Shown here one piece after another: positions 1 through 26,115 of a stretch of DNA of 26,115 nucleotides. The translations under genes and the position numbers were made by a program. Position 1 is the first letter of the stretch. Each line of letters starts with the position of its first letter. Under the pieces are notes generated by a model. That model had not been told where the DNA came from. It did no database searches and saw nothing but the letters and a program-made list of their open reading frames with translations. The stretch is from positions 1-26,115 of the IMG/VR virus record IMGVR_UViG_3300032083_001852, one strand, 5' to 3'. The DNA comes from a virus.

Positions 1-394
1 TTATCGACAGCCGGTTAACGCCTTCGTCGAGAAATCCGAATTTCTTGGTATAGTGATAAACGTCTGGATATAGAAAAGGAATCTCGGCAATCATTTTTTG
101 ATAGCGTGATTTGTCGAACACATCCAGAATTAACCACCCGGCTTCCATCGCACAATCGCGATGCTGCTTCAGGATGTTGGCGTGGATTTGGACGGTTACG
201 GAATTAACGTGGTGCAAATCCCAAACACCGGCCAACTCATCGCCTTTATAAATCAGGTAATAGACCGACCCCTGACAAATCTGGTACTTATCAGGGTCTA
301 CCCCGTCCTCACTTATTCGCCCGAATAGTTCAGGGTCTTTAATGATCGAGTCGATCAGGTCAAAATCTCTCGATTCTACAAGCCTACAATTCAT
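1..394 (-). CDS. GNAT-like acetyltransferase-fold phage protein, 3' end cut by window edge
   Basis: The frame opens at ATG 394-392 and runs off the left edge without a stop, giving 131 visible codons. The protein begins MNCRLVESRDFDLI. Its middle has the alternating strand and helix pattern of a small GNAT-type fold (YYLIYKGDELAGVWDLHHV), and near the edge it has the VYHYTKKFGF pattern typical of the last helix and strand of GNAT proteins. Small GNAT-like proteins (for example DUF2824 types) occur beside tail genes in P22-like phages. The start overlaps the stop of the preceding gene by 11 nt, so it is probably the next gene of the late operon. The substrate is unknown, and the acetyltransferase assignment is inference from pattern only. 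Confidence 0.55.
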   Translation of the reverse strand, partial: MNCRLVESRDFDLIDSIIKDPELFGRISEDGVDPDKYQICQGSVYYLIYKGDELAGVWDLHHVNSVTVQIHANILKQHRDCAMEAGWLILDVFDKSRYQKMIAEIPFLYPDVYHYTKKFGFLDEGVNRLSI

Positions 395-701
395 CGCCGG
401 TTGCTCTGAAAGTTAATGGGCCGCTGCTTTCGATCCGAAGCGATCCTCCTGGCGGGATTAGCTGGCCGATTAAAGGCGCACCAAGATTAACCCGGTCTTT
501 AACAACAATCGTCATCGGGATAACCGCTGGCAATGCCGTCGCCGTCGAGTCATACAAATACGCCTTAAAACTAGCGCTTGCGTCTCCGCTATTGGCAGCC
601 ACAAACGACGTTATGCGCGTCCCTGTGGGAGAGGTGTACATATCCTCGATTGTATCCACCGACGCATTTTGCTCGCTGTTAATCATCACCACGGCTGTCA
701 T
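384..701 (-). CDS. small beta-rich virion-associated protein, unknown
   Basis: The protein has 105 residues. The start is ATG 701-699, which overlaps the stop of the upstream gene by one base (TAATG); a longer in-frame extension to 806 would run inside the upstream gene. The sequence is rich in Thr, Ser, Ala and Val with short strand-like stretches, few charges, and an ending LTFRATGDEL. Similar small beta-sandwich proteins lie beside tail-fibre or head genes in many phages. It sits between a putative fibre protein and a GNAT-like gene in the late operon. A virion role is inferred from position and composition; no family was recognised with confidence. Confidence 0.7.
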   Translation of the reverse strand: MTAVVMINSEQNASVDTIEDMYTSPTGTRITSFVAANSGDASASFKAYLYDSTATALPAVIPMTIVVKDRVNLGAPLIGQLIPPGGSLRIESSGPLTFRATGDEL

Positions 702-1306
702 TACCGAACCCTCAAAACCGCGTCCTGTAATATCAGGTTCGTGGTGTCGGTGTTGTTCTCGATCCAGATTTCCAGATAGTCGTTTGTCGCCATCGATAGC
801 AGCCATGAGGTAGTCGTGTTCACCGGGTCAGTCGCGCCCGCCCCGATGCTTTGCCGGGCGCTGTTAGCGATTACTGAGCCATTTTTGGCAAGGTAAACGG
901 TAACGTCGATCGCAGAACCCGAAGCGGTGATTATCGTGGTGTTAATGTCCACTGATAGTGGCCGGGCTACTGTGCCGTCGTAAGTAATACGACCAGCAGT
1001 CGAGATGGTCACATTCTGACTTAGTTCATCCGTTGCCGTGAATGTCGCTACCACCGGAGTATCAATGGTGCTTATGGTCGTCTCTGTGGAGTTAGCCAGC
1101 ACCGATGCCAGCCCGTAGGTGTCTGCGTCGAACTTCGCCTCAAGCGCCACAATATCTGCTTCTGCCGCCGCTACACTAACCTCGATCGCGGCCACGTCAG
1201 TATAAAGCTCGTCAAAGTTGTCGTTCGCCTTGTCCATCGCGTCACGCCAGGTATCCCCTGTGCGGTCATTCGCTGCCGTGCCTATGTTGATCGTCTGTTG
1301 GGCCAT
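701..1306 (-). CDS. tail fibre-like or head-binding structural protein
   Basis: The protein has 201 residues. The N-terminus (MAQQTINIGTAANDRTGD, then DKANDNFDELY) is a widespread leader of phage tail and fibre proteins that precedes a short trimerising segment. Residues about 38-57 are an Ala/Glu-rich helix (coiled-coil-like). The C-terminal ~100 residues are beta-rich, with IDVTVYLAKNGSVIA and an ending LILQDAVLRVR, similar in texture to C1q/TNF-like trimeric domains at fibre tips. It overlaps the upstream gene by one base (the start ATG shares its A with the stop). It probably forms a trimer on the short tail. The receptor is unknown, and there is no sign of a tailspike endoglycosidase domain in the window. 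Confidence 0.7.
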   Translation of the reverse strand: MAQQTINIGTAANDRTGDTWRDAMDKANDNFDELYTDVAAIEVSVAAAEADIVALEAKFDADTYGLASVLANSTETTISTIDTPVVATFTATDELSQNVTISTAGRITYDGTVARPLSVDINTTIITASGSAIDVTVYLAKNGSVIANSARQSIGAGATDPVNTTTSWLLSMATNDYLEIWIENNTDTTNLILQDAVLRVR

Positions 1307-1560
1307 TATGATTCCGTCATGTCTACTGATAGCGCCGTTGAGTCAACGGTGAAGCCGGTTTCGTCACTGGTTAATGGGTCGCCGGAGCCAATCTGTGTTT
1401 GTAGTGTGAACGATACCGAATTGTTTATTTCATCAGGAACAGCCGTTGAATCATCGGTAACTGACCGGTTAATACCCTCAAGAAACTGCGCGAAACGCTG
1501 TGTTATTTTGCCGGATGCGTCAACAATCGGCTCATCCCGACGCGGCGCGACACTCGTCAT
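1306..1560 (-). CDS. small tail-region protein, conserved phage type
   Basis: The protein has 84 residues and starts MTSVAPRRDEPIVDASGK, continuing ITQRFAQFLEGINRSV. This amphipathic N-terminus (APPRDEPLVDxxGxxTxRFxxFL-like) is a recurrent pattern in small podovirus proteins next to tail genes. The rest is Thr/Ser-rich and low in structure. The start overlaps the end of the gp10-like gene by 4 nt (ATGA), and the stop shares its last base with the start of the fibre-like gene. It is probably a virion or fibre-assembly accessory; the exact function is unknown. Confidence 0.75.
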   Translation of the reverse strand: MTSVAPRRDEPIVDASGKITQRFAQFLEGINRSVTDDSTAVPDEINNSVSFTLQTQIGSGDPLTSDETGFTVDSTALSVDMTES

Positions 1561-3011
1561 TGGTAACCACCTTCTATCTCTGCTTCCATCTTCAGAATGT
1601 TGCTTTTAACCGGCTCGGACGTTGAAAATCTCACTACCCGTTGTTGTGGGAATCGGCCAAGCCGCCGCCAGGTTGGGACAACTTCATAAGCCCCAATGGC
1701 TCCATATCCACGCGAGAACTCGCTACCAAAATTCCGGCCACCGTCGTCTGACCAATCCATCCTGATTTGCGGGTCGCTGCCTTGCCCGGTTGTTAATCCG
1801 GTTCCGGCTTCCATCGTTAACGCGATCTCCCCCGAGAATATCGGCAGGCCATCACCAGAAAAAGGCTGAGATGTTCTAACCCTTAATACCGGGTCTCCAT
1901 ACTCCGTATAGATGCCGTCCTTCAATTCACCAATCTTCCCGGTGTTAGCGTCTCCGACGTACAACTTCCCGTACGCCGTCACGATTGAATTAACACGCCA
2001 CCTTGAGTCAACAACCCCCGATTGCCGCTCATGCCAGACTGATTTTCCGGATAGGGCCGATGCGGTCGCGTCATAAACAAACGTATGGCCTGATTTGTCA
2101 TCACTGTAAACGGTGAACCCGGCGAAAAAGTTGCCGTTTGATGAATACGTCCATGCAAAAGCGTTTGCTATTTCGTCAGCAGTATATTTTTGAAGTGCGT
2201 AGTCAATAGATGAAGTGCTGATCTTGGCTGCCGACGATGAGCTGGTAACTCGCCATATCGCGGCCCGTTCGTTTAATCCGCCGCCGATAAATAGAAACGT
2301 GTTATCAAACTCCACTAAACTGCTTTTCGCGTAACAGCCCTTCTGGATGTTGGCACCTGCTATGCGCTGGAATGGGAAGGCCACGCCGCCGATATTCTGG
2401 AATATCTCTATCGTGGACTCGCCTAAAACAAACAGCTCGTTGTGATTAACGTGCAGCGCAATGATCTTGTCCGGCGATATTTCAGCGGATGCAAAATCGA
2501 GAGCATCATAGGTAAAAGGATCGTTCAGCGCCGATGAAAAGAACACTGATCCGTCAGAGGCCGAAAATAGAAAATAGCCGTCTTTATAAACAACGGAGCT
2601 TGCGGCTCTAAAGTCTATATCCGTGATTTTTGCTAGCGTGTTGTTCGTGTTGTCGTAAACGTAGGAGCTAGCGCCTGGAACCACAATAACCAAGTACCGG
2701 CCATTATCAGCCATTGACACTCTGGATGAGCCGGGGATGGTTCCACGGTCGTTGCTTACACCAGCGCTCGATACTTCGTACAGCGTTGTGCCGTTGATGA
2801 AATACGCAACCCCGTCCATCACATACGATCCACGATTTACCCCGGTTAGCGTTGTAAAAAGCTCAATTCCAGGCGTGTTAAATAACGCGCTGCTTGCTAA
2901 CGCGCCGCTAGTTTGAGGAACAACCGGCATCCAGTTAATGCACCGCTGCGCAGATAACGGCAGCGATTCGCTCTCATAAAACCCGTCAGCGATTGGAAGC
3001 GGCATCCGCAT
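1557..3011 (-). CDS. P22 gp10-like tail accessory factor (packaged-DNA stabilisation)
   Basis: The protein has 484 residues, close to P22 gp10 (472). In P22-type virions gp10 forms a hexameric ring under the portal and gp4, stabilises packaged DNA and supports the tail needle and tailspikes. The N-terminus MRMPLPIADGFYESESLPLS, followed by AQRCINWMPVVP, is the family's characteristic opening. The body is a long series of beta strands with repeated YVYD/YEVS-type blades, consistent with the propeller-like fold expected for gp10. It lies directly downstream of gp4, as in P22, and overlaps it by one base. Identification rests on sequence character plus synteny. Confidence 0.9.
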   Translation of the reverse strand: MRMPLPIADGFYESESLPLSAQRCINWMPVVPQTSGALASSALFNTPGIELFTTLTGVNRGSYVMDGVAYFINGTTLYEVSSAGVSNDRGTIPGSSRVSMADNGRYLVIVVPGASSYVYDNTNNTLAKITDIDFRAASSVVYKDGYFLFSASDGSVFFSSALNDPFTYDALDFASAEISPDKIIALHVNHNELFVLGESTIEIFQNIGGVAFPFQRIAGANIQKGCYAKSSLVEFDNTFLFIGGGLNERAAIWRVTSSSSAAKISTSSIDYALQKYTADEIANAFAWTYSSNGNFFAGFTVYSDDKSGHTFVYDATASALSGKSVWHERQSGVVDSRWRVNSIVTAYGKLYVGDANTGKIGELKDGIYTEYGDPVLRVRTSQPFSGDGLPIFSGEIALTMEAGTGLTTGQGSDPQIRMDWSDDGGRNFGSEFSRGYGAIGAYEVVPTWRRLGRFPQQRVVRFSTSEPVKSNILKMEAEIEGGYQ

Positions 3012-3445
3012 CAGAAGTTTTCGATTTCATTTTGCGGGAAAAAGTTATTCTCCGCGAAGTCATTGCACGAATTGCCAGCGCCGGTTGGCAATGTATCTGG
3101 AAATGCCACGGTCAGCGGGTCTAATGTCGCCTTAGCCAAGTTCTGCTTTGTCTCGATAACCAGCGCCGCCAAACCGGGGGATATGGCTTTCCCGTACTGT
3201 GGAGCAAGCCTTGCCGCTAATCCGGCCTTAAACGCAGCGTGAGAGCTTCTCGGCAGCGTTATCTCGGCGTTCACGTCACTGGCAGGAACAAACCCGACAC
3301 GATAGCCGGATTCTTCCCACTCAGCACCCATGTCATTAAGGTCGTCTAAGCCATCCTGCGCTTCAGCCGCCGTTATGGGTGATTCAGCCGCATTAACACC
3401 GAGGTGCTTCAGCGCCCCGGTGATAATGTCCAGAGAAGTAGCCAA
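3011..3445 (-). CDS. P22 gp4-like tail accessory factor (head completion)
   Basis: The protein has 144 residues, a little shorter than P22 gp4 (166). gp4 is the first factor added to the filled head; twelve copies bind the portal and seal DNA. The sequence has the family opening (DIITGALKHLGVNAAESPIT, then AAEAQDGLDDLNDM) and a central helix with AFKAGLAARLAPQYG. The start is TTG 3445-3443, directly abutting the upstream stop, with a GGCGAG ribosome-binding site just upstream. P22 gp4 has been described as having peptidoglycan-hydrolase activity; nothing visible here proves or excludes it. Its place between coat and gp10 agrees with P22 order. Confidence 0.87.
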   Translation of the reverse strand: MATSLDIITGALKHLGVNAAESPITAAEAQDGLDDLNDMGAEWEESGYRVGFVPASDVNAEITLPRSSHAAFKAGLAARLAPQYGKAISPGLAALVIETKQNLAKATLDPLTVAFPDTLPTGAGNSCNDFAENNFFPQNEIENF

Positions 3446-3739
3446 TTACTCGCCAGCGTTTAGAGCGGCATAAATGGATGCCAGGTCTGTCACAACTGCG
3501 GCCAGCGTAGTCCGCAAAGCGGTTACGTCTGCTTGCAGCGCCTCACACACGACTTCCTGATTAGCCACCCACTGACCAAGCTCTGCGACGGTTGGGACAT
3601 CTCCGTCTGCGATGGTTTGAGTAGCGGCGGGAGTTGGTGCGTTTGCGGTGAATGTCACCGCTACCGCATCTGTGGTTATCGCTGACGGCGCAGAAGCTGT
3701 TTGTGCCGTAGCCGATGTTAATCGAGTATTAATACCCAT
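3446..3739 (-). CDS. small head or tail-associated protein with C-terminal coiled coil
   Basis: The protein has 97 residues. The N-terminal half is Ala/Thr-rich and probably extended or beta (TAQTASAPSAITTDAVAVTF). After the IADGDVPTVAELGQWV motif, which recurs in small podovirus head proteins, there is a predicted helix (EALQADVTALRTTLAAVVTD) with a heptad-like hydrophobic pattern. It lies between the coat gene and gp4, the usual slot for head decoration or head-fibre genes. Decoration is an inference from position; no enzymatic motif is visible. Confidence 0.72.
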   Translation of the reverse strand: MGINTRLTSATAQTASAPSAITTDAVAVTFTANAPTPAATQTIADGDVPTVAELGQWVANQEVVCEALQADVTALRTTLAAVVTDLASIYAALNAGE

Positions 3740-3743
3740 TTTA

Positions 3744-4076
3744 TTAAACCCCTAATTGAGTTTTCAACCATTTACGTTGCAGCCTAACCCCGCCTTCCGG
3801 CGGCACTTCTCCGACGTGTTCAAGGGCATATTCTGCGATTTCATCCAGCGACATTTTGCCGATATTAAGCGCACCATTGGCCGCGTTTTTGACGCCTTCA
3901 ATGGCCTCGCCTAACCCCTGAACTGCGGCTTCATCTTCTGGATCGATGCCAAAGTCAGTGGTTTTAATGAATTTCGCAGGGCTATCAAACCACCCGTCTG
4001 AATACCATTCCTCCGCGTCGTCAGAATTAACGATTTTGGGTTCTTGGTCAGGGTGATATATCCAGCACTTATCCAT
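3744..4076 (-). CDS. small late protein with HeH/LEM-like C-terminus
   Basis: The protein has 110 residues and starts MDKCWIYHPDQEPKIVNSD. Proteins with this WxYHPD.EPKIV opening are common next to coat genes. The C-terminal ~35 residues (KMSLDEIAEYALEHVGEVPP, ending LKTQLGV) resemble the HeH/LEM-type helix-extension-helix found at the ends of small phage head proteins. It is the first gene after the terminator hairpin that follows the coat gene, and has a GAGGTG ribosome-binding site just upstream of ATG 4076. Function is unknown; a virion role is inferred from position. Confidence 0.75.
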   Translation of the reverse strand: MDKCWIYHPDQEPKIVNSDDAEEWYSDGWFDSPAKFIKTTDFGIDPEDEAAVQGLGEAIEGVKNAANGALNIGKMSLDEIAEYALEHVGEVPPEGGVRLQRKWLKTQLGV

Positions 4077-4086
4077 TTAACACCTC

Positions 4087-4112
4087 AAAGAAAATGCCCC
4101 CCGAAGGGGGCA
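4087..4112 (-). terminator. intrinsic terminator after coat gene
   Basis: Read on the minus strand, a 7-bp stem TGCCCCC/GGGGGCA (4095-4112) closes a TTCG tetraloop and is followed by TTTTCTTT (4087-4094). It starts six bases after the coat stop codon. It should reduce read-through into the tail genes and keep coat mRNA in excess, unless antitermination overrides it. Confidence 0.85.
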
Positions 4113-4117
4113 CCTGG

Positions 4118-5347
4118 TTAGGAAGTGGTACGAACCGCAAAGCGCCGGTTCTGAACCTTCACACCGAATAACACGTCAAATCGGAACGACGTGGTATCAG
4201 CGCCGATGGCATACTGCCGCACCGCCCGGATGGAGATTCCGCCGAAGTTGGTACGCGAGCTTTCCGCGCCCTCGGTGGGCATATCCAGTTGAGCAAATGC
4301 GAGAGTAATGGCGTTTTTATGCCATGCCATGTTCTGCCGGTAAGCAGTGCCGCCGGTTCCCGTTTTCACGGTAATAGCGGCATTATCAGCCGGGGCAGCC
4401 GTAACGGTCTGATACGGGCCACTGGTGATGATCGGTGGCGCGATGGTCAGCGTAGCCGGGCCAGTGGATGCGCCGGAATCAGCATCAGCAGTAACCGTAA
4501 AGGTCGCAAGCTGGCCGGTATCTTCGCGGGTTTTCTGATTAACAGAGTTAACCCCAGCAATGGTGATAACGTCACCAGCCTTGAGGATTCCGGTTGTGCT
4601 GTTAGTCCATCCGTCAGTAACCAGGCTCTGCGTGTCGGTGTCCTTTGCGGTTGCATAGGTCACGTTCTGCGAAGCACCATTTACCAGCGGAGTACCAGTG
4701 GCCACGCCGACGGTATGGCTTTTAAGCGACTGACTTTTGTACAAGTCAAATCCACCGTATTCGCCAATGGTCGCCCGTTCAATCGCCGTTTTAGCGATAG
4801 ACTGCGGGAATACTCCCTTCAGGCCATCAGCCAGCGCGACGGTAGCGCGAGGATCATAGAAGGCGCATCGGCCATCCATCGGGACACCAAGCTCATCAAG
4901 GACAGCGCCAGCGTTGGCCACGTCCAGAAAGGAACTCGGGGCGGTGCCGGGAGTACCCACAAAGTTGGGAATCTCGGTGTAGGTGGCGGCAATGGCAGAC
5001 TCGACCTGTTGGGCTAGTTCCTGCATGGCGGGGCGGATATACCGCTCGTTAGCATCCTCGATCTTCAGCGTTAAATCTTCCGACGTAACGGTGAAGGCGA
5101 CGTGCTGACGATTATCGAGGGTAACCGGGATGGTCGCCTCTTCAATGTCGCTGGCCGACATGGTGGCGCTCGCGGTCGCCTCAAACATCACGGGGCGGCG
5201 GACAAGAACCTGGGTGCCGACTTTGCCAGCGTAGACGTTGCTTTCGTCAAGCTGCCGATCGACTTTCTGCCCCATCACCAGGGCGTTCATAAACTCTTTA
5301 ACGGCGAACTTAGTCACCAAAGAGGTGTTTTTAAAGGCATTAGCCAT
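4118..5347 (-). CDS. major capsid (coat) protein, P22 gp5-like
   Basis: The protein has 409 residues (P22 gp5 has 430). It builds the icosahedral shell through an HK97 fold. The N-terminal arm (MANAFKNTSLVTKFAVKEFM), the TVTSEDLTLKIEDANERYIR segment and the C-terminal RTNFGGISIRAVRQYAIGAD stretch match the gp5 family. Residues about 210-340 are Thr/Gly-rich and beta-like and correspond in position to the P22 insertion (I) domain. A clear AGGAG ribosome-binding site precedes ATG 5347. The gene is flanked by scaffold upstream and a strong terminator downstream, as expected for the most abundant virion protein. Confidence 0.93.
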   Translation of the reverse strand: MANAFKNTSLVTKFAVKEFMNALVMGQKVDRQLDESNVYAGKVGTQVLVRRPVMFEATASATMSASDIEEATIPVTLDNRQHVAFTVTSEDLTLKIEDANERYIRPAMQELAQQVESAIAATYTEIPNFVGTPGTAPSSFLDVANAGAVLDELGVPMDGRCAFYDPRATVALADGLKGVFPQSIAKTAIERATIGEYGGFDLYKSQSLKSHTVGVATGTPLVNGASQNVTYATAKDTDTQSLVTDGWTNSTTGILKAGDVITIAGVNSVNQKTREDTGQLATFTVTADADSGASTGPATLTIAPPIITSGPYQTVTAAPADNAAITVKTGTGGTAYRQNMAWHKNAITLAFAQLDMPTEGAESSRTNFGGISIRAVRQYAIGADTTSFRFDVLFGVKVQNRRFAVRTTS

Positions 5348-5364
5348 GATTTAAACTCCTGGCC

Positions 5365-6135
5365 TTACCCCGTATCAGCAGCCATAAATTCGGCCATACT
5401 CATATCCTCTAAGTCTTTCGAGGTAGAAGCACCACCGGAAATCGGCGTAATCGGGTCGGGCGCTGCACTAACTTGTTTCGTTGATGGTTTAGCGGCAATT
5501 TGCGCGGAGATTGCGCCCAGTTTCATTGCAGCGGCCATTGGCGACATTTGAGTAATCTGGTCAGCTACGTCTAAATGCTTGCCAAGGTAATAAGCCAACT
5601 GCGGCCCATCATCAGCGCCCATTATCGCGTCCAGAACATCACCCGGTAATTGCGGCAAAGCGCCCACAACGTCCTGATAATCTTCTGCGCCAAACTCAGC
5701 CACTTTGGAATTGAACCGTTGCTGGTTCGCTTCCGCCATTCTGCGTTGTTCGGCTGCTTTCTGAGTTTCCTCAATCTGCCGCGCCTTCTGCTCAACCTTG
5801 TAATCAATCAAAGCCGACTGAAAAGCCGCCTCATCATAATCAAACTGTTCAAGCGTTGGGGCGCCGTTGCTTTCAACTGGTTTGGGCGTTTCGTTTTTCA
5901 ACCGCTGTATCTCGGCTTCTAACTCATCCGCCCGGCGTTTCTCTGCGTACTTTTCCGCCGTAATTTTATTGATCCGTGTCTGTACGCCGTCGGGTTTCCC
6001 ATCCTCTTCGGCGACTTCTTCGGTTGCGGGTGCTGACTCCGCGTTGACTTCCTCGGCTACCGTTGCAGTCTCTTCGACCGATTCTGGCGGCGTGGCCAAT
6101 TCGTCTAGTGCAGCTTGCTGTTCTTCATCGTTCAT
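5365..6135 (-). CDS. scaffold (head assembly) protein
   Basis: The protein has 256 residues, very acidic at the N-terminus (runs of Glu at 1-45), then a charged helical region including GVQTRINKITAEKYAEKRRA, which recurs in podovirus scaffold proteins, then long helices rich in Gln, Glu and Ala. Scaffold guides procapsid assembly and is released on packaging. It lies between portal and coat as in P22, though shorter than P22 gp8 (303 residues). The C-terminal ~35 residues are low-complexity with acidic patches, rather than the basic coat-binding helix-turn-helix of P22, so coat binding may differ in detail. Confidence 0.85.
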   Translation of the reverse strand: MNDEEQQAALDELATPPESVEETATVAEEVNAESAPATEEVAEEDGKPDGVQTRINKITAEKYAEKRRADELEAEIQRLKNETPKPVESNGAPTLEQFDYDEAAFQSALIDYKVEQKARQIEETQKAAEQRRMAEANQQRFNSKVAEFGAEDYQDVVGALPQLPGDVLDAIMGADDGPQLAYYLGKHLDVADQITQMSPMAAAMKLGAISAQIAAKPSTKQVSAAPDPITPISGGASTSKDLEDMSMAEFMAADTG

Positions 6136-6207
6136 TTATAACGCCTCTGGCTCAAGTGCCGCGATAAGCTCGCGTAGCTGTAAATCTATACACTGTATAT
6201 TTTCACA
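6136..6207 (-). other. possible 22-codon coding remnant without a standard start
   Basis: Between the portal stop and the scaffold start, one minus-strand frame reads ENIQCIDLQLRELIAALEPE followed by AL and a TAA that abuts the scaffold ATG. The peptide looks protein-like, but an in-frame TAG lies immediately upstream (6208-6210) and there is no ATG, GTG or TTG in the frame. It may be the end of a degraded gene or use a rare start. The stretch also contains the 13-bp palindrome TATACACTGTATA at 6187-6199. Confidence 0.3.
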
Positions 6208-6212
6208 CTAAT

Positions 6213-8306
6213 TCACTGTTGCGGCAACATCCGCACAATGTCGGCAAGTTCTTCGCTGTTCGGCCCGTCCATTACCTGCTGCTGACCTTCGCGCACAATA
6301 TCGCCCTGCTTGACCAGGATCGAACGTTCTAGCGGGGTAATGGGTATGCCTTTCTCGATCTTCTCCAATATCGTCTCAACGAGGATTTGCAGCGTCTTGG
6401 CTTCGGTTTCTGCCGCCTCTGCCCGTTTCTTCTCGGTGTCCGCGTCTTTGTTGATAGCGGTCGAGGTGTTCAGCACGATTTGCGATTCCACGCTATCAAG
6501 CAATGCTTGCTCGCTTGCGCTTGGCTGCTGCGGCTGATTAAGACCCATTTCCTCGATCTCTTCTTCGGTCGGTTCCACGGTGCCGTTTTTAATCATCACC
6601 CGGCGGATGCGCTTGGTTAGTTCGTCATTTTCCAGCACGTTCAGGTTCTTGGCGATCAGATCAATAGCCACCTGCTCGAATATCGGCGAGGATTGCGCGA
6701 GGTCGATTAGCTGCTGCGCGGATTCCTGGCGCTGCGTGTGATAAGACGGGCCGGTTTCGATCACTACGTCGTATTTGCCTAGCGATAGATCGTTGACCAT
6801 CACGGTCTTACCAGTCTGCTGATCGACTACCGGCTGCCCTAAAGCATCCAGCGCCGCTACGTTGATTTGTGCGTCCTCGCTGCTACCGTCGATGTTCAGC
6901 ACTCGAACCATGCGCTCTGTGTCGTAGATTTTGGGGATGAGGTCTACTAGGATAGCCCCTGTGTGCTCAACCGATTTCGCAAGGTTATCGCTGAATATGT
7001 AGGTGCCGCGATCGCCCATCGCCTGTTGCGCGAGAATGGCTTTGCCGCTTTTCAGCTCCGGCGAATTGCCAAGCGATGCCGGTTCCATGCCGGTCGTTGC
7101 GTGAATATCCATGCCTGCTTGCTGGATTTGCTGAATCAATGCGGCCTGTACCGCTGGAGCGCCTGTGCGCTGTGGCGCGCCCGGCGCGGTTGGGTCAGTG
7201 TTGTACAGCATGAACGGGCTATTGCGCGTGTTGAAATTACGCAATTGCGCTTCGTGCCCTTTAGCCTGCGTTTCCGTTATCCAGATCGGGTCTTTAGGTG
7301 TCAGGGCAGCTGCTTCAATCGATGCGCTGGTCGCGTAGTTGTAAATGCGTGACGGGTCTTTGGCAAAGCGAACCATGCCACGGATATAAGGCTTGCCGTC
7401 GATGATGGTCGTGCGCCCGTAAACCGGAACCAGGGGGATGTATTTACCCGCCCACGGTTTCGGCCCTTCCAGTATCTCGCCGCCGCTCATTTTGTAACTG
7501 ACAACCTTATGGCTGTCGGCTGTGCGGGTTTTGACAACCTTAACGCCGGTCGCTGCCAGCTCGTCCAGAACCTCTTGTTCTTCTTCCAGGTTAATCACGC
7601 GACCATCGGACAATAACCCGAGTTTTAGCTTTACCGGCTCTTTAACCCAATACTCCGCAACGCGAATCATGCCCTCGCTGTACCAGCCCTCGCAGTTGCT
7701 CTTGTTGTGCTGAACCTGCGACCATTCGGTAATAGTTGCCTCTGGCCAGCGCCGCTTAAATTCCTCAACCGCCATCGTTGAAACCACGAACGCATAGTTA
7801 GCATCGTGCTTGTCATACTTGGTCGCTGCCGGGTCGAAAAATAGAGAGCTATCGGCGCTCACAATGGGGGCGATTCGGATATCCTGCTCGAACGTGTCGT
7901 CATCGTTGTACTCGGTCAGGATGCGCCAGCCGCCGTACCCACCCGCTACCATTTCATCAAAGGCGTTGTCGTAAGCAGCTGCAGCGTCTGATTGCCCTTC
8001 GATGTTACGGATAAGCCCGTTAAAGATGTCAGCCGTTTTTTCGTCCGCACCACCGGACACCGGGCGAACCTTGATGTCTACCCGCGTTTGCCGCTGATCG
8101 CCGGTAACCTGGTCAATAGCTCCCGCCACCTTGTTGATCGTGTACCGTGGCCGATCCTGCCGCTTGCTGATCGCGTCGTCGTCCCATTGCCCATCTTCCG
8201 CATGAACGAAGCGGCGATCTTCAATCGACTTCTGCCGCTGCTCTTTGTCGTGCTGTTCGGTTATCTCGAATCGTTCGAGCGCTGATTTTAGTATGTCGTC
8301 GGCCAT
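6213..8306 (-). CDS. portal protein, P22 gp1-like
   Basis: The protein has 697 residues (P22 gp1 has 725). Twelve copies form the DNA entry ring at one capsid vertex and dock the terminase and gp4. Family features are the N-terminal KRQDRPRYTINKVAGAIDQV and GDQRQTRVDIKV stretch, a central Trp/Tyr-rich core with FDPAATKYDKHDANYAFV, and a long helical C-terminal segment with repeated Glu and Gln (about 570-640), corresponding to the barrel of P22-type portals. It lies downstream of terminase and a microprotein, and upstream of scaffold, giving the expected order terS-terL-portal-scaffold-coat. Confidence 0.94.
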   Translation of the reverse strand: MADDILKSALERFEITEQHDKEQRQKSIEDRRFVHAEDGQWDDDAISKRQDRPRYTINKVAGAIDQVTGDQRQTRVDIKVRPVSGGADEKTADIFNGLIRNIEGQSDAAAAYDNAFDEMVAGGYGGWRILTEYNDDDTFEQDIRIAPIVSADSSLFFDPAATKYDKHDANYAFVVSTMAVEEFKRRWPEATITEWSQVQHNKSNCEGWYSEGMIRVAEYWVKEPVKLKLGLLSDGRVINLEEEQEVLDELAATGVKVVKTRTADSHKVVSYKMSGGEILEGPKPWAGKYIPLVPVYGRTTIIDGKPYIRGMVRFAKDPSRIYNYATSASIEAAALTPKDPIWITETQAKGHEAQLRNFNTRNSPFMLYNTDPTAPGAPQRTGAPAVQAALIQQIQQAGMDIHATTGMEPASLGNSPELKSGKAILAQQAMGDRGTYIFSDNLAKSVEHTGAILVDLIPKIYDTERMVRVLNIDGSSEDAQINVAALDALGQPVVDQQTGKTVMVNDLSLGKYDVVIETGPSYHTQRQESAQQLIDLAQSSPIFEQVAIDLIAKNLNVLENDELTKRIRRVMIKNGTVEPTEEEIEEMGLNQPQQPSASEQALLDSVESQIVLNTSTAINKDADTEKKRAEAAETEAKTLQILVETILEKIEKGIPITPLERSILVKQGDIVREGQQQVMDGPNSEELADIVRMLPQQ

Positions 8307-8325
8307 CTTACTTTGCCCTAGTTGG

Positions 8326-8397
8326 TCACGCCCTGCGCCACTTCACCGTGAAAGCCGTGAAGTTATCCGTGAAAGCCGTGAAGTTACCCGTGGTCAT
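8326..8397 (-). CDS. repeat-encoded 23-residue microprotein between terminase and portal
   Basis: ATG 8397-8395 overlaps the terL stop in a TAATG junction and the frame ends with TGA at 8328-8326, 19 nt before the portal ATG. The peptide contains two copies of the heptad NFTAFT(D/V) followed by a basic tail VKWRRA. The heptads are encoded by a 21-bp tandem repeat. The TAATG junction and tight spacing match the other late-operon junctions, which supports translation. Function is unknown. Confidence 0.6.
   Translation of the reverse strand: MTTGNFTAFTDNFTAFTVKWRRA
8346..8387. repeat. two tandem 21-bp repeats
   Basis: Units 8346-8366 and 8367-8387 are identical except for the last base (T versus C) and begin CCGTGAAAGCCGTGAAG; a further CCGTG follows. 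The repeat length is a multiple of three and encodes the NFTAFT heptads of the microprotein at 8326-8397. Confidence 0.9.
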
Positions 8398-9818
8398 TAC
8401 CATTCACTCGTGAAGTTTATAGGCTCGAATTGCACGTTAGATTGCGGGATCATCATCGACATCATCAGGCTGTCCGCCATGTTGGGTGAGCCGATTTCCA
8501 TCTTTACCATGTCAGCCTTGCTCATTATCTGGATTAACCCGTTCGGGTTCGGTTTCTTCGGCACCCGGCACACCTCGGCCCTGAGCTGGTCAAGACAGTC
8601 AATATCGGATGACAGGCTGATTAGTTCGTCAGGATCGATATACACGCCTTTAGTGACCGCCTGAAACGTCTTATAAAACCGATCTCGCAGCCGCCAGTAG
8701 TATTGGGCGCGCTTATTCCTGAATACTTGCCGGTTAGTCTTGCCGGTATTAGCAGACTCGCCAGAAGCGGCCTCATAGATCGCATCCTTATCGTCAGGCG
8801 CTTCTGACCCCTTGAACATGACCGTTTCAATCTTCTTGCCATCGAACGCAGCCAATGTTTGACGTTTCAGCGATATACCCAAACCGTCGCAATCCCAAGC
8901 GTACCAGTCAGCGCCAGCACTAATCGCCCGGTCGATTGCCCAGTCGCAACCTTCATTCACGTCGCCGGTTTCATTCTCGGCCACGTCCAGGATCACGGAG
9001 CCATGCCTTAGCGCGTAGCCCTTAGCATCGCCGCCTTCATCGCTTGGGTCGTGAGTTGCTACCTTTGCGCCGGTCGGCTTAAACCCTAACTTAACGTGAG
9101 CATCGATCGCGGCATTAAACCAGTCAACCGGGATAATCGATCCTTTTACTTCGTCGTTATAGCCGCCTAACCATATATGGTTGTATTCAGCCGTTGATAG
9201 GTGTTGCTCGTCATAACGGCGGTCAGCGTCCAGCACTTCGGGAAAGAACGGGTTATCGACATAGTTCGCCTTGATGACCATGTGAAGGTCGTCCTCATAA
9301 TACCCGTCATTCAATAACTGTTTTTCAAACGGCTTAATGAACCGCTGGCTAAAAGGATCGGCGGAGCTTTGCGGGTTTCCCGTTAACCATAGCTCGGAAT
9401 CTTCCTCACGGAGCGTCGGCGTGATAGCCCTGAGAGACTTGTGGCTGATCGTCTGAGCCTCTTCTACCCAGAACCGATGGAACCCTTGCATTGATTTAAT
9501 GCCTTCAGGATTGCGAGCCATGCCGCGAAACTTGAACGCGTCATCACCGTTAAGCAGTATGCGTGAGTTCTGCACCTCGAACCCTTGCAGGTCTAACCGC
9601 TCGATCTCGTTAGATAGCAGCGCATGAACCGAATCATCAATGGAATTTTGGTATTCCCGAAAACAAGCGGTCTTAATGCCTTTCGTCTGTGCGTCCATCA
9701 AGCAAATGTCCCCGACTGTCATTGACTTAGCCGAGCCGCGCCCGCCAATAATCACCTTGTACCGCTTCCGCTTCTCGATCAGTGGCAGCAGCTTTTCGGG
9801 GCATTGCATCGTGGGCAT
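8397..9818 (-). CDS. terL: terminase large subunit, Sf6 gp2-like
   Basis: The protein has 473 residues (Sf6 gp2 has 470). It is the packaging motor ATPase and headful nuclease. The Walker A motif GGRGSAKS is at 25-32, Walker B FWVEEA at 116-121 with the catalytic Glu, and the coupling motif TGNP at 146-149. The RNase-H-like nuclease domain shows HDPSDEGGD (Asp 257), WDCDG (309-311) and MADSLMM (Asp 449), which match the spacing of the three metal-binding Asp of Sf6 gp2. The start overlaps the terS stop by one base. The motor appears intact. Confidence 0.95.
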   Translation of the reverse strand: MPTMQCPEKLLPLIEKRKRYKVIIGGRGSAKSMTVGDICLMDAQTKGIKTACFREYQNSIDDSVHALLSNEIERLDLQGFEVQNSRILLNGDDAFKFRGMARNPEGIKSMQGFHRFWVEEAQTISHKSLRAITPTLREEDSELWLTGNPQSSADPFSQRFIKPFEKQLLNDGYYEDDLHMVIKANYVDNPFFPEVLDADRRYDEQHLSTAEYNHIWLGGYNDEVKGSIIPVDWFNAAIDAHVKLGFKPTGAKVATHDPSDEGGDAKGYALRHGSVILDVAENETGDVNEGCDWAIDRAISAGADWYAWDCDGLGISLKRQTLAAFDGKKIETVMFKGSEAPDDKDAIYEAASGESANTGKTNRQVFRNKRAQYYWRLRDRFYKTFQAVTKGVYIDPDELISLSSDIDCLDQLRAEVCRVPKKPNPNGLIQIMSKADMVKMEIGSPNMADSLMMSMMIPQSNVQFEPINFTSEW

Positions 9819-10189
9819 TATTTCTCAACCTTTACCGTCCAGGTGTGGTCGTGCTTTATCGGCTGTCCGTCCTCGCCAGTGATGCGGCGTTTCTGCACTT
9901 CTTCCCAGTTATCAGGATCACGGTTCTTCAGGTAAAAGATCATCGCCGTGTTATCCCCTTCGGTGGCTTTCTCAAACAGCGCATTGGTTACTTTCTGGAT
10001 GCCTAGCGCCTTACCTTCTTTTATTGCTTCGGAAAACTCGGGGTATTCTTTGCGTCTTTCGTTGAGCGTGTCGTAGTGAATACCTAACGAATAAGCGATC
10101 TGTTGAAGCGTTAGACCATGCGATGCAAGCTCTTTAGCCTTGGCTAATATCTCAGGAGTTACCTCGAACTTAGGACGGCCACCTGCCAT
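9818..10189 (-). CDS. terS: terminase small subunit, Sf6 gp1-like
   Basis: The protein has 123 residues. The small subunit recognises the pac site and loads the motor. It opens MAGGRPKFEV and contains a helix-turn-helix around 26-48 (LTLQQIAYSLGIHYDTLNER), followed by a helix with FSEAIKEGKALGIQKVTNAL and DNTAMIFYLKNRDPDNW, the oligomerisation and AMIFxLKN signature of Sf6-type small terminases. The tail is basic (TWTVKVEK). In related phages the pac site lies inside this gene, so pac may be here as well; the exact site cannot be read. Confidence 0.92.
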   Translation of the reverse strand: MAGGRPKFEVTPEILAKAKELASHGLTLQQIAYSLGIHYDTLNERRKEYPEFSEAIKEGKALGIQKVTNALFEKATEGDNTAMIFYLKNRDPDNWEEVQKRRITGEDGQPIKHDHTWTVKVEK

Positions 10190-10506
10190 TACGCTAACAC
10201 CGTGAACCGTTCTGAGTTGCCGACACGCTCAACCGTTGACGATAACTTTGCCTTAGCCTGTTTGCGCCATCGCCCGATATACTCAAGATCGCCACTAACC
10301 GTGGTGTATTCGAGGTATTCGTTAGCGTTGTAGGTTTCATCGCCCACCGTAACGTCTACCGTTCCCACTGCTACGCCGTCAGACTCGGTACGGGTGATCT
10401 TATCGCCAATTTCAGGTTCGAGGATGAACGTTAGCCCGATATTGGTAGAAGCGTCTACGCCTACCCTCGCCCTTAGAACCTCACCGTACTCGCCATAGTT
10501 AGGCAA
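10189..10506 (-). CDS. unknown late protein upstream of terS
   Basis: The protein has 105 residues. The best start is TTG 10506-10504 (Pro-Asn-Tyr follow); no in-frame ATG gives a reasonable length and the ribosome-binding site is weak. The protein is beta-rich with a regular pattern (IGLTFILEPEIGDKITRTES, then VAVGTVDVTVGDETYNANEY) and ends in a short basic region, RWRKQAKAKLSSTVE. It overlaps terS by one base. Its position at the head of the morphogenesis operon suggests a virion or packaging accessory; no family with known function was recognised. Confidence 0.72.
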   Translation of the reverse strand: MPNYGEYGEVLRARVGVDASTNIGLTFILEPEIGDKITRTESDGVAVGTVDVTVGDETYNANEYLEYTTVSGDLEYIGRWRKQAKAKLSSTVERVGNSERFTVLA

Positions 10507-10509
10507 TGG

Positions 10510-10818
10510 TCAAACATCCAGAATCGTAACGTTAAAGATACCGGCAGACGAAACCTGAATAACGGCAATCTTATCGGTGTCTGGATTTTTAAACCCGATT
10601 GTCTCAACCACGTTAGCCGGTAGATAAACGCCGGTGCTTGCGGCTGCGGTTGGGTTCGACCCGGTTTCGTAATAGCAATCTTCGGTACACATAATGCGCG
10701 CGCATTTGGTATCGACTACAGCGGTCTGCTGTGACGTGCCGGACGTGGTAATGGCCGACGATGATACGATCGGGAGCACTGGCACTTCTACTCCGCGAGA
10801 ATCCCTGATTAGTGACAT
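10510..10818 (-). CDS. unknown late protein, first gene of the late operon
   Basis: The protein has 102 residues and is beta-rich. Its strand-like stretches (SSAITTSGTSQQTAVV, CARIMCTEDCYYETG, VSSAGIFNVTILDV) resemble the small jelly-roll or Ig-like proteins that sit beside phage structural genes. A GGGGGC stretch about 8 nt before ATG 10818 may serve as the ribosome-binding site. It is the first gene after the late promoter, before the terminase genes. A virion-decoration role is possible but unproven. Confidence 0.72.
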   Translation of the reverse strand: MSLIRDSRGVEVPVLPIVSSSAITTSGTSQQTAVVDTKCARIMCTEDCYYETGSNPTAAASTGVYLPANVVETIGFKNPDTDKIAVIQVSSAGIFNVTILDV

Positions 10819-10839
10819 AACTAGCCCCCGAAATTGTTG

Positions 10840-10868
10840 ATTATACCAAATTCAGGCCTTTAGGTAAC
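10840..10868 (-). promoter_or_regulatory. late-operon promoter with extended -10
   Basis: On the minus strand TGGTATAAT (10848-10840) is a perfect TATAAT with the TGn extension. The -35 at about 10862-10868 is poor (TTACCT or GTTACC). A separate TTGACA at 10889-10884 has only TACCTA at the right spacing. The site lies 22 nt before the first late gene and just downstream of a terminator. Confidence 0.65.
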
Positions 10869-10909
10869 AGCTAGCGCAATTTGTGTCAATCGGTGGATTA
10901 TTTTGGGCG

Positions 10910-10934
10910 AAAAAAAGCCGGGGATTAACCCGGC
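10910..10934 (-). terminator. intrinsic terminator at end of early minus-strand operon
   Basis: On the minus strand a 6-bp stem GCCGGG/CCCGGC (10934-10917) with a TTAATC loop is followed by seven T residues (10916-10910). It lies 28 nt after the stop of the PD-(D/E)XK nuclease gene and insulates the late promoter from early transcription. Confidence 0.85.
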
Positions 10935-10961
10935 GAGGCGTTGGTTACCAGTGAGTAATTA

Positions 10962-11336
10962 TTATAGCAGTTTCCTCTGCTTTATTAACGCTTCGATCAG
11001 CTCTACCGCCTGTCCTGATTTAATGATGCCAGTCGTGCATCGATAGACCGCCCATCCTAGCCGCATTGCTTCGCCATATTTGATTGCGTCAGCCTCAAAT
11101 CCTGCGCCGCGATTGTGGCGACCTGATACCCAGGTTCCGCCTTCTACTTCGATGGCCAGCATAATATCGGGGTAAGCTATATCGAAACGCCAATCTTTTA
11201 AGCCAGCAGCCGCCAGGCGCTCTCTAAGCCCTTTACCCTTACCAACATGCTCCGCAGCAAATCGAAGCTCTCTAACAGGCTCTGGCAAGCCGACAGCGCG
11301 CATTTGTAGTAAGAGGATGTCTTCGAGTTTGCTCAT
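10962..11336 (-). CDS. PD-(D/E)XK endonuclease-like protein
   Basis: The protein has 124 residues. It shows the core of a small restriction-like nuclease: [20 protein letters not shown] at about 50-69, giving D...E-V-E, followed by the [20 protein letters not shown] segment and the strand [10 protein letters not shown]. This arrangement is typical of phage-encoded VSR/DUF559-like nucleases. It is the last gene of the early minus-strand operon, the slot where lambdoid phages often carry a junction resolvase (Rap or RusA). A role in recombination or DNA debranching is therefore plausible, though substrate specificity is unknown. It overlaps the upstream membrane microprotein gene by 4 nt. Confidence 0.82.
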
Positions 11337-11497
11337 AACCAGATATAGGCCAGCGCAGACAGCAGCGCAATAATTACATCAACGCCAACCAGCGCATAAA
11401 CCCAGTCAGGCACATCATACCTCTCATAAAGAAATATAAACGACCCCACAAACAACGCCACAGCCGTCAAAAACACCTTACCCGCTATTACTTCCAT
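11333..11497 (-). CDS. 54-residue protein with two membrane segments
   Basis: ATG 11497-11495 lies beside the stop of the upstream gene, and the frame ends TGA at 11335-11333, in an ATGA overlap with the nuclease gene. The first hydrophobic helix spans about residues 8-23 ([16 protein letters not shown]), a short polar hinge YERYDVPDW follows, and the second helix spans about 33-53 ([20 protein letters not shown]). The charge pattern suggests a hairpin in the inner membrane. Size and topology would fit a small holin-like or accessory membrane protein, but no lysis partner is beside it. Confidence 0.7.
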
Positions 11498-11749
11498 TTA
11501 TTTAACCTCTCGCCCATCGATAACAAAACACTCGTGAAGCATCGAGTTCGATTCTTCGTCAAACCAGATTCGGTCGCAAACATTAACCTTGCTCGGAGAA
11601 TGCCCGGAAGCCATTAAGTTTCTGGCTAATTTCTCCCTTGATTTACAAATTGATTCGGAGAAATTTTTAACCAATTCATCCCGCAAATCATGTAGTCCCC
11701 CGCAATCACCGAAGTCGCTCGCCGAAACCTTCCACGTTGTCGATGCCAT
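11498..11749 (-). CDS. unknown early protein
   Basis: The protein has 83 residues. A helical middle (LRDELVKNFSESICKSREKL) is followed by a beta-like tail with WFDEESNSMLHECFVIDG. It has three scattered cysteines but no clear zinc pattern. The start ATG 11749-11747 follows the stop of the upstream 41-42-residue gene by only one or two bases, so it is part of the coupled early operon. No family recognised. Confidence 0.65.
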   Translation of the reverse strand: MASTTWKVSASDFGDCGGLHDLRDELVKNFSESICKSREKLARNLMASGHSPSKVNVCDRIWFDEESNSMLHECFVIDGREVK

Positions 11750-11878
11750 CTACCCACCCTCCACCAATTTAATCGCCATCGCCTCGGCCTCTGCGCGAGT
11801 CATCCCGGCATCGTATTCGAGAATGGCTGCGCGCTCTTCGAAGTTCTCGCGCTGTGCTTCTGTCCAGTTATCCATCAT
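11750..11878 (-). CDS. small protein with ERAAILEYDAG motif
   Basis: A 42-residue protein (41 if the second ATG is used). Its centre FEERAAILEYDAGMTRAEAE is a short helical motif that recurs in phage primase/helicase-associated and small replication-region proteins. The start overlaps the HNH gene stop (ATGATG with TGA), and the stop TAG at 11752-11750 abuts the next start. Function unknown; the motif may mediate protein contact. Confidence 0.65.
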   Translation of the reverse strand: MMDNWTEAQRENFEERAAILEYDAGMTRAEAEAMAIKLVEGG

Positions 11879-12360
11879 CCGTTAAGCCCTGGGCCGTTGT
11901 CTCGGTGCCATTGGTTGTGACATGGCGAACACAGCCACCTAACCACTAGAGGATAAGCATAATCGTCGTGGTGGCCGTGTATCCTATCTTTCACTTCATC
12001 GCACGCTTCACACGACTCAGGCTTAACCAGACTGCCATCGCGAACCGCGTTGCCAACAATAACGCTTGCGCCATATTTAATCGGGTTCCTGCTAGCCCAT
12101 GCTTTTTTTGCTTTGTTGCCGGACAAACGCCCATTTTCGCTTTCGGCGTACTTCTTCCTGCCTTCTATCCGGTGCGGCAGGTTTGCCCTGCTCTTTTCAT
12201 ATTCACGGTAATGATCGATATTTGATCGATAGTTGGCCTTAACATCCTTTTTGTTGCAGTCCTTACACTTATTAACGCGACCATCCTTCATCCGATTGTG
12301 TTTATAAAAATCAGATAACGGCTTGATTGCTTCGCATTTAAAGCACTTTTTTGTTTTCAT
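11875..12360 (-). CDS. HNH endonuclease with N-terminal zinc finger
   Basis: The protein has 161 residues. Residues 6-35 carry two CxxC pairs (C6/C9 and C32/C35), a zinc finger of the type found in phage HNH homing-type nucleases. A basic linker follows (about 40-95). The C-terminal HNH core is CEAC (117-120), HGHHDDYAYP (128-137) and CSPCHNQWH (144-152), with the metal and zinc ligands in place. Such free-standing genes may act as homing nucleases or in packaging or recombination. It sits downstream of the SSB-like gene with 29 nt between. It appears intact. Confidence 0.85.
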   Translation of the reverse strand: MKTKKCFKCEAIKPLSDFYKHNRMKDGRVNKCKDCNKKDVKANYRSNIDHYREYEKSRANLPHRIEGRKKYAESENGRLSGNKAKKAWASRNPIKYGASVIVGNAVRDGSLVKPESCEACDEVKDRIHGHHDDYAYPLVVRWLCSPCHNQWHRDNGPGLNG

Positions 12361-12389
12361 CCATAAATTATACAGCGTTTAGAAAGGGA

Positions 12390-12707
12390 TTAAAAGGGAA
12401 TACTATCCAGATCATCATCAAACCCGCTTGCCGGGCCTGATACGCTTGGTGCCACGGTTCTCTGCTGCTGTTTACCTTCGCCCTGCCAGAACACCTTCGC
12501 ATTGCCAAGAATAGCGCCACGGTCGCCGCGATCCTTCTCTTCTTTGCTCACGTCCTGTGTAATCATGCCGTGATTGCCGTATTCATCAGCGAAGGCAAGG
12601 TCGATGAACACGGTGGCGTCCAGGTACTTCCCTTTTTTGCCCTCGAACAATCGCGCCTTGTCTATCTTGGTCACGTCAATTTTTAGTGATACGCCTACTT
12701 TACTCAT
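12390..12707 (-). CDS. single-stranded DNA-binding protein (phage type)
   Basis: The protein has 105 residues from ATG 12707, which has an AAGGAG ribosome-binding site; an upstream in-frame ATG at 12752 lies inside the preceding gene. The N-terminal ~75 residues form a beta-rich OB-like domain (VGVSLKIDVTKIDKARLFEG, then KGKYLDATVFIDL). A Gln/Ser-rich linker leads to the acidic tip DDDLDSIPF, a good match to the SSB C-terminal tail that recruits host replication and repair proteins. It would protect ssDNA during phage replication and work alongside the Erf annealing protein. It shares an ATGA with the upstream gene. Confidence 0.82.
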   Translation of the reverse strand: MSKVGVSLKIDVTKIDKARLFEGKKGKYLDATVFIDLAFADEYGNHGMITQDVSKEEKDRGDRGAILGNAKVFWQGEGKQQQRTVAPSVSGPASGFDDDLDSIPF

Positions 12708-13135
12708 TCTGCTTTCTCCTTGGTTGTTGATGTTTTGCCACGAATACCGCAATCATCCCGGTCGCAGCAGTCAGCCTCTTGTTTTGGGTGATAGCAGAGT
12801 CCGCAAATATGATCGGGGATAGCTTTGCTTTCACCCCTCGGCGCGTATTTCCAGCAGGTAACGACGTTAGCCACGCCACGATCAACCGGATAGGTGACAA
12901 ATATGGTGTTTTGCGGACTAATCCAGTGCGTGTAAGGTGAGTTTCGGCCAATACGCCCCCGGCGATCAGCCACCGGAACTGTTTTGCGTATTTTTTTATA
13001 CATCCCCTTGCTGCACGCTCGCGCTTGTTCCATTTCGGCCAGAATCCCCGGCCCATCTTGGCATCGCTCAGAATAACGCTTGATTGCATGGTTTGTAACT
13101 ACCAGCTCAAGACCTATGGTATTTGCGCGAGCCAT
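12704..13135 (-). CDS. unknown protein, DUF4258-like N-terminus and Cys-rich tail
   Basis: The protein has 143 residues from ATG 13135; a TTG one codon upstream is less likely. The N-terminus LVVTNHAIKRYSERC and the later strand TIFVTYPVDRGVANVVTCWK resemble DUF4258/RelE-like small folds. The C-terminal tail contains CGLCYHPKQEADCCDRDDCG, a dense cysteine cluster likely to bind zinc. It overlaps the upstream gene by one base and the SSB-like gene by four. No toxin function can be claimed; the similarity is by eye only. Confidence 0.62.
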   Translation of the reverse strand: MARANTIGLELVVTNHAIKRYSERCQDGPGILAEMEQARACSKGMYKKIRKTVPVADRRGRIGRNSPYTHWISPQNTIFVTYPVDRGVANVVTCWKYAPRGESKAIPDHICGLCYHPKQEADCCDRDDCGIRGKTSTTKEKAE

Positions 13136-13347
13136 CAAGCACCCCTCGGCGCTTCATTCCATGCGTCCTCACACGCTTGATAAATATCCCTGTCATCAGG
13201 ATCAGCAGTAAATGGCGGGACTTTCGCCTCTATTTGCCATTCTCCGCAACAATCACCAGAAACATATCTCCATCGATACGTTGATCCATCGTCGATAACT
13301 AACCCCTTCGGCACTTCACCGCATGGGCAGCGTTTTAGGGCGGTCAT
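13135..13347 (-). CDS. Lar-like zinc-ribbon protein
   Basis: The protein has 70 residues. The pattern LKRCPCGEVP near the N-terminus, a middle YRWRYVSGDCCGEWQIEAK and an ending ACEDAWNEAPRG match the Lar-type layout (paired CxC/CC zinc ligands, then A..AWN.R/A). Lar of Rac modulates host type I restriction (restriction alleviation), but most phage members are untested. It overlaps both neighbours by ATGA or TGATG. Restriction alleviation is an inference. Confidence 0.7.
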   Translation of the reverse strand: MTALKRCPCGEVPKGLVIDDGSTYRWRYVSGDCCGEWQIEAKVPPFTADPDDRDIYQACEDAWNEAPRGA

Positions 13348-13613
13348 AACCTTTTGGCCAAATCAAACAGCGCGCATTCAGCGCAGCCATGCCCTGCTAT
13401 TTCACCGTTGTCTGAATCCCATACGCCGACAACTGAATGACCGTGATTGGGTGAATTTCCGTCCCTTCCGGCCCTGGGTTTGCTCTGGTCGTGCCACCGC
13501 TTTAAAAGCCGCTCATATTCCTCGGCCTTTTGAATGCGAGAAGCGGCCCACTCCGGTTCGCGCTCCACCATCTGGTGGATAGAACAATTATTGCCGTCAG
13601 TTCCTGTATCCAT
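13344..13613 (-). CDS. unknown early protein with Cys/His-rich tail
   Basis: An 89-residue protein from ATG 13613; a GTG one codon upstream also fits the AGAGG ribosome-binding site. A helical segment (PEWAASRIQKAEEYERLLKR) is followed by a glycine- and histidine-rich stretch and GHGCAECALFDLAKRL at the end. It is the first gene after the tRNA and overlaps the Lar-like gene by ATGA. No family recognised. Confidence 0.62.
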   Translation of the reverse strand: MDTGTDGNNCSIHQMVEREPEWAASRIQKAEEYERLLKRWHDQSKPRAGRDGNSPNHGHSVVGVWDSDNGEIAGHGCAECALFDLAKRL

Positions 13614-13641
13614 CACATAAACCCTCTGCTATCCAGATTTT

Positions 13642-13718
13642 TGGCCCCCTTGGCAGGACTCGAACCTGCAACCCTGGTGGTAGAAACACCATGCTCTATC
13701 CAGTTGAGCTACAAGGAG
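13642..13718 (-). tRNA. tRNA-Arg (anticodon UCU), CCA encoded
   Basis: On the minus strand the cloverleaf is complete. The acceptor CTCCTTG (13718-13712) pairs with CAAGGGG (13652-13646) with one T-G wobble. The D-arm is GCTC/GAGC, the anticodon stem TGGTG/CACCA with loop TTTCTAC (anticodon TCT), the variable loop GGGTT, and the T-arm GCAGG/CCTGC with loop TTCGAGT. The discriminator is G and an encoded CCA ends at 13642. It reads AGA, a rare codon in many enteric-type hosts. It lies inside the early operon, not at an end, so it looks like a translational supplement rather than an att site. Confidence 0.93.
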
Positions 13719-13727
13719 GGATTAAGA

Positions 13728-13997
13728 TCACCTCAAATTACTAACATCGATAATCGTCTTAGCCAGCAATAAAATCTGGCTACCGTGCACCGCCTCAAAC
13801 TGCTTGGGCGTTTCGTGAATTGAGAACGAACCCACATGGCACTCAGGACACAGCGGGATAGTTAATCCCGGCTCTCGCGCCCTTTCGTACTTCCTGACGT
13901 GGTGCGCCAGGCTAGGCGGCGAAGCATTGCAAGCGCAGCATGGCAACCGTTTTACTTTCGCCATGTAATCCTTTTCGGCCTGCGTTAGCTTCCTCAT
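13728..13997 (-). CDS. HNH nuclease, P1 Ref-like C-terminal domain type
   Basis: The protein has 89 residues. Cysteines at 20, 21 and 23 (LPCCAC), a His pair at 32-33 (LAHHV) and CPECH at 50-54, followed by FSIHETPKQFEAVHGSQ, match the compact HNH of Ref (RecA-dependent nuclease) and related nin-region proteins. These cut DNA, in P1 Ref at RecA-bound D-loops. RecA dependence here is only inferred from resemblance. The start is ATG 13997, in an ATGA overlap with a 12-residue minigene upstream. Confidence 0.75.
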   Translation of the reverse strand: MRKLTQAEKDYMAKVKRLPCCACNASPPSLAHHVRKYERAREPGLTIPLCPECHVGSFSIHETPKQFEAVHGSQILLLAKTIIDVSNLR

Positions 13998-14032
13998 TCT
14001 CGGCCCTTAGCGGCTTTGCGTAGGTTGGTCAT
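13994..14032 (-). pseudogene. 12-residue minigene resembling the start of DUF1364
   Basis: ATG 14032-14030 overlaps the stop of the zinc-ribbon gene (ATGA) and TGA 13996-13994 overlaps the HNH start (ATGA). The peptide MTNLRKAAKGRE closely matches the conserved N-terminus of phage DUF1364 proteins, which continue with a Cys-rich domain; here the frame stops at once. It is probably a truncated remnant left by gene replacement, still perfectly coupled to both neighbours. Translation is plausible but unproven. Confidence 0.6.
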
Positions 14033-14241
14033 CTTGCCGCCTTCCGTTTTGCCGCACGTATACGCTTCCCATAATCTACCAGCTCCGAAACCTTGTGCCA
14101 CTTGCTGCAATCTGGGCAAACAGGATTATTGGTGTTCTCGTGCCAAAACTTAGTTTGGTTAGAGCAAAATGAGCATTTCTCAACAGCACCAAAAAAATTC
14201 CCTGCTAATTCATCCGGCTCTTTTTTAATCGGGATTGTCAT
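14029..14241 (-). CDS. zinc-ribbon protein
   Basis: The protein has 70 residues. CSFC at about 23-26 and CPDC at about 42-45 with a His/Trp-rich linker form a four-Cys zinc ribbon. The C-terminus is strongly basic (GKRIRAAKRKAAR), suggesting nucleic-acid contact. Both ends share ATGA overlaps with minigenes. Function unknown. Confidence 0.72.
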   Translation of the reverse strand: MTIPIKKEPDELAGNFFGAVEKCSFCSNQTKFWHENTNNPVCPDCSKWHKVSELVDYGKRIRAAKRKAAR

Positions 14242-14282
14242 TCCGGCAACCTGTCTGCTGTTTTAATCCATTTCATGCCCAT
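14238..14282 (-). pseudogene. 14-residue minigene resembling the start of DUF551
   Basis: ATG 14282-14280 has an AAGGTGG ribosome-binding site at 7-nt spacing. The peptide MGMKWIKTADRLPE carries the WIxxxxRLPE signature that opens DUF551 proteins; TGA 14240-14238 then ends it, in an ATGA overlap with the zinc-ribbon start. It looks like a truncated DUF551 gene whose start now serves to couple translation of its neighbour. Confidence 0.6.
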
Positions 14283-14319
14283 AATTTTACCACCTTTTAG
14301 CCGTTGCGATAAATTATTT

Positions 14320-14760
14320 TTAAACTTTTTTGTGGCGACCTTCACCTACCATCGGTGCCTCTTTGCTCGGCCAAGGGAATGATATTCCAAACCGTTCCGC
14401 TAAATGCTTGTCCAAAACCCGATGAATATCTGACGGGTCAACCGTGTCAAGCTCGGTCGTCGAAACTTTGTCAGTCATCAGTTTTTGAATCGGTCGCCAC
14501 AGGTGTTCTTTTGCTGATGCTTCCGTCCAGGGAATCTCAACCTCTGGCTTTAGCACCACTCGCTGATCCAGACCGGCATCGTTCAACGCATTAACCACCT
14601 GTCGAAGATAAACATGGAGCGCGGATCGTTGCTTCTCGGTTATCCGGTTCTCAGCAAAAACCACCTCGACCTTATCGCCCAACTCCACGCCTTTTAGCTG
14701 TTCGGCATCTTCCGTGCTAGCCGGGTGGAAGCCTACGAGCGACCGGGATAGGCAGGGCAT
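14320..14760 (-). CDS. conserved phage nin-region-type protein, function unknown
   Basis: The protein has 146 residues. The core RITEKQRSALHVYLRQVVNA, then LNDAGLDQRVVLKPEVEIPW and AKEHLWRPIQKLMTDK, is a pattern seen in many phage early-region proteins, sometimes loosely annotated as recombination (NinB-like) proteins. It is rich in helices with a conserved Trp/His pair and no catalytic triad I can name. The start ATG 14760 overlaps the upstream stop by one base. A role in recombination or replication is inferred from context only. Confidence 0.68.
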   Translation of the reverse strand: MPCLSRSLVGFHPASTEDAEQLKGVELGDKVEVVFAENRITEKQRSALHVYLRQVVNALNDAGLDQRVVLKPEVEIPWTEASAKEHLWRPIQKLMTDKVSTTELDTVDPSDIHRVLDKHLAERFGISFPWPSKEAPMVGEGRHKKV

Positions 14761-14972
14761 TAACTTGCCTCCGCGTCTAGCAGGCTGCCAATAATCTCAA
14801 TCCGCCTCGCTGCATCACGGATCGCCTCACGAAATGGCCGTCGGTCGCCCACGCCTTGCCTTAATGTCGCCAGCTCTTGCTCTGCTGCCTGGAGTTCCTG
14901 CTGCTGCAAGTGCAATGCGTATAGCATCGTTTCGCGCTTTGGGTCTGGCACTAATTTTTTTCTGCGTTTCAT
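14760..14972 (-). CDS. small coiled-coil protein
   Basis: The protein has 70 residues from ATG 14972, which shares ATGA with the methyltransferase stop; a longer frame to 15038 would lie inside that gene. The N-terminus is basic (MKRRKKLVPDPKRE), then a helix (LHLQQQELQAAEQELATLRQ) with a strong heptad pattern, then a second helix (REAIRDAARRIEIIGSLLD). It is probably a dimeric helical protein. Function unknown. Confidence 0.66.
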   Translation of the reverse strand: MKRRKKLVPDPKRETMLYALHLQQQELQAAEQELATLRQGVGDRRPFREAIRDAARRIEIIGSLLDAEAS

Positions 14973-15526
14973 ATATTCCCCCACTGGTCGGCCATAGCGG
15001 TTGCAATACCCTGATAGGTGGTGCTTCTCAGTTTCCATCGGTCTGCGCTTGGCGGTAATTTATGTATCCGGTCATCGCGGCCTTCAACAATGTTTGTAGG
15101 TTGCAGTAATGGTAAGTTTTTGAGCCACAAACAAGTGGCTTTTGTTTCTCCATGCCCATATTCCCAGGGATGGATGATCTGTTCAGGCTTTCGCCACATT
15201 GACGACATAATACAAACCGGGTTTTCTATCGCTATTTGTGGAATGTCTGTCTTAGCAAGCATCATAAAAAAAGACACGGCTGACTGCTGCCTGCCATCCA
15301 TCCGTTTCGCTTTAAAATGACGCGCCCCCGATACGCTTAAATGAGTGCAAGGCGGGTGGGCAATCATCAAATCCCAGGGATAGTTGATAACATCACAAAC
15401 ATCCCCCTGGTAGTGCGGCCCTTCGCTTTCAGTCGGCAACAGATCACAACTCATCGCGTCGTGGCCCTTCGCTATAAAAGCATCGCGCACAACTCCTGAG
15501 TATTCGCACGCGACCAACACCTTCAT
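14969..15526 (-). CDS. small DNA (cytosine-5)-methyltransferase-like protein
   Basis: The protein has 185 residues. It would transfer a methyl group from S-adenosylmethionine to cytosine C5. The SAM-binding opening is VLVACEYSGVVRDAF with a later Asp at 28; motif IV is HPPC with the catalytic Cys at 60; motif VI is ENP at 101-103. The usual target-recognition domain and the long C-terminal motif X region are missing or very short (typical enzymes exceed 300 residues). Small phage enzymes of this build exist, but target and activity are unknown. It could protect phage DNA from restriction. It overlaps upstream and downstream genes by ATGA. Confidence 0.78.
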   Translation of the reverse strand: MKVLVACEYSGVVRDAFIAKGHDAMSCDLLPTESEGPHYQGDVCDVINYPWDLMIAHPPCTHLSVSGARHFKAKRMDGRQQSAVSFFMMLAKTDIPQIAIENPVCIMSSMWRKPEQIIHPWEYGHGETKATCLWLKNLPLLQPTNIVEGRDDRIHKLPPSADRWKLRSTTYQGIATAMADQWGNI

Positions 15527-15861
15527 GCCATCACCCCATTCGCCGCCCGGCGCATCGCTAAAATGAACTCGGTAGCCTGGCGCGTTGTACGCGGCTGCTC
15601 ATCCCCCACTGGCTTGCGAACTTTCTCCAATCGCTTCTTCTGCGAGCAACCAAGGCAACAATGACTTCCGTCCCGCAATGCTCTAACGCTAACCGTCCAC
15701 TCTGTTCCGCAGTTGCAAAGCATCCTCATTCGCGGCGGAAGTTTCTGGCCGGCTAGCTTGTGGCCTTCGGGGTATCGCTCGACGGGGATACGATATAGAA
15801 CCACCTGGTCGCCAAATTCCTCACCTTTTGCTGGCAATTTTTGATCTCTTTTTTGTTTCAT
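15523..15861 (-). CDS. zinc-ribbon-like protein
   Basis: The protein has 112 residues. The centre has MLCNCGTEWTVSVRALRDGS followed by HCCLGC, a CxC...CCxxC arrangement consistent with one zinc site. The N-terminus is basic and the C-terminal third is a helix (TRQATEFILAMRRAANGV). It is coupled by ATGA to both the helicase-loader gene and the methyltransferase gene, so it may work with the latter, but that is inference. Confidence 0.68.
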   Translation of the reverse strand: MKQKRDQKLPAKGEEFGDQVVLYRIPVERYPEGHKLAGQKLPPRMRMLCNCGTEWTVSVRALRDGSHCCLGCSQKKRLEKVRKPVGDEQPRTTRQATEFILAMRRAANGVMA

Positions 15862-16625
15862 TGCTGCTCCTTATTTTCAATTCTCAGCGCGGCCACTTCT
15901 AGCCGACGCATCGATTCACGTCTGCTTTCCTCAAAATCGTCTAACCTGCGCTGCGCTTCTGCTATGCGTTCTTCGCGGTGTTTGTCGGTGTAGCCCTGAG
16001 AATCTTCTAGCGCCTTGCGTAGCTCTTTCAGCTTCTCCCGCTGATCGCCAGCAGGAACCTTGTTTTCAAGCAGGCCCATTACGTCAGGGGCTGATTGAGT
16101 TAATAACTTCGCGCCCTGCTGTTGGCTGATCAGCTTGTTCTGTACCGCGTCCCTTACCACGTCATCACGCCCTTCGATGTTGTGGCCAAGTGATACCGTC
16201 CATTTCTGCCTACCGGGTGGACGGGTAGCCATAATGCGTTTGTAGGCGGTCTTAAAGGCATCAGCGGCTAATGATGGCGATCCAGTGGCTAGAATCTCCT
16301 TAGCGGCTCCTAGCGCCTCTAAAATTTCCTGATTGACCACCACAGTCATTTCTTCGTCCAACGACGCGAGAGCGACGTTCCACGCTTCCTGTGCGGATAG
16401 CACGCCCTCGGCCTGGTCGCGGATGGCAAACAGGTTTTTAGGCTCCGGCATAAACTCACTGGTTTTGCGATGTTGGGCCAGCGCCCATTTGAATTGCTCT
16501 AGCGTCCAGTCAGCAAAATCATCGAACCATTCACCTACCAGACCGACACTTGGTTGAGGACGCTTGTATCGCTCATAGAGCCGGGCGATGATTTCGGCAA
16601 ATTCCTTTTTTTCAGAAGCCTGCAT
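15858..16625 (-). CDS. probable replication protein / helicase loader
   Basis: The protein has 255 residues from ATG 16625, preceded by a GGGAGG-type ribosome-binding site; the longer frame to 16706 is inside the upstream gene. The N-terminal ~75 residues (EFAEIIARLYERYKRPQPSV, WFDDFADWTLEQFKWALAQH and a following FMPEP) match the G39P-type helicase loader pattern of several short helices ending in a Pro-rich loop. The C-terminal half is helical and highly charged. It directly follows the DUF1376 initiator, the position of the lambda P-type loader. It is inferred to bring the host DnaB-type helicase to the origin. Confidence 0.7.
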   Translation of the reverse strand: MQASEKKEFAEIIARLYERYKRPQPSVGLVGEWFDDFADWTLEQFKWALAQHRKTSEFMPEPKNLFAIRDQAEGVLSAQEAWNVALASLDEEMTVVVNQEILEALGAAKEILATGSPSLAADAFKTAYKRIMATRPPGRQKWTVSLGHNIEGRDDVVRDAVQNKLISQQQGAKLLTQSAPDVMGLLENKVPAGDQREKLKELRKALEDSQGYTDKHREERIAEAQRRLDDFEESRRESMRRLEVAALRIENKEQQ

Positions 16626-17400
16626 TCTCCACCTCCCCTTCGTAGACGTTCCCAGCGTCGCCGTTGATGAAATCCTGGTATCTGTCCATCGCTCCCTCGA
16701 ACTCATCCTCCCATCCTTTCGAGTTTAGCCATGTCGCCGGGTATGGGATGAACTTGCCGCCATCCTTTTTCCAGTCAGCAGAGTCCATCGCTTCTGGCAG
16801 TTTGTCTATCGCCGCCTGTTGTTCTTCTGCCGTCATTCGCTTCCACGCTTTTTCGGCAGCGCCCTTGCTCTTCTTCTTCGGGTGTAGTTTCCAGAAAATA
16901 TCGAATCGCTCGACGCTTTTTGGTTTTGCGTCGGGCAAGTCTTTTGAACTTTGGTTGTTTAGTTCTTTAGTTCCTAAGTTATTAAGTTCATTAGTTACTA
17001 AGTTATTAGGTTCTTTAGTTAGCTTTCCGTTGGGTTTTTTTTCAGAACCCAAAATAACCGGGTCGGTTTCTGTGGGTTTTTTAGGTCTACCACCTTTCTT
17101 GCCGTTTTCCCTCGCAGAGTCAGCACGGGCGCGGTATTTTTCAATTTCATCATCCGCTCGCTTGTGGCGGTAGTAATTGCCGCAATCAGACTTAACGAAG
17201 AAGTCAGCCAGCACGTTTTCTAGCGCTTCCTTATCCGATTCGGTTCTGATCGATAACCGACGAATAACCGACTTGGTTTCTATGGGTTTTTCGTCAAGGT
17301 AATAGCTGTCGAGCAACTGGCGATAAATGCCATGCTCCGCTAGCGATAGGTGGCCGGTATCTTTGCGATAGTCGGCAATGTTGAAGGGGTAAAAATGCAA
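16612..17400 (-). CDS. DUF1376 replication initiator (lambda O position)
   Basis: The protein has 262 residues. The start is TTG 17400-17398, chosen because GGAGG lies 7-8 nt upstream and because HFYPFNIADYRKDTGHLSLA is the usual DUF1376 opening. Residues 1-90 form the DUF1376 winged-helix-like domain. A basic linker GKKGGRPKKP follows. Residues about 127-149 are three imperfect 8-residue repeats with (T/V)(K/N)E(P/L)NN(L/Q), encoded by the iterons. The C-terminal domain RFDIFWKLHPKKKSKG, ending YPATWLNSKGWEDEF, is a common tail of phage replisome organisers. It overlaps the loader gene by 14 nt. Confidence 0.83.
   Translation of the reverse strand: MHFYPFNIADYRKDTGHLSLAEHGIYRQLLDSYYLDEKPIETKSVIRRLSIRTESDKEALENVLADFFVKSDCGNYYRHKRADDEIEKYRARADSARENGKKGGRPKKPTETDPVILGSEKKPNGKLTKEPNNLVTNELNNLGTKELNNQSSKDLPDAKPKSVERFDIFWKLHPKKKSKGAAEKAWKRMTAEEQQAAIDKLPEAMDSADWKKDGGKFIPYPATWLNSKGWEDEFEGAMDRYQDFINGDAGNVYEGEVENAGF
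16955..17026. repeat. three 24-bp direct repeats, candidate replication origin iterons
   Basis: Units 16955-16978, 16979-17002 and 17003-17026 are contiguous, AT-rich and similar. Their shared plus-strand core is A(G/A)GTTC(T/A)TTAGTT or a close variant. They lie within the initiator gene, as lambda-type origin iterons lie within gene O. An origin function is inferred. Confidence 0.7.
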
Positions 17401-17470
17401 TGGATCAACCTCCAAAAGGACTGACCGCTCCGCAAAGGTGGTTATAGCCTGGCGGGTCGATCGTGATGAT

Positions 17471-17504
17471 CTGGACGGCTCCTATGGGAGCGGCCAGTCT
17501 TTTT
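17471..17504 (+). terminator. plus-strand hairpin plus T-tract, possible end of an antisense RNA
   Basis: CTGG at 17471 and CCAG at 17494-17497 enclose a 5-bp inner stem (GCTCC/GGAGC) with a short loop, followed by TCTTTTT (17498-17504). It is oriented against the minus-strand operon. A weak plus-strand promoter (CTGACC 17421, TATAGC 17443) lies just upstream and would give an RNA of roughly 50 nt, comparable in position to lambda OOP. The surrounding 17401-17660 stretch has no convincing gene. Confidence 0.45.
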
Positions 17505-17540
17505 GGGAGTTGTTAGCTCCCGCCATATTTAAACGCTAAC

Positions 17541-17552
17541 CAAAGCGCTTTG
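17541..17552. promoter_or_regulatory. 12-bp perfect palindrome
   Basis: CAAAGCGCTTTG is perfectly palindromic and lies in the 260-bp noncoding gap between the IbrA-like gene and the replication initiator. It could be an operator or a processing site. No protein partner can be named. Confidence 0.4.
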
Positions 17553-17660
17553 TTCTTCGCCAGTTACGGCGAGGTGGTAGTTTAGCATTAAATCAGCGGC
17601 CCGTTTCGCCGGATCGGTGGGCCAGGCCGATGAGGGGCGCGACGAACGCCACCGGCAGAT

Positions 17661-18962
17661 TTAGACGTTTTTGTATTTTTCGGTTATCTGGCGTTGCCTT
17701 ATTGCCTGGCTTTTTGTCGGGGCCAACCCCAAATATTTGCAGGTATGGTCGTTTTTCAAGATCGTTAATGCAAACCGCTTCCAGGAAGTCACCATCGAGT
17801 TATGGGTTCTAAGCTGATCCAAGTGGTCAGGTGGGCGTTTGATAATTACACGGCGCAGACTGTTTCCGCCATGAGGCGTTACGCCGTTTAACGCGAACTT
17901 TACTCCATTCGAAGCCATGTCCTCGATAATCTCTTCTGGGAGTCCACGGCCCACCCTCCCCCAGAACTTAATCGACTGGATGAACCGTTGCTTAAAATTT
18001 TCAGAGACCTCCTTTGGCAGCGTGTCTAACAGAAACTTGGTAAACGACTTCCATGTGTGACCTTCTGGAAGAGAAAAGCTCCTGTAGCTTAGTTGCTTGC
18101 CGTAGGTGGCAATAAAATTAGCCCCTTGGACTCTAGCGCACAATTTCGCCCATGTTGATGGGTCAATAACTCGATACAGAGATAGGCTGGATTTTGATTC
18201 GCTCATAAACGGCGATGCTACTCGCATAGACCCAACCGGGACACCGGCACGGTAAAAAACATCGTAGAGCCGGTTATATTCCCATTCAAACTTGCTATTC
18301 GCCGTCCATATGTCGTCCGTTCTCCAGTCAAATATTGGGTAACAGTTGAACGTATGCGCGGTGTTTTTCTTTGTCCAGTTCTTCCCGCCGATCGTTACCT
18401 TTCTGTCATTCATTATCGCTCGGAAACGGTTAAGACTTTCGTCGGCCCTAATCCCAATAAGGTTTGCACATGGCTTGCCTTGTGAGTACCACTCTGCGAA
18501 CCCATCCCAGAATTCGTCATAAGGCATATTTTCTTCAAAGAAGTCGAACTCGTGGTTATCTATCGTCACGATATAATCGTCGTTCGGTATTGGCCTAATC
18601 CACCTGGCTTTATCGTCCTCGCCCCAGCATCGCCACTCAACAGCGTAACTGCTGACCGTGCACGGCAGAGTGATAGGAAGGCAGCACCAGTAAACATCGA
18701 GCAGGTCAAGATTATCGTCGATGATCTTTTTCATGAATGAAAGCGAATCTTCGTAATTGGCTTCGTTATCGAGGATTTGAACGCCGATTTTTTCGGTTAT
18801 CTGGTTCTCCCTCATGTACATAAGTACGAGATTCAACATCACGCCAGAGTCTTTCCCACCTGAAAACGACAGGTATATCCGCTCGAAATTATTAAAAATA
18901 AAATCTATTCGATCCATTGCAGCATCAAATACATTCAGGTCTTTATTGTAGATTCGCTTCAT
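17661..18962 (-). CDS. IbrA-like PAPS-reductase-family protein (DUF3440)
   Basis: The protein has 433 residues from ATG 18962, which shares ATGA with the upstream gene. It is an ATP-pyrophosphatase-fold protein with the P-loop SGGKDSG at 34-40, GIRADES at 170-176 and YPIFDWRTDDIW at 208-219, the motifs that define the adenylyl/phosphosulfate-reductase superfamily branch used by IbrA and DndC. The C-terminus contains SWKRFALTILKNDHTCKYLG, a DUF3440 module. IbrA with IbrB is known to activate eib genes in E. coli; biochemistry is unknown. It is the last gene of the four-gene cassette and appears intact. Confidence 0.87.
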   Translation of the reverse strand: MKRIYNKDLNVFDAAMDRIDFIFNNFERIYLSFSGGKDSGVMLNLVLMYMRENQITEKIGVQILDNEANYEDSLSFMKKIIDDNLDLLDVYWCCLPITLPCTVSSYAVEWRCWGEDDKARWIRPIPNDDYIVTIDNHEFDFFEENMPYDEFWDGFAEWYSQGKPCANLIGIRADESLNRFRAIMNDRKVTIGGKNWTKKNTAHTFNCYPIFDWRTDDIWTANSKFEWEYNRLYDVFYRAGVPVGSMRVASPFMSESKSSLSLYRVIDPSTWAKLCARVQGANFIATYGKQLSYRSFSLPEGHTWKSFTKFLLDTLPKEVSENFKQRFIQSIKFWGRVGRGLPEEIIEDMASNGVKFALNGVTPHGGNSLRRVIIKRPPDHLDQLRTHNSMVTSWKRFALTILKNDHTCKYLGLAPTKSQAIRQRQITEKYKNV

Positions 18963-19270
18963 TTTATTAACCTCATTTGTTTGCTGGGCTTTTTCATTCC
19001 TGATTTTAACGGCTCGTACCATTTAGACCTTTTTGGCCGGAATCCCAGGGAGTGCAGGTTTAAGTCGTTTTTTAATATGGCTATAGCGACCGCCTTCCAT
19101 GATGGTGCGCGCCTTGAATCCATGAGCTTTTTCGGAACTTCGTCTGGAATGCCATCAGAATAACATCTCTCGATCCATGTATTCTCGTACTCCCTCACCC
19201 GATCGGCGACTGTTTTCCCAGATCGAAATGGCTCTATCTGCTTCTCTATTCGCCAGTGTTCTTTGCTCAT
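18959..19270 (-). CDS. small protein with stand-alone IbrA C-terminal (ILKND) module
   Basis: The protein has 103 residues. Residues 57-80 (SWKAVAIAILKNDLNLHSLG, then FRPK) align directly with the C-terminal module of the IbrA-like neighbour. The N-terminal VREYENTWIERCYSDGIPDE is also a pattern of DUF3440-type proteins. The P-loop domain is absent. The best start, ATG 19270, lies 116 nt inside the upstream gene, an unusually long overlap, with a GGGGG stretch about 10 nt upstream. It is translationally coupled to ibrA-like by ATGA. It may be a partner or regulatory subunit of the IbrA-like protein. Confidence 0.75.
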   Translation of the reverse strand: MSKEHWRIEKQIEPFRSGKTVADRVREYENTWIERCYSDGIPDEVPKKLMDSRRAPSWKAVAIAILKNDLNLHSLGFRPKRSKWYEPLKSGMKKPSKQMRLIK

Positions 19271-19562
19271 CAGTCAAATACCCCCACGCCTCCCTGGTTA
19301 TGTCCTCTGGACAAGCCAGCGCCAACGCTGTCGCAGCGTGACCAATCCACGCTTTTTTATTAAGGTTTTGATCGGTCAGCGCATTTTCGCAGCTGTTAGG
19401 CCACTCGCAGATGACGCGAACCATGAATCGCCCGTACTTTTTATGGTCAGATGTAAAGGCAATTGCCTTTTTTAAATAGACTTTGCGGTTGGCAACTTCG
19501 CCCCACATATTCGCCTCAATTTCTTCCCATTCATGAAACGGGTGATAAATCCGTTTATTCAT
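19155..19562 (-). CDS. conserved unknown protein of the IbrA/IbrB cassette
   Basis: The protein has 135 residues from ATG 19562, which overlaps the upstream gene by 8 nt. The opening KRIYHPFHEWEEIEANMWGE and the core KAWIGHAATALALACPEDIT, then REAWGYLTDEQRTLANREAD, are well-structured and conserved-looking, with a central SCENALT turn. No catalytic motif is recognised. It lies between the EctC/ParB fusion and the ILKND gene, so it probably belongs to the same pathway. The 3' end overlaps the next gene by 116 nt in another frame. Confidence 0.75.
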   Translation of the reverse strand: MNKRIYHPFHEWEEIEANMWGEVANRKVYLKKAIAFTSDHKKYGRFMVRVICEWPNSCENALTDQNLNKKAWIGHAATALALACPEDITREAWGYLTDEQRTLANREADRAISIWENSRRSGEGVREYMDREMLF

Positions 19563-20454
19563 TTTCAGCTTCCCAGCTTTCGGAAAAATCACGGTTGCTG
19601 AACAATGCCGCAACACCGGTTATCTGTTTCATCCTTAAAAGCTCGTCGGCGCTCATTCCGATATGCTTACAAATCCACCTGTCGCCTTTGCCCATTTCTA
19701 CCAGCTCGGCAACTATCGTGCTCATAAGGTCAATGTTGTGCGACCCTCGAGCACGGTTGTGGCGGATAGTAGAAGCCATCCTGTCGCCGATAGATTTATC
19801 GAGCACGACCACCGGCAGCAGCCCTTTTTCACGCTCCCTAATGCGGTCGCTATTTTTGATTGTTAAATACCGATGAAATCCGTCAACTACAACGTAGACT
19901 TCGTTTTCTTCGTCATAACAAGTAACAACCGGCTGCGTATACCCATCTTCCCAAATAGAGGTTTCTAATAGCGCCATTTCTGGCGGGGCTACCGAATTTG
20001 GGTTGTAGTCATTAGCGACTACTTTTTCAATAGGAACGGGGATGACGTTATAAGTCGGTGAATTTGATCGCGGCGACGGGTAAGAGCCGTCTGGCGAGTG
20101 CAACTCTCCGCCGACCAATGGCGGGTTGAACACGCATATCAACTCTACTTCTTCAATAGCCTGGAAGTAATGATCATCATTATTGTCAAGGATGTAGGTT
20201 GTCCCTGCTCCTATCGCGTGCTCTTCGCCCGTGGCGGCATCGGTCAAAATTCCATTGCCAGAAATGCAGTAGCACGTCTCTATATGGTTCTTGTAATGCC
20301 AATGCTGCTTTTCCCCTGGTGGGATTATTGTTCTGGTCATGGAGTACCCGGCGTTATCGCTAGCAACAACCAACCGACTGCTGACAAATCCGCCATTGGG
20401 GCAGCTAACCTGCCTTTCTGTTCCTTCAATATCAATATTTTTTACTACTTTCAT
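19555..20454 (-). CDS. EctC-like cupin fused to IbrB-type ParB domain
   Basis: The protein has 299 residues. Residues 1-125 are an ectoine-synthase-like cupin: HYKNHIETCYCISGNG (53-68), TTYILDNNDDHYFQA (85-99) and CVFNPPLVGGELHSPDGSYP (107-126). In EctC of Paenibacillus lautus the iron ligands are Glu57, Tyr85 and His93; here Glu59, Tyr87 and His95 sit at the same spacing. Residues about 135-299 are an IbrB/ParB-type domain with VVDGFHRYL (189-197), TIRHNRARGSHN (229-240) and MSADELLRMKQITGVAALFS (267-286). A GAGG ribosome-binding site precedes ATG 20454. The fusion of these two folds is unusual; ectoine genes ectA and ectB are absent. Substrate unknown. Confidence 0.85.
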   Translation of the reverse strand: MKVVKNIDIEGTERQVSCPNGGFVSSRLVVASDNAGYSMTRTIIPPGEKQHWHYKNHIETCYCISGNGILTDAATGEEHAIGAGTTYILDNNDDHYFQAIEEVELICVFNPPLVGGELHSPDGSYPSPRSNSPTYNVIPVPIEKVVANDYNPNSVAPPEMALLETSIWEDGYTQPVVTCYDEENEVYVVVDGFHRYLTIKNSDRIREREKGLLPVVVLDKSIGDRMASTIRHNRARGSHNIDLMSTIVAELVEMGKGDRWICKHIGMSADELLRMKQITGVAALFSNRDFSESWEAENE

Positions 20455-20587
20455 CGTCGTTTCCTCATTTAGTTAAATATCCCGCTTACCAGCTTGCGGG
20501 GACGCTATTTAGATGCGCCGGTTATGCGCTAACTGCTCTACTCTTGGTGCGCGTCCAGCAGGCAACTCCCACCGGCCCAAGTGTTCA
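20455..20587 (-). other. 133-bp leader before the cassette; nothing certain
   Basis: This spacer holds no convincing gene. A 16-residue frame (20538-20588, starting in a TAATG junction with the upstream gene, peptide MNTWAGGSCLLDAHQE) could be a minigene. A hairpin CCCGC/GCGGG near 20481-20500 lacks a clear T-tract. No good promoter was found, so the cassette is probably transcribed from the early promoter. Confidence 0.35.
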
Positions 20588-20824
20588 TTACAATTCTCCA
20601 CATGAATTAACCCGAACGATCCGTCGAATGTAATAAACACTCAGATCGCCGGTATCCAGGTTCTCGACGATATGGCCGTTCGAGTAGCCTAAGTATCGGT
20701 AGCAGCCAGGCTCACCGGATATCCTCACGAGCGAATCAGGCTGGTTGATGTTGCTAGCCAGCAGGTGAGCGTATAGCAGCATTAGTGCCGACAAACATAT
20801 TAGCGATATTGATAGTGATTTCAC
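20588..20824 (-). CDS. small protein with N-terminal membrane segment or signal
   Basis: The protein has 78 residues from GTG 20824-20822, which overlaps the upstream stop (GTGA). The N-terminus KSLSISLICLSALMLLYAHL is a single hydrophobic segment, either a signal peptide or a membrane anchor. The rest, with SGEPGCYRYLGYSNGHIVE and LSVYYIRRIVRVNSCGEL, is a short beta-like domain with two Cys that could pair outside the cytoplasm. No family recognised; an envelope role such as superinfection exclusion is possible but unsupported. Confidence 0.68.
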   Translation of the reverse strand: MKSLSISLICLSALMLLYAHLLASNINQPDSLVRISGEPGCYRYLGYSNGHIVENLDTGDLSVYYIRRIVRVNSCGEL

Positions 20825-21087
20825 TTTTTTCCCCCATAAGCGCAAGGGGCGCAAACCATCGACCGCTTACCGCCAAGATACTCTGACTCGCAAACTCCGC
20901 ACCGCCTCGTATACATTCCCGGCGACCAGCCGTTAATTGGTGGTCTTTTGTCTGCGTCTTTGCAGATAGGGCAGTCGTACGTTCCCCCGCCGTTATCCAT
21001 TTCGACTTCACCAGCGTCTTTGCAATAGGCGCAGATAAATTCATCCGATTTGTAATATTCGGCAAGTGATTCCAATGTTCCCCGCAT
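20821..21087 (-). CDS. double zinc-ribbon protein
   Basis: The protein has 88 residues from ATG 21087, which overlaps the regulator's stop by one base with AAGGTG upstream. After MRGTLESLAEYYKSDEF there are four CxxC knuckles: CAYC, CPIC, CGVC and CAPC, forming two zinc ribbons similar to DnaJ-type knuckles. It follows the Cro-like gene directly. It may bind nucleic acid or another protein; function unknown. Confidence 0.72.
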   Translation of the reverse strand: MRGTLESLAEYYKSDEFICAYCKDAGEVEMDNGGGTYDCPICKDADKRPPINGWSPGMYTRRCGVCESEYLGGKRSMVCAPCAYGGKK

Positions 21088-21371
21088 CACATCCACACCT
21101 TATCCGGTCGCAGCTCTTCCGGCTTCACGCCATAGACCTGCTCGATGATCTTTAGGCGCTTAGGCGGTATCTTGCCAGCAGCTACCCAATTGTTGACCGC
21201 TTGCGGAGTAATGCCGGGTTCTCCCCTGTTATAAGTAGTCCGGCAATCCCTCGGCTGGTCATCTGCCAGCAAAGCAACCGTTAAGCGGCGGGAAATGTCA
21301 GTCGTGCCGCCGTATTTCTTAACAAAGCGGTTCGTTGCTGACCTCAGTTTTGCTTGCATTTTTTTGTTCAT
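21087..21371 (-). CDS. Cro-like helix-turn-helix regulator with an insertion
   Basis: The protein has 94 residues from ATG 21371. The HTH reads FVKKYGGTTDISRRL, then a roughly 20-residue insertion (31-52), then ITPQAVNNWVAAGKIPPKRL, where the recognition helix and the following IEQVYGVKPEELRPDKVW match YdaS/Cro-type proteins. It is the first gene of the minus-strand early operon and lies next to the divergent promoters and 17-bp repeats that are its likely targets. The promoter -10 predicts transcription start within a base or two of the ATG, so the message may be leaderless. Confidence 0.78.
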   Translation of the reverse strand: MNKKMQAKLRSATNRFVKKYGGTTDISRRLTVALLADDQPRDCRTTYNRGEPGITPQAVNNWVAAGKIPPKRLKIIEQVYGVKPEELRPDKVWM

Positions 21372-21378
21372 GCTGCGA

Positions 21379-21407
21379 ATTTTACTCGCCCTAAAATTAA
21401 TTTGCAA
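21379..21407 (-). promoter_or_regulatory. early minus-strand promoter
   Basis: TTGCAA (21407-21402) and TAAAAT (21384-21379) with 17-bp spacing, just before the Cro-like gene. The -35 overlaps the first 17-bp repeat. Predicted start is about 21372. Confidence 0.65.
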
Positions 21408-21450
21408 ATAATTTAATAAAATACTGACAACGCTTTGAAAATAGTTTAAT
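21401..21450. promoter_or_regulatory. paired 17-bp operator-like repeats
   Basis: Copies at 21401-21417 and 21434-21450 differ at only 2 of 17 positions (TTTG(C/A)AAATA(A/G)TTTAAT). Their starts are 33 bp apart, about three helical turns. The first contains the 10-bp palindrome ATTTGCAAAT (21400-21409) and overlaps the minus promoter; the second overlaps the -10 of the plus promoter. Confidence 0.65.
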
Positions 21451-21452
21451 CT
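21424..21452 (+). promoter_or_regulatory. early plus-strand promoter
   Basis: CTGACA (21424-21429) and TAATCT (21447-21452), 17-bp spacer. The -35 is good and the -10 weak. It would drive the plus-strand operon beginning at 21481. Confidence 0.5.
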
Positions 21453-21480
21453 GGGCAGAAATTAACCGAGGGACGAAACG

Positions 21481-21666
21481 ATGAACAAGCCAATGGCAAC
21501 CAGAACTAGACTGCGCGAATACATGAAGAGACACGTCATTATCTCCACTGATGAGCGCAATGACCTTGTATATGACAAGCCGCACGTTTCCATCCGTGGC
21601 CTGATGCTGCCACTGTGCATCGCTGGTGTGGTGAACCTGGCTATTCTTTTCTGCTTATTTAACTGA
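21481..21666 (+). CDS. small protein with C-terminal membrane segment
   Basis: The protein has 61 residues; a GAGGG ribosome-binding site lies upstream of ATG 21481. The N-terminal two thirds are basic and polar, and residues about 40-60 (GLMLPLCIAGVVNLAILFCL) are one hydrophobic helix, so it is probably a tail-anchored inner-membrane protein. It is the first gene of the plus-strand operon. No family recognised. Confidence 0.72.
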   Translation: MNKPMATRTRLREYMKRHVIISTDERNDLVYDKPHVSIRGLMLPLCIAGVVNLAILFCLFN

Positions 21667-21676
21667 GGTATTGAAC

Positions 21677-21952
21677 ATGGAATATATATCAATTCTATCT
21701 TTGCTTCCGCTCATTCTTATCGGTATTAAGGTTGAGGTGGTTTTCCGCCACGGGATAGCTGCGCTGAATTTGATAAATGAGTCAGAAACCATTGATGAGC
21801 GGATTGAACTCAGCGGGTTCTATAAAGAAGAAGATATTGAGGCCGCTTATCGTTATCGGTTTTTAATCAACCCTTTCCGCTGGTCATTCGCCGCAACATT
21901 CCCCCGACTTCATAACGAAGTCAAACGCCGCAAGGAGATCGCTGAATTATGA
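21677..21952 (+). CDS. unknown protein with N-terminal membrane segment
   Basis: The protein has 91 residues from ATG 21677, which has GAGG at suitable spacing; a TTG at 21671 is too close to it. Residues 4-19 (ISILSLLPLILIGIKV) form a hydrophobic segment. The rest is amphipathic and charged, with SGFYKEEDIEAAYRYRFLIN and a basic C-terminus. It overlaps the next gene by ATGA. Function unknown. Confidence 0.68.
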   Translation: MEYISILSLLPLILIGIKVEVVFRHGIAALNLINESETIDERIELSGFYKEEDIEAAYRYRFLINPFRWSFAATFPRLHNEVKRRKEIAEL

Positions 21953-22350
21953 GCATAAAAGGTGAGTTATCGATAGTCCGCCCTTCCTGTAGCGACGGGA
22001 AGAAATATATACGGATAATGGTTGGCGATGTCGAGGCCAGAATTCAGTTTCTTGATATTGAAATTGCCTTGGACGACTTTGCTGAGTGCTTAACAGGTCT
22101 GTCTTTCGTTAAATGCGATATTAATGTTAGAGGCGCTGAAAAAATAGGAAAGCGCATCGAGAGTGACGAGCTGATTTTTGAAATGCCTAGCCGAGTTAAG
22201 TATTCAGAACGCAACCAAGTCGCCGCTGAATTAGCTAGGGAATCGACCCCTGATGGGTGGGAGGCTAGCGACTACTTCTGCGCGCAAGACTCATTCTTTG
22301 AGAAAGATGGCAAAAGCTACGCCAGAACATCAATTAGCAGGTGGGTTTAA
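21949..22350 (+). CDS. conserved hypothetical phage protein
   Basis: The protein has 133 residues. The opening IKGELSIVRPSCSDGKKYIR, the segment DIEIALDDFAECLTGLSF and RGAEKIGKRIESDELIFEMP resemble a family of early left-operon proteins found in P22/HK620-like phages. The fold looks like a small alpha/beta domain. It is coupled to both neighbours (ATGA upstream, TAATG downstream). No function known. Confidence 0.72.
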   Translation: MSIKGELSIVRPSCSDGKKYIRIMVGDVEARIQFLDIEIALDDFAECLTGLSFVKCDINVRGAEKIGKRIESDELIFEMPSRVKYSERNQVAAELARESTPDGWEASDYFCAQDSFFEKDGKSYARTSISRWV

Positions 22351-22523
22351 TGAAAACTGCAATCTACAGAAGGCCAACCAGTGCCGACCAAGCTCACGCC
22401 GTTGATATTCGGCTAGGCGATGGAGACACGAGGACGGTGAGCATCCACGACGCACAGCATCTTTTTGAATCGCTAGGCATGGCTATTCAGGAATACATTG
22501 ATTATAAGGAGAGTGAAGAATGA
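22350..22523 (+). CDS. unknown early protein
   Basis: The protein has 57 residues from ATG 22350, which overlaps the upstream TAA by one base. A beta-like N-terminus (KTAIYRRPTSADQAHAVDIR) is followed by one helix (AQHLFESLGMAIQEYIDYKE). It overlaps the next gene by ATGA. No family recognised. Confidence 0.65.
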   Translation: MKTAIYRRPTSADQAHAVDIRLGDGDTRTVSIHDAQHLFESLGMAIQEYIDYKESEE

Positions 22524-22717
22524 AGAAATCAGCGTGGAAAATTAGCATTGTCAGATCTTATGACGGGGTATTCTGGTGGGTGTTCCGCCTTCGGACAGAC
22601 GCATCTTTTGCTTTTACTGGAACTGATGGAGTTGCCGAATACACCCGCCGCGACTCAGCCATACGCGGAGCTAAACGGATGGCTAAACGGCTACGGATTA
22701 ATGCGGAGGTTGAGTGA
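22520..22717 (+). CDS. small basic early protein
   Basis: The protein has 65 residues. Strand-like KISIVRSYDGVFWWVFRLRT is followed by a basic helix RRDSAIRGAKRMAKRLRI. The pattern of strands then a helix with Arg and Lys resembles DUF1508-like small proteins. Start ATG 22520 is within an ATGA overlap. Function unknown. Confidence 0.65.
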   Translation: MKKSAWKISIVRSYDGVFWWVFRLRTDASFAFTGTDGVAEYTRRDSAIRGAKRMAKRLRINAEVE

Positions 22718-23088
22718 TGGACAATAAAATGCCTTGCCGGGTAAGCGACGAACACCGGCCAAATCCGCACGAAAACTGCATGACCAAGGCGGAGGAACAA
22801 TACGTAGAGGACAGCATTAACAAGCGGATCGATGAAATGATTGTTGATGCTGATTATCTGCCAGACGCGCTCATTGAAACCGGGCCGCTATTCCGTGTCA
22901 TTGCGACAATTCACCGAGTTCGTGAGCAGGAAACCACGGACGGCGAGATCATGGCCCGTGATGTTGGCATGGAAAAACTAATCAATGCGCTCAGGGACGC
23001 TCTCAGGCCGCTTGCGATCAAAGAACTGGCGGATGAGTCGAGTCCTGACCGCGAACTTGAACGGGCCGACCGGCTCCGGGAGGATTGA
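22717..23088 (+). CDS. unknown early protein, helical and acidic
   Basis: The protein has 123 residues from ATG 22717, chosen over the GTG at 22714 because GGAGG lies 7 nt upstream. A polar N-terminus (CRVSDEHRPNPHENCMTKAE) precedes a helical region (INKRIDEMIVDADYLPDALI) and a charged C-terminus. No domain recognised. Confidence 0.66.
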   Translation: MDNKMPCRVSDEHRPNPHENCMTKAEEQYVEDSINKRIDEMIVDADYLPDALIETGPLFRVIATIHRVREQETTDGEIMARDVGMEKLINALRDALRPLAIKELADESSPDRELERADRLRED

Positions 23089-23091
23089 GTT

Positions 23092-23457
23092 ATGTGTCAC
23101 GAGTCTGCAACAGAATCTGAGCTTCAGGAGATACTTGGCTACGGGCTAGAGCCTGAACCGATGGCAATATTCAAGCCAATAACGCCGAGGATCAATCTCA
23201 ACGACGGGGAATCTTTAAGCGTTCAGGCTAGCAGCGTTCATTATTCTTCACCGCGAGACGATGCCGGGCCTTGGTCGGCTGTCGAAGTCGGATACCCATC
23301 ATCGCCGCCTGATGATGATTGGCGGGAGTATTTCGACGGGGACTGGGATTCAGGCGACCGGACTGGATCGGTTTACGGCTACGTTCCAATCGAGCTGGTT
23401 CTTGATTTTATAAATTTCCACGGCGGCATCAAAGAGGGTGATGACGATGAGCAATGA
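23092..23457 (+). CDS. unknown acidic early protein
   Basis: The protein has 121 residues. It begins MCHESATESELQEILGYG and is acidic throughout, with GPWSAVEVGYPSSPPDDDWR and a C-terminal VYGYVPIELVLDFINFHGGI. The latter part (VEVGYPS....P...W..Y..D.....SVYGYVP) recurs in phage early-region proteins. It overlaps the next small gene by 11 nt. Function unknown. Confidence 0.68.
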   Translation: MCHESATESELQEILGYGLEPEPMAIFKPITPRINLNDGESLSVQASSVHYSSPRDDAGPWSAVEVGYPSSPPDDDWREYFDGDWDSGDRTGSVYGYVPIELVLDFINFHGGIKEGDDDEQ

Positions 23458-23599
23458 CGCAAAGGTCGAGCAACGCTATAACGAGCTGCTGAACGACTCA
23501 CAGCGAGTCCTGGCAGCGATAGATGAAGCCGACGGCGAGGATATTGGCGACTATCTGTACAAGGTGGCGCAATCTGAAATTGAAGAGGAAACGACATGA
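23447..23599 (+). CDS. 50-residue acidic helical protein
   Basis: ATG 23447 has GAGGG upstream and overlaps the end of the preceding gene; the frame stops TGA 23597-23599, in an ATGA overlap with the next. The peptide runs SNDAKVEQRYNELLNDSQRV and ends YLYKVAQSEIEEETT. The last codons GAAGAGGAAACGAC also act as the ribosome-binding site for the next gene. The C-terminal stretch is duplicated at 23787-23846. Confidence 0.68.
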   Translation: MSNDAKVEQRYNELLNDSQRVLAAIDEADGEDIGDYLYKVAQSEIEEETT

Positions 23600-23790
23600 A
23601 CGACAAAATACAGCAAGCAATAATTGATTTTCACGAAGTGTTAAAAGGCGAGCTTGGCAGCAATGTTACAGCAGTGAAGGTGTTTATTAGCAATCACGAG
23701 TATGACTTTGATGTTATGGCTAAAAGCCCTGCACAGCTCAAGCAGGAAGGAGTATCAATGCGGAACATTCGCGGAGAATGGATTAAATGA
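23596..23790 (+). CDS. unknown early protein
   Basis: The protein has 64 residues from ATG 23596. One helix (QQAIIDFHEVLKGELGSN), a strand (VTAVKVFISNHEYDFDVM) and a second short helix and strand. It is flanked by ATGA overlaps. No family recognised. Confidence 0.65.
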   Translation: MNDKIQQAIIDFHEVLKGELGSNVTAVKVFISNHEYDFDVMAKSPAQLKQEGVSMRNIRGEWIK

Positions 23791-23846
23791 TCTTCGACTA
23801 TCTGTATAAGGTGGCGCAGAGTGAAATTGAAGAGGAATCGCAATGA
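23787..23846 (+). CDS. 19-residue minigene duplicating the end of the 23447 gene
   Basis: ATG 23787 lies in an ATGA overlap with the upstream stop, and TGA 23844-23846 overlaps the next start. The peptide MIFDYLYKVAQSEIEEESQ repeats the C-terminus of the protein at 23447-23599 almost exactly, and the DNA is similarly conserved. It is probably a partial duplication kept because its last codons form a ribosome-binding site. Confidence 0.55.
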   Translation: MIFDYLYKVAQSEIEEESQ

Positions 23847-24037
23847 GGGAGCAACAGTTTGGCTCACATGATGATGCCATCCGTCAGCATGCCGCGTTAA
23901 ATAAAGTAGGAAACGCACGGCTAAGTGATACGACATATTACATTCAGAATTTAGAGCGCAAGATTGCCACGCTGGATCACAAACTAAATATGATTCTTAA
24001 CAAGCTGTCTGAGATTGAAGAGGAGTGCGAGGAATGA
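23843..24037 (+). CDS. small coiled-coil protein with acidic end
   Basis: The protein has 64 residues. The C-terminal half TYYIQNLERKIATLDHKLNM, then ILNKLSEIEEECEE, has a strong heptad pattern, so it is probably an oligomeric coiled coil. The acidic SEIEEE end echoes the two preceding genes. Both ends are in ATGA overlaps. Function unknown. Confidence 0.68.
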   Translation: MREQQFGSHDDAIRQHAALNKVGNARLSDTTYYIQNLERKIATLDHKLNMILNKLSEIEEECEE

Positions 24038-24204
24038 TGAATCAAAATATTGAGAACTTGGTGATGTTCTTTTGTATCGCTTGCTTTTGGCGGATTTTGG
24101 ATTCATTGACCGGCAATTTCACGGACATTACTACGTTAATGGTTATTAGCTTTTTCCTTGTCTGGAACAATTCACAGGGCAAAAAAAAAGCCCCACCGAA
24201 GTAG
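24034..24204 (+). CDS. 56-residue protein with two membrane segments
   Basis: The start is ATG 24034, in an ATGA overlap; a second ATG follows. A first hydrophobic stretch (LVMFFCIACFWRIL, about 9-22) and a second (TTLMVISFFLVW, about 33-44) are joined by a polar loop; the tail is basic (GKKKAPPK). The stop TAG lies inside the terminator hairpin. It is the last gene of the first plus-strand transcription unit. Function unknown. Confidence 0.65.
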   Translation: MMNQNIENLVMFFCIACFWRILDSLTGNFTDITTLMVISFFLVWNNSQGKKKAPPK

Positions 24205-24211
24205 GGCTTTT
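24182..24211 (+). terminator. intrinsic terminator, possibly bidirectional
   Basis: AAAAGCCC (24186-24193) and GGGCTTTT (24204-24211) pair around a 10-base loop. A run of nine A residues precedes the stem and TTTT ends it. Plus-strand termination is likely; the A-run may also permit termination from the other strand. Confidence 0.75.
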
Positions 24212-24243
24212 AGATTTGACAATATGCGTAAGGAGGGCGCAAA

Positions 24244-24534
24244 ATGTCTTTGTCGATCCGGGTTGCAACCGGTGAGAATCAGATAGAGGAAGTATCGTAA
24301 TCCCCAGCCCATCAGGGCATCGATTGCAGAATTCTACCAGATTCAATCCAGCAAAACCAAATCGACCGGCCCGATGCGCCGAAAGTTTATTTGCAGAAGC
24401 TGGCAAGACCATCAAAAACAGCTACCCAGGCAATGACCCGCCCATGTCAACCTGGCACATTTTGCCCCGAAAGGGAGCTGCTTTGCATAGCGCCGCTTAA
24501 ATACGGTTTGCAAGGGTCCGAAAGGAAGGCGTGA
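24244..24534 (+). pseudogene. possible broken gene in a gene-poor stretch
   Basis: The 24212-24616 stretch has no intact gene of normal length. An AAGGAGG ribosome-binding site sits just before ATG 24244, and the frame stops after 18 codons (TAA 24298-24300). The same frame then stays open for 77 more codons to TGA 24532-24534, with a Cys/Pro-rich middle (MTRPCQPGTFCPERELLC). This could be a gene broken by one stop, an 18-codon leader peptide, or coincidence. A TTGACA at 24216-24221 lacks a good partner -10, so the promoter for the downstream genes is unresolved. Confidence 0.3.
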
Positions 24535-24674
24535 TAGAGGCTGTCAGTAAGTTCATGCTTTGATTAGCAAGACGTGATAGTTGGGCTTGTGTGCATAACG
24601 ATAAATCGAGGCACCGATGAACGGACACAGCAACGAAGCAATATCAGCAACTAACCCAAATGAGGAAAACGACT

Positions 24675-25262
24675 ATGAGTATTTCAAAGAAATTATTGGC
24701 ACTACAGACCGAGCTGAAAGCCCCGAAGGATGCTTACAACAGTTTCGGGAAGTACAGCTATCGCAGCAACGAGAGCATCCTGATCGCCCTGAAACCTCTG
24801 TTGCAGAATCATGGGGTTATGATGATTGTCAGCGACTCGATTAAGGAAGTCGGCGGTCGCGTCTATGTTGAAGTGACCACGACGCTTACCTGCACCGAGA
24901 CAAACGAATCAGTATCCTGCACCGCTTCTGCTCGTGAGCCTGAATCCCGCAAGGGCATGGATGAAAGCCAGATTACCGGCGCTGCATCCAGCTACGCTCG
25001 AAAATACTGTTTGTCGGCAATGTTCGCCATCGATGACAACAAAGACGCTGATTCGATGAAACCGGCTACGCTGACCCAGGACGACCTCGATAAGCTGGTC
25101 GAAGGCATCGGCAAGGCTGTGGCGATGGACGAGCTTAAAAAGCTCTACACGGACGCTGTGAAGCTCTGTAAGGAAGCCGGAGACACTGAGGCTCACCAAG
25201 CCATTGTTATGGCTAAAGATGCTCAGAAATCCATTATTGAGTCGGCTGCTAAAGATGAATGA
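24675..25262 (+). CDS. erf: Erf-family single-strand annealing recombinase
   Basis: The protein has 195 residues (P22 Erf has 204) from ATG 24675, which has GAGGAAAAC upstream; the frame also opens at 24660. Family motifs are KLLALQTELKAPKDAYNSFG, KYSYRSNESILIALKPLL, and the signature QITGAASSYARKYCLSAMFA (99-118), followed by the acidic DDNKDADS. Such proteins form rings and anneal complementary single strands, for example when circularising phage DNA. The C-terminal ~70 residues are helical and charged. It overlaps the exonuclease by 8 nt, forming an exonuclease/annealing pair. Confidence 0.9.
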   Translation: MSISKKLLALQTELKAPKDAYNSFGKYSYRSNESILIALKPLLQNHGVMMIVSDSIKEVGGRVYVEVTTTLTCTETNESVSCTASAREPESRKGMDESQITGAASSYARKYCLSAMFAIDDNKDADSMKPATLTQDDLDKLVEGIGKAVAMDELKKLYTDAVKLCKEAGDTEAHQAIVMAKDAQKSIIESAAKDE

Positions 25263-25857
25263 GCAGGGCACGGATGAATGGTTCGAGGCGCGGTTGGGTC
25301 ATGCCACCGCGTCCAACTTCCACAAAATCCTGGCTAAAGGGGCCGGGAAAACTCGGGCCGCTTACCTACAGCAACTGGTTGTGGAGCGACTGACCGGGAA
25401 GAAGGCGGACAGCTACTCAAACGCGCACATGGATCGCGGCACCGAGCAAGAACCATTTGCTCGCATGGCATACGAAGCGATTAGCGGCAATATGGTTGAT
25501 GAGGTAGGGTTTATCCCTATCGAGGGGAAGATGATAGGCTGTTCGCCGGATGGCCTGGTTGACGATAACGGCGGCTGCGAAATCAAATCGCGGCTCCCTC
25601 ACTTGCAGCTTGAGGTGATCGACAAAGGCGGCTACCCATCGGCTACAGTGGCTCAGATACAGGGGTCACTGTGGGTCACAGGGCGCGAATGGTGGGATTA
25701 TGTCAGCTACTCGCCAGACCTGCCTGAGCACCTGCAAACGTACATCTTCCGAGTCGAGCGGGACGAGAAGTACATCAAAACTCTTGCCGAAGAAGTCGAT
25801 AAGTTTCTGGCCGAAGTTGAGGCCGAAGTCGAAAAGTGGAGGAATTACAAATGCTAA
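25255..25857 (+). CDS. YqaJ/lambda-exonuclease-like recombinase
   Basis: The protein has 200 residues from ATG 25255; a longer frame would lie inside erf. It is a PD-(D/E)XK 5'-3' exonuclease that would make single strands for Erf. MDRGTEQEPFARMAYE (Glu 64 and 66), then GCSPDGLVDD (Asp 99) and CEIKSR (Glu 109, Lys 111) are the catalytic core, and AQIQGSLWVTG (133-143) carries the conserved Gln. WF near the N-terminus (DEWFEARLGHATASNF) is typical of YqaJ proteins. It overlaps the next gene by 7 nt. Confidence 0.9.
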   Translation: MNEQGTDEWFEARLGHATASNFHKILAKGAGKTRAAYLQQLVVERLTGKKADSYSNAHMDRGTEQEPFARMAYEAISGNMVDEVGFIPIEGKMIGCSPDGLVDDNGGCEIKSRLPHLQLEVIDKGGYPSATVAQIQGSLWVTGREWWDYVSYSPDLPEHLQTYIFRVERDEKYIKTLAEEVDKFLAEVEAEVEKWRNYKC

Positions 25858-26069
25858 CCCAATCACAGCGAATCCACGAATACCTGGCCGATGGCAACGT
25901 GCTAAACCGACTGGACGCATGGAAGGAATTAGGCGTTCTCGAAGCCCCGGCGAGAATATCGGAGCTTAGGAAAAGGGGAGTGCCAATCCAGACTCGCATG
26001 GTGGCGGTCGTCAACCGCTACGGGGAGACTGTGCGCGTGGCTGAGTGGTTTATTAGCCTAGCTGATTAA
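25851..26069 (+). CDS. winged-helix (HTH_39-like) DNA-binding protein
   Basis: The protein has 72 residues from ATG 25851. SQRIHEYLADGNVLNRLDAW, then LGVLEAPARISELRKRGVPI and QTRMV, match the HTH_39-type pattern: a helix-turn-helix with the A/P-ARI(S/F)ELRKRG recognition helix and a beta wing. Such genes often follow recombination genes in phages. It may regulate the operon or act on host genes. The gene ends 46 bp before the window edge. Confidence 0.82.
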   Translation: MLTQSQRIHEYLADGNVLNRLDAWKELGVLEAPARISELRKRGVPIQTRMVAVVNRYGETVRVAEWFISLAD

Positions 26070-26115
26070 CCCGCCCCACCCTTCGGAGCATACCGGAGTT
26101 ATTCTTGCGGATTGC

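Follow-up and report, generated by a model that had tools for sequence, protein, structure and literature searches.

The closest described relatives of the genes considered here are the IbrA/IbrB pairs, in which an enzyme with a PP-loop and a DUF3440 domain is encoded beside a ParB-like protein (ibrAB in E. coli, ybdNM in strain K-12, lmo1310/lmo1309 in Listeria). The K-12 genes are given as chromosomal homologues of ibrAB in a passage of PMC9068703, and lmo1309/1310 are listed, with an adjoining SNF2 gene, in PMC5736727. A statement in PMC6008420, citing Sandt 2002, names IbrAB as activators of prophage eib genes; beyond eib activation, we could find no function, biochemical or other, in the CC-licensed literature. 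The initial annotation took the two proteins to be known only as eib regulators, which proved too narrow a description: besides the chromosomal homologues in K-12 and Listeria, an IbrA-IbrB pair alone is present in 1,913 of 5,426 E. coli genomes, and also in many phages.

The window, a 26,115-nucleotide stretch of viral DNA (IMGVR_UViG_3300032083_001852), holds what is, judging by its sequence, a variant built on this pair, with an EctC cupin, a further protein (C) and a separate domain (D) added. No description of such a five-domain cassette was found in the CC-licensed literature. An ORF check of the window confirmed the four overlapping genes that had been annotated on the minus strand, from 20454 to 17661. 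The first (19555..20454, minus strand) encodes a fusion of an EctC-like cupin (E, approximately residues 1-130) and an IbrB-type ParB/HTH portion (B, approximately residues 131-299), as identified with Pfam and PHROGs; it overlaps by 8 nt the gene for C (19155..19562, minus strand), a protein of 135 residues. D, the 103-residue "ILKND" protein (18959..19270, minus strand), overlaps C out of frame over 116 nt (19155..19270), and is followed by IbrA (A; 17661..18962, minus strand; 433 aa), so that the order is E-B-C-D-A. The IbrA ORF as listed extends to 19022 (453 aa); however, a start at 18962 is more likely, because the homologue alignments begin there and because the ATG at this position and the D stop codon share an ATGA (18959..18962). 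The cassette had been placed between a cro-like region and a replication initiator, and this agrees with the matches to a transcriptional repressor upstream (phrog_35) and a primosomal protein downstream (phrog_9327). It is not tied to a cII slot, since many of the loci described below adjoin exonuclease, primase-type or helicase genes instead.

In Pfam, IbrA matched DUF3440 (PF11922; 1.2e-56, 191.8 bits against a cut-off of 25) and PAPS_reduct (PF01507; 1.9e-9, 38.2 bits against a cut-off of 22.5). The SGGKDS loop was invariant in 31 alignment rows, and the GIR-x-x-ESLNR region was invariant or nearly so. When the PDB was searched by sequence, nothing usable emerged; the folds nearest to the IbrA structure model, whose pLDDT is a middling 68.5, were FAD synthase (8rom; Z 15.4, rmsd 3.3, 170 aligned), CysD and CysH. 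Sequence and model together thus assign IbrA to the PP-loop ATP pyrophosphatase superfamily. The proposal that IbrA shares the fold of DndC stands as far as the PP-loop fold is concerned, whereas the link to DndC itself is distant: the NCBIfam DndC model scored 16.6 bits (0.0027), below its cut-off of 290.4, and the PADLOC model gave a weak 6.4e-7. The NCBIfam cysH model also fell below its cut-off (22.4 versus 165.1 bits), and the ECG motif of CysH is absent from the IbrA sequence. Cysteines 113, 114, 121 and 132 are conserved in the clade of window-type IbrAs; they are not common to canonical IbrAs as a set. Dnd phosphorothioation likewise pairs a PP-loop enzyme (DndC) with a ParB-superfamily protein (DndB) and offers a comparison of working principle. 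Unlike Dnd, to which its similarity is distant, the cassette contains an iron cupin, and its four proteins gave no match to DndA, DndD or DndE.

The B portion matched phrog_2159 (ParB-like) at 1.8e-76, whereas Pfam ParB_N alone was sub-threshold (0.0087). A ParB-like IbrB was encoded with IbrA in all 81 loci of the first scan, and the DGFHR and HNRARG motifs of B recurred in 79 of 81 rows. The E domain matched Pfam Ectoine_synth (PF06339) at 5.4e-42 and exceeded the cut-off of the NCBIfam ectoine synthase subfamily NF009806 (142.9 bits versus 128). With ectoine synthase it shares, besides the sequence family, the iron ligands: E59, Y87 and H95, equivalent to Glu-57, Tyr-84 and His-92, were each found in 78 of 80 rows. 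Loss of iron-ligand residues cripples ectoine synthase, according to a section of PMC6344544, where Trp-21 is described as invariably retained among the bona fide and orphan EctC proteins examined. Yet no row out of 80 had an equivalent of Trp-21; the position was occupied by F, M, I or L in 60 rows and gapped in 20 (19 without a W nearby, one, L060, empty there). Asn-38 had an equivalent in a single row out of 80. E further differs from ectoine synthase in being fused or adjacent to ParB, and none of the four cassette proteins matched EctA or EctB in Pfam, PHROGs or NCBIfam. Since the iron ligands are kept but the substrate tryptophan is lost, E is probably no ectoine synthase, and its substrate has presumably changed.

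C gave no family match in Pfam, PHROGs, NCBIfam or PADLOC and nothing usable in a sequence search of the PDB. Its structure model is all-helical, with a pLDDT of 91.9. The best Foldseek hit in the PDB had an E of 2.0, a second look with VIA gave at best Z 3.1 (rmsd 5.4, 78 aligned) and a viral library contained a single relative, A0A649V0K8 (54% identity), which carries no name, but missing fold matches do not make the fold new. C occurred at one place in an 84,980-species genome collection, as opposed to 181 viral stretches. It is not confined to the five-domain cassette: in a wider scan, whose 130 groups partly overlap with the 159 distinct sequences discussed below, C accompanied plain IbrAB in the orders BCA (32 groups) and CAB (29 groups).

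Rather than an unknown in its own right, D is, by its profile, a paralogue of the C-terminal domain that ordinary IbrA carries, here present as a detached copy. Canonical IbrAs were hit by the D profile at their C-terminal end (4e-19 to 3e-13), and D itself matched phrog_15645 at 9.3e-8; D is therefore not always separate, as canonical IbrAs end in a D-like domain. The overlap between C and D was at least 90 nt long in 48 of 74 loci and, over 48 sequences, both frames retained conserved residues within it, at 10 positions of C and 6 of D. At one single locus, L088, D forms one protein with a DNA polymerase processivity factor (phrog_947, 1.1e-34), whose identity as a sliding clamp held only in PHROGs and was unsupported in Pfam.

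Scans from four seed proteins showed all five domains (A, E, B, C and D) together in 140 of 159 distinct sequences. This count derives from 291 loci, including one bacterial MAG contig (L082) and excluding the window and L156-L165; each scan comprised the best 80 places, so relatives near the window are over-represented, and the E+B-seeded scan, among the matches listed, favors loci with E. When C was the seed, 67 of 73 newly fetched loci had all five domains; the remainder comprised four truncated by a contig end, one with D fused to another gene and one without E (the D filter in this count discarded ORFs longer than 300 aa, masking the L088 fusion). A survey seeded with a host-plasmid EctC yielded two viral loci, both with five domains, and in a PF11922 survey of bacteria, centered on the L082 MAG, that MAG was the only positive among 294 genomes of its phylum. 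Among the five domains themselves, pairwise protein distances correlated with r between 0.60 and 0.84, a result matched by none of 500 permutations. Median dN/dS was 0.046 for A (31 pairs), 0.095 for C (12 pairs) and 0.081 for D (27 pairs), showing that these three are under purifying selection.

Low dN/dS and recurrence in 140 of the 159 sequences mean that the association of the four genes exceeds chance, and they eliminate C or D as spurious ORFs; co-occurrence also disposes of four unrelated genes that merely overlap. The suggestion that the genes form one unit is thus borne out, and the cassette travels as such through many different phages. Five gene orders were seen among the 140 full sets, mostly A-E-B-C-D, of which the E-B-C-D-A of the window is a rotation, and E and B are separate ORFs in many loci. 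The predominant order is that of Mycobacterium phage Gaia (genes 103-107, with one additional small gene between B and C) and Pseudoalteromonas phage XCL1123, which otherwise carry the full cassette as in the window. In contrast, Pseudomonas phage Amjad_SA and Microcystis phage Mwe-JY13 represent the BCA and CAB trios, which have A, B and C in common with the window but lack EctC and a separate D; in these two phages, IbrA ends in a D-like domain. E and the separate D are accordingly the marks of the variant seen in the window, which also differs from the plain pair in its coupled C and D.

In some relatives, known from a handful of contigs, the slot between A and B is occupied by a GNAT acetyltransferase or a peroxiredoxin in place of E; in L223 it holds a different ORF without assignment. 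Helicase or exonuclease genes neighbor many A-E-B-C-D loci (counts per locus, not deduplicated). Early phage regions usually carry helicases and exonucleases, so that such neighbors support a DNA target weakly.

The reading we tentatively favor, at somewhat less than even chances, is that of a horizontally mobile phage multi-enzyme cassette that installs a covalent modification in the course of phage DNA metabolism. The evidence leans toward modification because the PP-loop of A, the ParB-type motifs of B and the iron-site residues of E are all preserved, and because the slot enzyme varies; both DNA modification and anti-defense are hypotheses. The DNA context is suggested by the helicase and exonuclease neighbors, the fusion of D to a processivity factor and the primosomal neighbor in the window. 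A would bind ATP and adenylate, hence activate, a substrate, with B (ParB/sulfiredoxin fold plus helix-turn-helix) as its likely partner for nucleotide and DNA handling. The slot enzyme would then tailor the new group, here through iron-dependent cyclodehydration by E and, in relatives, through GNAT acetylation or peroxiredoxin redox chemistry, while C and D might serve as adaptor subunits, D as a second IbrA C-terminal domain. We infer both the substrate and the DNA target; phage DNA or its nucleotides would be the most likely target, and this is the weakest step. Some observations count against modification: AB pairs without a slot enzyme are common (50 of the 130 groups have AB without more, only four of them spaced), the slot argument and the clamp fusion come from few contigs (with L223 differing) and one locus, respectively, and the IbrA model is middling. 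A more specific version, namely phage nucleic-acid hypermodification of a class not described so far, in which IbrA-IbrB as a general adenylating core would add an amine- or amide-bearing group to DNA or a nucleotide, with exchangeable tailoring enzymes completing it (a cupin neofunctionalised from ectoine synthase and closing a cyclic amidine here, GNAT or peroxiredoxin in relatives), is unlikely as it stands.

Eib transcriptional activation, the sole IbrAB function found in the literature (PMC6008420, in the statement citing Sandt 2002), also speaks against modification and for an early regulator, in which IbrB would bind DNA and IbrA would modify or license IbrB or DNA, switching phage or host expression, with E, C and D as sensing or accessory parts. 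The repressor-type gene adjoining the window cassette fits this possible, if doubtful, scheme, as does, in a Streptococcus and an E. coli phage, the proximity of IbrAB to cro-like or antirepressor genes; however, the strongly conserved enzyme motifs of A, B and E, the exonuclease and helicase neighbors and the swapping of E for GNAT or peroxiredoxin, which better suits a pathway, argue otherwise. Phage accessory genes of this type often act in counter-defense, and C is markedly phage-borne, so one could imagine an enzyme that makes or destroys a small nucleotide signal or shields phage DNA from host defense. We consider this improbable, given that bacterial genomes commonly carry IbrAB by itself and that PADLOC, which covers defense rather than anti-defense proteins, gave only weak similarity of IbrA to DndC, BrxP and SspD. 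That IbrA, acting like DndC, puts sulfur into the DNA backbone is very improbable: the weak DndC matches, the four clade cysteines and a remark in PMC8092301 on the DndC resemblance of PAPS-reductase-like proteins in Mycobacterium prophages would agree with it, but the score is far below the DndC cut-off, canonical IbrAs lack the cysteine set, no desulfurase match appeared among the four proteins (Pfam, PHROGs, NCBIfam, PADLOC) and it is hard to see what an iron cyclase or acetyltransferase would do in such chemistry. Finally, the database names of the proteins, and the osmoprotective reading of a viral ectoine synthase in part of a 2026 virome paper (PMC13079714), would suggest a phage that uses PAPS reductase to boost sulfate assimilation and ectoine to boost osmoprotection, an explanation that is largely refuted and hardly credible given the missed CysH cut-off, the absent ECG motif, the lost Trp-21 and the lack of EctA/EctB matches among the four proteins.

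IbrAB is common, as the E. coli genomes attest, yet we found no biochemical function for it in the CC-licensed literature. Linked to this pair in the cassette are three further parts, two of which are orphans. With two cultured systems at hand (M. smegmatis with Gaia, Pseudoalteromonas with XCL1123), deletion combined with mass spectrometry is practical. Virome annotations such as "PAPS reductase" and "ectoine synthase" may wrongly be taken for host metabolism, and the half-known chemistry of E narrows the question to the role of an iron cyclodehydratase beside IbrA.

The window, which comes from a viral record 26,115 bases long, belongs to a tailed phage, judging by genes recognised for a terminase, a portal protein of phrog_156, a head protein, an Erf-type annealing protein and an exonuclease of the RecE type. 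The four overlapping genes described by the initial annotation are indeed present and occupy positions 20454 to 17661 of the minus strand. The first encodes a 299-aa fusion of an EctC-like cupin (E; Ectoine_synth in Pfam, 5.4e-42) with the ParB-like IbrB (B; phrog_2159 in PHROGs, 1.8e-76), on which the ParB_N profile of Pfam alone stayed below threshold. The second product (C, 135 aa) had no match in Pfam, PHROGs, NCBIfam or PADLOC, the third (D, 103 aa) matched DUF3440 weakly in Pfam, and the last is IbrA (A). For the latter we prefer the start at 18962 over the alternative at 19022, because homologues begin at that methionine and its codon shares an ATGA with the stop codon of D. Elsewhere in the window, a small protein (14969-15526) matches phrog_757, 'DNA methyltransferase' (1.8e-73); proteins of one cluster, whose start is similar, are encoded close to the cassette in nine loci.

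The first scan yielded the best 80 viral loci besides the window, with relatives of the E-B fusion in 81/81, of C in 79/81 and of D in 77/81. Further scans were seeded with C, D and E+B, and merging loci with common exact 300-mers reduced 291 loci to 159 groups among the matches listed. All five domains occurred in 140 of these 159 listed groups, in the orders AEBCD (121), AECDB (6), CDAEB (5), EBCDA (4) and BCDAE (4); most of the remaining 19 are truncated at the edge of a contig. As clear exceptions, L005 carries a 1-Cys peroxiredoxin (3868-4617) instead of E between IbrA and IbrB, L232 and L233 are without E, and so is L223, which has a 174-aa ORF of no assigned family between A and B; in L268 C is a short stub and D is absent, L175 holds only a C fragment and D, and L299 reads A-GNAT-B. 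The constant content despite reshuffled orders, together with the fusion of C and D into one ORF (L044, L057) and the fusion of E and B in some loci and their separation in others, points to a functional unit. This supports the initial idea that the genes form one unit; their order varies, that of the window (EBCDA) being found in 4 groups. Pairwise distances of the five domains correlate (r = 0.60-0.84, 141 groups), which fits a unit or shared phage ancestry alike. Purifying selection was detected on A, C and D.

The SGGKDS loop of IbrA is invariant (31 aligned sequences). The predicted structure of IbrA (pLDDT 68.5) has its nearest folds, over residues 25-276, in human FAD synthase (8rom; Z 15.4, rmsd 3.3, 170 aligned), in CysD (1zun; Z 14.4, rmsd 3.0, 166 aligned) and in APS/PAPS reductases. 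The likeness to DndC suggested initially is a remote one: the curated NCBIfam cut-off for DndC, like that for CysH, was missed widely. By sequence inspection, none of the cysteines of IbrA lies in an ECG motif. Cys 113, 114, 121 and 132 are near-invariant within the cassette clade but do not form a common set in canonical IbrAs; the cysteine following the ILKND-type motif is kept in 9/9. As for IbrB, the motifs DGFHR and HNRARG occur in 79/81 sequences, and its profile matches ParB, Noc and SbnI weakly.

The 'ILKND' protein, D, had been taken for a separate component; by profile comparison it is instead a second, detached copy of the IbrA C-terminal domain. The C-terminal ends of ordinary IbrAs (Pseudomonas phage Amjad_SA, Microcystis phage Mwe-JY13, Chlorobiaceae phage CV-1-33, E. 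coli phage PhiR5_2) match its profile much more strongly (4e-19 to 3e-13) than those of the cassette's own long IbrAs do (1e-7 to 2e-5), and phrog_15645, which matches D at 9.3e-8, also spans residues 207-408 of the PhiR5_2 IbrA. C and D overlap in different frames over 116 nt (19155-19270, minus strand), a long stretch by the standard of coupled genes in phages; the overlap reaches at least 90 nt in 48/74 loci and contains 10 conserved positions in C and 6 in D (48 sequences). At one locus (L088:4074-5336), a single fused gene encodes D followed by a DNA polymerase processivity factor (phrog_947 in PHROGs, 1.1e-34).

When two scans were seeded with divergent IbrAs, the matches listed fell into 130 groups (AB 50, BCA 32, CAB 29, AEBCD 8, others minor); by these counts, viral IbrAB pairs often have C as a third partner, and the elaborate form is marked by E and a separate D. 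A and B are spaced by at least 300 nt in 4/50 AB groups: a GNAT acetyltransferase (Pfam) fills the gap in L303 (the contig of L299), L417 and L327, and the gap ORF of L304 resembles that of L299 by eye. GNAT genes lie between IbrA and IbrB at L299:4586-5014, L300:410-832, L417:3723-4136 and L327:6001-6396. Members of a helicase cluster (one assigned to SNF2 by Pfam, two to DNA helicase by PHROGs) adjoin or lie near IbrAB in 18/130 groups. In 23/130 groups, in AB-type viral loci (L373:4228-4605 and 22 related loci), the gene directly upstream of IbrA encodes a member of an unnamed family whose proteins have about 130 residues; the family shows a pattern around 'DYxxANxxGSRGVY', and its L375 member matches phrog_26647, of unknown function.

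Among cultured phages, Mycobacterium phage Gaia and Pseudoalteromonas phage XCL1123 carry the full set, and Mycobacterium phage Nebkiss gave matches to A, E+B and C. Gaia has an additional small gene between B and C (L157:7179-7553), whose Nebkiss counterpart, gene 105, is annotated as a GIY-YIG-like endonuclease. The C-based scan confirmed at least one locus in a collection of 84,980 species genomes vs at least 181 viral stretches, lower bounds because the scans are pattern-limited. The sole confirmed match in the genome collection, a Planctomycetota MAG contig with a complete AEBCD (L082), may be phage DNA that was assigned to the MAG during binning. The simple IbrAB pair occurs in 1,913 of 5,426 complete E. 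coli genomes, and PF11922 was detected in control genomes of E. coli and Lactococcus lactis. Published work reports the pair as ybdNM in K-12 (PMC9068703) and as lmo1309/1310 in Listeria, listed next to the SNF2 gene lmo1311 (PMC5736727).

The cassette is most simply read as a modification pathway, in which IbrA would activate a substrate at the expense of ATP, IbrB would carry it to DNA or handle a nucleotide, and the exchangeable enzyme between them would complete the group. DNA is suggested as the target by several lines, each weak alone: the primosomal gene adjoining the window cassette, the exonucleases and helicases among the neighbours at other loci, and the fusion of D to a processivity factor. 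Early phage genes are usually of the exonuclease or helicase type, so such neighbours are weak evidence. As a rival, a regulatory role retains considerable weight, because eib activation is the sole IbrAB phenotype that we found reported (PMC6008420). The literature searched (openly licensed papers) yielded no description of the five-domain cassette; the Gaia and XCL1123 annotations already note an 'ectoine synthase/ParB multidomain protein'. The IbrAB pair at its core has been described before, and we give a minority chance to the cassette being an unrecognised hypermodification pathway.

The E domain bears on how phage 'ectoine synthases' are read. EctC sites described in PMC6344544 align with E59, Y87, H95, F23, R27, T40, T42 and Y54. 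The iron-ligand equivalents E59, Y87 and H95 are each kept in 78/80 sequences, but the equivalent of Trp-21, which that paper reports as conserved in every EctC it examined, bona fide or orphan, is found in 0/80 and that of Asn-38 in 1/80 (Thr in 57, His in 16), from which we infer an intact iron centre acting on a new substrate. Among 50,697 phage records, E matched five: Gaia (two records), Nebkiss, XCL1123 and an unverified faecal contig, probably bacterial DNA, where EctC follows, by eye, an EctB-like aminotransferase. With a host EctC, encoded on a Marinobacter plasmid, as query, both viral relatives found (2/2) had all five domains. A recent virome paper (PMC13079714) interprets a viral ectoine synthase as osmoprotective. 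Since EctC matches in phage records are nearly all the cassette, that interpretation may be wrong, and the case for osmoprotection merits a recheck.

Follow-up and report, generated by a model that had tools for sequence, protein, structure and literature searches.

An EctC-like cupin fused to an IbrB-type ParB domain in a phage IbrA-IbrB module whose slot is shared with GNAT acetyltransferases

Introduction

Gene pairs that place a PAPS-reductase/DUF3440 protein beside a ParB-like protein are known from Escherichia coli as IbrA/IbrB of strain ECOR-9 and YbdN/YbdM of K-12 (PMC9068703). Annotations commonly label IbrA a PAPS reductase, and its gene is listed under sulfur metabolism (e.g., PMC10434257, PMC10232697). 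DndB and DndC pair a ParB-superfamily protein with a PP-loop protein in DNA phosphorothioation (PMC10853773), and in the DpdA/DpdB pair of 7-deazaguanine DNA modification a ParB-superfamily protein is likewise the partner (PMC12839542), so ParB-family proteins accompany DNA-modifying enzymes. EctC, the ectoine synthase, is an iron-dependent cupin that binds the acetamide oxygen on iron and then removes water; a residue that packs onto the substrate, Trp21, is present in every one of 437 EctC sequences (PMC6344544). The cupin and ParB domains have already met in phages: GenBank entries KJ567043 gp104 (Mycobacterium phage Gaia) and MN313256 (Pseudoalteromonas phage XCL1123) carry the name "ectoine synthase/ParB multidomain protein". 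Here we describe a viral locus that encodes such a protein and compare it with these systems.

Results and Discussion

The Fusion Gene and Its Cassette

The DNA analyzed, which we call the window, is a stretch of 26,115 nucleotides (IMG/VR record IMGVR_UViG_3300032083_001852, positions 1 to 26,115). An initial annotation had proposed that one frame joins an EctC-like cupin to an IbrB-type ParB domain, and this is borne out by 299 uninterrupted codons that run on the minus strand from an ATG at 20454 to the stop at 19555-19557 with zero internal stops. The annotation had correctly placed a frame at 19555-20454 and left out its strand; the plus-strand translation of the same positions is interrupted by stops. 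The features of the locus are as follows.

17601 to 20501, minus strand: whole cassette (fusion-C-D-IbrA), 98.7% identical to contig L001 over 2,905 bp
19555 to 20454, minus strand: EctC-IbrB fusion protein, 299 aa, from a single open frame and from fold and family tests
20074 to 20454, minus strand: EctC-like cupin domain, residues 1-127 (PF06339, Foldseek, VIA)
20278-20280, 20194-20196 and 20170-20172, minus strand: codons of the iron ligands Glu59, Tyr87 and His95, conserved in the family
19558 to 20061, minus strand: IbrB-type ParB/Srx domain with a helical, HTH-like tail, residues 132-299 (phrog_2159, PDB profile matches)
19870-19884, minus strand: DGFHR motif; DGxHR is invariant in IbrB
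19155 to 19562, minus strand: small protein C, 135 aa, ATG at 19562, conserved in all 23 fusion clusters
18959 to 19270, minus strand: small protein D, 103 aa, conserved beside C (PF11922 at 1e-4 over residues 37-82, just under the cutoff)
17661 to 18962, minus strand: IbrA, a PP-loop ATP-pyrophosphatase-type protein with DUF3440 (PF11922, 1e-56; PF01507, 2e-9)
18846-18863, minus strand: SGGKDS motif of IbrA; GKDS is invariant in 25 homologues

The second contig, L001, carries the cassette at the DNA identity given above, and relatives of the fusion are encoded by 148 viral contigs in one IMG/VR scan. A near-identical second copy and many homologues eliminate a frameshift or assembly accident as the source of the fusion frame. 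In a tblastn search of 50,697 phage records, the full-length protein was found in the Mycobacterium phages Gaia and Nebkiss, and both halves were found as two adjacent genes in XCL1123. The initial annotation regarded the architecture as one without a described phage example; this claim of novelty falls, since the GenBank names show that the architecture is on record, and it is widespread. Gaia gp104, which is 65.7% identical to the window protein over its full length, and the XCL1123 proteins share with the window the same two domains and the same neighbors IbrA, C, and D. In both phages ibrA comes first, whereas in the window it comes last; the order fusion-C-D-IbrA occurs only in the window and L001. 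When 14 kb of the window was compared by megablast with the same 50,697 records, no match was obtained. Literature searches of freely accessible journal articles returned no paper on the EctC-IbrB protein or on the exchangeable slot described below, and we found no biochemical or mass-spectrometric results for any IbrAB; as far as the searched literature goes, the four-gene module and its slot are apparently undescribed.

Elsewhere the window carries a tRNA-Arg gene (anticodon tct) at 13642-13718 on the minus strand and, at 24660-25857 on the plus strand, a recombination pair made up of an ERF-family annealing protein and then a YqaJ-type exonuclease.

The Cupin Domain

Residues 1-127 match PF06339 with E = 5e-42 (143.5 bits against a cutoff of 27), and the domain passes the NCBIfam ectoine synthase model PRK13290 (142.9 bits against a cutoff of 128). 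In a two-domain AF2 model, the cupin has a mean pLDDT of about 90, and the list of PDB comparisons made with this model covers the cupin only. The fold is that of EctC, as the initial annotation had supposed: the model matches EctC 5bxx with a Foldseek E-value of 1.5e-14 and a VIA Z of 19.7 (rmsd 1.1, 113 residues aligned), while other cupins score Z 13.3 or less in VIA. The spacing of the putative iron ligands, also pointed out in that annotation, holds as well, with Glu59, Tyr87, and His95 aligning with EctC Glu57, Tyr85, and His93. All three are invariant across 76 unique fused cupins. Among 123 unique phage cupins (189 in total), the iron ligands and the equivalents of Ser23, Arg25, Thr40, Tyr52, Glu115, and His117 are near-invariant, and the Phe106 equivalent is nearly as well kept; fold, ligands, and these residues are thus common to the phage cupins and EctC (5bxx, 5onm).

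What sets the phage cupins apart from EctC is the lack of Trp21, the linkage to IbrB, and the lack of ectA and ectB in the record. The Trp21 equivalent is Phe23 in the window cupin, and none of the 189 phage cupins has a Trp within residues 16-33. By comparison, a survey of 297 actinobacterial genomes found Trp21 in 30 of the 30 best cellular EctC proteins and a Trp nearby in nine of ten divergent second EctC copies. Solitary cellular EctC proteins resemble the phage cupins in having the EctC site without ectAB (PMC5924519) but retain a Trp, which in some is displaced by two positions (PMC6344544 and the nine of ten divergent copies). One actinobacterial genome, G134 (loci L434 and L435), encodes one EctC and two divergent copies with a "DW.NGTS" signature and a shifted Trp; a further match lies below the cutoff. 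Asn38 was also considered as a discriminating residue and was rejected, because His stands there in SaEctC and in 30/30 cellular EctC.

These observations bear on a possible role in auxiliary metabolism, in which the infected host would supply a precursor and the cupin would turn it into ectoine or a related solute for that host. The cupin does pass the ectoine synthase cutoff, expression of the solitary EctC from Pseudomonas syringae in an ectC mutant gave ectoine (PMC5924519), and EctC shows side reactions with glutamine (PMC4795551). However, the Trp21Ala variant keeps 9.7% of the activity in the P. lautus enzyme (PMC6344544) or 26% in the S. alaskensis enzyme (PMC4795551), a residual activity that leaves some room for ectoine synthesis, and the residue is lost throughout the phage cupins. 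Models for EctA and EctB drew no match from the 26-kb record, which may be a fragment; the initial annotation was right on this point. Nor would ectoine synthesis explain the tight linkage with IbrB, IbrA, C, and D. With Trp21 gone and the cupin tied to the module, a role as an osmolyte gene is very unlikely. The loss of Trp21 in all 189 proteins suggests to us that these cupins probably act on something other than the ectoine precursor; judged from the residues, a different and probably larger substrate is more likely than ectoine synthesis. In a quick tree the phage cupins cluster together, with fused and split forms intermixed, at a support of 0.65 that is too weak for a claim on their origin.

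The IbrB Domain

The AF2 model of the ParB half is of low confidence (pLDDT about 40-80), so the orientation of the domains was left unused and this half was tested by profile. PHROG family phrog_2159 (ParB-like) matches residues 77-298 with 1.8e-76, and Pfam ParB_N stays below its cutoff. A profile of 19 IbrB sequences finds Noc (4e-6), ParB (8e-5), SbnI (0.003), and, marginally, SerK (0.06) in the PDB. The invariant DGxHR of IbrB is kinase-like and aligns with DGVHRY of the serine kinase SbnI, unlike the GERR of Noc and ParB. A partition ParB (CTPase) can be eliminated, because DGxHR stands in place of the GERR-type nucleotide motif. The secondary structure of the AF2 model predicts an HTH-like helical tail at the end of IbrB. 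The initial annotation had tied an EctC-family metal-type cupin to a ParB/Srx-fold domain, and this part of its interpretation stands.

An HTH-like tail raises the question of whether IbrAB is a gene-expression switch, with IbrB as a DNA-binding co-activator, the cupin as a sensor of a ligand (iron or an amide metabolite), and IbrA making or removing that ligand. IbrAB is named a co-activator of prophage genes after work on E. coli ECOR-9, as far as the account of Sandt 2002 given in PMC10434257 goes, and the K-12 homologues ybdNM adjoin the regulator CitR and are repressed by it (PMC9068703). The cupin, however, keeps a near-invariant full catalytic set (equivalents of Glu57, Tyr85, His93, Tyr52, Thr40, Glu115, and His117), which exceeds the needs of a sensor, and the GNAT acetyltransferase that takes the same slot in other loci is an enzyme and no sensor. 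We consider such a switch unlikely. The ECOR-9 and K-12 pairs, which we compared by their published descriptions, have no cupin, C, or D described.

IbrA and the Small Proteins

The probable start of IbrA is Met21 of a 453-aa frame, with GAGG upstream at 18962. The S-x-GKDS motif, the PP-loop of ATP pyrophosphatases, is kept in 25 of 25 aligned IbrA sequences, and no cysteine is invariant among them. A true PAPS reductase can be ruled out: the catalytic C-terminal Cys is not conserved across the 25 sequences, and the PP-loop is retained. Profile relatives in the PDB (FAD synthase, CysD, PAPS reductase, and LarE) are all weak.

In the PADLOC defense library IbrA gives weak matches only, to DndC (6e-7, the best), BrxP, and SspD. 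DndC is, like IbrA, a PP-loop protein, but its iron-sulfur cysteine cluster has no conserved counterpart in IbrA, and the module is without DndD/DndE or a TGT-type gene, in which it differs from the Dnd and Dpd systems. Membership in Dnd phosphorothioation was rejected on the weak similarity and the missing cysteines. A known defense system was likewise rejected, as the weak DndC-like matches fall to IbrA alone.

Instead of DNA, a counter-defense module would target a nucleotide or signal molecule of the host, modifying or consuming it, and the enzyme in the slot would decide which molecule. Nucleotide degradation has been proposed for ParB superfamily proteins (PMC10853773), and the loci are phage-borne and often close to replication or packaging genes. 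Set against this are the lack of PADLOC defense families beyond the weak likenesses of IbrA, and the helical, HTH-like tail of IbrB, which suggests nucleic acid as the target; we regard this reading as rather unlikely.

Protein C starts within the fusion gene, overlapping its end by 8 nt. It is predicted to be all-helical (AF2 pLDDT 93.5). No convincing solved relative was found (best sequence E 0.12; best Foldseek E 2.3; VIA Z ≤3), which is no proof of a new fold. The window copy matches no Pfam, PHROG, or PADLOC family, and only to that extent can C be called a new family. Protein D resembles the C-terminal part of DUF3440. The C and D genes (18959-19562, minus strand) share 116 nt read in different frames; similar overlaps of about 40-130 nt recur among relatives and exceed what is usual for coupled genes.

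An Exchangeable Slot

From the IMG/VR scan, 80 of the 148 contigs were retrieved, 77 with the fusion and three with the halves as separate adjacent genes. An IbrA-like gene is present in 78 of these 80 loci, and IbrA, the EctC-IbrB protein, C (∼140 aa), and D (∼105 aa) are found in all 23 fusion clusters, truncations aside. IbrB loci lacking a cupin were drawn from GTDB genomes and IMG/VR with several chosen queries. Every locus was scored by profiles for IbrA, cupin, ParB, C, D, and GNAT, and merging near-identical IbrB sequences left 148 clusters.

Every cupin-bearing cluster has the cupin inside the module on the same strand, either fused to IbrB or encoded beside it, and the association with the module is kept in both forms. 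With A for IbrA, E for the cupin, and B for IbrB, the orders are A-E~B-C-D, A-E-B-C-D, C-D-A-E-B, A-E-C-D-B, and truncated forms. The cupin co-occurs with C in 32 of 34 clusters and with D in 31 of 34. In six other loci, IbrB carries C as a C-terminal fusion; these fusions and the split and fused cupin-IbrB forms argue for physical partners.

Some loci without a cupin have a GNAT acetyltransferase, placed either between the IbrA and IbrB genes or immediately ahead of IbrA (Pfam 2.7e-7 in L206 and 4.8e-6 in L127), and a class I methyltransferase-like protein occupies the slot in L175 (7.5e-6) and, with weaker matches, in L171 and L179; several of the GNAT and methyltransferase assignments lie below Pfam cutoffs. 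Some Bacteroidales members of the GNAT cluster (L136 and L154) have no Pfam GNAT match. Cupin and GNAT occur together in none of 34 clusters, against GNAT in 20 of 107 that lack the cupin (Fisher p = 0.004). We note that these counts are to be read as associations and not as rates, because the clusters are phylogenetically non-independent and the sampling followed chosen queries. Tailoring is not essential, as 46 of the 148 clusters consist of A-B alone, without cupin. By annotation, a cultured Bacillus phage has the order ParB-PAPS reductase-methyltransferase-ParB and Arthrobacter phage Wheelbite the order ParB-PAPS reductase-ParB-methyltransferase; these annotated genes give no Pfam methyltransferase match.

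The slot could also be a cargo insertion point, where the cupin, the GNAT, and the methyltransferase are unrelated passengers. The cassette is 98.7% identical to that of L001 and other matching pieces are 89-94% identical, so the 2.9-kb cassette seems to travel as a unit, and the slot of L173 holds a PD-(D/E)XK-like protein. Yet no cupin lies outside the module, fusion to IbrB is frequent, and the cupin keeps company with C and D at the frequencies given above. To us the passenger explanation appears improbable. A slot that holds a cupin, a GNAT, or, less surely, a methyltransferase points instead to a shared chemical modification system, which probably acts on DNA. The initial annotation, written from the window alone, had not mentioned this slot, the split cupin/ParB pairs, the IbrA partner, the two further small genes, or the missing Trp21.

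Several further arrangements were noted. ParB-PAPSR-ParB clusters (L440, L441, and L443) occur in cultured mycobacteriophages (Athena) and in Arthrobacter and Bacillus phages; the second ParB is of a different, C-terminally extended type, and in Athena and Wheelbite the cluster is close to the terminase gene. In many alphaproteobacterial loci (L084 and L091-L127, e.g., L094) and in a Streptococcus phage, the gene immediately upstream of ibrA encodes a SNF2-type helicase, and in Gaia a gene annotated as helicase has the same place. A Mycobacterium abscessus prophage has cysteine-dioxygenase-like and PAPS reductase-like proteins together (PMC8092301), which may be another cupin-IbrA pair.

Proposed Role of the Module

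The reading we favor, which we put forward tentatively, is that the module has a role in nucleic-acid modification, with interchangeable tailoring enzymes on an ATP-driven, IbrB-targeted core. The fusion protein would be the targeting-plus-tailoring subunit of the phage IbrA-IbrB module. IbrA may activate a carbonyl or phosphate group with ATP by PP-loop adenylation, and the IbrB half may bind the nucleic acid and use ATP through its ParB/Srx site. The EctC-like cupin, with iron presumably bound, would then finish the product by holding an acetamide or amide group on the metal and removing water, as in EctC. Its substrate would be other than that of EctC and probably bulkier, for example a nucleotide or a modified base. 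The finishing step of sister modules would fall to the GNAT acetyltransferase and probably sometimes to a methyltransferase, C and D would be accessory proteins, and the phage would presumably benefit. The initial annotation had suggested that the protein could make or sense a small molecule and act on nucleic acid or ATP, a hypothesis with which these observations are compatible.

Amines are the substrates of GNAT enzymes and of many methyltransferases. A more specific and speculative version of the modification role, which we think improbable as it stands but a little less so than mere passengers in the slot, is that IbrA and IbrB attach a group bearing an amide or amine to a DNA base and the cupin closes it into an ectoine-like cyclic amidine, while in sister modules that group would receive an acetyl or methyl instead. 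If true, this would be a phage DNA hypermodification pathway with an EctC-derived iron cupin.

Conclusions

IbrAB-like pairs are present in hundreds of phages, prophages, and bacteria, including E. coli K-12 with YbdNM, and reviews regard solitary EctC proteins as an unsettled case. One slot taken by either an EctC cupin or a GNAT, and probably by a methyltransferase too, indicates the kind of chemistry to seek. The cultured phages Gaia and XCL1123 make both the IbrAB question and the solitary-EctC question directly testable.
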